Shown piece after piece: positions 1-48,678 of a stretch of DNA of 48,678 nucleotides. The stretch comes from Bacilli bacterium (GTDB lineage Bacteria > Bacillota_I > Bacilli_A > JAJDGJ01), in assembly GCA_031272545.1 (NCBI GenBank), contig JAISTP010000014.1, positions 1-48,678 on the forward strand, read 5' to 3'. Every line of letters starts with the position of its first letter. Position 1 is the first letter of the stretch. Under the pieces are notes generated by a model, which saw only the letters and a program-made list of their open reading frames with translations, had not been told where the DNA came from and made no database searches. Made by a program: the position numbers and the translations under genes.

Positions 1-1
1 T

Positions 2-649
2 AATGTTGCTAATTTAAGTGCTAAAGATCCTGATACAGGACAAGATATTAATGATACAATTAATACAAGTAATCAAAATAAGAACAAAGTTGATTATGGT
101 CATTTCTTAGGAGAAAAGACAGGTGAAATTAAAGGTAAATCTGGTAAAGTAGCTCGTGTTGGTGATACTATCTTATTTGATATTATTATTAATCCTAAAG
201 AATTTGATATTAAGAATATAGTTGTTCAAGATACTATGCCAAAAGGATTAACTTATGAAAGTGCTAAAGCAACTGATGGTAGCATATCTTATAGTAATGG
301 TGTTATGACTTTTAAAGATGATAAAGTTGCTAAAGGTGATAAAGTTGTAATTACTATTACTGCTAAAGCAAATGGTAGTGTTCTTAATGAAGACTTAGTC
401 AATATTGCTTATCTTGATACTGATGTAGTTAAGAAGAGTGTAGCATTATCTGCAAGTAATACTGATGAGTACTTGATTTATGAAAAGGATGTACATCAAG
501 TTCTATATTCTGATTTCATTGTTCAAGTTATTCCTAAACTTCCAGTAACTGGTTCTAATGATGCTTATATTGCAACTATTGGTACTATAGCTGGTATATG
601 TGGAATTATTGGAATTGCAGCAGTATATCGTAGAAATGAGGAATGTTAA
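2..649 (+). CDS. LPxTG wall-anchored surface protein, C-terminal part (5' end outside window)
   Basis: The frame is open from base 2, so the gene begins before the window. About 215 residues are visible. The N-terminal half has a DUF11/isopeptide-pilin-like beta domain: a GDTILFDI strand, then a V-x-D-x-x-PKGLTY strand, as in repeats of Gram-positive adhesins. The C-terminus is a sorting signal: LPVTG (codons 539-553), a hydrophobic segment rich in Ile, Gly and Ala, and the tail YRRNEEC. Sortase would cleave LPVT|G and attach the protein to peptidoglycan. The ligand and total length cannot be seen. The stop overlaps the next start in TAATG, implying translational coupling to a small lipoprotein. 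A sortase or other pilin genes would lie upstream. Confidence 0.85.
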   Translation, partial: NVANLSAKDPDTGQDINDTINTSNQNKNKVDYGHFLGEKTGEIKGKSGKVARVGDTILFDIIINPKEFDIKNIVVQDTMPKGLTYESAKATDGSISYSNGVMTFKDDKVAKGDKVVITITAKANGSVLNEDLVNIAYLDTDVVKKSVALSASNTDEYLIYEKDVHQVLYSDFIVQVIPKLPVTGSNDAYIATIGTIAGICGIIGIAAVYRRNEEC

Positions 650-780
650 TGAAGAACAAAATTGTATTATTTATCCTTTGTAGTATATTACTAGTTGGTT
701 GTGCTACTAAAGATAATACTAAGATAAATGAAAAATCTAATACGGTTGATATTAAAGTAGAACCAGTAAAAGATAAATAA
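649..780 (+). CDS. Small lipoprotein, 43 aa
   Basis: A 43-codon gene starts at the ATG inside the TAATG overlap with the wall-protein gene. The peptide begins MKNKIVLFILCSILLVGC: a charged N-terminus, a hydrophobic core and a lipobox LLVGC, so signal peptidase II would leave a lipid-modified Cys and a mature tail of only about 26 polar residues. A ribosome site (GAGG, 638-641) lies inside the end of the preceding gene. I do not recognise a family. Coupling suggests roughly matched synthesis with the wall protein, for example as an anchoring or assembly partner; that is inference. A strong terminator follows. Confidence 0.6.
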   Translation: MKNKIVLFILCSILLVGCATKDNTKINEKSNTVDIKVEPVKDK

Positions 781-796
781 TACTTATTAAGAGTAT

Positions 797-825
797 GGTC
801 TAGGATTAATCCTAGACCTTTTCTT
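797..825 (+). terminator. Rho-independent terminator after the wall-protein/lipoprotein pair
   Basis: A perfect 9-bp stem (GGTCTAGGA / TCCTAGACC) with a short loop is followed by TTTTCTT. It separates this pair from gdpP. Confidence 0.85.
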
Positions 826-874
826 AATTTATAAATATATTTTGTAGCTTGTATGCTTATAATAATAGTAATTG

Positions 875-883
875 TGGTATAAT
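875..883 (+). promoter_or_regulatory. Extended -10 promoter for gdpP-rplI-dnaB
   Basis: TGG directly precedes TATAAT at 878-883, an extended -10 element. The -35 region is poor. It sits 38 bases before the gdpP start, just after the preceding terminator. Confidence 0.6.
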
Positions 884-920
884 AGTTTAACTAAATATTA
901 AGTAATAGTAAGGTGATTTA

Positions 921-2846
921 ATGTTTAATAAATTAAATAATTTAGAAACAACAATTATAGCTTTTATTTGTATTAATTTACTCATAATCTTTTTTGGATT
1001 TATTGGCTTTTATATGGAGATTATTTTAGGAATACTTGTATTAGTTAATATTGTTTTTGCATACTTAATGATTAAAAATATTAAGCTTATTATTAAAGAT
1101 TTACATCATACTAAGAGTATCTTACCTCATTCAGTAGCAAATGCTTTAGAAATGGAACAATTAGTTATCTTTACTTATGATAGTAATAATAGTATAACTT
1201 GGGTTAATGAGCATTTTACTAAACGTTTTGGAAATTTATTAAATAAGAATTATAAGAGAGTATTTAATGGATATTTTAATAAAGTTAAATCAGCTCGTCC
1301 TAAGTATTTAGAGTATGATCATCATTTTTATGAAATTATTGAAGAAAATGAGTCAATTATTTTAAAAGATGTATCACGTTATGCTAAAATGCTACAAAAA
1401 TATAAAGATAGTAAGGGTTGTGTTGCCTTTATTAAAATTGATAATGTTGATGATATTAGTGCTAGTATTGATGAAAGTGTTTTTCAAGCTATGGTTAGTG
1501 ATGCTCATCATTTAATTGTGGATTCTTTAAATGAAATTGATGGTATTTTAAGAAAATATAAAGATGATTCATATATCTTTGTTTTTAAACAAGATGAACT
1601 TGATAAATTGATTGATATTTTTAATAAAGATTCTAAAGCAATTAAAAATATTAGTGATGATGAGTTTAATCGTCTTACTTTATCAGTAGGTGTTGCTTCT
1701 AAATTTGAATTATTAAAAGATTCTGAGAAAGCTGCAGGATTAGCTTTAGATATTGCTTTAGCTAGAGGTGGGGATCAAATTGCTTTAAAAGTAAGAGATC
1801 GTGAATATGAATTTTTTGGTCATGGTTCAGAAACAACATCAAAAAGAAATCGTGTTAATGTTAAAAGGATTGCGGCTAGTTTACAGGATTTAATTGAAGA
1901 TAGTAGTAATGTTATTATTATGACTCATAAGAATGCTGACATGGATGCTTTAGGAGCATGTATTGGAATTAGTAAATTTGTCTTAATTAATGAGAGAGAT
2001 TTCTTTATTTGTGGAAGTGAAGATTCTTTAGAAACAAATACAAAAAGTGCTTATCATAATTTAGAATTAGATAAGAATTTTCCTTTATATAGTGATAAAG
2101 ATTTAGAAAATAAAATAGATGATAATACTTTATTAGTAATAGTTGATACTTCAAGTAGTGATTTATTTGAATCTAGTTATTTATATGATACTATTACTCG
2201 AGTTGTTTTTGTAGATCATCATCGCCGTAATAGAGATTTTAAAGAAACTCCTTTATTATCTTATATTGAACCTTATGCTAGTAGTACTGTAGAACTTGTT
2301 ACAGAATTATTAAACTTTCAAAATAAGAGTTTTAAAATTGATAGTGATGAAGCTACTTTAATGTTAGCTGGAATGATGGTTGATACTTCATTCTTTACTT
2401 TAAGAACTGGGGTTCGTACTTTTGAAGCTGCTATGTTTTTAAAACAACAACAAGCTTCACCATTACTAGCAAAAGAAATATTACAAGTATCACGTGATAC
2501 TTATGAAAAGAAAGTCGCTATTATTCATGATTTTTCTTATATTTTAGATGAGAAGATTGCTATTGTTAAATATAGTAAAGAAGCTATTACAAGATCACTT
2601 TTAGCTCAATTAGCATTAGAATTATTAGAAATGAAAGATATTATTGCTTCGTTTGCTTTAGCTCCTCTTGAAGATGGTCGTATTGGAGTATCAGCACGTG
2701 GTAATGGTGATATTAATGTTCAAAGAATTATGGAAAAATTAGGAGGTGGTGGTCATTATTCAATGGCTGCTGCTCAAGTTAGTAAAGATATTAATCTTGT
2801 AGAACAAGATTTAATTAAAGCAATCAAGGAAGAGGAGGCTAATTAA
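921..2846 (+). CDS. gdpP: Cyclic-di-AMP phosphodiesterase GdpP (DHH/DHHA1 family)
   Basis: Hydrolyses c-di-AMP to pApA at the membrane, setting the level of a messenger that controls potassium, osmotic balance and wall stress. The order is typical: two membrane helices (about residues 12-55), a PAS-like region, a degenerate GGDEF domain (about 165-300), then DHH and DHHA1 domains. Metal-site residues are visible: H336, D340 and D342 in HKNADMD, D409 in DTSS, D432-H433-H434, and D488. The DHHA1 motif GGGGH is at 608-612. The length of 641 aa is close to the usual 655-660. The start is preceded by AAGGTG. The gene is followed at once by rplI and dnaB, the same order as in Bacillus. Confidence 0.95.
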   Translation: MFNKLNNLETTIIAFICINLLIIFFGFIGFYMEIILGILVLVNIVFAYLMIKNIKLIIKDLHHTKSILPHSVANALEMEQLVIFTYDSNNSITWVNEHFTKRFGNLLNKNYKRVFNGYFNKVKSARPKYLEYDHHFYEIIEENESIILKDVSRYAKMLQKYKDSKGCVAFIKIDNVDDISASIDESVFQAMVSDAHHLIVDSLNEIDGILRKYKDDSYIFVFKQDELDKLIDIFNKDSKAIKNISDDEFNRLTLSVGVASKFELLKDSEKAAGLALDIALARGGDQIALKVRDREYEFFGHGSETTSKRNRVNVKRIAASLQDLIEDSSNVIIMTHKNADMDALGACIGISKFVLINERDFFICGSEDSLETNTKSAYHNLELDKNFPLYSDKDLENKIDDNTLLVIVDTSSSDLFESSYLYDTITRVVFVDHHRRNRDFKETPLLSYIEPYASSTVELVTELLNFQNKSFKIDSDEATLMLAGMMVDTSFFTLRTGVRTFEAAMFLKQQQASPLLAKEILQVSRDTYEKKVAIIHDFSYILDEKIAIVKYSKEAITRSLLAQLALELLEMKDIIASFALAPLEDGRIGVSARGNGDINVQRIMEKLGGGGHYSMAAAQVSKDINLVEQDLIKAIKEEEAN

Positions 2847-2847
2847 T

Positions 2848-3291
2848 ATGAAAATTATTTTATTAGAAGATGTAAGAGGGAAAGGGAAAAAAGATGATGT
2901 TATTGAAGTAGCAAGTGGGTATGCTCTTCATTTAATTAGAGAAAATAAAGCTATAGATGCTAATAAAAAGAGTATGTCTAATCTTAAGCAAGCGCAACAA
3001 GCTAAAATAGATGAAGATAAAAGAAAAGAAGCACAAGCTAAAAAAGATAAGGTTACTTTAGAAAAGAATAAGCTTAATTTCACTTTAAATGTTGGTAAAG
3101 ATGGGAAAGTTTTTAAATCTATATCTCATAAACAAATAATTGAAAAAATTAATAGTGAATTTAATATTAAAGTAGATAAAAAGATGTTTCGTAGTAATGA
3201 AACAATTAATAATTTAGGAACAACTAAAGTAGATATCGAATTATTTAAAGGAGTTATTGCTACTGTTGATGTAGTAATAAAAGCAGCATAA
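2848..3291 (+). CDS. rplI: 50S ribosomal protein L9
   Basis: L9 binds 23S rRNA and spans two domains across the ribosome surface. The N-terminal signature is intact: MKIILLEDVRGKGKKDDVIE, then a G-Y-A-x-x-x-L-I-R motif near residue 30. A long charged helix (about 40-75) connects to the C-terminal domain. The 147 aa match the family. The gene starts two bases after gdpP, with a GAGGAGG ribosome site inside the gdpP end, and its TAA overlaps the dnaB ATG, so the three genes are a coupled operon. Confidence 0.97.
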   Translation: MKIILLEDVRGKGKKDDVIEVASGYALHLIRENKAIDANKKSMSNLKQAQQAKIDEDKRKEAQAKKDKVTLEKNKLNFTLNVGKDGKVFKSISHKQIIEKINSEFNIKVDKKMFRSNETINNLGTTKVDIELFKGVIATVDVVIKAA

Positions 3292-4646
3292 TGAGAGCGT
3301 TACCTTTTAATGAAGAAGCAGAACAAATGGTATTAGGAGCCGCTATTTTATCACGTAATGCTATTGATGAAATGTTAGCAAAACTTAATAAAGAAGATTT
3401 TTATTTACCTAATCATCAAATTATATTTGAAGCGATAAGTGAGATTGTAGATGAAAGAATGAGTATTAATATTTCAACGCTTACTACTTTTTTAGTTGAA
3501 AAAAAACAATTGGAAAATGTTGGTGGGGTTGATTATCTTTCTAAAATATCACAAGCGGTAGTTAGTAGTGCTAATACTAATTATTATATTGATATTGTTT
3601 TAGATAAGTCTTTACTTAGAAATTTGATAAATACTAGTGAACAAATTGCTAGTGAAGCTTATGAACAAATAGAAACTACTGATGATTTATTAGCAAAAGC
3701 GGAAAAAGATATTCTTGATATTATTCGTAATCGTAAAACTACTGATTTTAAAACTTCTCGTCAAATTGTAAATGAAGTTCATGATGAAATAATTGCTTTA
3801 AGTAATAGTAATGTTGAATTAACTGGGGTTCAAACAGGATATGATTATCTTGATCGAATTACTAGTGGTTTTCAAAAGGGTGATTTAATTATTTTAGCCG
3901 CTCGTCCTTCAGTTGGGAAAACAGCTTTTGCTTTAAATATTGCGAATAATGTCGCCAAATTAAATAAAGTGCCTGTTGCTATTTTTTCGCTTGAAATGGG
4001 TGCAGAACAATTAGTTAAAAGAATGTTGAGTGCTGAAGGTGGAATTAATGGTGATTCTTTAAAAAATGGTAAATTTAAAGATGATTTAGAATTTGAGGCT
4101 TATCGTGTAGCTCAACATCGTTTAGCTCAAAGAAAGATTTATATTGATGATACTTCAGGTATTAGAGTTAGTGAGATTGCTAGTAAATGTCGTAAACTTG
4201 ATCGTGAAGAAAATGGTATTGGTTTAATTGTTATTGATTATTTACAATTAATAGCTGGTAGTGATAATAAAAGAGAATCTAGACAAGTTGAAGTTTCTGA
4301 TATTTCTCGTTCATTGAAATTATTGGCTCGTGAATTAAATGTTCCAGTCATTGCCTTATCACAATTATCTCGTAGTGTTGAACAACGTGGAGATAAACGT
4401 CCTTTAATGTCAGATTTAAGAGAATCAGGAGCTATTGAACAAGATGCTGATATTGTTGCATTTCTTTATCGAGAAGATTATTATAATCATGAAACTAATG
4501 ATGATAAAGAAGCCTTACCTAATCCTCATGCTGGAGAAGTAGAATTAATTATCGGTAAGCATCGTAATGGTAGTACTGGCACAGTATTCTTACATTTTGA
4601 AAAAGAAAACAATAGATTTACTAATTTAGTAAAGGAATATGAATAA
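3291..4646 (+). CDS. dnaB: Replicative DNA helicase DnaB
   Basis: Hexameric 5'-3' helicase that unwinds the replication fork and binds primase (called DnaC in Bacillus). The N-terminal domain begins with the usual LPFNEEAEQMVLGA. The RecA-like motor has Walker A ARPSVGKTA with K210, Walker B LIVIDYLQLI, and the C-terminal ESGAIEQDAD region with the RNG segment near the end. The 451 aa are full length; no intein or insertion is seen. The start overlaps the rplI stop (TAATG), so initiation is probably coupled. Confidence 0.97.
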   Translation: MRALPFNEEAEQMVLGAAILSRNAIDEMLAKLNKEDFYLPNHQIIFEAISEIVDERMSINISTLTTFLVEKKQLENVGGVDYLSKISQAVVSSANTNYYIDIVLDKSLLRNLINTSEQIASEAYEQIETTDDLLAKAEKDILDIIRNRKTTDFKTSRQIVNEVHDEIIALSNSNVELTGVQTGYDYLDRITSGFQKGDLIILAARPSVGKTAFALNIANNVAKLNKVPVAIFSLEMGAEQLVKRMLSAEGGINGDSLKNGKFKDDLEFEAYRVAQHRLAQRKIYIDDTSGIRVSEIASKCRKLDREENGIGLIVIDYLQLIAGSDNKRESRQVEVSDISRSLKLLARELNVPVIALSQLSRSVEQRGDKRPLMSDLRESGAIEQDADIVAFLYREDYYNHETNDDKEALPNPHAGEVELIIGKHRNGSTGTVFLHFEKENNRFTNLVKEYE

Positions 4647-4663
4647 TAGAAAAGAATGATTTA

Positions 4664-5389
4664 ATGAAGATATATAATTTTAGTAGTGGTTCTAAAGGTA
4701 ATACTACTTTAGTAAAATGTGATAATGTTAATATCTTAATCGATGTTGGTAATACTAGAAAATATATTAAACAATGTTTAGATGATTTAGATATTTCTTT
4801 AAGTGATATTAATATGATTTTGATTTCTCATTTTCATAATGATCATTTTAAAGATGCTAAATATTTAAATGATTTTAATATTTATAGTAATCGTAAAGAT
4901 GATTTATCTTTAAAAATTAATGAAGATAATATCATTGATGGAGTTATTATTAAACCTTTTAAATTATCTCATGATGAAGAATGTTTTGGATTTCAAATTA
5001 AATATCATAATCAAGTTTATACTCATATAAGTGATACTGGTTATTTAAAAGAAGAATATTATCCTTATGTTGAAGAAGCTGATTATTTATATTTAGAATT
5101 TAATCATGATCCTGTTATGTTAGAAAAAACTGATCGTCCTTTAGAAGTAAAAAGAAGAATATTATCTAGTAAGGGACATCTTTCTAATCAAGATGCTGCT
5201 TTAATTTTAAGTAAAGCTAATAGTAAATTAAAAGAAGTAATGATTGCTCATATTAGTGAAGAAGCTAATGATAAAAAGCATATTGAAAAGGAAATAAAAG
5301 AGGTTTTTAAAGTATTAGATAAGAAAATAGATTTTGATATTAAATATACTGGTTATATGAAAGTATGTGAATGTGGCCATGAAGATTAA
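4664..5389 (+). CDS. WalJ/YycJ-like metallo-beta-lactamase-fold hydrolase
   Basis: The N-terminus IYNFSSGSKGNTTLV is followed by a buried strand and D27, and SHFHNDH supplies the H-x-H-x-D-H zinc signature. Further metal ligands fit H and D in the YTHISDTGY strand and H in IAHIS near residue 195. This is the WalJ/YycJ layout, a predicted nuclease linked in Bacillus to replication and the WalRK locus. At 241 aa it is slightly short against about 264. It lies 17 bases after dnaB, and its end overlaps the rlmH start. Other fold members include RNase Z-like enzymes, so the substrate is uncertain. Confidence 0.75.
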   Translation: MKIYNFSSGSKGNTTLVKCDNVNILIDVGNTRKYIKQCLDDLDISLSDINMILISHFHNDHFKDAKYLNDFNIYSNRKDDLSLKINEDNIIDGVIIKPFKLSHDEECFGFQIKYHNQVYTHISDTGYLKEEYYPYVEEADYLYLEFNHDPVMLEKTDRPLEVKRRILSSKGHLSNQDAALILSKANSKLKEVMIAHISEEANDKKHIEKEIKEVFKVLDKKIDFDIKYTGYMKVCECGHED

Positions 5390-5858
5390 AATAATTTGTC
5401 TTGGTAAGATTAAAGAAAAATATTTAGTTAATGGAATTAATGAATATTTAAAAAGATTACAAGCTTATAGTAAAGTTGAAATTATAGAAATAAATGAATA
5501 TAAATTAATGGATAATCCTAATACTAAAGAAATAAATATTGCTTTAGAAGAAGAAGCTTTAAGAATAAATAAGTTTTTAAATAAAGATGATTATATTATA
5601 GTTTTAGATATTGATGGTAAAAGTTTTGATAATTATCAATTTAGTGATATCATAAAGAAAGCTAATGTAAATGGTTTTTCAACTATTTCATTTGTCATTG
5701 GTTCATCTCATGGATTGGCTAAACAAATTAAAGAACAGGCTAATTTAAGATGGTCTTTTTCTAAATTGACTTTTCCTCATCAATTAATGAGATTGATTCT
5801 TGTAGAACAAATTTATCGTACTTTTCGTATTATAAATAATGAACCATATCATAAATAA
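5379..5858 (+). CDS. rlmH: 23S rRNA (pseudouridine-1915 N3) methyltransferase RlmH
   Basis: SPOUT-class enzyme using S-adenosylmethionine to methylate pseudouridine 1915 in helix 69 of 23S rRNA. The ATG at 5379 gives exactly 159 aa, the common family length; an in-frame upstream ATG at 5367 would add four atypical residues. Visible signatures are the cofactor loop FVIGSSHG, SFSKLTFPHQLMR, and the invariant C-terminal PYHK. The first codons lie inside the end of the WalJ-like gene (11-base overlap). Confidence 0.95.
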   Translation: MKIKIICLGKIKEKYLVNGINEYLKRLQAYSKVEIIEINEYKLMDNPNTKEINIALEEEALRINKFLNKDDYIIVLDIDGKSFDNYQFSDIIKKANVNGFSTISFVIGSSHGLAKQIKEQANLRWSFSKLTFPHQLMRLILVEQIYRTFRIINNEPYHK

Positions 5859-5869
5859 GGAGGTTTATC

Positions 5870-6028
5870 ATGGATGTTAAGAAAAAAAGGATAGTTTTAT
5901 TAATAACATTACTTTTTGTTATTATAGGTAATGTTGTTGTATGGATATTTAATTTACCTTTAGTACCTTCACTTGCGATAATTTATGTTATTGCATTTGG
6001 GGTATTAAGATGGGCTAGTAAACAATAA
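5870..6028 (+). CDS. Small membrane protein, 52 aa
   Basis: A short gene begins at the ATG at 5870 after a strong AAGGAGG ribosome site, 11 bases past rlmH, and ends one base before ung. The peptide starts MDVKKKRIVLLITLLFVIIG and has two hydrophobic segments (about 7-26 and 30-47) separated by FNLP, then a positive tail RWASKQ. It looks like a two-helix membrane peptide. I do not recognise a family. The tight spacing and strong ribosome site argue that it is real and part of the rlmH-ung operon. Confidence 0.65.
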   Translation: MDVKKKRIVLLITLLFVIIGNVVVWIFNLPLVPSLAIIYVIAFGVLRWASKQ

Positions 6029-6029
6029 T

Positions 6030-6689
6030 ATGAATTTTAAAGAAAGTTTATTTAATAATATTGATGCTAGTTGGTTAGATTTTATTAATAATAGTATCTT
6101 AAATGATACTACTTTTATTATGAAATTAGAAAATGAATATCTAAGTAATACTTGTTATCCTGATGTACAAGATATTTTAAGGGTTTTTTCTTATCCTGAA
6201 AATAGTATTAAAGTAGTTATTCTTGGGCAAGATCCTTATCATAGTAAAGGAGTAGCTGATGGTTTAGCTTTTTCTTGTAAGCAAGATAAAATACCTCCTA
6301 GTTTAAATAATATTTTTAAAGAGATAAATAATGATTTGAATATTATTAATACTAATCCTGATTTAAGTAAATGGGCTAAACAAGGAATTATGTTACTTAA
6401 TACTAAATTGAGTGTGAAAGCAGGATTAGCTAATTCTCATAATAAATTAGGATGGGAGAAATTAATTATTCCATTAATAAAATATTTAGATAAAAAAGAT
6501 CTAATTTTTGTATTATGGGGTAATGATGCGAAAAAATATAAACAATATATTATCAATAGTTATGTTATTGAAGGGGCTCATCCTTCACCATTTTCTTATC
6601 ATTTATTTAAAAATAATAATTATTTTAGTAAAATAAATGAATTATTAGTAAAACAACATAAGCAAATTATTGATTGGCATACTGAATAA
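6030..6689 (+). CDS. ung: Uracil-DNA glycosylase (family 1)
   Basis: Removes uracil from DNA to start base-excision repair. Family-1 motifs are complete: GQDPYH with the water-activating D68, MLLNT, the GW(E)K segment, FVLWG, and HPSP with H184. The 219 aa match the usual 220-230. It starts one base after the 52-aa membrane gene and is the last gene of this operon. A hairpin with a T tract follows about 160 bases downstream. Confidence 0.96.
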   Translation: MNFKESLFNNIDASWLDFINNSILNDTTFIMKLENEYLSNTCYPDVQDILRVFSYPENSIKVVILGQDPYHSKGVADGLAFSCKQDKIPPSLNNIFKEINNDLNIINTNPDLSKWAKQGIMLLNTKLSVKAGLANSHNKLGWEKLIIPLIKYLDKKDLIFVLWGNDAKKYKQYIINSYVIEGAHPSPFSYHLFKNNNYFSKINELLVKQHKQIIDWHTE

Positions 6690-6751
6690 AAATAAAATAT
6701 TATACATAATTAATGTAATGTTTTAGAGTAGAATAATATTAGGAAGAAAAA

Positions 6752-6823
6752 TTATATTTGTTTTATAAAATAAAAAAAAGAAGTAATATAGATAATGTTT
6801 TCTTCTAAGGTTAAGTTTTTCAT
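6752..6823 (-). CDS. Possible 23-aa peptide with a strong ribosome-binding site
   Basis: On the minus strand AAAGGAGG lies 7 bases before ATG (codon 6821-6823). The reading frame begins MKNLTLEENIIYITSFF and ends in TAA after 23 codons, with a charged N-terminus and a hydrophobic aromatic second half. No long gene overlaps it. It may be a small peptide or the relic of a decayed gene. A chance ribosome site is possible in AT-rich DNA, so support is modest. Confidence 0.3.
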   Translation of the reverse strand: MKNLTLEENIIYITSFFYFIKQI

Positions 6824-6848
6824 TTTATTAACCTCCTTTCTTTTATTT

Positions 6849-6874
6849 CCATCATCATTTAGATGATGGTTTTT
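6849..6874 (+). terminator. Hairpin with T tract between ung and folC
   Basis: CCATCATC / GATGATGG form an 8-bp stem with a 5-base loop, followed by TTTTT. It most likely ends the ung transcript. Apart from this hairpin and the small minus-strand frame, the gap 6690-6945 holds a TATAAT at 6907-6912 that may serve folC. Confidence 0.7.
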
Positions 6875-6945
6875 GTTTATATCTAGCAGGTATTAAGTTA
6901 TTCTAGTATAATAATGAAGATGATAAAAAGATAGAAGGTTTAAAA

Positions 6946-8184
6946 ATGAAATTTAATAATATTAATGATGTACTTGATTATATTGAACACAAGACTAATT
7001 TTCAATTAGGCTTATTAAGAGTTAAAAAGTTTTTAGAGTTATGTAATATTCCTTATGAAAAGTTAAAATATCTTCATATTGGTGGGACTAATGGTAAAGG
7101 TAGTGTAACTTTTTATTTAAGTAATATTTTAATTAATAGTGGTTATAAAACAGGTATGTTTTCTAGTCCTAGTATTGAAGGACATAATGATCGTATTCGT
7201 ATCAATAATGAATTTATTAGTGATGATGATATCATTGCTTTTGTAAATGAATATTATAATATTATTGAAGAAACTGAAGTTACTATGTTTGAAATTGATG
7301 TTTTAATGGCTTTAGATTATTTTTGTAAGAATAGTGTTGATATTTGTGTTATGGAAGTTGGTATGGGTGGAAGATATGATGGTACTAATATTATTAATCC
7401 TTTAGTAAGTGTTATTACTAATATTGGTCTTGATCATCAAGCTTATCTAGGAGATACTAAAGAAGAGATAGCTCTTACTAAAGCTGGTATTATTAAAGAA
7501 AATGGTATTATTGTTACTGGTGAAGAAGATATTAATTGTCTTAAAGTAATTAAAGATGAAGCTAATAAATTAAATGCTCAAGTAATTGAAACTAAAAAAG
7601 CAGAAGTTAAATCTTTAAATCCGATTATTTTTACTTATTTAAATTATCAAAATATTGAATTAAAATCTTTAGCTAATTATCAAATTAAAAATGTAAGTGT
7701 TGTTTTGGAAGTAATAAATATTTTAAATATTAAGTATAATTTTAATATTAAAGAAGATGTTATTAGATGTACTCTTTTAAATGTAGTATGGCCAGGTCGT
7801 TTTGAAATAATAAGTTATAATCCTTTTATTGTTTTAGATGGGGCTCATAATGAAGAAGGAGTTAAGGAATTAGTAGGTACGCTTAGTAAATTTAATAATT
7901 ATCATAAGACAATTATGTTTGCGGCTTTAAAAGATAAACCAACAGATAAAATGGTACAAATGTTAATTGATTCTCATAGTGAAGTAGTTATTAGTGAATT
8001 TGATTTTTATCGCGTTAAAAAAGCTAAAGATATCAATAAAAACTTTAATTTAATGGTTACTAGAAATTTTGCTCAATATATTAAAGATAAGAAGAAAATG
8101 ATGAATGAAGATGATATGTTCATTATTACTGGTTCTTTATACTTTATAACAGAAGTTAGAAAATTACTTTTAGCAGATAACTAA
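6946..8184 (+). CDS. folC: Folylpolyglutamate synthase / dihydrofolate synthase
   Basis: Adds glutamate to (dihydro)folates, retaining the cofactor in the cell, and may also make dihydrofolate. The Mur-ligase-like ATP site GGTNGKGSV is at 46-54 (K51). It is followed by SSPSIEGHNDRIRIN, EVGMGGRYDGTNI, TNIGLDHQAYLG and KAGIIKENG, the last containing the carbamylated-Lys region, and LDGAHN near residue 305. At 412 aa it is close to the usual 420-430. It stands alone between two terminators, with its own -10 (TATAAT at 6907) and a GAAGG ribosome site. Confidence 0.93.
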   Translation: MKFNNINDVLDYIEHKTNFQLGLLRVKKFLELCNIPYEKLKYLHIGGTNGKGSVTFYLSNILINSGYKTGMFSSPSIEGHNDRIRINNEFISDDDIIAFVNEYYNIIEETEVTMFEIDVLMALDYFCKNSVDICVMEVGMGGRYDGTNIINPLVSVITNIGLDHQAYLGDTKEEIALTKAGIIKENGIIVTGEEDINCLKVIKDEANKLNAQVIETKKAEVKSLNPIIFTYLNYQNIELKSLANYQIKNVSVVLEVINILNIKYNFNIKEDVIRCTLLNVVWPGRFEIISYNPFIVLDGAHNEEGVKELVGTLSKFNNYHKTIMFAALKDKPTDKMVQMLIDSHSEVVISEFDFYRVKKAKDINKNFNLMVTRNFAQYIKDKKKMMNEDDMFIITGSLYFITEVRKLLLADN

Positions 8185-8191
8185 GTTTACG

Positions 8192-8227
8192 AATAACATT
8201 ATTAATTATTAATAGTGTTATTTTTTT
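8192..8227 (+). terminator. Terminator after folC
   Basis: A long imperfect AT-rich stem (AATAACATTATTA against TAATAGTGTTATT, one mismatch) is followed by a run of T. Confidence 0.75.
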
Positions 8228-8291
8228 GTTTATATTAATTTTTATTATCTTTATTAGTTGTAATTATTTAGTTAAATAAGTTTATACAGTG

Positions 8292-8320
8292 TTGTCTAAG
8301 CTTTTTTTTAGTCCTAAAAT
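8292..8320 (+). promoter_or_regulatory. Promoter of hppA
   Basis: TTGTCT at 8292-8297 and TAAAAT at 8315-8320 are 17 bases apart, and the start codon is 40 bases downstream. The ribosome site is AGGGAG. Confidence 0.6.
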
Positions 8321-8360
8321 AATATAGTTACAATTAATTTAATAAGATAGGGAGATCTAT

Positions 8361-10358
8361 ATGGAATTAACAAACTTAATTTTTTTAGCACCGATTGCAG
8401 GTATATTATCTATTATTGCAGCATCTTTTTTTGCTTATGATGTTTTGAAAAAAGATGTTGGAGACAAGAGTATGCAAGATATTTCTGCAGCTGTACAAGA
8501 AGGTGCTATGGCTTATTTAAATAAACAATATACTGTTATTGGTATTGTTGGTATTGTTTTAGCCATTATTATTGCCTTTGTTTTAGGTTGGCAAATTGCT
8601 TTAACTTTTATTATTGGAGCTTTACTTTCAGCATCGGCTGGATATATTGGAATGAATGTTTCAGTTAGAGCTAATGTAAGAACAGCAGCAGCAGCCAAAA
8701 ATTCTTTAAAAAATGCTTTAAATGTTGCTTTTAGAGGAGGAGCTGTTACTGGTCTAGCCGTTGTTGGTTTATCATTGCTTGGTGTTTCTTTAATGTATAT
8801 TATTTTTAATGATATTCATTATGTAGTTGGCTTTGGTTTTGGAGCTAGTTTAATTTCTTTATTTGCCAGAATTGGTGGAGGAATATTTACTAAGGCAGCT
8901 GATGTTGGTGCTGATATTGTTGGTAAAGTTGAATCTGATTTAGATGAAGATGATCCTCGTAATCCAGCTACTATTGCGGACAATGTTGGTGATAATGTTG
9001 GTGATTGTGCTGGTATGGGAGCTGATTTATTTGAAACTTATGCGGTTACTTTATTAGCTTCAATGATGATTGGGGCAACAATTGGAGATCAATATGTTGC
9101 TTTCCCATTAATTTTAGGTAGTGCAGCTATCATTGCAAGTATTGTTGCGATTTTCTTTGTTAGACTTGGTAGTGATAATAAAATTATGAAAGCTTTATAT
9201 AAAGGAGTTATTGCCGCTTCAATTATTTCAATTATTTTATTCTTAATTATTGCTTTAGTTGGTTTAAATAATATTAATTACTTCTTTATTACTTTAGTAG
9301 GTATTGCTATTACTTTATTAATGGTTGTCTTTACTGAATATTATACTTCTACTAAATATCGTCCGGTTAAAGAAATAGCGAAAGCTAGTCAAACCGGAGC
9401 AGGTACAAATGTAATTAGTGGTTTATCTTTTGGTTTTGAATCAACTATTTTACCAGTTATTATTATCGTTATTGGAATTTTAGTTTCTTATAGTTTAGGT
9501 GATGGATGGAACAATTCTCTAAATGGTTTATATGCAATTGCGATTGCCGCAGTAGCTATGCTTTCCACAACAGGTGTTATTGTAGCTCTAGATAGTTATG
9601 GTCCTATTACTGATAATGCTGGTGGTATTGCGGAAATGTCTAATCAACCTAAAGAAGTTAGAGTTATTACTGATGAATTAGATGCTGTTGGTAATACTAC
9701 TAAAGCTGTAACTAAAGGTTATGCTATTGGTTCAGCAGCCTTAGGTGCCTTAGCTTTATTTGCGGAATATCGTGATAAAGTTGATGCTCAATTCAGTATT
9801 GATAATCCTCTTGTTTTAGTTGGTTTATTAATTGGAGCTGTCTTACCATTTGCTTTTACTTCATTAACTATGCGTGCTGTTTCACGTGCTGCTTCAAGTG
9901 TTATTTTAGAAGTTAGAAGACAAATTAAAGAATTAGGTATTTTAAATGGTGAAACTAAACCGGAATATGGTAGATGTGTTTCTATTGTTACTAGTGCAGC
10001 TTTAAAAGAAATGATTATTCCTGGAGCTATGGCTGTTATCGTACCTGTTTTAGTTGGTTTGATTTTTGGTTCAGTAGCCTTAGGAGGAACATTAATAGGT
10101 ATTATCGTTGTTGGATTAATGCTTGCTATGACTTTAAACAATGCTGGTGGAGCATGGGATAATGCGAAAAAATTAATTGAAGAAGGAAACTATGGTGGTA
10201 AAGGTAGTGAAGCTCATAAAGCGGCTGTTGTTGGTGATACTGTTGGTGATCCAACTAAAGATACTTCTGGTCCTGGTTTAAATGCTTTAATTAAAGTAGT
10301 AAATATGGTTGCTATTTTAACATTTGCTTTATATACAACAGGTGGTTTATTCTTTTAA
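8361..10358 (+). CDS. hppA: Membrane-bound pyrophosphatase, H+-pumping, predicted K+-independent
   Basis: Hydrolyses pyrophosphate and pumps cations across the membrane, recovering energy from biosynthesis. The 665 aa form about 15-16 membrane helices. The PPi/Mg site motifs are present: GGIFTKAADVGAD, then the paired-Asp motif DNVGDNVGD, and a second acidic cluster near the C-terminus (GDTVGDPTKDTSGP). In GNTTKAVT the key positions are K448 and T451. In this family Ala/Gly at these positions marks K+-dependent enzymes and Lys/Thr marks K+-independent H+ pumps; all known Na+ pumps are K+-dependent. An H+-pumping, K+-independent enzyme is therefore inferred. It is monocistronic, with its own promoter and terminator. 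Confidence 0.95.
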   Translation: MELTNLIFLAPIAGILSIIAASFFAYDVLKKDVGDKSMQDISAAVQEGAMAYLNKQYTVIGIVGIVLAIIIAFVLGWQIALTFIIGALLSASAGYIGMNVSVRANVRTAAAAKNSLKNALNVAFRGGAVTGLAVVGLSLLGVSLMYIIFNDIHYVVGFGFGASLISLFARIGGGIFTKAADVGADIVGKVESDLDEDDPRNPATIADNVGDNVGDCAGMGADLFETYAVTLLASMMIGATIGDQYVAFPLILGSAAIIASIVAIFFVRLGSDNKIMKALYKGVIAASIISIILFLIIALVGLNNINYFFITLVGIAITLLMVVFTEYYTSTKYRPVKEIAKASQTGAGTNVISGLSFGFESTILPVIIIVIGILVSYSLGDGWNNSLNGLYAIAIAAVAMLSTTGVIVALDSYGPITDNAGGIAEMSNQPKEVRVITDELDAVGNTTKAVTKGYAIGSAALGALALFAEYRDKVDAQFSIDNPLVLVGLLIGAVLPFAFTSLTMRAVSRAASSVILEVRRQIKELGILNGETKPEYGRCVSIVTSAALKEMIIPGAMAVIVPVLVGLIFGSVALGGTLIGIIVVGLMLAMTLNNAGGAWDNAKKLIEEGNYGGKGSEAHKAAVVGDTVGDPTKDTSGPGLNALIKVVNMVAILTFALYTTGGLFF

Positions 10359-10380
10359 ATAATTAATAATTTATATTAAA

Positions 10381-10405
10381 AACTTAAGCTTGGCTTAAGT
10401 TTTTT
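10381..10405 (+). terminator. Terminator after hppA
   Basis: AACTTAAGC / GCTTAAGTT stem with a TTG-centred loop and a T tract. Confidence 0.85.
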
Positions 10406-10567
10406 ATTTAGACAAAAAGCAGACAAAGTTTGGCTAGTTTTTGGCAATTTCTCTTATTATATTGATTCTATATATTTATTATGATATAAAATTTATAGTT
10501 TAAAAGAGAAAAAATTATTATTTTAATTAGACTAATAAATGATTGCAATCATAATAAAAATTTACAA

Positions 10568-10596
10568 TTGTTAGTAAGTATATGACTTGTTATAAT
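10568..10596 (+). promoter_or_regulatory. Promoter of the glycosyltransferase-YfhO operon
   Basis: TTGTTA at 10568-10573 and a consensus TATAAT at 10591-10596, spaced by 17 bases, lie 40 bases before the ATG at 10637. The rest of the 10406-10636 gap shows nothing else I can assign. Confidence 0.7.
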
Positions 10597-10636
10597 TTAT
10601 TAGTTAAATGTTGGATTGGAGTTAAATAGAAATTTT

Positions 10637-11569
10637 ATGAAGAAGATAAGTATTATTGTTCCTTGTCATAATGAGGAAAAAAATATTTTTCCTTTTATTG
10701 AAAAAATAAATAGTGATTTAAATAATGTTAAAGATGAACTTGAGATAATCTTTGTGAATGATGGCTCAGTGGATAAAACTATTGAAGTTATTAATAAAGT
10801 TATAAAAAATGATTCAAGAGTTAAAGCTCTTGATTTTTCTCGTAATTTTGGAAAAGAAGCAGCTATTTTAGCAGGTATGGATTATTGTGAAGGTGATGCA
10901 GCTATTATTATTGATGCAGATTTACAAATGCCTATTCATTATATTAATGATTTAATTAAGTTATGGCATGATGGTAATAAGTTAGTATTAACGTATAAAA
11001 CAAAAAGAAGTGAAGGTTTTAAAAGTAAATTAGCGGCTAAATATTATGATGTTTATAATAAAATGAGTAATGATAAAATATTAAATGATGCTTTAGATTT
11101 TCAAATTATGGATCGTGAAGTAATTGATGTTATTTGTTCAATGCGTGAAAGAGTTCGCTTTTTTAAAGGATTAACTGGTTATGTTGGTTATAAATATCAA
11201 ATAATACCTATTAATATTGAAGAAAGAAAAGAAGGGACTAGTGATTTTAGTGGTTTAAGTCGTTTATTTAATTATGCTTTTAAATCTTTAGCTGTTCATT
11301 CTAATTTTCCATTAATTCTTGGACTAAGAGCTGGTTTTTTTGTATCTGTTGTGGCCTTAATTTATATGATTTATATTATTATTAAAACCATGATAAAAGG
11401 AGTAGCTGTTCCTGGTTACGCTTCTATTATTGTAATTATGTTATTTATGTTTGCTTTTGTTTTATGTATTTTAGGTATTTTAGGATACTATATTGGTCTT
11501 GTATATCAAGAATGTAAAGATAGACCTAATTATATTATTGATCATATCTATCAACATGAGGAAGATTAA
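10637..11569 (+). CDS. Polyprenyl-phosphate glycosyltransferase (GT2, CsbB/GtrB type)
   Basis: Likely transfers a sugar from a nucleotide-sugar to undecaprenyl phosphate on the inner membrane face. The GT2 fold is shown by ISIIVPCHNEE, FVNDGSVD and DADLQMP (the D-x-D metal site), and the C-terminal third has two membrane helices (about 225-250 and 263-290), as in CsbB, GtrB and DPM synthases. I chose the ATG at 10637, giving 310 aa; a TTG at 10616 would add seven residues, but GGAG at 10618-10621 lies within that extension and is 15 bases from the ATG, somewhat far. The next gene starts three bases later. In Bacillus CsbB works with YfhO to glycosylate lipoteichoic acid. Confidence 0.9.
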   Translation: MKKISIIVPCHNEEKNIFPFIEKINSDLNNVKDELEIIFVNDGSVDKTIEVINKVIKNDSRVKALDFSRNFGKEAAILAGMDYCEGDAAIIIDADLQMPIHYINDLIKLWHDGNKLVLTYKTKRSEGFKSKLAAKYYDVYNKMSNDKILNDALDFQIMDREVIDVICSMRERVRFFKGLTGYVGYKYQIIPINIEERKEGTSDFSGLSRLFNYAFKSLAVHSNFPLILGLRAGFFVSVVALIYMIYIIIKTMIKGVAVPGYASIIVIMLFMFAFVLCILGILGYYIGLVYQECKDRPNYIIDHIYQHEED

Positions 11570-11572
11570 TTT

Positions 11573-14389
11573 ATGGAGTATTTTTTAAAACGACATAAAC
11601 AAGTCATAATTGAAACATTATTATTTTTATTATTCATTATTTTATTTTTATTTATTTTAAGATTAATGGATATTACTATTGGTCGTAATGGTGGTGATTT
11701 TCAAGCGCAACATATTCGCTTTGTCGATTATTTAAGAAATAACTTTTGGCAAACTCATGATTTATTTCCGCAAATTAGTATGAATTATGGTGGTGGGCAA
11801 AACTTTGCGAATCTATACTATCATGGTATGTATAATCCTTTAATTTTATTATCTTATCTATTCCCCTTTATTAATACTTTAGGATGGTTTAGTATTATGG
11901 ATATTATTCTTTTAATTAGTACTTTTTTAGGTATGAATATTTTACTTAGAAAATATCATATTAAAAGAATGATTATCTTAATTATAAGTACTTTAACTGC
12001 TTTATCACCTTGTTTAATTACTCATCTAGCATGGCATCCAATGTTTATATATTATTATCCTTTAATGATTTTTTCTTTAATAAGTATTCATTATTTAATA
12101 AATAATAAAACAATGTGGCATTTTATTATTTTAGTAGCTTTAATTTTTTATACTAATTTTTTCTTTGCTTTAATAATAGGTTTCATGCAATTAATTTTCT
12201 TTATTAGTAATATTCATTTTTATTATAAATTTTCTTTTAATGAAAAGTTAGTACTTTATCGTAAATTAATTTTTTCTTACTTAATAGGTATTTTAATAGG
12301 AATGTTTATTTTTATTCCTCAAGTCAATGTCTTATTAAATAGTGATCGAAGTATTAATAGTATCAAAGAAATTGGGTTATTATACTTTAGAAGTATTTTA
12401 AGTATTAGTGTTGATACTTATAGTATGGGATTAGGGATACTAGGAATATTTACTTTAATATTAGCTTTATTTAATTATAAAAATAAGTTTAATTTAGTTA
12501 TTGCTTTATCAATAATTATTGTCTTGGTATTACAACCATTAATTTATTTACTTAATTTATTTGCTTATGTTAATGTCAAAGTATTTATTTATATGGTTCC
12601 TTTAATATTTTTCATCTTAGCTTTACAATTAAATGATGATAGGCTTAAATGTAAAAAGATTGCTTTAATATTAGCTATTATCTTTACAATTATTAGTATT
12701 ATTAAAGTATATAGTTTAAATGAAGTAAATGTAGCATCAAATTTTATGACTAAATTTAATATTAATTTCTTAGTGATATATGTTTTATTTCAATTAACTT
12801 TATTAGTTTTATTATTAAGTAAAAAGCTTATTAAAAAAAGAAATTTAATTATTATTAATTTTTTTTTAGTAATTATTTTTACTATTATTTATAGTTGTCA
12901 TTTTTTAAGTATTAAAGAATATCAAAAACAAGTATTACCAAATAATATTAAAAATAGTATTTTAAAACAATTAGAGAACAGTAATGATTTTTATTATACT
13001 AATCTTACTAATAACTTTATTAATGATATTGATATTTTCTCACCTACTTTCTATAGTTCTACTGAAAATAATAATTTTGTGAATTTTTATAATCATTATC
13101 TTGATTTAGAAAAAACTTCATTTCAAAGAGTAGTTAGTGAAAATGTAATTGATAATTATTTAATGACTAATTTTTTAGGAGTAAAAAATCAATATAGTAA
13201 TAATAAAATTAATGAATATTATCCTTCACATTCTTTTATTTATGGTGTTAGTAATGATAATGTCTATAATATTAAATATTTAGATAAATTAGATTCTTTT
13301 AAACGTATTATTGCTTTAAATGAAGGATTTTTTAGTGATGATACTAATAAAGAATTTAAGTATCAAGATATTGAGATGAAACAAATATATCAAAGTAATA
13401 AAAGAATTAATGTGAAAAAAGGATATAAATTTAATTATTCAATTCCATCACAATATCAAAGAAAAGGTATCTTTATTATTCGATCTAAAGTTATTAATAA
13501 TAAAATAGATAAAGGTTATATGAAAGTTAATAATCATAGAACAGTAATAAAACCTTTTAATAAAGCTTATAATGAGTCAGAAGTAAATAAAGCTTTAATA
13601 ATTATAGATAATGATGGTAGTGAAAAAAATTTAAAGTTTGAATTTAATAAACAAGATAATATCTATCAAGGTTTAGATATTAAGTTTATTGATTATCAAG
13701 ATATTGTTAATAATCAATTTAAAGTATATTATCCTACTAATATTAATAATAAATTTAATCATTCTTATTCATTTACTATTAATATGAAAAAAGATGGTTA
13801 TTTAGCTACTTCATTATTTTATGATGATGGATTTACTATTTATGATAATAATAAGCAACTTAATATTAAAAAAGTAAATAAGTATTTTTTAGGAGCTAAA
13901 CTTAGTCAAAAAGAACATAAGATTATCATTTCATATCATATTCCTTATTTTAAAGTGGGATTATCTTTAAGTATTATTGGTATCTTTATTTTAGGTTTAA
14001 TCATAGTAAATGAAGTAAAGATTTTTAATAAATCATTTTTTCGCTTTATGATTGTTGGTGCTTTTAATACCATTAATTATTATTTTGCTTATTTATTATT
14101 ACTTAATTTCTTACCTTATTTATTAGCTCATGTTTTAGGATTCATTTATAGTGCTTTTGTTTCTTATTTCTTAACCAGTATCTATACTTTTAAACGTAAA
14201 CCTACTTTAAAAACATTTATTGCTTTTCCTTTAACTTTCTTGCCTAATCTTTTACTTAGTAGTGTTGGAACTACTTTAATAGTTGAAATAGGTTTATTAA
14301 GTAAATCAATTGCATCTTTAGTAGTAATGATTTTAATTATTCCGATTACTTATTTAATTAATCGTTTAATTTTTAAAAAAAATAAATAA
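11573..14389 (+). CDS. YfhO-family membrane glycosyltransferase fused to a C-terminal GtrA flippase-like domain
   Basis: A 938-aa multi-spanning protein. Residues 1 to about 420 hold some ten or more membrane helices with the YfhO-type first outside loop (IGRNGGDF, FVDYLRNN, MNYGGG). About 430-790 is a large polar, probably extracellular domain. Residues 820-938 are a separate GtrA-like domain of four helices beginning FFRFMIVGAFNT, with TSIYTFKR after the third helix. YfhO/GtlB proteins transfer a sugar from a polyprenyl carrier to wall or lipoteichoic acid, and GtrA/GtcA proteins are thought to flip that carrier; here both sit in one chain. The gene lies between a CsbB-type enzyme (gap 3) and a second YfhO (gap 14). 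The acceptor polymer is unknown. Confidence 0.85.
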   Translation: MEYFLKRHKQVIIETLLFLLFIILFLFILRLMDITIGRNGGDFQAQHIRFVDYLRNNFWQTHDLFPQISMNYGGGQNFANLYYHGMYNPLILLSYLFPFINTLGWFSIMDIILLISTFLGMNILLRKYHIKRMIILIISTLTALSPCLITHLAWHPMFIYYYPLMIFSLISIHYLINNKTMWHFIILVALIFYTNFFFALIIGFMQLIFFISNIHFYYKFSFNEKLVLYRKLIFSYLIGILIGMFIFIPQVNVLLNSDRSINSIKEIGLLYFRSILSISVDTYSMGLGILGIFTLILALFNYKNKFNLVIALSIIIVLVLQPLIYLLNLFAYVNVKVFIYMVPLIFFILALQLNDDRLKCKKIALILAIIFTIISIIKVYSLNEVNVASNFMTKFNINFLVIYVLFQLTLLVLLLSKKLIKKRNLIIINFFLVIIFTIIYSCHFLSIKEYQKQVLPNNIKNSILKQLENSNDFYYTNLTNNFINDIDIFSPTFYSSTENNNFVNFYNHYLDLEKTSFQRVVSENVIDNYLMTNFLGVKNQYSNNKINEYYPSHSFIYGVSNDNVYNIKYLDKLDSFKRIIALNEGFFSDDTNKEFKYQDIEMKQIYQSNKRINVKKGYKFNYSIPSQYQRKGIFIIRSKVINNKIDKGYMKVNNHRTVIKPFNKAYNESEVNKALIIIDNDGSEKNLKFEFNKQDNIYQGLDIKFIDYQDIVNNQFKVYYPTNINNKFNHSYSFTINMKKDGYLATSLFYDDGFTIYDNNKQLNIKKVNKYFLGAKLSQKEHKIIISYHIPYFKVGLSLSIIGIFILGLIIVNEVKIFNKSFFRFMIVGAFNTINYYFAYLLLLNFLPYLLAHVLGFIYSAFVSYFLTSIYTFKRKPTLKTFIAFPLTFLPNLLLSSVGTTLIVEIGLLSKSIASLVVMILIIPITYLINRLIFKKNK

Positions 14390-14403
14390 AAAAGGAGAAA
14401 TTT

Positions 14404-16842
14404 ATGAAGAAGTTATTAAAAAATGAGATTTTCTTAGAGGTAATAATATTTACTTTGATTTTGAGTTTATTATTTATCATTATGAATTTAACTCATTATA
14501 CTTTTGGCCGTTCTGGAGGTGATTTTGCTCTTCAACATACTGTTTTTATTGACTATTTAAGAAATTCTTTTTCTAAAACTCATAATCTATTGCCTGACGT
14601 TATTTTTAATTATGGTAGCACCATAAATGCAGCTACATTATATTACTATGGTTTAATTAATCCTTATATTATTTTATCTTATTTATTTCCACATGTTTCT
14701 ACTATTTATGTTTTACAGTTTAATGTTTTTTTAACAATAGTTTTATCATTTACTTTTTTTAGAATATTAATTTGTAAATTTGTCAATAATAAACTTATCT
14801 GTTTAAGTCTTTCTTTATTAGTAGCTTTTAGTCCAATAGCATGTTATGAGTTTTCGGTACATACAATGTTTTTATATGTTATACCTTATTTTATTCTTTC
14901 TTTACTTGCTATTGAAAGAGTTATTAATAAAGATAAATACGGGTTATTAATATTTACTTGTTTGATGATTTTAAATTTGAATTTCTTTTATATGGTGGTA
15001 ACTGGTTTTATACAAGTAATATTTTTTCTTATTATCGCTAGGTACTATATTGATATTTCACATCAAGAAATTAAAGTAAAGTTTTTTAAGTTAATAGTTA
15101 CTTATTTTATCATTATTCTTTTATCAATGTTTTTTATCTTACCACAGTTAATGTTAATTAAAGATGGAGCAAGAACTGGTATTATTACTGAAATTAATTT
15201 ATATTATAATTTTTGGATTAATGCAACGACTTATTCATCTAATAATTTAGGACTGGGTATTATTACTATTTTTGTTATCATTGGTTGTTTATTAAATTTT
15301 AATAATAAACTATTGAGATATTTTGTTATTTTTATTTTATTATCTTTTATTTTTGAACCTTTAAATTTATTATATAACTGCTTTTTATATGTTGATCCTA
15401 AAATATTTATGGCTTTTATGCCGATTATTATGCTTGTTTTAGGAATATTATTAGAACAAAGCAATAAATTACAATTATCAATTTCTTTATTAGTTTCAAC
15501 TTTGATAATTTTATTATTTTTTATAGTAAGTAAAGATAGTATTAAGTATTTTATTTCTCATTCAATTGCTTTTGGTACAATAAAGGAGCATATTTTTAGT
15601 ATTATAGTATTTATAATTTTACAAATAATCTATATATTATTGATTATTGATTTACCTTTTAATAAAAAATTAAATTATAATTTAATTACCTTATTGCTTT
15701 GTATTTTAATAAGTATGTTAAACATTTATCACAATACTGCCTTTATTAATAAAAAAGTATTTAGTCAAACTGTACTTACAAAGAAAAAAAAGGATTTTGT
15801 TAATAATAAAACAATTAATGAATTGTATCGTCAAGTTAATAAAACTAATGTAGTTAATGCTATTAATGAATATAATCCTTTAGTTTATACTTCATTAGTT
15901 AATAATAATTTTCTATCTTTTTATAATGATTATTTAATTTTAGAAAGACACACAGCTGGTAATAGATTAATCAATAATAATATTATGAGTAATTCACTTA
16001 CTAAATCTATAATGAGCATTAAAAATAATAATATTATTACTAGACCATTTATTTATGGCATTTATGATAGTGAAATTAGTAACATTGATATAAATGAGAT
16101 CAATAAAGATGAGCGAATTTTTAATATGGCGACTAAATTTATGATTAATAATGATAAATATCATTCAAGTAGTACTAGATTTAATTTAATTGATGTAGCA
16201 GATATTGATATTAATAAATTTAAAAACAAAAATAATGTTTTAGAATATTATTTTGAAGTGCCTGAAAAATATCAAGGAAATGGTATCTTTTTAATTACTA
16301 GTTTTGTAAAAAATGAAAATATCGCTAATGCTATTATTAGAGCTAATAATGATGTTACTGGTGTTCGTCCAATTAATCATTATGGTGAAAAAGAAGTAAG
16401 AGATATTAATATGTATTTAGATGTTACTAAGAAGATGAAGAAAATGAAACTAGCAATTAATAATAAATTAAATGACTATAGCAATTTTAAAATAAAATTT
16501 ATTTCATATCAGGATATTAATAGTAAACAAGTTAAATTTATTACCCCAGAAGATATTAAAATTAAATATAATGATAATTATCAAGTTAGTCTTGATTTAA
16601 AAGAAGATGGTTACTTAGGTACTACTATTTTTTATGATAATAATTTTATTATAAAAGATAATAATAAAATTATTGCTACTGAAAAAGTTAATGAATTTTA
16701 TTTAGGAGCTAAATTAAATAAAGGTAAGCATAATATTATTATTGAATATAAAATGGCTGGAAAAAATGTGGGCTTAATTATCTCAATAATTGGAGTAATA
16801 ATAACTATAAGTATTTATCTTTATCGAAGAAAAAAGAGTTAG
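14404..16842 (+). CDS. Second YfhO-family membrane protein, without GtrA domain
   Basis: An 812-aa paralogue of the preceding protein, recognisable throughout: FGRSGGDFALQH, FIDYLRNSF and FNYGS near the N-terminus, about 11-12 membrane helices to residue 435, a polar domain with FYNDYLILERHTAGNR, and a near-C-terminal DGYLGTTIFYD segment matching DGYLATSLFYD in its neighbour. It ends with one membrane helix and the tail YRRKKS, so no GtrA domain is attached. A GGAG ribosome site precedes the ATG. It probably uses the same lipid-linked sugar with a different acceptor or linkage; this is inference from the shared operon. Confidence 0.82.
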   Translation: MKKLLKNEIFLEVIIFTLILSLLFIIMNLTHYTFGRSGGDFALQHTVFIDYLRNSFSKTHNLLPDVIFNYGSTINAATLYYYGLINPYIILSYLFPHVSTIYVLQFNVFLTIVLSFTFFRILICKFVNNKLICLSLSLLVAFSPIACYEFSVHTMFLYVIPYFILSLLAIERVINKDKYGLLIFTCLMILNLNFFYMVVTGFIQVIFFLIIARYYIDISHQEIKVKFFKLIVTYFIIILLSMFFILPQLMLIKDGARTGIITEINLYYNFWINATTYSSNNLGLGIITIFVIIGCLLNFNNKLLRYFVIFILLSFIFEPLNLLYNCFLYVDPKIFMAFMPIIMLVLGILLEQSNKLQLSISLLVSTLIILLFFIVSKDSIKYFISHSIAFGTIKEHIFSIIVFIILQIIYILLIIDLPFNKKLNYNLITLLLCILISMLNIYHNTAFINKKVFSQTVLTKKKKDFVNNKTINELYRQVNKTNVVNAINEYNPLVYTSLVNNNFLSFYNDYLILERHTAGNRLINNNIMSNSLTKSIMSIKNNNIITRPFIYGIYDSEISNIDINEINKDERIFNMATKFMINNDKYHSSSTRFNLIDVADIDINKFKNKNNVLEYYFEVPEKYQGNGIFLITSFVKNENIANAIIRANNDVTGVRPINHYGEKEVRDINMYLDVTKKMKKMKLAINNKLNDYSNFKIKFISYQDINSKQVKFITPEDIKIKYNDNYQVSLDLKEDGYLGTTIFYDNNFIIKDNNKIIATEKVNEFYLGAKLNKGKHNIIIEYKMAGKNVGLIISIIGVIITISIYLYRRKKS

Positions 16843-16897
16843 ATTAATTATATATGATTATTAAATGATAAATCTTTTATTAAAAGAAGGATAATAG

Positions 16898-16903
16898 TAT
16901 AAT
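16898..16903 (+). promoter_or_regulatory. -10 element for pta
   Basis: TATAAT lies 30 bases before the pta start, with an AAAGGAG ribosome site between. The upstream -35 region is only T-rich (TTTTAT at 17-base spacing). Confidence 0.45.
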
Positions 16904-16932
16904 ATTTATGGACGGAAAAGGAGTTAGATAAT

Positions 16933-17904
16933 ATGTTATTAGATCCAATGATTAAAGAAATTAAAGGTAAAAAATTAAAAATAGTTTTAACTGAAGGACA
17001 TGATCCTCGTGTTCTTGAAGCAGCTAGTAAGTTATTAGCTGAAGATTTAGTAGTGCCAGTTTTAATTGGTGATGTTAAAGTTATTGAAGATTTAGCAAAA
17101 GAAAAAGGTTGGGATATTTCTGGTGCTGAAATGATTGATGTTGCTACTTATGATAAGTTTGATGAAATGGTTAGTACAATGGTTGAATTAAGAAAAGGAA
17201 AACAAACTGCTGAAGAATGTGCTAAATTATTAAAACAAACTAATTATTTTGGAACATTAATGGTTAAGATGGGTATGGCTAATGGTTTGGTTGGTGGAGC
17301 TACTTATTCAACTGCTGATACAGTTAGACCTGCTCTTCAATTAGTTAAAACAAAACCAGGTAGTAAATCAGTTTCAAGTGGTTTAGTTCTTTATAAAGAT
17401 GATGAAAGTGAAAAATATGTTTGTGGTGATTGTGCTATTGCGATTGATCCAACTAGTGATGAATTAGCTGAACTTGGTTGTGAATTAGCTAAGACTGCTC
17501 GTATGTTTGGTATTGATCCTCGTGTTGCTTTCTTATCTTATTCGACAAAAGGTAGTGGTAAAGGTGATGCAGTCACAAAAGTAGTAGAAGCTGTTAAAAA
17601 AGTTGATGAAATGAATGTTGACTTTGAATATGATGGTGAATTACAATTTGATGCAGCCTTTGTACCTGAAGTTGGTCAATTAAAATCACCAGGATCAAAA
17701 GTAGCTGGTCATGCTAATGTCTTTGTTTTTCCTGAAATTCAATCAGGTAATATTGGTTATAAAATGGTTCAAAGATTAGGGAAATTTAATGCCTTAGGAC
17801 CAATCTTACAAGGATTAAATGCACCTATTAATGATTTAAGCCGTGGATGTTCAACACGTGATGTTTATGAAATGTGCATCGTAACTGCTGCTCAAAGTAT
17901 TTAA
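16933..17904 (+). CDS. pta: Phosphate acetyltransferase
   Basis: Interconverts acetyl-CoA and acetyl-phosphate, the step before acetate kinase makes ATP in fermenters. The 323-aa protein is the short Pta form without the N-terminal DRTGG region. Family segments are visible: VLTEGHDPRVLEAA near the start, MGMANGLVGGATYSTADTVR mid-chain, SYSTKGSGKGDAV, and FVFPEIQSGNIGYK. No acetate kinase is in the window. An SDR-family dehydrogenase starts 13 bases after it and probably shares the transcript. It pairs functionally with the pyruvate:ferredoxin oxidoreductase encoded about 5 kb away. Confidence 0.95.
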   Translation: MLLDPMIKEIKGKKLKIVLTEGHDPRVLEAASKLLAEDLVVPVLIGDVKVIEDLAKEKGWDISGAEMIDVATYDKFDEMVSTMVELRKGKQTAEECAKLLKQTNYFGTLMVKMGMANGLVGGATYSTADTVRPALQLVKTKPGSKSVSSGLVLYKDDESEKYVCGDCAIAIDPTSDELAELGCELAKTARMFGIDPRVAFLSYSTKGSGKGDAVTKVVEAVKKVDEMNVDFEYDGELQFDAAFVPEVGQLKSPGSKVAGHANVFVFPEIQSGNIGYKMVQRLGKFNALGPILQGLNAPINDLSRGCSTRDVYEMCIVTAAQSI

Positions 17905-17917
17905 TCGAGGTTTAATT

Positions 17918-18670
17918 ATGGATTATCAAACAGCATTAGTTACTGGAGCTACTTCTGGAATAGGGGAAGCTACTGCTAAATTATTAGCAAGTAAGGGAAT
18001 GAAACTTATTATTACTGGAAGAAATATTAATAAACTTACTAAATTAAAAGATGAATTAAAAGATAGTATTGTTTATTGTGCTCCACTTGAATTAAATAAT
18101 TATGAAGCGATGAAGAAGTTTTATCAAGATATTAAAGACAATAATATTACAATAGATGTCTTTGTTAATAATGCTGGTTTAGCTTTAGGAATGGCACCAT
18201 TAGATGAATATGATGCTAATGATATCATAACAATGATTGATACTAATATTAAAGCTGGTGCATTATTATCTAGTTTAATTATGAAAGATATGAAAGCTAA
18301 TAATAGAGGTCATATTGTTCATATTGGTAGTATTGCTGGTGATGCTGGTTATGGTAGTGGAGCTATTTATTGTGCAACGAAAGCTGCTGTTGAAAAAATG
18401 GCTGAAGGTATGCGTTGTGATTTGGTAGCTACTGATGTTAAAGTTACTAATATTAAACCAGGATTAGTTGAAACTAATTTCAGTGTTGTTCGTTTTAAAG
18501 GTGATCAAGAAAAAGCTGATAATGTTTATAAAGGATTAGAACCTTTAATTGGTGATGATGTTGCAGAGGCAGTATGGTTTGCAATTAATCAACCCAGAAG
18601 ATGTCAAATTTCTGAAATTACTTTAGTAGCTAATCAACAAGCAAATGCTTTTATAAATTATAAGAAATAA
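17918..18670 (+). CDS. Short-chain dehydrogenase/reductase, YdfG-like
   Basis: A 250-aa classical SDR. The Rossmann motif TGATSGIGEA is near residue 10, GR at 32 favours NADP, NNAG lies near 87, and the catalytic set is S in HIGSIAG with Y-x-x-x-K in YCATKAA. The PGLVETNFSVVRFKGD segment and the whole layout resemble YdfG, an NADP-dependent 3-hydroxy acid (serine/allothreonine) dehydrogenase. The substrate is not proven; the family is broad. It follows pta closely, possibly as an NADPH-linked redox outlet, and is followed by a strong terminator. Confidence 0.85.
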   Translation: MDYQTALVTGATSGIGEATAKLLASKGMKLIITGRNINKLTKLKDELKDSIVYCAPLELNNYEAMKKFYQDIKDNNITIDVFVNNAGLALGMAPLDEYDANDIITMIDTNIKAGALLSSLIMKDMKANNRGHIVHIGSIAGDAGYGSGAIYCATKAAVEKMAEGMRCDLVATDVKVTNIKPGLVETNFSVVRFKGDQEKADNVYKGLEPLIGDDVAEAVWFAINQPRRCQISEITLVANQQANAFINYKK

Positions 18671-18692
18671 TAAATTATTTAAATTTTTTAAT

Positions 18693-18734
18693 AAACTAAG
18701 TTATTTACTAATGATTAATAACTTAGTTTTTTTT
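18693..18734 (+). terminator. Terminator after the pta-SDR operon
   Basis: AAACTAAGTTATT pairs perfectly with AATAACTTAGTTT around an 11-base loop, followed by T8. Confidence 0.9.
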
Positions 18735-18807
18735 ATTTACTAATGATAATAGTAATTTTATTTGTAAATATTATTTTTTATAATTTACTTTAATATAATA
18801 ATGATTA

Positions 18808-18835
18808 TTGTTAGATTTATTTTAAATGTTACAAT
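18808..18835 (+). promoter_or_regulatory. Probable promoter of the unknown gene at 18880
   Basis: TTGTTA (18808-18813) and TACAAT (18830-18835) with 16-base spacing, 44 bases before the start codon. Confidence 0.5.
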
Positions 18836-18879
18836 TAGTTAAATAAATTATTTTTATATTTATTGCAAGGGGTAGAAAA

Positions 18880-19481
18880 ATGGCAAAATATAAGAATGAT
18901 ATAAAATACAAAGAATATTTGAATGATTATAATTTCAATAATTATTATAAAACAAATTCATTAGGGAATTATAGGGAAAAAATTGAAAACATAATTATAG
19001 ATAGTAATAGTAGGACAAATACTATAAAAATAACAACTGAAAAGATTTATCAGCTGTATCCCAAAAATTTATCAATATTAAGTACTACTGCATGTTATAA
19101 TTCAATTAGTGTAAGAGAAAGATATAGTATATCATATTCTCAAACAACCAAAAAAATTAATGGTAGAAATATTACTTCTAAAAAATAATTAATATTAGTG
19201 GAAATTGGTATGTTCAAGATTCAAGTATTAAATTATCTAATAGAGTTGTATATGCAGCAATGAATGGTGCTTACTTAAATGGTAATTCAATAGGCTATTC
19301 TTATTTTCAAAGTTGCAACAATAAACCAACATCAAATACTTTCAACTACAACACATCTAAATTTATATATCATGCAACTAATTATAACTACTCTATGCCT
19401 AATTCTTTTAGTGCTGGAGGATACATGAAAGTTACATTAAAACATGGGAGTTCATCATGGACATTCAAAATATCAGATTAA
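18880..19481 (+). pseudogene. Unknown protein of about 200 aa, split by a frameshift at an A6 run
   Basis: The first frame starts at an ATG after AAGGGG and stops at 19186-19188 after 102 residues. The -1 frame opens at 19182 and runs uninterrupted to TAA at 19481. The join falls in the six A at 19180-19185, so one lost A would explain it. The joined protein is polar, rich in Asn, Tyr and Ser, lacks a clear signal peptide, and ends in a beta-like segment (GGYMKVTLKHGSSSW). I do not recognise it. Causes could be mutation, phase variation, slippage or sequence error. A small membrane-protein gene overlaps its last 25 bases. Confidence 0.55.
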
Positions 19482-19867
19482 AATTAAATATTATTAGAAT
19501 AATATTAATAGCTCTACTTATAATAATATTTTCCTTTATTAATAATTGTCTTTTAAATATTATGGATGGTATTTGTATTATTAACAGTACAAGAAGTATA
19601 CTATCTATTTTATATAATTTAATAATTTGTTTAATTGGTTTATTATTAAATGATGATTTATTTAAGAAAAAAGTAAGTTCTAAGAAGTTTATTAGTTTAT
19701 TGTTTGCTTTTATTATTTTTTTATTACTTGGTAATTATGGTTATGTATTTATAGGTAATTTAGGTAATATAGGTTTAATTATAGTAAATTATGTATTTGA
19801 TAATGCTTTAGTTTATTGTATATTATGTTTTCTAATTTTTAAAATTATTTTAAATTTTAAGAAATAA
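19457..19867 (+). CDS. Small multi-spanning membrane protein, 136 aa
   Basis: Four predicted membrane helices (about 11-31, 46-65, 78-98 and 108-133), with Lys-rich loops such as FKKKVSSKK between helices two and three. A GGGAG ribosome site lies eight bases before the ATG, inside the end of the preceding unknown gene, whose last 25 bases it overlaps. This pairing of an unknown polar protein with an overlapping membrane partner suggests a two-gene unit, for instance effector and self-protection, but no family is recognised. Followed by a terminator. Confidence 0.6.
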   Translation: MDIQNIRLKLNIIRIILIALLIIIFSFINNCLLNIMDGICIINSTRSILSILYNLIICLIGLLLNDDLFKKKVSSKKFISLLFAFIIFLLLGNYGYVFIGNLGNIGLIIVNYVFDNALVYCILCFLIFKIILNFKK

Positions 19868-19883
19868 TTTATTTAACTTAGAT

Positions 19884-19917
19884 AAAAAGATTGTTCAAAT
19901 TAATGACAATCTTTTTT
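19884..19917 (+). terminator. Terminator after the small membrane protein
   Basis: AAGATTGT / ACAATCTT stem with flanking A and T tracts and an 11-base loop. Confidence 0.8.
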
Positions 19918-19930
19918 ATATGCATGGTGT

Positions 19931-19936
19931 TATAAT
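19931..19936 (+). promoter_or_regulatory. -10 element before the MoaC-like gene
   Basis: TATAAT lies 22 bases before the ATG at 19959, allowing a very short leader with ribosome site AGGGAG. No good -35 element at 17 bases. Confidence 0.45.
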
Positions 19937-19958
19937 ACATATAGGGAGTGATAAAAAT

Positions 19959-20408
19959 ATGAATGATGAGAGATTAAATATTAATGATAAAGAAGATGAA
20001 TTAAGATATGCTAAAGCTCATGGGATTATTAAAATAAGACCAGAAGTAATTAAAAATATTTATGATAATAATATTGATAAAGGTAATGTTTTAAGTATAG
20101 CGCAAGCAGCTGGTATGATGGCTGTAAAGAATGCAGCTAATTTAATTCCAATGGCTGTTAATGTTCAAATATTAGGTAGTAAGATTAGTTTTGTGAAAAA
20201 CTATGATAATATTGAATGTATTTGTGAAGCACAAAGTGTTGGTAGCATTGATATTGAAATGGAAGTTATTACAGGTGTTAGTTTAGCATTAATTACTATT
20301 TATGAAATGTGTAAGAATTTAGATCAGGGAATGGTAATTAGTGAAATAAAATTAATTGAAAAACTTAGTGGTATTAAGAATAATCGTATTGAAAAAAAGG
20401 GGGATTAA
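19959..20408 (+). CDS. MoaC-like protein lacking the catalytic histidine
   Basis: A 149-aa homologue of cyclic pyranopterin monophosphate synthase, the second step of molybdopterin synthesis. The alignment by eye is clear: IAQAAGMMAVKNAANLIP, then DIEMEVITGVSLALITIYEMCK and GMVISEIKLIEK. R16, K41, E100-M101 and K119 match functional positions, but the LCHPL motif holding His77 of E. coli MoaC reads MAVNV here (V67 at the His position), and the active-site Asp of YDMCK is Glu116. The start at 19959 follows AGGGAG; an ATG at 19920 adds 13 residues but precedes the -10 element. No other molybdopterin gene is in the window. It is probably not a normal MoaC. Confidence 0.75.
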   Translation: MNDERLNINDKEDELRYAKAHGIIKIRPEVIKNIYDNNIDKGNVLSIAQAAGMMAVKNAANLIPMAVNVQILGSKISFVKNYDNIECICEAQSVGSIDIEMEVITGVSLALITIYEMCKNLDQGMVISEIKLIEKLSGIKNNRIEKKGD

Positions 20409-20410
20409 CA

Positions 20411-20806
20411 ATGGATACAAATAGAAAGGTTTATGAATACCTATTAGAGAATGTTTTCTTTGTTGCAACAAGTGATAAAGAACCTCATGTTAGACCATTT
20501 GGTGCAGTAATTTTTTATAATGATAAAGTTTGTATTTGTACTTCAAATAAAAAGAATGTTTGTAATCAAATAAAAGCTAATCCAGTTATTGAGATTGCAG
20601 CTGTTGATCAAGTAGGTAAGTGGTTACGCGTTAAAGCAACAGCTTCATTAAAAGATAATAATATAGAAGCAAGAGATATGTTTTTTGAACAATATCCAAA
20701 TGTAAAACAATTATATAATGGTAGAGAAAATGAATTTACTGTTTTTAGTTTAAATATTAAAGCAGCTATTCTAGATAATATGGATGGTACAACTACTAGT
20801 TTATAA
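20411..20806 (+). CDS. Pyridoxamine 5'-phosphate oxidase-like flavin-binding protein
   Basis: A 131-aa split-barrel protein. FVATSDKEPHVRPFGAV is the usual first strand pair, with R28 and P29 in the phosphate-binding region; CTSNKKNVCNQIKANP is the helix-strand segment over the flavin, and KWLRVKATASL follows. This fits small FMN- or F420-fold proteins often annotated as pyridoxamine 5'-phosphate oxidase family; the substrate cannot be assigned. It starts two bases after the MoaC-like gene, with an AAAGGGGG ribosome site inside that gene, so the two are an operon. Followed by a terminator. Confidence 0.8.
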   Translation: MDTNRKVYEYLLENVFFVATSDKEPHVRPFGAVIFYNDKVCICTSNKKNVCNQIKANPVIEIAAVDQVGKWLRVKATASLKDNNIEARDMFFEQYPNVKQLYNGRENEFTVFSLNIKAAILDNMDGTTTSL

Positions 20807-20823
20807 AGATATTATTATATAAG

Positions 20824-20862
20824 AAAAAAGCATTATTATTTAGTTAATATTAATGCTTTTTT
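20824..20862 (+). terminator. Terminator after the MoaC-like/flavin-fold pair
   Basis: AAAAAAGCATTA pairs with TAATGCTTTTTT around a 15-base loop; the stem supplies both A and T tracts. Confidence 0.8.
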
Positions 20863-20996
20863 AAGTTAATAAAAAATAAATTTTATGTTAATTTACTCTT
20901 TTAGTATATTAAAATATAAATTTAAATTAAATTACTATTTTTTTAAGATAGTTATTTATAATTTACATTAAATATATCTATTAAGGAGTTGGGATA

Positions 20997-21344
20997 ATGA
21001 ATAAGAAATTTAAAAAGATAATTATTTTAATGATTATTGTTTTTATTTTATGTGAATTGGTTGGTTTAAATCTTAAAGAAGGAGATGAAATAGGTTATGC
21101 CTTAGTATGTTACTACATTGTTTTTCCAATTACATCTATTATATGTGGAACATTATTAGCTATTAATAATAAATTAAAATATAGTATTATTGGTTTAGTA
21201 CTCAATTGTTTATTATTTGGAATAGTAAGTGAATATCTTGTTTTCCATAATATTGAGATTGTTTTTGTTTTTACTTATGCAGGTTTTTATTTAATTGGTT
21301 ATTTACTAGCTATTTTTATAACTTATTTATTTAACAAATCTTAG
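20997..21344 (+). CDS. Small membrane protein of unknown function, 115 aa
   Basis: Four hydrophobic helices are visible (about 7-25, 33-54, 61-80 and 87-112), separated by short polar loops such as NLKEGDE and NNKLK. The ATG follows a clear AAGGAG ribosome site. It is flanked by terminators on both sides, so it is a separate transcription unit converging on the aminotransferase gene. The upstream gap 20863-20996 shows only AT-rich sequence. No family is recognised. Confidence 0.6.
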   Translation: MNKKFKKIIILMIIVFILCELVGLNLKEGDEIGYALVCYYIVFPITSIICGTLLAINNKLKYSIIGLVLNCLLFGIVSEYLVFHNIEIVFVFTYAGFYLIGYLLAIFITYLFNKS

Positions 21345-21361
21345 TTATTTATGATTTAAAT

Positions 21362-21395
21362 AAAAAACACTAGTTATCTTTAACTAGTGTTTTTT
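21362..21395. terminator. Bidirectional terminator
   Basis: AAAAAACACTAGTTA and its exact complement around a TCTT loop. It serves the plus-strand membrane protein and the minus-strand aminotransferase, which stops at 21411. Confidence 0.9.
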
Positions 21396-21410
21396 AGTAA
21401 TAACTAAAAA

Positions 21411-22706
21411 TTATTTGTTATTTTTCATTTCTTCATATTTTTTAGTCATAAATGCACCTAATCTTTTACATCCAGCTTCAATAGTAGCTTCATCGATAGC
21501 ACCATAAGCTAAACGCATACAATTAGTTATATGTTTATCACCTTCTTGGTAAACAAATGATTTTTCACCTGTGATATAAGCACATTTACATTCAGGTGTT
21601 TCTCTTGCTTCCATTAATAATTTTTCAGTATCCATTCCTTCAGGTAAAGTTACCCAACAGAACAAACCACCTTCAGGAGTTGTTCTTTTAGTTCCTTCAG
21701 GGAAGTATTTATCAATACCATCCATTAATGCTTGGCAACGAGGACGATAAATATCAGCAATTCGTTTTACTTGATTAGCAAATAATCCTCTTCTAAAATA
21801 TTCAGCTAAAATACATTGTTGTAACATTGGTGTATGTGAGTTAGTTGCAATTGAAATATCAATAATTTTTTGAAGAATTCTAGGTTCTGCAACACAATAT
21901 CCTAATCTTAAACCAGGAGCAAATGTTTTTGAGAATGAATTAATTAAAATGACATTTCCTGATTTATCAAATCCTTTAATAGGAGTAATATCAGTTCCAT
22001 GGAATCTAATATCACGATATGGATCATCTTCAAGAACAAACATATCATATTGTTCAGCTAATTGTGCAATTTTTTCTCTTCTTTCTCTTGAAAGAGTTCT
22101 TCCTGATGGATTTTGGAATGTTGGAATTGTATAAAGCATTTTAGGATTATATTTCTTAATTTTAGCTTCTAAATCTTCAATGATAATTCCATTTTCATCC
22201 ATATCAACACCAACTTGTTTGATACCATATAAATCAAAAATTAATTCTGCTTGGATAAATGTAGGATTTTCTACTAAGACAACATCACCAGCATTCATAC
22301 ATGCTTGTACTGTCATACCTAATCCACCAATACCACCTACTGTAATTAAAATATCATCTGCAGTTACATGAACTCCTTTTGGAGCTAATAATTCTTTAGC
22401 GATACTTTCTCTTAATTCTCTTTTTCCTTCAACTGGTCCATATCCTAAACATTCTAACCAATTTTCAGGATTGTTTAATAAATCTGTTGCAATTTTTGCA
22501 ATATCTTCATGAGGGATTGCTTGAACTGCTGGAGATCCAATAGTGAATTTAATTACTTCTGGATCAGGTATTTTTTCAAATAAAATACGATTGTCAAAGG
22601 CTGTACCTACAATATCGTCCATTCTTTTGGCTAATGCTGGCTCTTTAGCGGCTGCCATATAAGCCTTAGCATCAACTGCACTTTCTTTTTTAGATAATTC
22701 TGCCAT
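21411..22706 (-). CDS. PLP-dependent aminotransferase, fold type I (2-aminoadipate/aromatic type)
   Basis: A 431-aa class I/II aminotransferase. Visible landmarks are the GG-x-G-GLGMTVQA cofactor loop, the TIPTFQNPSGRTLS segment, EDDPYRDIRF, and the PLP lysine in NSFSKTFAPGLRLGY, then the GGLFCWVTLP C-terminal strand with the carboxylate-binding Arg in CMRLAYG. This pattern matches the LysN/2-aminoadipate and MocR-related group, with no DNA-binding domain attached. The amino-donor is uncertain. I start at the ATG (codon 22704-22706), which AAAGGAAG precedes by seven bases; the longer frame begins with TTG in front of that site. A good promoter lies upstream. Confidence 0.88.
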   Translation of the reverse strand: MAELSKKESAVDAKAYMAAAKEPALAKRMDDIVGTAFDNRILFEKIPDPEVIKFTIGSPAVQAIPHEDIAKIATDLLNNPENWLECLGYGPVEGKRELRESIAKELLAPKGVHVTADDILITVGGIGGLGMTVQACMNAGDVVLVENPTFIQAELIFDLYGIKQVGVDMDENGIIIEDLEAKIKKYNPKMLYTIPTFQNPSGRTLSRERREKIAQLAEQYDMFVLEDDPYRDIRFHGTDITPIKGFDKSGNVILINSFSKTFAPGLRLGYCVAEPRILQKIIDISIATNSHTPMLQQCILAEYFRRGLFANQVKRIADIYRPRCQALMDGIDKYFPEGTKRTTPEGGLFCWVTLPEGMDTEKLLMEARETPECKCAYITGEKSFVYQEGDKHITNCMRLAYGAIDEATIEAGCKRLGAFMTKKYEEMKNNK

Positions 22707-22773
22707 AATTATGCTTCCTTTCAATTTATAAATATTCTTAGAATACTATCTATTTGAATAATAATTCTTCTTA

Positions 22774-22802
22774 ATAATATTATTATCATTTATAAATGTC
22801 AA
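22774..22802 (-). promoter_or_regulatory. Promoter of the aminotransferase gene
   Basis: On the minus strand a perfect TTGACA (22797-22802) is followed 17 bases later by TATTAT (22774-22779). The leader is about 60 bases. Confidence 0.75.
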
Positions 22803-22928
22803 TAAAGTTCTTTTAATGGTAATCAATTTTTTTAATTTTTATAGTATTTTTATATTATTTATATTATTTATGAATTGTTAAATAAGTATAATTAATGAAA
22901 ATTAAAAAATTTTATTAAAAAAGTTTGT

Positions 22929-22956
22929 TTTACAAAAATTTATATGTTAGTATATG
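22929..22956 (+). promoter_or_regulatory. Candidate promoter of the PFOR gene
   Basis: TTTACA (22929-22934) and TATATG (22951-22956) with 16-base spacing. It would give a leader of about 185 bases that contains the hairpin at 23002-23030. Confidence 0.4.
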
Positions 22957-23001
22957 AATGAGAGAAAAAGGGAACATTTATAACTATATATACATAACTG
23001 T

Positions 23002-23030
23002 AAAAAAGCTATCTAATAGTGGCTTTTTAG
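23002..23030 (+). terminator. Terminator-like hairpin in the PFOR leader
   Basis: AAAAAGC (23003-23009) and GCTTTTT (23022-23028) can pair, followed by few further T. It lies between the candidate promoter and the PFOR start. It may be an attenuator or a stop for upstream noise. The gap 22707-23148 otherwise holds the aminotransferase promoter and no gene I can support. Confidence 0.4.
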
Positions 23031-23148
23031 TTTGATGGGGTACGATTTTATTTATATTAGTTATAAATTGGTTATATATTAGTTGTAATATGTTCTTAGT
23101 TTTCAAATAAACTTATTTCTCTGAAAAATTTTTGAAAGAAGGACTATT

Positions 23149-26100
23149 ATGAAACAAAAAAAAGTAATGATGGATGGTAATACTGCTGCTTCTTATATTT
23201 CTTATGCTTTTACTGAAGTTGCAGGAATTTTCCCAATCACACCTTCATCTGTTATGGCAGAATTAGTTGATGAATGGGCTGCTAATGGTAAGAAAAATAT
23301 CTTTGGACAACCTGTTGAAGTTATTGAAATGCAATCTGAAGGTGGAGCTGCTGGTACAGTTCACGGTTCATTACAAGCTGGGGCACTAACTACTACTTAC
23401 ACTGCCTCTCAAGGATTATTATTAATGATTCCTAATATGTATAAAATTGCTGGAGAAATGCTTCCAGGTGTTTTCCATGTTTCTGCACGTACTTTAAGTG
23501 CGCATGCATTATCAATTTTTGGTGATCATTCAGATGTTATTGGATGTAGAAATACTGGATTTGCTTTCTTAGCTTCTGGTTCACCACAAGAAGTTATGGA
23601 TTTAGGAGCTGTTGCTCATTTAAGTGCTATTAAAGCTAGAATGCCATTTTTACATTTCTTTGATGGATTTAGAACATCTCATGAAATGAATACTATTGAA
23701 GCTTTAGATTATGATGAATTAGCTAAATTAATTGATTATGATCAATTAGATGCTTTTAGAAAAAATGCATTAAATCCTGATCATCCAGTAACAAGAGGAA
23801 CTACTGTTAATCCTGATATTTTCTTCCAATCTCGTGAAGCTTGTAATAAAGCTGTAAATGCAATTCCTGAAATTGTAGAACACTATATGGGTGAAATTAA
23901 GAAATTAACTGGTAGAGAATATAATCTATTTGATTTATATGGAGCAAAAGATGCAGAAAGACTTATCATTATGATGGGCTCTGGTGCTGAAACTGCTAAA
24001 GAAGTTGTAGATTATTTAGTAGAAAAGGGAGAAAAAGTTGCTTTATTAGATGTTAGACTTTATCGTCCATTCTCTAAAAAACATTTCTTAGCTGCTGTTC
24101 CTAAAACAGTTAAAAAGATTGCGACATTAGATCGTTTAAAAGAACCTAATGGTTTAGGTGAACCATTATACCAAGATGTTTGTACTGTTTATAAACAAGA
24201 AGGTATCGATATGGAAATTGTTGGTGGACGTTATGGTTTATCTTCAAAAGATACAACTCCAGAACAAATCTTAGCTGTATTTGAAAACTTAAAAGAAGCT
24301 ACTCCTAAAGATAACTTTACTATTGGTATTGTGGATGATGTTTATAATACTTCATTAGAATTGCCTGCTCCAATTAATACAACACCAGCTGGTGAAAAAG
24401 GATGTAAAATTTGGGGAATGGGTTCTGATGGTACTGTTGGTGCTAATAAGAATACCGTAAAAATCATTAATGAAACTACTGATTTAAATGCTCAAGCTTA
24501 TTTCGTTTATGATTCTAAGAAATCTGGCGGTTTAACTCAATCTCATTTAAGATTTGGTACTGCACCTATTAGATCACCATATTTAGTAAATAAAGCTGAT
24601 TTTGTTGCATGTCATACTCAAGCTTATGTTTATAAATATGATATGGTTAAAGATTTAAAAGAAAATGGTATTTTCTTATTAAATTGTAATTGGTCAGATG
24701 AAGAATTAGATGCTAATTTACCTGATTCTATGAAGAAAGCTTTAGCTGATAAAAATGCTCGTTTATATATTATTGATGCTGTAGCAATTGCTAAAAAGAT
24801 TGGTTTAGGAAATAGAATTAATACTATTCTTCAAGCTTCATTCTTCAAATTAACAGACATTATTCCTATTGATGATGCTGTTAAAGAAATGAAAGAAGCT
24901 ATCTATAAAACTTATTTCATTAAAAAAGGTCAAAAAATTGTTGATTTAAATAATGAATCTATTGACTATGGAATTACTGAATTACACGAAGTTAAAATTC
25001 CTGAAGCATGGAAAAATATTACAGTTAAACCTGTTGAAGAAAATGTACCTGATTTCATTAAAGATGTTGTTAATGTTATGAACCGTCAAGAAGGAGATAA
25101 CATTCCAGTATCTACAATTATGAAATATAAACTTGAAGATGGTACTTGGTATGCTGGTACAACTAAATATGAAAAACGTGGAGCAGCTGCTGATGTTCCT
25201 GAATGGAACATTGATAATTGTATCCAATGTAATATTTGTTCATTAGTTTGTCCTCATGCTGCTATTAGACCAGTTTTATTAGACGAAGCTGAAAAAGCTA
25301 AAGCACCTGCTGATTTTACAACTAAGAAAGCTATAGGACCTGGATTAGATAAATATGAATATCGTATTCAAGTATCTCCATATGATTGTACAGGTTGTGG
25401 TGTTTGTGTTAATGCTTGCCCAGCTAAAGAAAAAGCAATTGTTATGGAACCATTGGCTAGTCAATTAGATCAAGCTGATAATTGGACATTTGCCGTTGAA
25501 GATGTAGAAATTAAGAAAGATGCAGTTAACCATAATACTGTTAAAAATTCTCAATTTGCCAAACCTTACTTTGAATTCTCTGGAGCATGTGCTGGTTGTG
25601 GAGAAACTCCATATATTAAATTAGTTACTCAATTATTTGGAGATCATATGTATATTGGTAATGCTTCTGGATGTTCTTCTGCTTATGGTGGTTCTACTCC
25701 AGCAACTCCTTATTGTGATGATAAATGTGGACGTGGGCCTGCTTGGGCTATGTCACTATTCGAAGATAATGCTGAATATGTTTTAGGATTTAAATTAGGT
25801 TATGAAGCTGTTAGAAGACGTTCTAAAGCTTATGTTGAAGATTTAATTGCTAAAGGTGTATGTAAAGCTGAAGGTGAAGCTTATTTAGCTGCTTATAATG
25901 ATTCTGCAAAAAGTGATGAAACTTCTAAAGCTTTAGTTGCTGCTTTAAAAGCAAGTAATGATGCTAGTGAAGCTGCTAAATATATCATTGACAATGCTGA
26001 TTATTTAGCTCGTAAATCATTCTGGGCCTTTGGTGGAGATGGATGGGCATATGACATTGGTTATGGTGGATTAGATCATGTTATTGCTACTGGTGAAGAT

Positions 26101-26667
26101 GTTAATATTTTAGTATTAGATACTGAAGTATATTCTAATACTGGTGGACAATCTTCTAAATCTACTAATACTGCTGCTGTTGCAAAATTCTCTGCTGGTG
26201 GTAAAGAAACTAAGAAGAAAGATTTAGGTTATATGGCTATGTCTTATGGTTAGGTATATGTTGCTCAAATTGCTATGGGTTATGACATGAACCAAGCTTT
26301 AAAAGCTATTAGAGAAGCAGAAGCTTATCCAGGACCTTCAATTATTATTGCTTACTCTCCATGTATTGAACATGGTATTAAGAAACAAATGAGTAAATCT
26401 CAAATTGAAGCTAAGGAAGCTGTTGAATGTGGTTACTGGCATACTTATAGATTTAATCCTTCACTAAAAGCTGAAGGTAAAAATCCATTTACTTTAGATT
26501 CTAAAGAACCAGATTTAAGTAAATTAGAAGACTTTATCTTAGGTGAAAACAGATATGCATCATTAAAGATTGCATTCCCTGACAAAGCACAAAGATTATA
26601 TGACAAAGCTAAGAAAGATGCTGCTGATCGTTTAGATTTATATAAATCTTTAGCAGCACAAAAATAA
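23149..26667 (+). pseudogene. nifJ: Pyruvate:ferredoxin oxidoreductase, interrupted by one in-frame TAG
   Basis: PFOR oxidises pyruvate to acetyl-CoA and CO2, reducing ferredoxin. The frame encodes 1,172 residues, the normal length for the single-chain enzyme, but codon 1035 (26251-26253) is TAG where homologues have Tyr; TAT to TAG is one base. Visible parts: N-terminal pyrimidine-binding domain, two ferredoxin-type clusters (C691/694/697/701 and C747/750/753/757), the proximal cluster ligands C814, C817 and C842, and the TPP domain with GDGWAYDIGYGG. The fourth proximal ligand, C1072 in SPCIEHG, lies after the stop, so a 1,034-aa product should be inactive. No strong ribosome site precedes the ATG at 26275. 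Alternatives are sequencing error, strain mixture or suppression. Confidence 0.9.
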
Positions 26668-26690
26668 ATAATAATACAGGAGGAAAATTT

Positions 26691-28178
26691 ATGGCTTTAA
26701 TGACTGGTGAACAATACATTGAAAGTTTAAGAAAACTTAATACAAAAGTTTATATGTTTGGTGAAAAGGTAGATAATTGGGTAGATCATCCAATTATCCG
26801 CCCATCAATTAATTCAGTTGCTATGACTTATGATTTAGCACAAATGCCTGAATATCAAGATTTAATGTTAGCAGATTCTAACATTCTTCCAGGTAAAAAA
26901 GTAAACCGTTTTACTCATTTACATCAATCAACTGATGATTTGATTAAAAAAGTAAAAATGCAAAGATTACTTGGTCAAAAAACTGCTTCATGTTTCCAAA
27001 GATGTGTTGGTATGGATGCATTTAATGCAGTATACTCAACTACTTATGAAATAGATGAAGCTCATGGAACTGACTATCATAAAAGATTTATTGAATTCTT
27101 AAAAATGGTTCAAGAAAATGATTATACTGTTGATGGAGCAATGACTGATCCAAAAGGTGATCGTGGATTAGCACCACATGCGCAAGCAGACCCTGATTTA
27201 TTCTTACATATTGTAGAATATCGTGAAGATGGAATTGTTGTACGTGGAGCTAAAGCTCATCAAACTGGTTCTATTAATTCTCATTGGCACATTATTATGC
27301 CTACTATTGCAATGAAAGAAGAAGATAAAGATTATGCAGTTGCTTTTGCAGTTCCTAGTGATGCAGAAGGACTATTTATGATTTATGGTCGTCAAAGTTG
27401 TGATTGGCGTAAAATGTTAGATGGAAATAATTCTATTGATGTTGGTAATAAACAATTTGGTGGTCAAGAAGCATTAGTTGTTTTTGATGATGTATTTGTT
27501 CCAAATGAATACGTTTTCATGGCTGGTGAATATGATTTTGCTGGAATGTTAGTTGAAAGATTTGCTGGATATCATCGTCAATCTTATGGTGGATGTAAAA
27601 CTGGTGTTGGAGATGTCTTAATCGGTGCTGCTGCATTAGCTGCTGAATATAATGGTGCTGCTAAAGCGAGCCATGTTAAAGATAAACTTATTGAAATGGT
27701 TCACTTAAATGAAACAATGTATAGTTGTGGAATTGCATGTTCATGTCAAGGTTCCCAAACAAAATCAGGTAACTATGAAATTGATTATATGCTAGCAAAT
27801 GTTTGTAAGCAAAATGTTACAAGATTCCCTTATGAAATTACTCGTTTAGCTGAAGATATTGCTGGTGGATTAATGGTTACAATGCCTGCTGAAATTGATT
27901 TTGTATCAAAAACTAAAGTTGATACTAAAGCAGGTATGTCTATTGGTGAATGGACTACTAAATATTTCAAAGGTGTTAATGCTGTTTCAACTGAAAATAG
28001 ACAAAGAATCTTACGTTTAATAGAAAATATGTGTTTAGGAACTGCTGCTGTAGGATATCGTACTGAATCATTACATGGTGCAGGTTCTCCTCAAGCACAA
28101 AGAATTATGATTTCACGTCAAGCTAATATGCCTGCCAAAATCTCTTTAGCAAAAATTATTGCTGGAATTAAGGAATAA
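26691..28178 (+). CDS. abfD: 4-hydroxybutyryl-CoA dehydratase / vinylacetyl-CoA isomerase
   Basis: Uses a [4Fe-4S] cluster and FAD to convert 4-hydroxybutyryl-CoA to crotonyl-CoA by a radical route. The 495 aa match AbfD of Clostridium aminobutyricum, and the cluster ligands keep their spacing: C101 and C105 in SCFQRC, H295 and C302 in HRQSYGGC (C99, C103, H292 and C299 in that enzyme). The fold is of the acyl-CoA dehydrogenase/HpaB type, with HQTGSINSHWH near the flavin. A very strong AGGAGG ribosome site lies 23 bases after the PFOR end. No transferase or semialdehyde dehydrogenase for the 4-hydroxybutyrate route is in the window. Confidence 0.92.
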   Translation: MALMTGEQYIESLRKLNTKVYMFGEKVDNWVDHPIIRPSINSVAMTYDLAQMPEYQDLMLADSNILPGKKVNRFTHLHQSTDDLIKKVKMQRLLGQKTASCFQRCVGMDAFNAVYSTTYEIDEAHGTDYHKRFIEFLKMVQENDYTVDGAMTDPKGDRGLAPHAQADPDLFLHIVEYREDGIVVRGAKAHQTGSINSHWHIIMPTIAMKEEDKDYAVAFAVPSDAEGLFMIYGRQSCDWRKMLDGNNSIDVGNKQFGGQEALVVFDDVFVPNEYVFMAGEYDFAGMLVERFAGYHRQSYGGCKTGVGDVLIGAAALAAEYNGAAKASHVKDKLIEMVHLNETMYSCGIACSCQGSQTKSGNYEIDYMLANVCKQNVTRFPYEITRLAEDIAGGLMVTMPAEIDFVSKTKVDTKAGMSIGEWTTKYFKGVNAVSTENRQRILRLIENMCLGTAAVGYRTESLHGAGSPQAQRIMISRQANMPAKISLAKIIAGIKE

Positions 28179-28180
28179 TT

Positions 28181-28450
28181 ATGCTAGTAGGAGTAAAGTA
28201 TTGTGGGGGTTGTCAAAGCACCTATGATCGAGTAGCTGCCTACAAAAAAATTGAGAATGCTCTTGATGTTGACATTGAAATTGTTTCAGATAATGAAAAT
28301 AAAATTTATGATTTATTAATTGTTATTTGTGGTTGTAGAGTTAGATGTCCTGACATCGATAAATATCAATTTAAAGATTTTATTTATATTTATCAAGAGA
28401 GTGATCTTGATGATAAAATTAATTATATAAAAGACCTATTGCATAAATAG
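28181..28450 (+). CDS. Small Cys-rich protein with a CGGC motif, 89 aa
   Basis: Starts two bases after abfD, so probably coupled to it. The N-terminus reads MLVGVKYCGGCQSTYDR, giving Cys 8 and 11, and a second cluster ICGCRVRCPD supplies three more Cys near 50-56. This alternating small alpha/beta layout could bind a metal or Fe-S cluster or act as a thiol protein. I do not recognise a named family. Placement suggests cluster delivery, repair or electron supply for AbfD; that is inference. Its last codons form the left arm of the terminator. Confidence 0.65.
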   Translation: MLVGVKYCGGCQSTYDRVAAYKKIENALDVDIEIVSDNENKIYDLLIVICGCRVRCPDIDKYQFKDFIYIYQESDLDDKINYIKDLLHK

Positions 28451-28460
28451 GTCTTTTATT
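28429..28460 (+). terminator. Terminator of the PFOR-abfD operon
   Basis: AAAAGACCTATT / AATAGGTCTTTT, a 12-bp perfect stem with a 5-base loop. It overlaps the stop codon of the Cys-rich gene. Confidence 0.9.
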
Positions 28461-28484
28461 TACTAATATAAGTAAAGTTTGTCC

Positions 28485-28513
28485 TTGAATTTAATACTAA
28501 ATTATACTATAAT
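28485..28513 (+). promoter_or_regulatory. Promoter of tRNA-Lys
   Basis: TTGAAT (28485-28490) and TATAAT (28508-28513), spaced by 17 bases, end 21 bases before the tRNA. Confidence 0.7.
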
Positions 28514-28534
28514 ATTAATGCACAATTTTTATAT

Positions 28535-28610
28535 GTCTTCGTAGCTCAGCTGGCAGAGCAACTGACTCTTAATCAGTGGGTCCACGGTTCGAACCCGTGC
28601 GAGGACACCA
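28535..28610 (+). tRNA. tRNA-Lys (anticodon CUU)
   Basis: A complete cloverleaf of 76 bases with encoded CCA. The acceptor stem GTCTTCG pairs with CGAGGAC with one G-U pair, the D-arm contains AGCTCAGCTGGCAGAGC, and the anticodon stem ACTGA/TCAGT holds loop CTCTTAA, giving anticodon CTT that reads AAG. The T-arm is CACGG-TTCGAAC-CCGTG. AAG is the rarer Lys codon in such AT-rich genomes, so a separate tRNA-Lys(UUU) gene is expected elsewhere. It has its own promoter and terminator. Confidence 0.97.
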
Positions 28611-28620
28611 TTTAAATATA

Positions 28621-28641
28621 AAGCTCTTTAAAGAGCTTTTT
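28621..28641 (+). terminator. Terminator after tRNA-Lys
   Basis: AAGCTCTTT / AAAGAGCTT palindrome followed by TTTTA, ten bases after the tRNA. Confidence 0.8.
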
Positions 28642-28690
28642 ATTATGCTAGAAATTAATAATTATGTTTAATAAATAAGATTTTTTTCTA

Positions 28691-28719
28691 TTGTATTGCA
28701 TATCATTTTAATGTATAAT
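28691..28719 (+). promoter_or_regulatory. Promoter of rplM-rpsI
   Basis: TTGTAT (28691-28696) and consensus TATAAT (28714-28719), 17 bases apart, just before the L13 leader. Confidence 0.75.
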
Positions 28720-28725
28720 ATACAA

Positions 28726-28775
28726 GACACATAAGTGTCATTTTGTAGCCCCGGAAATCTACAAAATGATTAGGA
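28726..28775 (+). ncRNA. L13 leader, autoregulatory 5' UTR of rplM
   Basis: Two adjacent hairpins lie between promoter and ribosome site: GACAC/GTGTC (28726-28739) and a 9-bp stem ATTTTGTAG/CTACAAAAT (28740-28767) with a CCCCGGAAAT loop. This fits the known Bacillota L13 leader, through which free L13 is thought to repress its own operon. The assignment rests on position and shape; a covariance-model search would confirm it. Confidence 0.7.
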
Positions 28776-28784
28776 GGAAGAGAA

Positions 28785-29222
28785 ATGCGTCAAACAACTA
28801 TGGCTAATGCCAGTACAGTTGAACGCAAATGGTTTGTTGTTGATGCTACTGATGTAACATTAGGGCGTCTAGCAAGTCAAGTTGCTACTATCTTAAGAGG
28901 TAAACACAAACCAACATATACACCACATGTAGATTGCGGTGATTATGTAATTGTTGTCAATGCTGAAAAAGTTAAATTAACTGGAGACAAAATGGAAAAG
29001 AAAATGTACTATAATCATTCTCGTCACATTGGTGGTATGAGAGTTCGTAGTGCTAAAACTATGGTAGAAAAATATCCTGTTGAAATGCTTGAAAGAGCAA
29101 TTAAAGGGATGTTACAACACAATACTTTAGGTGATCAAATGGGTAAAAAATTATTTGTTTATGCAGGTAATGAACATCCTCATATGGCACAAAAACCAGA
29201 AGTATTAGAAATTAAAGGATAG
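28785..29222 (+). CDS. rplM: 50S ribosomal protein L13
   Basis: An early-assembling large-subunit protein. The 145 aa carry the family sequence: [39 protein letters not shown], and the C-terminal [14 protein letters not shown]. The start follows TAGGAGG and the L13 leader. It ends in TAG, one of several genes here that show TAG to be a normal stop. rpsI begins 14 bases later, the usual pairing. Confidence 0.98.
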
Positions 29223-29236
29223 AAAGGAAGGATATT

Positions 29237-29629
29237 ATGGCACAAGTAATGTATCGTGGAACTGGACGTCGTAAAAGTTCAGTGGCTAGAGTTATGTTAG
29301 TACCTGGTACAGGTAATATCACTGTTAATGGTCGTGATGTTAAGGAATATCTTCCATTTGAAACTTTAATTAGTGATTTAATTCAACCTTTAGTATTAAC
29401 TAATACCAGAGATAAATTTGATGTTAATGTTAATATTAATGGTGGAGGATTTACCGGTCAAACAGGAGCTATTCGTTTAGGAATTGCTAGAGCTTTATTA
29501 GAAGCTAGTTCTGAATATAGAACTGCTTTAAAAGCAGCTGGTTTCTTAAGAAGAGATGCACGTGTTAAAGAACGTAAAAAATATGGTCTTAAAGGTGCAA
29601 GACGTGCTCCACAATTCAGTAAAAGATAA
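29237..29629 (+). CDS. rpsI: 30S ribosomal protein S9
   Basis: A small-subunit protein whose C-terminal tail reaches the P-site tRNA. The 130 aa begin [19 protein letters not shown], contain [23 protein letters not shown] (split here by its glycine loop), and end in the invariant basic tail RRAPQFSKR. An AAAGGAAGG ribosome site precedes it. It shares the rplM transcript and is followed directly by a terminator. Confidence 0.98.
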
Positions 29630-29644
29630 TTTTTTCGCAAGATT

Positions 29645-29673
29645 AAAAAACACATCTATTGGTGTGTTTTTTT
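29645..29673 (+). terminator. Terminator after rpsI
   Basis: AAAAAACACA / TGTGTTTTTT stem with an 8-base loop and a T7 tail. Confidence 0.85.
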
Positions 29674-29769
29674 ATTATGGTCATAAAATCATCATTTTTT
29701 CATCATATTATTACCACAAATATAAAAAATTTAGTGCTACAATGATAATGTAGAAAGGAAGAGGTAATT

Positions 29770-30183
29770 ATGAGAAGTAATATGTTACCAAGTTTTAATA
29801 ATCGTTTTAATAATATATTTGATTTAATGAGTGATGATCGTTTTGATGATATGTTTAGTAGTGATTTATCACAATTTAAAGTAGATATTAAAGATAAAGA
29901 AGATGAATATGAAGTAGAAGCTGAATTGCCTGGTTTTAATAAAGAAGATATTAGTGCTTCTTTAAAAGATCATTATTTAGAAATTGTCGCAACTAAGAAT
30001 GTTAATAATGATAGTAATGATAATTATCTATATCAAGAACGTTCTACGACAACTGTTAAAAGAACTTTTTATTTAGCTGATGCGATAAATGAAAAAGTAA
30101 GTGCTAAATTAGATAATGGAATATTAAAATTAGTTATTCCTAAAAGAAAAGTAGCTACTGAACATCATATTGAAATTGAATAA
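29770..30183 (+). CDS. Hsp20 / alpha-crystallin small heat-shock protein
   Basis: A 137-aa holdase that binds unfolding proteins without ATP. Residues about 38-130 form the alpha-crystallin domain: VDIKDKEDEYEVEAELPGFNKEDI, a YLYQERS turn, VKRTFYLADAI, and the edge strand A-x-L-D-N-G-I-L-K-L. The C-terminal I-x-I-type anchor is seen as HHIEIE. A GAAAGGAAGAGG ribosome site precedes the ATG. It lies alone between two terminators. I see no CIRCE inverted repeat upstream. Confidence 0.92.
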   Translation: MRSNMLPSFNNRFNNIFDLMSDDRFDDMFSSDLSQFKVDIKDKEDEYEVEAELPGFNKEDISASLKDHYLEIVATKNVNNDSNDNYLYQERSTTTVKRTFYLADAINEKVSAKLDNGILKLVIPKRKVATEHHIEIE

Positions 30184-30213
30184 TTATTATTAGTTATTAA
30201 AATAATATAAATA

Positions 30214-30240
30214 AAAAAACGTGATTTAATCACGTTTTTT
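30214..30240. terminator. Bidirectional terminator between hsp20 and the LCP gene
   Basis: AAAAAACGTGATT and its complement around a one-base centre; it overlaps the LCP stop codon. Confidence 0.88.
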
Positions 30241-31831
30241 AATTACTTGTTTTTGATATTGTTTCAACTTTTGTTGAATCATAAGGCATTTTTTGTTCTT
30301 TTAATGGATTAGTACCATCATCATTACTAGGAGTACTTCCTAAGACATAATATGAATTTGAAGGTAATTGTGGTTTATCAAGATTTAAATTAACATCCAT
30401 ACGATAGGTAGCATAGGCTATATCAGTTTCACTTGGAAAAACCATTGATTGAGCACCTATCATTCCTGTACTACCTGAGATATATAATTTTTCAATTTGT
30501 AAGTTCATACCATTACTTAAAATTGATTCATAGATTGTAGTAATATCATTTTTTGATAAATCAGTACTCATATACTTTGAAGCTGCACTCATTAATTTAT
30601 TTACTGTTTGTAGTGAGTTAATAGAAGTAACTTTTTTAATGATTGCTTCGATTACTAACTGCTGGTTACGACCTCGATAGAAATCACCGCCATCCTGATT
30701 ATGTCTATTTCTAGCAAAGGCTAAAGCTGTTTCACCATCCATGTGATTAACTTTTCCTTCTATCCAACATTCAGCATCATAATCTCCATGTGAGTCTTGT
30801 TCACAGACTTTAACTCCAGAACCATTTAGATTATTTACTGGAACATTAATATCAATTCCGCCAAGACTATTAATAATATCGACAACTCCAACAAAGTTAA
30901 TTCTTAATGTATAGTCAATATCAATATCATACATATTTTCTAACGTTGATTTTAAACACTCTGTTCCACCATAAGCTGCAGAATGCGTTAATTTATCTCT
31001 TGTATTATTTAAACATGTTATTGGTACATAACTATCTCTAGGAGTTGATAGTGTTGTAATACGTCCGGTTTTAGTATTTACCGTTACGATAATATTAGAA
31101 TCACCATTAGCTACTTCATCGACATCGGAACTTCTTGAATCTATCCCTGATATTAAAATAGTGAATGGCTTATCAGTAATAGTTTTTGTAGCATCACTAT
31201 TTTTTTGTTTAGCTTCAAATGTTGTAATAATCTTATAATCATCTTTAGCATTTTTATCAATACTTAATAAAGTTGCATCAGATAATGATTTTATCGCTAT
31301 TAAATCTACTTTATCATCATTTAAGGCAGTAATAGCTTTTTTTATATCGGTATATATCTTAATATCTTGTGTCTTATTTAATTTATCAATTTGTTCTTTC
31401 GCAAATGCACCATTTTCATAAGAATTTATATCTTGTATTCCAATTGAAGTACTTGAATTTATATCATCAACACTATTAATAGCACTATCTTTTTTAGCTA
31501 TTAAACTTGTTGAATAAGTAATTTCAGCATTCTTATTCATTTTAGATAACAAATTATTATAAGAAAATAATACGGTATTTATTTGATAAAAGCCAAATAA
31601 TAGAGCTAATCCTACAATAATTGATATTGTTTTTTGCCACCATTTATTAAAGAATTTATTAAATAAGAAATTAATAAAGATGATAAAACAAAATAAGATA
31701 AAAGCTAGAATAATAAATTTATTAATTGTACTTAATTTCATAGATGGAAATGAATAAATAAAGTTTATTAAAGTAGCTATTGATATTAAAGATAAGATAA
31801 TTATTAAAATAAATCTTAGTTTTTTATTCAT
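30239..31831 (-). CDS. LytR-CpsA-Psr (LCP) family phosphotransferase with an extra solute-binding-like domain
   Basis: LCP enzymes attach teichoic acid or polysaccharide from a lipid carrier to peptidoglycan. This 530-aa protein has three N-terminal membrane helices (about 7-27, 38-60 and 69-88), then a region of about 130 residues (STSIGIQDINSYENG, DDKVDLIAIKSL) resembling a small periplasmic-binding-type domain, and the LCP domain from about 225: ILISGIDSRS, then TLSTPRDSYVPI with the phosphate-binding Arg, a D-K-L-T-H-S-A-A-Y-G segment, and ALAFARNRHNQDGGDFYRGRNQQ. It is a single gene, with a TATAAT on the minus strand at 31857-31862. Confidence 0.88.
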   Translation of the reverse strand: MNKKLRFILIIILSLISIATLINFIYSFPSMKLSTINKFIILAFILFCFIIFINFLFNKFFNKWWQKTISIIVGLALLFGFYQINTVLFSYNNLLSKMNKNAEITYSTSLIAKKDSAINSVDDINSSTSIGIQDINSYENGAFAKEQIDKLNKTQDIKIYTDIKKAITALNDDKVDLIAIKSLSDATLLSIDKNAKDDYKIITTFEAKQKNSDATKTITDKPFTILISGIDSRSSDVDEVANGDSNIIVTVNTKTGRITTLSTPRDSYVPITCLNNTRDKLTHSAAYGGTECLKSTLENMYDIDIDYTLRINFVGVVDIINSLGGIDINVPVNNLNGSGVKVCEQDSHGDYDAECWIEGKVNHMDGETALAFARNRHNQDGGDFYRGRNQQLVIEAIIKKVTSINSLQTVNKLMSAASKYMSTDLSKNDITTIYESILSNGMNLQIEKLYISGSTGMIGAQSMVFPSETDIAYATYRMDVNLNLDKPQLPSNSYYVLGSTPSNDDGTNPLKEQKMPYDSTKVETISKTSN

Positions 31832-31925
31832 TAAATTAAACCTCCAAGCTTAGTATATTATACTTAATTTATTTAATTTATGCTATAATTTTTTTCTTTG
31901 AACACATATAATGAAAGATATATAG

Positions 31926-31931
31926 TATAAT
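31926..31931 (+). promoter_or_regulatory. -10 element before the pcrA unit
   Basis: TATAAT 18 bases before the TTG start of the 34-aa frame; another TATAAT lies at 31907-31912. No consensus -35 at good spacing. Confidence 0.4.
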
Positions 31932-31949
31932 AAATAAGAGGTGTTAGCT

Positions 31950-32054
31950 TTGTTTAATAAAAAAAGATTCTTAATAGTACTACTATTTATTATAGTATTA
32001 GTAATTATATATGTAAGTGAAGGATTAATTGGTTGGAGGTTTATTAATAGTTAA
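31950..32054 (+). CDS. Small single-helix membrane peptide (34 aa) coupled to pcrA
   Basis: A TTG start at 31950, six bases after GAGGTG, opens a 34-codon frame reading MFNKKRFLIVLLFIIVLVII, then a short polar tail. It has one membrane helix with a positive N-terminal side. Its stop overlaps the pcrA ATG (TAATG), which gives it a plausible role in translating pcrA. No family is recognised. The TTG start and small size keep confidence moderate. Confidence 0.5.
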   Translation: MFNKKRFLIVLLFIIVLVIIYVSEGLIGWRFINS

Positions 32055-34135
32055 TGGATTTAAGTAATTTTAATACTAATCAAAGACAAGCTATTATTAG
32101 TATATCCCCATATATTAAAGTTATTGCAGGAGCTGGTTCTGGAAAAACTTCAGTATTAACTAATCGTATTGTCTATTTAATTAAAGAAAAACAAGTTAAT
32201 CCTAAGAAGATATTAGCTATTACCTTCACTAATAAAGCAGCCAATGAAATGAAACAAAGAGTATTAAATTTATTAAATATTGATAAATTTGATGGCATGA
32301 TTGCGACTTTTCATGGTTTTTGTTTGCGTATTTTAAAAGAGGATATTAATTTATTAGGATATAGTAAAAACTTTAATATTGTCGATGGTGATGATCAAAA
32401 AAGAATATTAAAAGAAATAAATAAGACTTTAAATTATGACAGTACTGTTTTTGTACCTAATAGTATTATTAACTATATTTCTAATAAGAAGAATGATTAT
32501 GGTTTTTATTATGATGATGAACTTAGTCAAGCATATGATGAATTTTATGTAAGATATCAAGCTTATCTTAAAGAAAATGATAGCGTTGATTTTGATGATT
32601 TAATTTTATTAGTTAACCGTTTATTTGCTTGTAATAAAGATATTTTAGATAAGTGGCGTTATCGTTATCATTATCTTCATGTTGATGAGTTTCAAGATAT
32701 TAATAAAGCTCAATATCAATTGATTAAGTATTTGGGTAAAGAATTAAATGTCTTTGTTGTAGGAGATCCTGATCAAAACATTTATAGTTGGCGTGGAGCG
32801 TGTCTTGATTTTATTTTAAATTTTGAAAAAGATTTTTATCCTAGTGAAGTAATTAAATTAGAATATAATTATCGTAGTAGTAAACATATTTTAGATGTTG
32901 CTAATTCTTTAATTGTTCATAATAAAAATCGTATTGATAAAGTGTTAAAGCCAACAATTGATGATAAAAATATTAAAGTATTAAATTATGTGGGTCGTAC
33001 TGATGAGAATGAAGCTGATTTTGTGGTTAATGAGATAAATAATATTATTAGTGAAGTAGAGGGTGTTAACTATCAAGATTTTGCGATATTATATCGTGCT
33101 AACTATATTTCAAGAGTTTTTGAAAGTAAATTGCTTGATAATAATATTCCTTATCAAATTATTGGTGGTCAAAAATTCTTTGAAAGAAAAGAAATAAAAG
33201 ATATGATAGCTTATTTAAAATTATTAGTTAATAAAGATAATCTTTCATTATTAAGAATTATTAATACTCCTAAAAGAAAAATAGGAGAAGTAGCTATTAG
33301 TAAAGTTGTTAATACTTCTAACAATTTAAATGTTTTATATTTTGATTGTTTAAAAGATCATTTAAATGAAATAGGACTTACTCAAGTACAAAAAAATAAT
33401 CTAAATATTATGATAAATGAATTATTAAGTATTGAAATAGATAATGTTAATCCAGGAATTATTTTAGAAAAGTTATTTGCTTATTTTGATGTAATTAATG
33501 AATATAAATATGGTAGTGATGAATATATTTCTAGAAAAGAGAATATTCAAGAATTAATTAATTATGCGAAAAGTAGTGAAATGAATGTTACTGATTTTAT
33601 TCAAAGTATATCTTTAGATTCTACTCATGAAGATGGTAATGATGATTATAAAGTAAATCTTTTAAGTGTGCATAACGCCAAAGGATTAGAGTTTAAATAT
33701 GTTTTTGTCGTATTTTTTGTGGATGGTATTTTTCCAAGTAAATACGCTTTTAGCAAAGAAGGATTAGAAGAAGAAAGAAGATTAGCTTATGTAGCTTTTA
33801 CAAGAGCTAAAAAACAATTATTCTTATTGTCTCATATTCAAAGTTATGATTATTCTAATCATTCAAGTTCTATTTTCTTAAAAGAAATTGAACAAGATTT
33901 ATTAGATAAAGCAGGTATTTATGCCTACGATAATCATTTAGTTCCTGATTATAGTGAAGAAAAAGTGATTGAAAATAAAGAAGTTAGTAGTGATTTTCAA
34001 GTAGGAGAAAATATTGAACATCCTAAATTTAAAATAGGAAATATTCTAGCAATAGATGGTGATATTTTAACTATTGCTTTTGAACATGGAATTGGTATTA
34101 AATATATAAATAAGAATTTTATTAGAAAACTATAA
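32054..34135 (+). CDS. pcrA: UvrD/PcrA-family DNA helicase
   Basis: Superfamily 1A 3'-5' helicase for repair and removal of proteins from DNA. All motifs are visible: Q-motif region LNTNQRQAI-like at the start (NTNQRQAI), Walker A AGAGSGKT with K31, TFTNKAANEM, DEFQD, VVGDPDQNIYSWRGA, EYNYRS, SVHNAKGLEF and RLAYVAFTRAKK. The C-terminal 45 residues (VGENIEHPKFKIG) resemble the Tudor-like domain of PcrA that contacts RNA polymerase. At 693 aa it is slightly shorter than the usual 720-740. A GGAGG lies 14 bases upstream, so coupling to the small upstream frame may matter. Confidence 0.93.
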   Translation: MDLSNFNTNQRQAIISISPYIKVIAGAGSGKTSVLTNRIVYLIKEKQVNPKKILAITFTNKAANEMKQRVLNLLNIDKFDGMIATFHGFCLRILKEDINLLGYSKNFNIVDGDDQKRILKEINKTLNYDSTVFVPNSIINYISNKKNDYGFYYDDELSQAYDEFYVRYQAYLKENDSVDFDDLILLVNRLFACNKDILDKWRYRYHYLHVDEFQDINKAQYQLIKYLGKELNVFVVGDPDQNIYSWRGACLDFILNFEKDFYPSEVIKLEYNYRSSKHILDVANSLIVHNKNRIDKVLKPTIDDKNIKVLNYVGRTDENEADFVVNEINNIISEVEGVNYQDFAILYRANYISRVFESKLLDNNIPYQIIGGQKFFERKEIKDMIAYLKLLVNKDNLSLLRIINTPKRKIGEVAISKVVNTSNNLNVLYFDCLKDHLNEIGLTQVQKNNLNIMINELLSIEIDNVNPGIILEKLFAYFDVINEYKYGSDEYISRKENIQELINYAKSSEMNVTDFIQSISLDSTHEDGNDDYKVNLLSVHNAKGLEFKYVFVVFFVDGIFPSKYAFSKEGLEEERRLAYVAFTRAKKQLFLLSHIQSYDYSNHSSSIFLKEIEQDLLDKAGIYAYDNHLVPDYSEEKVIENKEVSSDFQVGENIEHPKFKIGNILAIDGDILTIAFEHGIGIKYINKNFIRKL

Positions 34136-34162
34136 ATTATGACTTAAGTAAAATAAAATTTA

Positions 34163-34171
34163 TGGTATAAT
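34163..34171 (+). promoter_or_regulatory. Extended -10 promoter of the foldase operon
   Basis: TGG followed by TATAAT (34166-34171), 31 bases before the ATG at 34203. Confidence 0.6.
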
Positions 34172-34202
34172 GTTTAAGATACAAAAAGTTGGAGGGAAGA
34201 TA

Positions 34203-35222
34203 ATGAAATATAAATTTTTATCTTTATTAATAATTGTTTTTTTATCGGTTAATATTAATGCCGCTAGTATTGATAATGGTGATAAAGAAGCAATTAATGT
34301 TAATGGGACAGCCATAACCAATCAAGAAATATATGATGAATTAATTAATACGGGAAGTTATACTGATATTTTAAATGTTTTAGATTACAAAGCGATGAAT
34401 GCTCAATACGAAAAAGATTCTCGTTTACCAGCTTTAATTGAGAAATATTACCAAGAAGCAATTAAAGATAATAATGTAACTGAATTATATAACTTAGCTG
34501 GTGTTAAAACTAAAGAAGAATATATTGAACAGGCTGGAATAAAGTTGAAAGCCCTTCAAGAATTAGCTGCTATGGATACAGCTTATGATAAAATTTTTAC
34601 TAAAGAACAAAAAGATTATGTGTTGAATAATCGTCTTTCAGGAACGATAACTATCTATCATATTTTAATAGCTCCAGAAGTTAAATTAAGTGATAGTGGT
34701 AATGATAGTGTTATTAATCAAGCTAAACAAGATGCTAATAAAAAAGCTGAAGAAGTTATTCAAAAATTAAATAGTGGTACTAAATTTAGTGATGCAGTAA
34801 AAACTTATAGTGATGATAAAACTAATAATGATGGAAAAATTGGTACTTATACTATTATGGAAGCTAATAAAGCTAAATTAGATCCTAATATCATTAAAGC
34901 TGCTTTTAGCTTAAAAGATAAGACTTATACAACGCAGCCAATCGATACTAAATATGGTTATGAAATTATTTATGTAGAAGTAAATAAAGCTAAACCAACT
35001 GGTGATGAAGCTAAGAATGATGTAGCTCGTATTTTATATGATATGTATACAGGTAATAATCCTTATACCGAACAATATGCTCTAAGCTTATATCGTCGTG
35101 CTAATGATTTAAGTATTTCAGATAATATGTTATCAAAACAATATGCTACTAGTAATTTAAGTACTAAATCTTATTTTGTAACTTATGATCCAAGTCAAGC
35201 ATATAGTCAATATGGATATTAG
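34203..35222 (+). CDS. Secreted PrsA-like peptidyl-prolyl isomerase (parvulin)
   Basis: An extracytoplasmic foldase. The ATG at 34203 follows TTGGAGGG and gives 339 aa; a start at 34170 falls on the -10 element. A signal peptide (KYKFLSLLIIVFLSV, cleavage near NINA-AS) has no lipobox Cys, so unlike Bacillus PrsA it is not a lipoprotein. A SurA/PrsA-type N-terminal domain (about 25-140) precedes the parvulin core from TIYHILIAPEV through KFSDAVKTYSDD and KIGTYTIMEANK to YGYEIIYVE near 265. It is the first of three closely spaced envelope genes. Confidence 0.82.
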   Translation: MKYKFLSLLIIVFLSVNINAASIDNGDKEAINVNGTAITNQEIYDELINTGSYTDILNVLDYKAMNAQYEKDSRLPALIEKYYQEAIKDNNVTELYNLAGVKTKEEYIEQAGIKLKALQELAAMDTAYDKIFTKEQKDYVLNNRLSGTITIYHILIAPEVKLSDSGNDSVINQAKQDANKKAEEVIQKLNSGTKFSDAVKTYSDDKTNNDGKIGTYTIMEANKAKLDPNIIKAAFSLKDKTYTTQPIDTKYGYEIIYVEVNKAKPTGDEAKNDVARILYDMYTGNNPYTEQYALSLYRRANDLSISDNMLSKQYATSNLSTKSYFVTYDPSQAYSQYGY

Positions 35223-35233
35223 GAGGTAGAATG

Positions 35234-36208
35234 ATGAAAAGATATAAATTAATTATTTTAACTTTTGCTATTCTTCTAATTGGTGGTATTAGTTTAAAAA
35301 TATATGCTGCAAATAATGTTGTAGGTAGTATGGCAAAATTAGATGCTACAGCTACTGATGTTTATAATAGTGCTTTAAAAACGGATAATTCAAATGCTAT
35401 TTTTAATTTAATTGATACTAAATTATTTGCTAAAGATTATTCTTATGAAAAAAATAGTGAAGTTAAAGAAAAAGCTGATGAACAAATACAAAGTATCAAA
35501 ACTAGTGATGCTAATGCTTTAAGTGAATATGGAGCTGATAGTTGGTTAGATTTACTTAAGAAAACAGGAAGTTTAGTTACAATTCAAAGACAAGTTTATG
35601 CGGAAGATATTTATGAAAAAACAGTTGTGACTGAAAAAATGTTAAAGGATTTATATAATAAAAAAGCTGGTGAATTAACTAGTTATTATGTTATTAGTTT
35701 AAATTCTTATACTTTTAATGGTGATCAAAGTAAATTAGAAACAGCAATTGCAGATGTAAAAAAACAATTAGCTAGTGCTACTGATAAAAATGTTGAACAA
35801 GTATTTACTGATTTAATTGCTAAGTATCCACCAGTAAATGGTGAAAGTGGTAAACAAACTTCAGTTTCTCGTGATAGTGTTGATGCAGAAACTTTAAAGA
35901 AATTAGATTCATTTAAATATATGGAATTTAATAAAGAACCTATTGAAAATAATGGTTCTTATGAATGGTTATTGAAAATGGACAAAGGTGAAAGAGCTAC
36001 TTTTGAACAAAGTAAAGATCGTTTAAAAGAATATGCTTATACGCAAGCCACTAATAATAATCAATATTTAGTTGATTATTATGCCGCTTTATATCGTCAA
36101 AAAGCTAAAATAACATTCAGTGATCCAGTTAATAAAACAAGATATGATGCAGCTATGAGTAAAGTGTTTAGTGATTATGCTAAAGCACAAAAGGAGGCGA
36201 GTGAATAA
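35234..36208 (+). CDS. PrsA-like exported protein, degenerate paralogue
   Basis: A 324-aa exported protein with a signal peptide (RYKLIILTFAILLIGG, cleavage near YAA). Its layout copies the upstream foldase: a helical N-terminal half with AYA-like core helices, then a region (TSYYVISLNSYTFNG to YEWLLKMDKGE) where the parvulin domain should be, but the conserved AxHIL and GYHI strands are not recognisable. It may act as a chaperone without isomerase activity. I prefer the second of two adjacent ATGs, seven bases after AGGAGG. It follows the first foldase by 11 bases and overlaps the next gene. Confidence 0.6.
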   Translation: MKRYKLIILTFAILLIGGISLKIYAANNVVGSMAKLDATATDVYNSALKTDNSNAIFNLIDTKLFAKDYSYEKNSEVKEKADEQIQSIKTSDANALSEYGADSWLDLLKKTGSLVTIQRQVYAEDIYEKTVVTEKMLKDLYNKKAGELTSYYVISLNSYTFNGDQSKLETAIADVKKQLASATDKNVEQVFTDLIAKYPPVNGESGKQTSVSRDSVDAETLKKLDSFKYMEFNKEPIENNGSYEWLLKMDKGERATFEQSKDRLKEYAYTQATNNNQYLVDYYAALYRQKAKITFSDPVNKTRYDAAMSKVFSDYAKAQKEASE

Positions 36209-36783
36209 TGGCTAAAAGAAATAGTGGAGGTTACTCGCCATATAGTAAGCGTAGAATTAAAAATAATAAACAATATAAACAAGCTCAACATGAGCATTTA
36301 ATTGATGAAATTAAAAACCCAACTAAGAAAACATGGGTTTATGTAATTATTGTTGTTATTATCATTATAATGGTAGCTTCTTTAATATTACCTTATTTTG
36401 TTAATCAAAAATCTTCTAATTATAGTTTACCTGATACTGTTTTAAAACAAGATATTTATAGTGATGATGCCTCTTATTCTCCTGAATATATTGTTCTTGG
36501 TGAAGTATTTACTCGTCAAGATAAAGATTACTATGTTTTAATTGGTTCAAGTTCAGAAATACAAAATAATTTAAGCTTAATTACTAGCAAAACTTATTAT
36601 GTAGTAAATACTGATGAAGCTATTAACAATTGGGCAATCAATAAGAATAATAAAGGAGCTAAACTTCCTAGTTCACCTAGTCAAATTAAAGTAAGTAATA
36701 GTATTTCCTTAATTCATATAAAAAATGGAAAAGCTGTTTCATTTGTTAGTGGTGCTACTAATATAAAAAATAGTTTAAAATAA
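36208..36783 (+). CDS. Single-pass membrane protein, 191 aa
   Basis: Its ATG overlaps the stop of the foldase paralogue (TAATG), with AAAGGAGGCGAG just upstream. The N-terminal 45 residues are very basic (SPYSKRRIKNNKQYKQ), then one membrane helix (about 46-66, VYVIIVVIIIIMVASLIL) and an outside domain of about 125 residues. The order and coupling suggest that it serves the two foldases at the membrane. No family is recognised. A terminator follows immediately. Confidence 0.6.
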   Translation: MAKRNSGGYSPYSKRRIKNNKQYKQAQHEHLIDEIKNPTKKTWVYVIIVVIIIIMVASLILPYFVNQKSSNYSLPDTVLKQDIYSDDASYSPEYIVLGEVFTRQDKDYYVLIGSSSEIQNNLSLITSKTYYVVNTDEAINNWAINKNNKGAKLPSSPSQIKVSNSISLIHIKNGKAVSFVSGATNIKNSLK

Positions 36784-36784
36784 T

Positions 36785-36808
36785 AAAAGCTGCTTTAGCA
36801 GCTTTTTT
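36785..36808 (+). terminator. Terminator after the foldase operon
   Basis: AAAAGCTGC / GCAGCTTTT stem with a TTTA loop and T6 tail, two bases after the stop. Confidence 0.88.
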
Positions 36809-36825
36809 ATCAAAGGAAGGGTATT

Positions 36826-38082
36826 ATGAGTAAATTATTAGCTGATATGATTAGACCTAAGTCTTTAGATGATATTGTTGGGCAGTCTCATCTTGTTAAT
36901 GAAGATGGAATAATAAAAAAAATGATTGATAAAAAAGAATTAATGTCAATGATTTTATTTGGGCCAGCAGGTATTGGTAAAACAACTCTAGCAAGAATAA
37001 TTGTTAGTAATTTTAATAGTGATTATCGTGAAATTAATGCTACTAATTCTAATAAAAAAGACTTAGAAGAAGCGATTATGTTAGCTAAAATGGTTGATAA
37101 TTTTATTTTAATAGTTGATGAAATTCATCGGTTAAATAAAGATAAACAAGATATTCTTTTACCTCATATTGAAAGTGGTTTAATTACATTAATTGGACTT
37201 ACTAATGCTAATCCTTATCATAGTATTAATCCTGCTATTCGTTCCCGTTGTATTTTACTAGAACTTAAAGCTATTAATGATGATGATATGAAAGTATTTG
37301 TTTCTAAAGTAATAGCTCAAACACCTTTATTAATGTATAAAGATTTAGATAAAGTTGTTAATGCTATTGTTAATTATTCTAATAAAGATGTTCGTTATGC
37401 GATTAATTTAGTGCAATTACTTAGTATTAATTATGAAGATAATATTAGTATTGAAGATTTATTAGCACCAATAAAAAGTAATATTGCGATTGATAAGAAC
37501 AGTTCTTATTATTATGATGTTATATCTGCTTTACAAAAAAGCATTCGTGGTAGTGATGTTAATGCGGCTTTAATATATTTAGCTATTTTAGTTTGTGCCG
37601 AAGATTTAGAAATAATTGAAAGAAGATTAAGTGTTATTGCATATGAAGATATTGGTTTAGCTAATCCAGAAGCAGTTAATCGTACTTTAAATGCTTTACA
37701 AGTAGCGAGAATGGTTGGTTTTCCTGAAGCTAGAATACCTTTAGCTTTTGCGACTATTGATTTAGCTCTATCTTCAAAATCTAATAAAGCTAAAGAAGCT
37801 TTAGATGAAGCTATTAGTATTGTAGAAAATAAATCTTTTAGTATTAATGATTATTTACAAGCAACTCCTATTGATAGTAATGCTAAAAAAGCATATTGGA
37901 GTATCCCTTATGATATGCGTCATTTAATTCAATATCTTCCTGATGAAATTAAAGATCTTAAATTATATCATCCTAAAAGAAAATCATCTTATGAAAAGCA
38001 ATTAGCTCTTTATAATGATTATTTAAATGAAATTGAAAGAACTAATGATATTAAATCGTTATTATCAAAAGTAAAAAAGTAA
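36826..38082 (+). CDS. rarA: Replication-associated recombination protein A (AAA+ ATPase)
   Basis: RarA/MgsA is a clamp-loader-like ATPase acting at stalled forks. The N-terminus LADMIRPKSLDDIVGQSHL is typical. Walker A is GPAGIGKT (46-53, K52), Walker B is LIVDEIHRL (D98, E99), and the sensor/arginine-finger segment is NPAIRSRC. The C-terminal part has YEDIGLANP and RIPLAFATIDLALSSKSN, as in MgsA tetramers, and KLYHPK near the end. The 418 aa match the family. It starts 18 bases after a terminator with an AAGGAAGGG ribosome site, so transcription may depend on readthrough or on a promoter inside the upstream genes. Confidence 0.94.
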   Translation: MSKLLADMIRPKSLDDIVGQSHLVNEDGIIKKMIDKKELMSMILFGPAGIGKTTLARIIVSNFNSDYREINATNSNKKDLEEAIMLAKMVDNFILIVDEIHRLNKDKQDILLPHIESGLITLIGLTNANPYHSINPAIRSRCILLELKAINDDDMKVFVSKVIAQTPLLMYKDLDKVVNAIVNYSNKDVRYAINLVQLLSINYEDNISIEDLLAPIKSNIAIDKNSSYYYDVISALQKSIRGSDVNAALIYLAILVCAEDLEIIERRLSVIAYEDIGLANPEAVNRTLNALQVARMVGFPEARIPLAFATIDLALSSKSNKAKEALDEAISIVENKSFSINDYLQATPIDSNAKKAYWSIPYDMRHLIQYLPDEIKDLKLYHPKRKSSYEKQLALYNDYLNEIERTNDIKSLLSKVKK

Positions 38083-38176
38083 TATATATAAATTATAAAA
38101 AGATACACTACTAAAGTATTGGTATAAATGATATAATTAGATAAATTACTACATAAAAGATAAAGGAGAGATTATT

Positions 38177-39022
38177 GTGAGTATAAGATTAGTATTTGAT
38201 AGCACAATAGGTTTAAATGAAGCTGAAAAGAAGGCCTACGATATCGAGATTACTCCTTTTATTATCAATGATAAAGATGAACACTTTCATGATTATATTG
38301 ATATTGATCCTATTGAATTTTGTGATAGATATAAAAAAAATGTTCATATTAAAACATCACAACCAAATATTCATGAAACAAGTGAATTATTTAAAAAGTT
38401 ACTAGAAAAATATGATGAAATTATTTATTGTCCACTACCAAGTGCATTAAGTGGAACCTATGCTAGTGGAGTTATGATTGCCAAGGAAATAGATCCTGAA
38501 AGAATTAAAGTAGTTGATTTAAATACAGGATTAGGAATGGCTAGATTACTTGCGAAAAAAGGTAATGAAATGATTAAACAAGGTAAGACTAGTGCTGAGA
38601 TAATAAGTTATTTTGAAAAAGCTAAAGATAATCAAAGATTATTTTTTATTCCTGAAACATTAGATGGCTTAAAAAGAGGTGGTCGTGTTTCAAATATGGC
38701 TGCTGGTGTTTTTACGATGATTAAATTAAAAATAAGTATTTATTTAACTAAAACAGGTAACTTTGATAAATTTGAAGTATGTCGTACCATGCCTAAAATG
38801 ATTAAATCAATAATCAAAGATGTTAAAGAAAAATTAGGTGATAAGAATTTAATAGTTTATGCTATATATTCAAATAATCAAGATTTATTATTTGAACCTT
38901 TAAGTCTTATTACTAAAGAATTTAAAGATATTGAAGTAGAAAGTATGCCTTTATCACCAACGATAACAGCTCATACTGCTCCTGAAACTGTTGGTTTTCA
39001 TTTTTGTCGTAAAAGTTGGTAA
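38177..39022 (+). CDS. DegV-family fatty-acid-binding protein
   Basis: DegV/FakB proteins bind fatty acids; FakB forms present them to the kinase FakA. The 281-aa chain starts with GTG, six bases after AAAGGAG, and no nearby ATG fits. Family landmarks: VFDSTIGL (first-strand D-S-T), KTSQPN with the conserved Thr-Ser, LPSALSGTYAS, VVDLNTGLGMA, RLFFIPETLDGLKRGGR, and TAHTAPETVGFHF near the C-terminus. No DAK-type kinase (fakA) is in the window, so a partner elsewhere is expected. A TATAAT at 38132-38137 is the likely -10. Confidence 0.9.
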   Translation: MSIRLVFDSTIGLNEAEKKAYDIEITPFIINDKDEHFHDYIDIDPIEFCDRYKKNVHIKTSQPNIHETSELFKKLLEKYDEIIYCPLPSALSGTYASGVMIAKEIDPERIKVVDLNTGLGMARLLAKKGNEMIKQGKTSAEIISYFEKAKDNQRLFFIPETLDGLKRGGRVSNMAAGVFTMIKLKISIYLTKTGNFDKFEVCRTMPKMIKSIIKDVKEKLGDKNLIVYAIYSNNQDLLFEPLSLITKEFKDIEVESMPLSPTITAHTAPETVGFHFCRKSW

Positions 39023-39047
39023 ACTAAAACATTTGTTTTAGTTTTTT
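39021..39047 (+). terminator. Terminator after the DegV gene
   Basis: AAACTAAAACA / TGTTTTAGTTT stem with a 2-base-plus loop and T6; it overlaps the stop codon. Confidence 0.82.
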
Positions 39048-39109
39048 AATTTATGGAGTTTATCTTTTTTTTAATGTATAATTAAAAAGTTGAAAGGAAT
39101 GAATGTTAA

Positions 39110-39757
39110 ATGAAATTATTTATCGATACTGCAAATATTGCGGAGATTAAGGAAATTGCCCAATTAGGTATTTTAAGTGGGGTAACAACTAATCCTAGTT
39201 TAATTGCGAAAGAAAAAAGAGATTTTAAAGAAGTTGTTAAAGAAATAACTACTATTGTAGATGGTCCTATCTCAGCTGAACCAGTTAGTGAAAAAGCTGA
39301 AGAAATTATTAAAGAAGCAGAAGAGTTAGTTAAAATACATGATAATATTGTTATTAAATTAACAGCGACTGAAGAAGGGTTAAAGGCATGTCATATTTTA
39401 AGTAAAAAAGGTATTAAAACTAATGTAACGCTAGTTTTTAGTGTTAATCAAGCTTTAATGGCTAGTCTAGCTGGTGCTACTTATGTTAGTCCCTTTATTG
39501 GACGTGTTGATGATATTAATCAAGATGGAATAAAATTGATTGAAGATATTGCGGATGTCTTTACAATTCATGATATTAAAACAAAAATAATTGCGGCTAG
39601 TATTCGTAATCCTTTGCATGTTACTAATGCGGCTTTAGCTGGTGCTGATATTGCGACTGTTCCAACTAAAGTAATTAAAGCAATGTTTAAACATCCATTA
39701 ACTGAAGATGGAATAAGACGCTTTAGAGAAGATTGGGAAAGTGTTTATCAAAAATAA
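39110..39757 (+). CDS. Transaldolase / fructose-6-phosphate aldolase (TalC/Fsa type)
   Basis: A 215-aa class I aldolase of the small transaldolase subfamily. [13 protein letters not shown] and [13 protein letters not shown] open the barrel, K83 in IVIKLTAT is the Schiff-base lysine, and [23 protein letters not shown] and GADIATVP complete the signature. Most relatives read KIPMT or KLPMT where this one has KLTAT. The short form performs transaldolase or fructose-6-phosphate cleavage; sequence alone does not decide which. TATAAT at 39077-39082 is its -10, and GAAAGGAA the ribosome site. Confidence 0.9.
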
Positions 39758-39771
39758 GGAGCGATATAATA

Positions 39772-40581
39772 ATGAAATGTTATAACTGTGATTATCATTT
39801 GGAAGAACCTCTTCCTCAAAAATGTCCTAATTGTCATGATAATATCAATAAGAAAGATTATCAATTAGTTAGTACTGATCGAGTACTTGATACTATTAAA
39901 ACTAAAAAGGATTTTGCGCATTTTATTGGCTTACCTGGCTTTCATCATAATCCAATAATTCCTTTAGTATTATGTATTATTTGTGTTATTATTGCATTAA
40001 TTGCCTTTTTTCAACCTGCTTCTTTAACTTTTGAAGGTAATTTTTTAACCCTTAATAAAGAACGTGTTATTTATACAAGCTTTATCTTTATTGCTATTTG
40101 TTTGTTTGCTTATTATACACATGCTCGTAAAGTAGATATTTTTTATAAAGACTTTTTGTTAAATGAAAATCAATATTATATTAATTTTCCTTTTAAATTA
40201 GCTGTTAATATTTTTATTAGTGATTCTCATAAAGAAATGGTTACAGCTAGTATTATGAAGAAAAGAAAAGACTTCTATGAAAGAAGATATAAAGAAGTTA
40301 AATTACCACGTATGAATTCCCATCGTTTTATTAATCCGCAGCGAGTTCGTTTATTTTATAAAACACATCAAAAATTTTGGAATCGTCATTTTAGACCAGA
40401 AGCTAAACATGTTTTAAAAACTTTTAATCCTGATGATGAAACAATGATTGTTATTGATGGGGTAGTTCATGGTTTCTTATTCACTAAAAATAAAGTTATT
40501 GGTATTTATAATGTTCCTAAAGTAACTAAGAAGTTCTTTAAAGACCCAACAATTTTAAATATTGAACATGAAGAAAAATAG
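39772..40581 (+). CDS. Zinc-ribbon membrane protein of unknown function, 269 aa
   Basis: I start at the ATG at 39772, which has GGAG ten bases upstream; the longer frame begins inside the aldolase gene. The N-terminus is a zinc ribbon, C-x-x-C at 3-6 and C-x-x-C at 18-21. Two membrane helices follow (about 63-85 and 101-120). The remaining 150 residues are basic and soluble, with KKRKDFYERRYKEVK and a beta-like end (TMIVIDGVVHGFLF). No family is recognised. Its end forms one arm of a bidirectional terminator. Confidence 0.65.
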   Translation: MKCYNCDYHLEEPLPQKCPNCHDNINKKDYQLVSTDRVLDTIKTKKDFAHFIGLPGFHHNPIIPLVLCIICVIIALIAFFQPASLTFEGNFLTLNKERVIYTSFIFIAICLFAYYTHARKVDIFYKDFLLNENQYYINFPFKLAVNIFISDSHKEMVTASIMKKRKDFYERRYKEVKLPRMNSHRFINPQRVRLFYKTHQKFWNRHFRPEAKHVLKTFNPDDETMIVIDGVVHGFLFTKNKVIGIYNVPKVTKKFFKDPTILNIEHEEK

Positions 40582-40601
40582 AGATATAATCTCTATTTTT
40601 T
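40574..40601. terminator. Bidirectional terminator between the zinc-ribbon gene and proA
   Basis: AAAAATAGAGAT / ATCTCTATTTTT with an ATA loop; it overlaps the TAG of the plus-strand gene and ends three bases from the proA stop. Confidence 0.88.
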
Positions 40602-40603
40602 AT

Positions 40604-41848
40604 CTATTTAATTGAATATTCTCCATCAATAATATGCTTAATACTTGTTAATGCTTCTAAGCCCATAGGGCCTCTAGCATGTAGTTTTTGATTAGAGATA
40701 CCTATTTCTGCTCCTAAGCCAAATTCAGCTCCATCTGCAAATCTAGTACTTGTATTCACAAAAACACAAGCAGCATCTATTTCATTAGTAAATTGTTTTA
40801 TCTTTTCATAATCATTACTTAATATTAAATTAGAATGTTTTGTAGAATGATGATTAATAATGCTAATAGCTTCATCAAGATTATTAACTTGTTTAATTCC
40901 AATAATATAATCTAAGTACTCAATATCTAAATCTTCTTCTTTTAAAGCAATACTTTCATCAAAATATTCTTTTAATTCATTAGAAACTCTTACTTCAACA
41001 TGAGCTTCTTTTAATCCTTTATTTAATTTATTTAAGAATTCTTTACTAATATTTTTATCAATAAGAATTTTCTCTAATGAATTACATACACTTACTCTTT
41101 GAGCTTTAGCATTAACTAATACATTAACTGCCTTATCAATATCAGCACTATTATCAACATATGCAAAGTTATTTCCTACACCAGTTTCAATAACTGGCAC
41201 TGTGCTATTATTAACCACATTATTAATTAAATTAGCTCCTCCTCGAGGAATAACAACATCAATATAATCATTCATTTTAATTAATTCATTTACATCATCA
41301 TGACTATCACTATCAACTAATTGGACATAATTATCTGGTAAATGATATTTTTCACCAGCTTTTTTCATTATTTCTAATAAAACACGATTAGTATTAATAG
41401 TTGAAGAAGAACCCCTTAAAATAGAAGCATTACATGTTTTTAAACATAGTGCCATTGCTTCAGTAGTTACATTAGGTCTTGCTTCATAAATAATAAGAAC
41501 AACTCCTAAAGGAACTCTAATTGTTTTAATATTAAATCCTTTCTTACTAGTATTAGACCATGTTATTTTATTAAGAGGACTATCTAATTTAACAACATCT
41601 TTTAGTTGTTGGGCAATGTTAGCTATTCTTTCTTCATTTAATGTTAAACGATCAATTAATACTTTAGAAGTATTTTTTTCTACTGCTTTAATAACATCTT
41701 GGGCATTAGCTTCTAAAATAAGAGTATTTTGATTAATCATTTCATCCGCAATATCCAATAAACAATTATTAATATCATTAATATTAGTTTTAATTAGTTC
41801 TTCACTTGCTTTTTGTGCGTTTTTAGCTATTTCTAATAAATAATTCAT
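40604..41848 (-). CDS. proA: Gamma-glutamyl phosphate reductase
   Basis: Second step of proline synthesis: reduces glutamyl-5-phosphate to the semialdehyde with NADPH. The 414 aa show the aldehyde-dehydrogenase fold with RVPLGVVLIIYEARPNVT, LRGSSS, PRGGANLI, and the catalytic C255 in RVSVCNS. The segment usually read as GVGNCH is GVGNNF here. The C-terminal FADGAEFGLGAEIGIS and LHARGPMGL are normal. It lies 14 bases after proB on the minus strand with a GGAG ribosome site. The window has no proC. Confidence 0.96.
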   Translation of the reverse strand: MNYLLEIAKNAQKASEELIKTNINDINNCLLDIADEMINQNTLILEANAQDVIKAVEKNTSKVLIDRLTLNEERIANIAQQLKDVVKLDSPLNKITWSNTSKKGFNIKTIRVPLGVVLIIYEARPNVTTEAMALCLKTCNASILRGSSSTINTNRVLLEIMKKAGEKYHLPDNYVQLVDSDSHDDVNELIKMNDYIDVVIPRGGANLINNVVNNSTVPVIETGVGNNFAYVDNSADIDKAVNVLVNAKAQRVSVCNSLEKILIDKNISKEFLNKLNKGLKEAHVEVRVSNELKEYFDESIALKEEDLDIEYLDYIIGIKQVNNLDEAISIINHHSTKHSNLILSNDYEKIKQFTNEIDAACVFVNTSTRFADGAEFGLGAEIGISNQKLHARGPMGLEALTSIKHIIDGEYSIK

Positions 41849-41862
41849 ATATCTTTCTCCTT

Positions 41863-42981
41863 TTATTTAATAACCAAATTATCTTTATGTACTATTGTAT
41901 CATATAAATATTTATTACTTAATTTTCTTTTAAATTCATTAGTATGTAATCCTTTTATTTCATTAATATCATCATTACTATAATTAACAATTCCTAAAGC
42001 AATAACTTTATTATTTAAATCTTTTATTTCAATAGCATCACCAATATCAAATGTACCAATTACTTCTTTTACTCCAACAGGTAATAAAGAAGCATTATCT
42101 TTTATTAAAGCCTGGCAAGCCCCTTCATCAATTATAATACTTCCATTCATCTTAGATGTTGTTAATAAGAATTTCTTTTTGGCAACTAATTTTTTATCAC
42201 TTTCTAAAAATAATGAATATTTGATATTATGATTCATTACTTTACCTAAAACTCCATCAACACTACCATCAGTAATAATCATCTTGATACCAGCTGCATT
42301 GACCTTAATAGCCGCTTCCAATTTAGTAGCCATGCCACCAGTCGCAAATTCACTACCTTTTCCTGAAGCATAAGATATTATTTTATCATCTACTTTTTCA
42401 ATAATATCTAAAAACTGAGCATCTTTATTTGTTTTAGGATTATCTGTATAAATACCATCAATATCAGATAGGATAATATATAAATCAGCTTGGGCTAAAA
42501 TACTAATTAAAGCTCCTAAATTATCATTATCACCAACTTTTATTTCATCGATAACAGTACTATCATTTTCATTAATAATTGGCACAATATTTTGTTTTAA
42601 TAATTCATTGATTGTATTAGTCGCATTAAGATTATTTTTTCTATTTTCAATATCATATCTAGTTAATAATAATTGACCAATATTAGTATTAAAAATCTTA
42701 AAATAATCATAGTAATAATTTAATAAAGTTATTTGGCCAACAGCAGCACTAGCTTGTTTTTGAGAAAGGGAAGTATTCTTTTTTATATTTAATTCCACAT
42801 TACCACAACCAACAGCGCCACTAGAAACAAGAATGACCTCATAACCACTTCTTCTTAATTCGACAATATCTTTAATTAAAGAAAATATTTTTTCCTTATT
42901 AATAAATCCTTGTGGATCAATAATAGTAGATGTTCCAACTTTTACGACAATTCTTTTAATATTATTTAAGTGTTTGTTCAT
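41863..42981 (-). CDS. proB: Glutamate 5-kinase with C-terminal PUA domain
   Basis: First step of proline synthesis, usually feedback-inhibited by proline. The 372 aa consist of an amino-acid kinase domain (1 to about 255: VVKVGTSTI, LVSSGAVGCG, INENDS, GDND and GGMATKLEAA) and a PUA domain (about 275-365), the long form. It is followed by proA with a 14-base gap. A GGAG site precedes the ATG. Only 45 bases separate it from the upstream hydrolase gene and most of that is a terminator hairpin, so its promoter is not obvious. Confidence 0.96.
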   Translation of the reverse strand: MNKHLNNIKRIVVKVGTSTIIDPQGFINKEKIFSLIKDIVELRRSGYEVILVSSGAVGCGNVELNIKKNTSLSQKQASAAVGQITLLNYYYDYFKIFNTNIGQLLLTRYDIENRKNNLNATNTINELLKQNIVPIINENDSTVIDEIKVGDNDNLGALISILAQADLYIILSDIDGIYTDNPKTNKDAQFLDIIEKVDDKIISYASGKGSEFATGGMATKLEAAIKVNAAGIKMIITDGSVDGVLGKVMNHNIKYSLFLESDKKLVAKKKFLLTTSKMNGSIIIDEGACQALIKDNASLLPVGVKEVIGTFDIGDAIEIKDLNNKVIALGIVNYSNDDINEIKGLHTNEFKRKLSNKYLYDTIVHKDNLVIK

Positions 42982-43003
42982 TAATAAGCTCCTTTCATGT
43001 GAA

Positions 43004-43028
43004 AAAAATGAGATATAATCTCATTTTT
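43004..43028 (-). terminator. Terminator or attenuator between the M28-like gene and proBA
   Basis: AAAAATGAGAT / ATCTCATTTTT stem with a 3-base loop; on the minus strand it ends in a T7 run. It overlaps the stop of the hydrolase gene. Confidence 0.8.
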
Positions 43029-43758
43029 ATTCATCACTTTTATAAACACAATTTCTTTTTTCTTTACTTAATTCACCAAGTATTTTTTCTATTCTTTGAA
43101 TATTAGTTAATAATATTTCTGAGATAAAATACTCATCTTTAAAATTCATTTTATAATAACCACAAGAGATATTTATACCGATAACACCACTAGCTTGTGC
43201 TAAGACTTCTACATCAGAATGTGAAGAATGATCTGGTAAGTAGAATTTAGCTTCATTCATAATTTTAGTGACTTCATCATTATGATAATTATATGTTTTA
43301 TAATCATTACTTCCTTTACGTGCCCATTCAATCCAAATATTAATTTTATCTTGATATTTATGGAATGCTTCACTAGTTACAAATGCTTTAGCTCCTAATT
43401 CACCATTTTGATTTCCTAAAGTAAATAAAGCTGAACAATTTGTAGTTTCAAGAAAATATAATAAAGCAATAACTCCTGAACGACCATTAGCCCCAATTCC
43501 TGTTGGACTTGAATATTTAGTAACACCATATAATTTATCTCTTTTAATTTCTTTTGGTAAAAATTTATGTTTTGTATCAAAGTGAGTTACAAAGCATACG
43601 GGGTCTTGTCCACCAATAAATAAATAGTTATCTTCATCAATATAACAATCTCTTTTATCTTTGTATAGATCGTATATTTGATGCATAATATCTTTATTAC
43701 TTAATTTAAAAGTATCTAAGATACTAATTGGCAACTTTTCAATAATAGCCTTCATCAT
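43027..43758 (-). CDS. M28/M42-like metallohydrolase homologue with altered metal-site residues
   Basis: A 243-aa protein; the ATG at 43758 follows AAGGAG by seven bases. CFVTHFDTKH supplies the H-x-D of di-zinc peptidases, GIGANGRSGVIALL occupies the place of the G-A-D-D/N-x-S-G-V motif, and NGELGAKAF the place of the E-E-x-G-x-x-G-A motif. The canonical bridging Asp is Asn or Gly here, and the paired Glu is reduced to one Glu. A late D-H-S-S-H-S-D segment could supply other ligands. No signal peptide, so cytoplasmic. It is either a divergent peptidase or amidohydrolase, or no longer catalytic. It lies upstream of proBA on the same strand. Confidence 0.55.
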   Translation of the reverse strand: MMKAIIEKLPISILDTFKLSNKDIMHQIYDLYKDKRDCYIDEDNYLFIGGQDPVCFVTHFDTKHKFLPKEIKRDKLYGVTKYSSPTGIGANGRSGVIALLYFLETTNCSALFTLGNQNGELGAKAFVTSEAFHKYQDKINIWIEWARKGSNDYKTYNYHNDEVTKIMNEAKFYLPDHSSHSDVEVLAQASGVIGINISCGYYKMNFKDEYFISEILLTNIQRIEKILGELSKEKRNCVYKSDE

Positions 43759-43826
43759 TATCCACTCCTTCATTATATTATTAATAAATATAATACGCTA
43801 TTTTTAATTATTAAACAAGATAAAAA

Positions 43827-44432
43827 TTAATTAATAATTTCTTTAAGAAATTGTTCTATTTTTTCATCTTTAACAAAACCATGGAAGAATATTAAATAAA
43901 TATCACTTATATAAGTTAATAAATCTTTTGATATCTTTTCACTAACGTTAGCATATGAATAAAGATACTTTATCCAAGTAATAATTCCTTCATCTCTAAT
44001 ATCATCTCTTAAATAGTCTTCTTTTCTTCCTTGTTTAATTAAATTAATAATAACATCAAGATATTCATTAAAAATAAGCTCAATAAATTCATCATAATTT
44101 TGATAATATTCTTTAATAAATTGTTGAAATAAATCATTATTTATTTTATTAAAATCATTTTGAACACAAATAAAGTATTTTCTTATCTTTTCACTAAATG
44201 ATATTTCTTCTTCAACAATAGTCTTTAGTTTATCTATTTCGCTTGCCATATAATAATAAAATACTTCTTTATATAATCCTTCTTTACTTTTAAAATATTT
44301 AAAAATAGTAACTTTTGATACTGATGCATATTGTGCAATTTCATCAATTCGATAAGTAATAGAATTATTATTGATAAATAATTCTAAAGTTTTATTAAGA
44401 ATATGTTGGGCTTTTTTAGTATATTTTTTCAT
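43827..44432 (-). CDS. TetR-family transcriptional regulator
   Basis: A 201-aa repressor-type protein. The N-terminal helix-turn-helix covers about 20-50 (YRIDEIAQYASVSKVTIFKYF, followed by KSKEGLYKEV), and the remaining helical domain is variable and would bind a ligand. I use the ATG (44430-44432) placed after AGGTGA; a GTG nine bases upstream is the alternative. It is transcribed away from the ABC exporter genes; the shared gap contains a perfect palindrome over the exporter promoter. This is the standard arrangement for ligand-induced drug or peptide efflux. Confidence 0.9.
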   Translation of the reverse strand: MKKYTKKAQHILNKTLELFINNNSITYRIDEIAQYASVSKVTIFKYFKSKEGLYKEVFYYYMASEIDKLKTIVEEEISFSEKIRKYFICVQNDFNKINNDLFQQFIKEYYQNYDEFIELIFNEYLDVIINLIKQGRKEDYLRDDIRDEGIITWIKYLYSYANVSEKISKDLLTYISDIYLIFFHGFVKDEKIEQFLKEIIN

Positions 44433-44468
44433 ATTTATCACCTAGTTATTTAAATATTAATATTATAG

Positions 44469-44496
44469 TTGACATTAAATAAAATAAGTTTATAAT
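44469..44496 (+). promoter_or_regulatory. Consensus promoter of the ABC exporter
   Basis: Perfect TTGACA (44469-44474) and perfect TATAAT (44491-44496), spaced by 16 bases. The -10 overlaps the left arm of the operator palindrome. Confidence 0.85.
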
Positions 44497-44522
44497 GAAC
44501 TATATGCTTATTATAGTTCATT
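44494..44522. promoter_or_regulatory. Palindromic operator, probable TetR-family binding site
   Basis: AATGAACTATA (44494-44504) and its exact complement (44512-44522) flank a 7-base centre. It covers the end of the -10 and the start of transcription of the exporter operon. A partial copy, TATTATAGTT, lies at 44461-44470, just before the -35, possibly a half-site facing the regulator gene. Confidence 0.75.
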
Positions 44523-44554
44523 TTTAATAAAATGTCTATTTTGAAAGGGGTTTA

Positions 44555-45445
44555 ATGATGAGTGTTATAAGTATTAATAATTTAAAGAAAAGTTTTGGTA
44601 AAACTAATGCATTAAAAGGGATTAGTTTTGAAATTAATAAAGGAGAAATTTTTGGTTTTATTGGCCCTAATGGTGCTGGTAAATCAACAACAATTCGTTG
44701 CTTATTAGGTTTAATTAAAGCTGATGAAGGAACTTGCATGATTGAAGGATTAGATGGTTGGCAAGAAAGTGTATTAGCCCATGAAAAAATTGCTTATGTA
44801 CCTGGAGATGTTAATCTTTGGCCTAATTTAACTGGTGGACAAATAATTGATGTTTTGTTAAGTTTTAAGAATAAAAAACATACTAAAAAAACAGATGAAT
44901 TAATAAAATTATTTGATTTTGATGCAAGTAAAAAAGCACGTTCTTATTCTAAAGGTAATCGTCAAAAAGTAGCTTTAATTGCGGCATTAAGTAGTGATGC
45001 AGATATTTATATTTTTGATGAACCAACTTCAGGATTAGATCCTTTAATGGAACAAGTATTCCAAGATTATGTTTTAAAATTAAAAGATGAAGGAAAAACA
45101 ATTCTTTTATCTTCTCATATTCTTTCTGAAGTAGAAAAATTATGTGATCAAATTGCTATTATTAAAGAAGGTAATATTATAGAAATTGGTTCTTTAAAAG
45201 ATATGCAACATTTAACAAGAACAAATTTTGAAATTATTAGTGATATTAAAATAGATGGCTTAGAAAATATAAAAGGGCTTCATAATATTAAACAGGAAGA
45301 TAATAATTTAAAAGTACAAGTTGATACTAATAACATTGATGCTTTTATGAAACACATTAATCAATATCATATTAATTATCTAACAAGTAGTGCTCCTACT
45401 TTAGAAGATTTATTCTTAAGATATTATGAAAAAGAGGGTGCTTAG
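44555..45445 (+). CDS. ABC transporter ATP-binding protein
   Basis: A 296-aa ATPase. Walker A is GPNGAGKST (about 38-46), the Q-loop region falls around 85, the signature motif is the variant YSKGN instead of LSGGQ, Walker B IYIFDEPTSGLDP, and the H-loop SSHILS. The C-terminal 80 residues form a short extra domain. This is the class paired with ABC-2-like exporters. An AAAGGGG ribosome site precedes two adjacent ATGs. It is one base from the permease start and is driven by the operator-covered promoter. Confidence 0.93.
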   Translation: MMSVISINNLKKSFGKTNALKGISFEINKGEIFGFIGPNGAGKSTTIRCLLGLIKADEGTCMIEGLDGWQESVLAHEKIAYVPGDVNLWPNLTGGQIIDVLLSFKNKKHTKKTDELIKLFDFDASKKARSYSKGNRQKVALIAALSSDADIYIFDEPTSGLDPLMEQVFQDYVLKLKDEGKTILLSSHILSEVEKLCDQIAIIKEGNIIEIGSLKDMQHLTRTNFEIISDIKIDGLENIKGLHNIKQEDNNLKVQVDTNNIDAFMKHINQYHINYLTSSAPTLEDLFLRYYEKEGA

Positions 45446-45446
45446 A

Positions 45447-47033
45447 ATGTTTAGTAAGACACTATCTTTATTATGGTTTTATTTAAAAAAAGATAAGTTT
45501 AAAAACATTTGTTGGATAATTGCAATAGTTGCTTTTCTTGTTGGTATTGCAGGAATGTATCCTTCTTTATTTAAAACACCAGAAGATTTAATGGCTATTG
45601 GCATTACCATGCAATCACCTAGTATGATAGCTATGGCTGGACCACTTTATGGTAATTCATATCATGTGGCTAATGTTATGGCGAATAATTTGTTAATTTT
45701 CATTGTTTTAATGGCTGTTATTATGAGTATGATGTTAAGTATCAAAAATACTCGTGAAGTAGAAGAAGATGGATTATTAGAAATGATTAATTCTTATTGT
45801 ATTGGCCGTTGTGCTAATACATTAGCAGTTTTTTTAGAAGTTTTAATAATTAATATTATTATTAGTATTTTAATTACTTTAGGCTTAACTACTCTTAATA
45901 TTGAAGGAATAGATTTTATTGGTAGCTTAGTTATGGGAAGTAGTATTGGTTTAAGTGGTATTATTTTTTCTTGTATTACTTTAGTTATCTCTCAATTATT
46001 TGTATCAGCTCGTAGTGTTAGAGTTGTTTCTTATTCCTTTATGGCTTTTACTTATTTATTTCGTGCTATTACTGATGTTTCTAATCAAGATTTAAGTTGG
46101 TTATCGCCTATGGCATGGGCAATAAAAACAGAGGTCTTTGTTAGTAATAAAATATTACCATTATTTTTATTAACTATCTTTTCTATTATTTTCTTAGTAT
46201 TAAGTATCTTTTTAAATAATAAAAGAGATATGAATCAAGGATATATTAAAATTAAAGAAGGTAAAAAAGTAGGTAAGGGTTTCTTACTTACTAAATTAGG
46301 TTTTATCTATAAATTAGATAGGGTATTAATTTATGGCTGGTTAATTGGTTTAGCCATATTAGGAGCAAGTTATGGTTCAGTATTTAATCAAGTTGGAAGT
46401 TTTGCGAACAATGAAATGTATGCGAAATTATTAGAAAGTGTTAACAGTAATAATTTTGCCTTAGCTTTAATTCCGATGATTTCTTTAATATCAGCGATAT
46501 TAACTATAATACCTGCTGTATTAATTATTAATCACTTATTAAGCGATGAAAAAAGTGAAAGAATTGAACAATTATTAGCTTTACCTATGTCACGTAACAA
46601 ATTATTAACTTCTCATTTATTTTGGTCTATATTAGTAGGTATTATTGGTATATTCTTAGCTCAATATTGTACTTATGCAGCTGCTTTATCAGTAATGGAT
46701 AGTCCTTTACCTTTAAAAGATTTTATGTTATCCGCATTAAATGCCTTGCCTATTATCTTAATCTTTATTGGTTTAGCGGTATTCTTTGTCGGTTGGTTAA
46801 AAAAATATATGAGTATTCTTTGGTTATACTTAATATTTGGTTTTATAGTTGTTTATTTTGGAGCTTTAATTAATATACCTGAATGGATAACTAAACTATC
46901 ACCATTTGGTTTAATTAATCGTGTTCCTATTGATAACATTAATTGGTTAGTTTTTATAATTATGATTATAATAGCTATAGTTTTAACTGTTCTTGGTTAT
47001 ATTGGTTATAATAAACGTGATATTAAAAAATAA
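45447..47033 (+). CDS. ABC exporter permease (antibiotic-exporter type)
   Basis: A 528-aa permease with about 12 membrane helices in two similar halves, each led by a soluble stretch (FYLKKDKFKNICW near residue 12 and LDRVLIYGWLIG near 290). This doubled ABC-2-like plan matches exporters annotated for polyketide or drug export. I start at the ATG at 45447, right after the ATPase stop, with GAGGGTG upstream; an in-frame ATG at 45426 lies inside the ATPase gene. Residues 367-400 (SDEKSERIEQLLALPMSR) form the coupling region to the ATPase. The substrate cannot be inferred. Confidence 0.88.
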   Translation: MFSKTLSLLWFYLKKDKFKNICWIIAIVAFLVGIAGMYPSLFKTPEDLMAIGITMQSPSMIAMAGPLYGNSYHVANVMANNLLIFIVLMAVIMSMMLSIKNTREVEEDGLLEMINSYCIGRCANTLAVFLEVLIINIIISILITLGLTTLNIEGIDFIGSLVMGSSIGLSGIIFSCITLVISQLFVSARSVRVVSYSFMAFTYLFRAITDVSNQDLSWLSPMAWAIKTEVFVSNKILPLFLLTIFSIIFLVLSIFLNNKRDMNQGYIKIKEGKKVGKGFLLTKLGFIYKLDRVLIYGWLIGLAILGASYGSVFNQVGSFANNEMYAKLLESVNSNNFALALIPMISLISAILTIIPAVLIINHLLSDEKSERIEQLLALPMSRNKLLTSHLFWSILVGIIGIFLAQYCTYAAALSVMDSPLPLKDFMLSALNALPIILIFIGLAVFFVGWLKKYMSILWLYLIFGFIVVYFGALINIPEWITKLSPFGLINRVPIDNINWLVFIIMIIIAIVLTVLGYIGYNKRDIKK

Positions 47034-47038
47034 TAAAA

Positions 47039-47059
47039 AACACTTATTTAATAAGTGTT
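47039..47059 (+). repeat. Perfect hairpin after the permease gene
   Basis: AACACTTATT / AATAAGTGTT palindrome, without a T tract; it starts six bases after the stop codon. Confidence 0.6.
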
Positions 47060-47060
47060 C

Positions 47061-47098
47061 AGACTGTTGACGAATTACTTCGTATGCAGTCTTTTTTT
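47061..47098 (+). terminator. Strong hairpin with T8 between the exporter and the insertion sequence
   Basis: AGACTG pairs with CAGTCT and an inner ACGAA pairs with TTCGT, followed by T8. It ends the exporter transcript or shields the insertion sequence from outside transcription. It may lie at the left end of the element. Confidence 0.75.
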
Positions 47099-47177
47099 TA
47101 TTTGTAAACTGTTGTTATTTTGGTGAAATTTTAATTTATTATCCATTGCAGTTGTACAATTTAGATTTTTAAAAAGG

Positions 47178-47183
47178 TATAAT
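47178..47183 (+). promoter_or_regulatory. -10 element of the transposase gene
   Basis: TATAAT 26 bases before the ATG at 47209; TTGTAC at 47152-47157 is a possible -35 but at 20-base spacing. Confidence 0.4.
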
Positions 47184-47208
47184 TATAGTATCAATGGAGG
47201 AGATATCT

Positions 47209-48678
47209 ATGGCAATGACAAAGAATTCTAGAGGTAAACAAGATTCACTTATCATGTATACCTTAGACCAGTTAGTTCCAAGAGGACACTTAGTTAGAAA
47301 AATGGAAAGACATCTTGATTTAACATTCATTTATGACGAAGTTGCTCATCTTTATTCCAACGTTGGTCAAAAATCGCTTGATCCAGTTGTTTTTTCAAAA
47401 TTCTATTACTTAAAAATATGTTTGGTATTAAATCAATCAGAGAGACAATGAGACAAATTGAAGTAAATGTTGCTTATAGATGGTATTTAAATTTAAATTT
47501 TGATCAAGAAGTCCCTGATCATTCAACTATTTCTAAGACTTATGCAAGACGCTTTGCCGATAATGATATTTTTGAAAAGTTATTTATTCATATTTTATCG
47601 TTGGCTGATTCTTTTGGTTATTTAGGTAATGATGATATTCATGGTGATGCAACTCATATAAAAGCATCTGCAAATAAAAGAAAGTATGAAGAAATTGATG
47701 TTGAAGCTATAGACTCTATAAAAGAACGTCTTTTAGTAGATATTAACGAACTTAGAGAAGAGCTTGATCAAAAGCCTATTGAGCTTGAAAAATATGAGAC
47801 AAAAGACGATGATTTGGATAATGATATTAATAATAGACCAGGAGGTAGTCATCCGGATAAAAAATACTATGATGAAGACCGCTACATTACTAAAAAGAGC
47901 ACAAAAAAAGTTAAAGTAAGTAAAGTGGATAAAGATGCAGGTTATTACTATCGAGACGAAAAAGAAAAAGGTTTTGTCTATCAAGACCATCGACTAGTAG
48001 ATGGTCTATATAACTTTATTATTGCAACTTCTATTGAGCCTGGTAATATTCATGATAGTAAAGCAATATTTAAAGCATTAAACAAATTAGAAGAATATGG
48101 CTTCGAATATAAAAAAATTGCATTAGATTCTGGCTATAATAATGTAGAACTAATGGAATATTTAAATCACATAAATAAATATGCAGTTATTGCCCATAGA
48201 AGATTTTCAAAGACTAAGGATAAAAGTTATTACGATATTGAGCAGGATTTTTTCGTTTGTGAAATGGGATGCATCTTTAAGAAAAAAAATGTAAATAAAT
48301 CAGGAGTGATTCAGTATTACCATAGAGAAAACTGTTATGAGTGTCCAAAAAAATGTTTTAGTGGAAAAACAACAAAGTTTAAAATCTTTACTCGACACAT
48401 ATGGGCTGGTTATCGTGATGATAATAGAACTAGAAGACTATCATCTGAGGGTAAAGAGCTTTACACTAAGCGAAAAGAAACGGTTGAACGTAGTTTCGCT
48501 GACTCAAAACAAAATCACGGATTAAGATGGACGTTATATCGTGGTATTACTAAGAACCAGAATTATAATTTCCTTCTTTGTGCTGCCCAAAATCTAAAAA
48601 AGATATGCAGATTAAAGGCAATAGAATATGCAATAGAGCAAGAAAATAAGGAAAATGGGCCTACTATTTGTATATTTA
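47209..48678 (+). pseudogene. IS1182-family transposase, frame break near codon 70, 3' end outside window
   Basis: The first frame starts at the ATG at 47209, seven bases after GGAGGA, and stops at TGA (47449-47451). The -1 frame, entered at the A5 run 47412-47416, continues as MFGIKSIRETMRQIEVN and stays open to the edge. Joined, it has VPDHSTISKTYARRF, the first catalytic Asp in HGDATHIKAS, the second in ALDSGYNN, a Cys group (CYECPKKCF), and the catalytic Glu in KETVERSFADSK. This is the IS1182 layout, normally one continuous frame. A tRNA-Lys slip from AAA to AAA would restore it, so slippage is conceivable, but a lost base is simpler. Confidence 0.8.

Follow-up and report, generated by a model that had tools for sequence, protein, structure and literature searches.

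Three consecutive genes on the plus strand, at positions 10637-16842, were found in the window, the whole 48,678-nt stretch of Bacilli DNA that was analysed (host genome 1.32 Mb, 97.9% complete). They encode a GT2 glycosyltransferase, a YfhO-GtrA fusion protein and a solo YfhO protein (Table 1). The GT2 and fusion genes are separated by 3 nt and the fusion and solo YfhO genes by 14 nt containing an AAGGAG site; these short gaps together with the site are consistent with an operon. The candidate promoter is proposed from its position alone, as promoter-like matches did not exceed their frequency in shuffles. The upstream neighbour, a pyrophosphatase gene (8361-10358), and the downstream neighbour, a phosphotransacetylase gene (16933-17904), were excluded from the system; the neighbours differ in two related genomes, G001 and G002. 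No acceptor or nucleotide-sugar gene lies within the operon.

Table 1. Positions of the genes, domains and candidate promoter in the window
Feature	Position	Strand	Basis or remark
Candidate extended -10 promoter, TTGTTA-17-TG-TATAAT	10568..10596	+	Upstream of the GT2 gene
Predicted polyprenyl-phosphate GT2, GtrB/PgfS/CsbB-like, 310 aa	10637..11569	+	PF00535, GtrB homology
YfhO-GtrA fusion, GT-C type transferase with C-terminal GtrA, 938 aa	11573..14389	+	Pfam
YfhO domain of the fusion, residues 22-800	11636..13972	+	Pfam PF09586
Short linker, residues 813-823, presumably cytoplasmic	14009..14041	+	Similar in all three genomes
GtrA domain of the fusion, residues 824-933	14042..14371	+	GtrA_DPMS_TM PF04138
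Solo YfhO, 812 aa, tandem paralogue of the fused YfhO	14404..16842	+	Pfam PF09586

Elsewhere in the window, a MoaC-like gene (19920-20408) scored below the MoaC equivalog cut-off, and no other molybdopterin genes were recognised among the window proteins scanned. The HpaB-family protein encoded at 26691-28178 scored far below the monooxygenase cut-offs. Its gene lies close to that of a pyruvate:ferredoxin oxidoreductase (23149-26253), and the protein may be one of the anaerobic members of its family, for instance a relative of 4-hydroxybutyryl-CoA dehydratase. The best models of an aminotransferase-like protein (21411-22724) were MocR-type regulators, of which only the aminotransferase part was matched.

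The GT2 gene starts with the ATG at 10637, an in-frame TTG at 10616 also being possible. A Pfam scan matched its product to Glycos_transf_2 (E 4e-26), and searching for PDB homologs revealed the GtrB protein sll0501 (5ekp, E 1e-63 over residues 3-305), with ArnC structures also matching along its length. The DADLQ motif is kept and two TM helices are predicted at the C-terminus. The best NCBIfam model was PgfS (NF047588; 234.5 bits, below its 500-bit cut-off). These features fit a polyprenyl-phosphate sugar synthase, and charging of the lipid carrier is proposed as the function of this protein. Only one close CsbB/PgfS-like GT2 is encoded in the genome, the runner-up matching with 78 bits over 114 residues; one lipid-linked donor, as proposed in the initial annotation, is therefore likely.

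In the fusion protein both YfhO (E 1.5e-34, 119.9 bits, cut-off 28.5) and GtrA (E 3e-16, 60 bits, cut-off 26.1) were matched, the latter at the C-terminus of the first YfhO protein, where it had been assigned. The YfhO domain comprises a TM bundle at the N-terminus, whose first extracellular loop carries GDFxxQH, a large extracytoplasmic part (approximately residues 445-792) and a last TM helix at 795-813. Four helices are predicted in the GtrA domain (820-846, 854-874, 879-905 and 911-934). As the last YfhO helix is predicted to end inside and the GtrA N-terminus is expected inside, the predicted topology agrees with cytoplasmic N- and C-termini of the GtrA domain. The terminal stop is the only in-frame stop and GC3 is uniform, in agreement with a single gene and not a frameshifted pair, and a whole-genome scan gave one GtrA match, the fused domain, so that the proposed lack of a separate gtrA was confirmed. 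Structure prediction of the full-length fusion from four sequences was unusable beyond secondary structure (pLDDT 47); a model of the C-terminal 149 aa (pLDDT 63) contained four helices, with dolichol-phosphate mannose synthase 5mlz as its best PDB match (E 0.32). 5mlz was the best PDB match of the GtrA domain by sequence as well as by structure. It is likewise a natural fusion with a GtrA-like TM domain, which is however carried by a cytoplasmic GT2, whereas here it is carried by an extracytoplasmic GT-C enzyme.

The solo protein matched YfhO over residues 17-794 (E 3e-17, 63.0 bits, cut-off 28.5) and gave no GtrA match, as expected for a second YfhO without GtrA. The whole genome contains exactly two YfhO matches, both in this operon. 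GDFxxQH with an invariant aspartate (D42/D40) is present in both YfhO paralogues of two genomes. Functionally required Asp residues occur in the first extracellular loop of GT-C enzymes, as shown for GtlB (PMC5836110), and by analogy the aspartate of GDFxxQH may be catalytic.

Conservation of the fusion within the order

Among the four genomes of the order, the fusion was present in each of the three near-complete ones, and the fourth genome (62% complete) gave no GtrA match. The fusion proteins of 938 aa (window), 931 aa (G001) and 924 aa (G002) aligned end to end, those of G001 and G002 being 48-51% identical to the window protein. Identity between genomes reached 68-77% in the GtrA part and 43-48% in the YfhO part; invariant columns made up 62% of GtrA and at most 50% of any YfhO block of equal length. 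GtrA is thus the most conserved part of the fusion, which argues for strong constraint on the fused domain and against a relic. Searching genome contigs with the alignment gave the G001 record as the only match, and searching them with the single protein gave none.

A GT2 gene adjoins the fusion gene in all three genomes whereas the flanks differ: as named from sequence, uvrB lies beyond the solo YfhO gene in G001, and trigger factor and lon lie beyond the fusion gene in G002. The GT2 and fusion genes therefore constitute a conserved unit. The solo YfhO gene follows the fusion gene in the window and in G001 and is missing at the G002 locus. In G002 a GtrII-family gene (PF14264, L034:13042-14604) is located on the other side of the GT2 gene and possibly replaces the second transferase.

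In the YfhO tree the five sequences of the window lineage, fused and solo, grouped together (100/100), with the three fused ones forming a group within them (93/90). A yfhO gene duplicated in tandem next to one GT2 and one GtrA is a recurrent arrangement: besides the window lineage it was found in G070 of family f8, whose fused and solo YfhO are sisters (96/97), and in G174 of family f13, which has a gtrA-GT2-yfhO-yfhO operon (L082:1602-7903).

Recurrence of YfhO-GtrA fusions in the class

A class-wide scan of 395 genomes gave GtrA matches in 188 and YfhO matches in 139. Long frames containing GtrA were retrieved from the class genomes and then scanned for YfhO, which revealed YfhO-GtrA fusions in at least three further families, f8, f11 and f10. 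In G070 (the single f8 genome in which the fusion was found, 85% complete) a 1095-aa fusion is followed by a 940-aa solo YfhO, with the GT2 gene divergent upstream. In G082 (f11, 75% complete) a GT2 gene lies immediately downstream of a 1053-aa fusion; in its relative G073 the GtrA match (24.5 bits) was just below the cut-off. In G110 (f10) a fusion fragment was found at a contig end.

The four fused lineages occupied separate places in the GtrA tree, requiring a minimum of four changes, and the YfhO tree, built without the f10 fragment, required a minimum of three. A single origin of all fusions, with the fused YfhO sequences held together, was rejected by the AU test (lnL difference 725, p-AU 3e-65). 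The trees thus indicate that the fusion arose independently at least four times in the class, a count that is a lower bound. A junction-profile search of a phylum-wide sample gave full-length matches in this order and G110 only, which suggests that the fusion is rare; among the matches listed there were none outside the class. No description of a YfhO-GtrA fusion was found in the openly licensed literature.

In five other f8 genomes without the fusion the GT2 gene is divergent from a yfhO-gtrA pair overlapping by 4-19 nt, and in three f13 genomes the genes are arranged in the order yfhO-gtrA-GT2 with overlaps of 17-50 nt. In all eight unfused relatives the overlapping yfhO and gtrA genes are in different frames. 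As the two genes are often overlapping neighbours, fusion would be an easy step, and the fusions plausibly replaced such overlapping pairs. In families f10 and f21 GtrA further occurs at one or the other end of different membrane proteins: DUF6020 proteins (L038:3925-5862, L041:4737-6887), unnamed polytopic proteins (L036:3385-5901, L037:2228-4552) and a GT1-containing protein (L035:2-2512).

Proposed glycosylation system and the role of the fused GtrA domain

Three-component systems of this kind have been published (PMC8035078, PMC7389260, PMC5836110). The CsbB/GtcA/YfhO systems of B. subtilis, S. aureus and L. monocytogenes likewise contain a polyprenyl-phosphate GT2, a GtrA-family protein and a YfhO GT-C protein (PMC5836110, PMC7389260, PMC8035078). 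In the window, however, flippase and transferase are one polypeptide, YfhO occurs in tandem, and all genes belong to one operon. The same logic of GtrA, GtrB and an extracytoplasmic GT-C enzyme is found in the GtrA/GtrB/Gtr(type) serotype-conversion modules of Shigella phages (PMC7389260, PMC11127046), and the likeness extends to the GtrII-family gene beside the GT2 gene of G002; the present system differs by its Bacilli host, its YfhO transferase and its fused flippase. We regard it as likely that the operon encodes a three-component transmembrane glycosylation system in which flippase and GT-C transferase are fused and a second transferase has arisen by tandem duplication. Pfam agrees with the initial annotation in that the three roles would be encoded by two genes, those of the GT2 and the fusion, with the roles assigned from sequence.

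In the proposed mechanism the GT2 would load a sugar from a nucleotide donor onto undecaprenyl phosphate at the inner face of the membrane. The GtrA domain, perhaps dimeric and hence making the whole fusion dimeric, would move the lipid-phosphate-sugar across the membrane. Within the same chain, the YfhO part would then receive it in its GT-C active site and transfer the sugar to a surface polymer. The solo YfhO may be supplied from this flipped pool as well and modify a second acceptor or form a second linkage; flippases that each supply several GT-C enzymes have been described, namely GtcA in Listeria and CflA in Lactococcus (PMC5836110, PMC7389260, PMC8035078).

An LtaS-like protein with a sulfatase fold (607 aa, 294 bits, cut-off 970) and five TagF/TagB-like matches were found in the genome. 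There are also two GT4 enzymes, as would be expected if MraY is accompanied by a TagO-like enzyme, and an LCP ligase is encoded within the window (30239-31831). Given these LtaS-like, TagF-like, TagO-like and LCP genes, the acceptors are probably teichoic-acid-type polymers, and since LtaS-like and TagF-like proteins are both encoded, it is plausible that the two YfhO proteins serve two acceptors or linkages. No MBOAT protein was found in the three genomes, and thus no recognisable DltB.

Protein O-glycosylation like that of the S. mutans Pgf system, in which the acceptor would differ and the basic chemistry would be the same, is an unlikely alternative. In the Pgf operon, too, a single PgfS-like GT2 precedes two large membrane proteins resembling GT-C enzymes, and the targets are surface proteins (PMC5856776); PgfS is the best NCBIfam match of the GT2 described here. 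Nevertheless, this match remains at 234 bits against the cut-off of 500, and higher PgfS scores (320 bits) are reached by the GT2 proteins encoded in other yfhO-gtrA operons, so the model appears mainly to mark a wider GT2 group. Moreover, PgfM1 is described as PMT-2 and not as YfhO, the present system differs by its GtrA fusion, and its operon contains no PgfE epimerase. Assignment to the Pgf system was rejected because of score and gene content.

The assignment of the GtrA domain as a flippase was examined at the residues that are more than 99% conserved in 1000 GtcA homologues, A65, N69, V73, F74, F91, R95, K121 and N132 (PMC7389260). GtcA numbering was transferred by residue spacing on the f10 protein L077, which keeps all ten tested GtcA positions, and not by aligning GtcA itself. 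In the window lineage the corresponding residues are S, T, T, F, F, F, S and T, so that the complete set is absent from this lineage; it is present in the f10 and f11 fusions and in most f13 proteins. In Listeria GtcA, R95A and N132A abolished glycosylation of both LTA and WTA, K121A affected LTA, F74A and F91A affected WTA, and A65S, N69A and V73A were silent (PMC7389260). The equivalents of F74 and F91 are retained here, whereas residues matching R95, K121 and N132 are lacking, R95 and N132 being replaced by F and T. Flipping by the fused domain is therefore suggested by family membership only; for GtcA itself, PMC7389260 and PMC11127046 give no biochemical evidence of flipping.

Much of the window-lineage pattern is however shared with stand-alone GtrA relatives from families f2 and f10, and stand-alone and fused GtrA proteins of f8 share another pattern (N, S, T, F, F, H, P, N). 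The divergent residues thus seem to distinguish subfamilies and not to reflect degeneration of the domain once it was fused. GtrA subfamilies with distinct conserved polar sets were observed, a GtcA type with A/N/R/K/N and an f8/f11 set with N/S/H/P/N; the loci of the two subfamilies are L010, L012-L014, L016, L020, L021, L040 and L078 versus L004, L065, L075-L077 and L080-L082.

The GtrA domain could instead serve for anchoring or dimerisation and keep the GT-C enzyme, possibly together with the GT2, in a complex; flipping would then fall to a different protein or to the GT-C enzyme. The replacement of two residues essential in GtcA would agree with this, and repeated fusion to GT-C enzymes fits binding as well as flipping; an anchor role recruiting AftA has been argued for M. 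tuberculosis Rv3789 (Kolly 2015 and Brecik 2015, as cited in PMC7389260). On the other hand, the paralogue and most YfhO proteins have no fused GtrA, and as stand-alone relatives share the divergent residues, function need not be lost. Furthermore, Listeria and B. subtilis lose glycosylation when gtcA is deleted, and a flippase is the interpretation preferred in that study (PMC7389260). We consequently give the anchor role a low probability and prefer a flippase domain.

It is extremely improbable that the fusion is an artefact in which misassembly or a frameshift linked two adjacent genes. One indel could join the overlapping yfhO and gtrA genes of unfused relatives, and for the f8 fusion, which was found in one genome, this would be conceivable. 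For the present lineage such an artefact is ruled out: the in-frame join is the same and the linker similar in three genomes, which belong to two genera and have diverged by about 50% overall, and there is no internal stop and GC3 is uniform.

The YfhO-GtrA fusion is a real, conserved and convergently evolved variant of such three-component systems, built of known parts in a rare but recurrent architecture. Independent repeated fusion suggests that the GtrA and YfhO parts normally work in contact. The direct channelling of the lipid-linked sugar from GtrA to YfhO that the initial annotation had proposed gains from the repeated fusions and the overlapping yfhO and gtrA genes and remains plausible, whereas its flippase component is weakened by the replacement of the R95 and N132 equivalents. 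Possibly, although we advance this only tentatively, GtrA and GT-C proteins generally form fixed complexes with direct hand-over that the fusions expose, the GtrA of this order using a residue set other than that of GtcA. As a putative single-chain flippase-transferase containing the sole GtrA detected in its genome, the protein could be expressed from one gene at a fixed stoichiometry, so that flipping and transfer could be measured in the same assay and point mutations in the two halves cross-tested. Whether GtrA proteins act as flippase or anchor, and whether they contact GT-C enzymes, are questions that can be addressed with this fusion.
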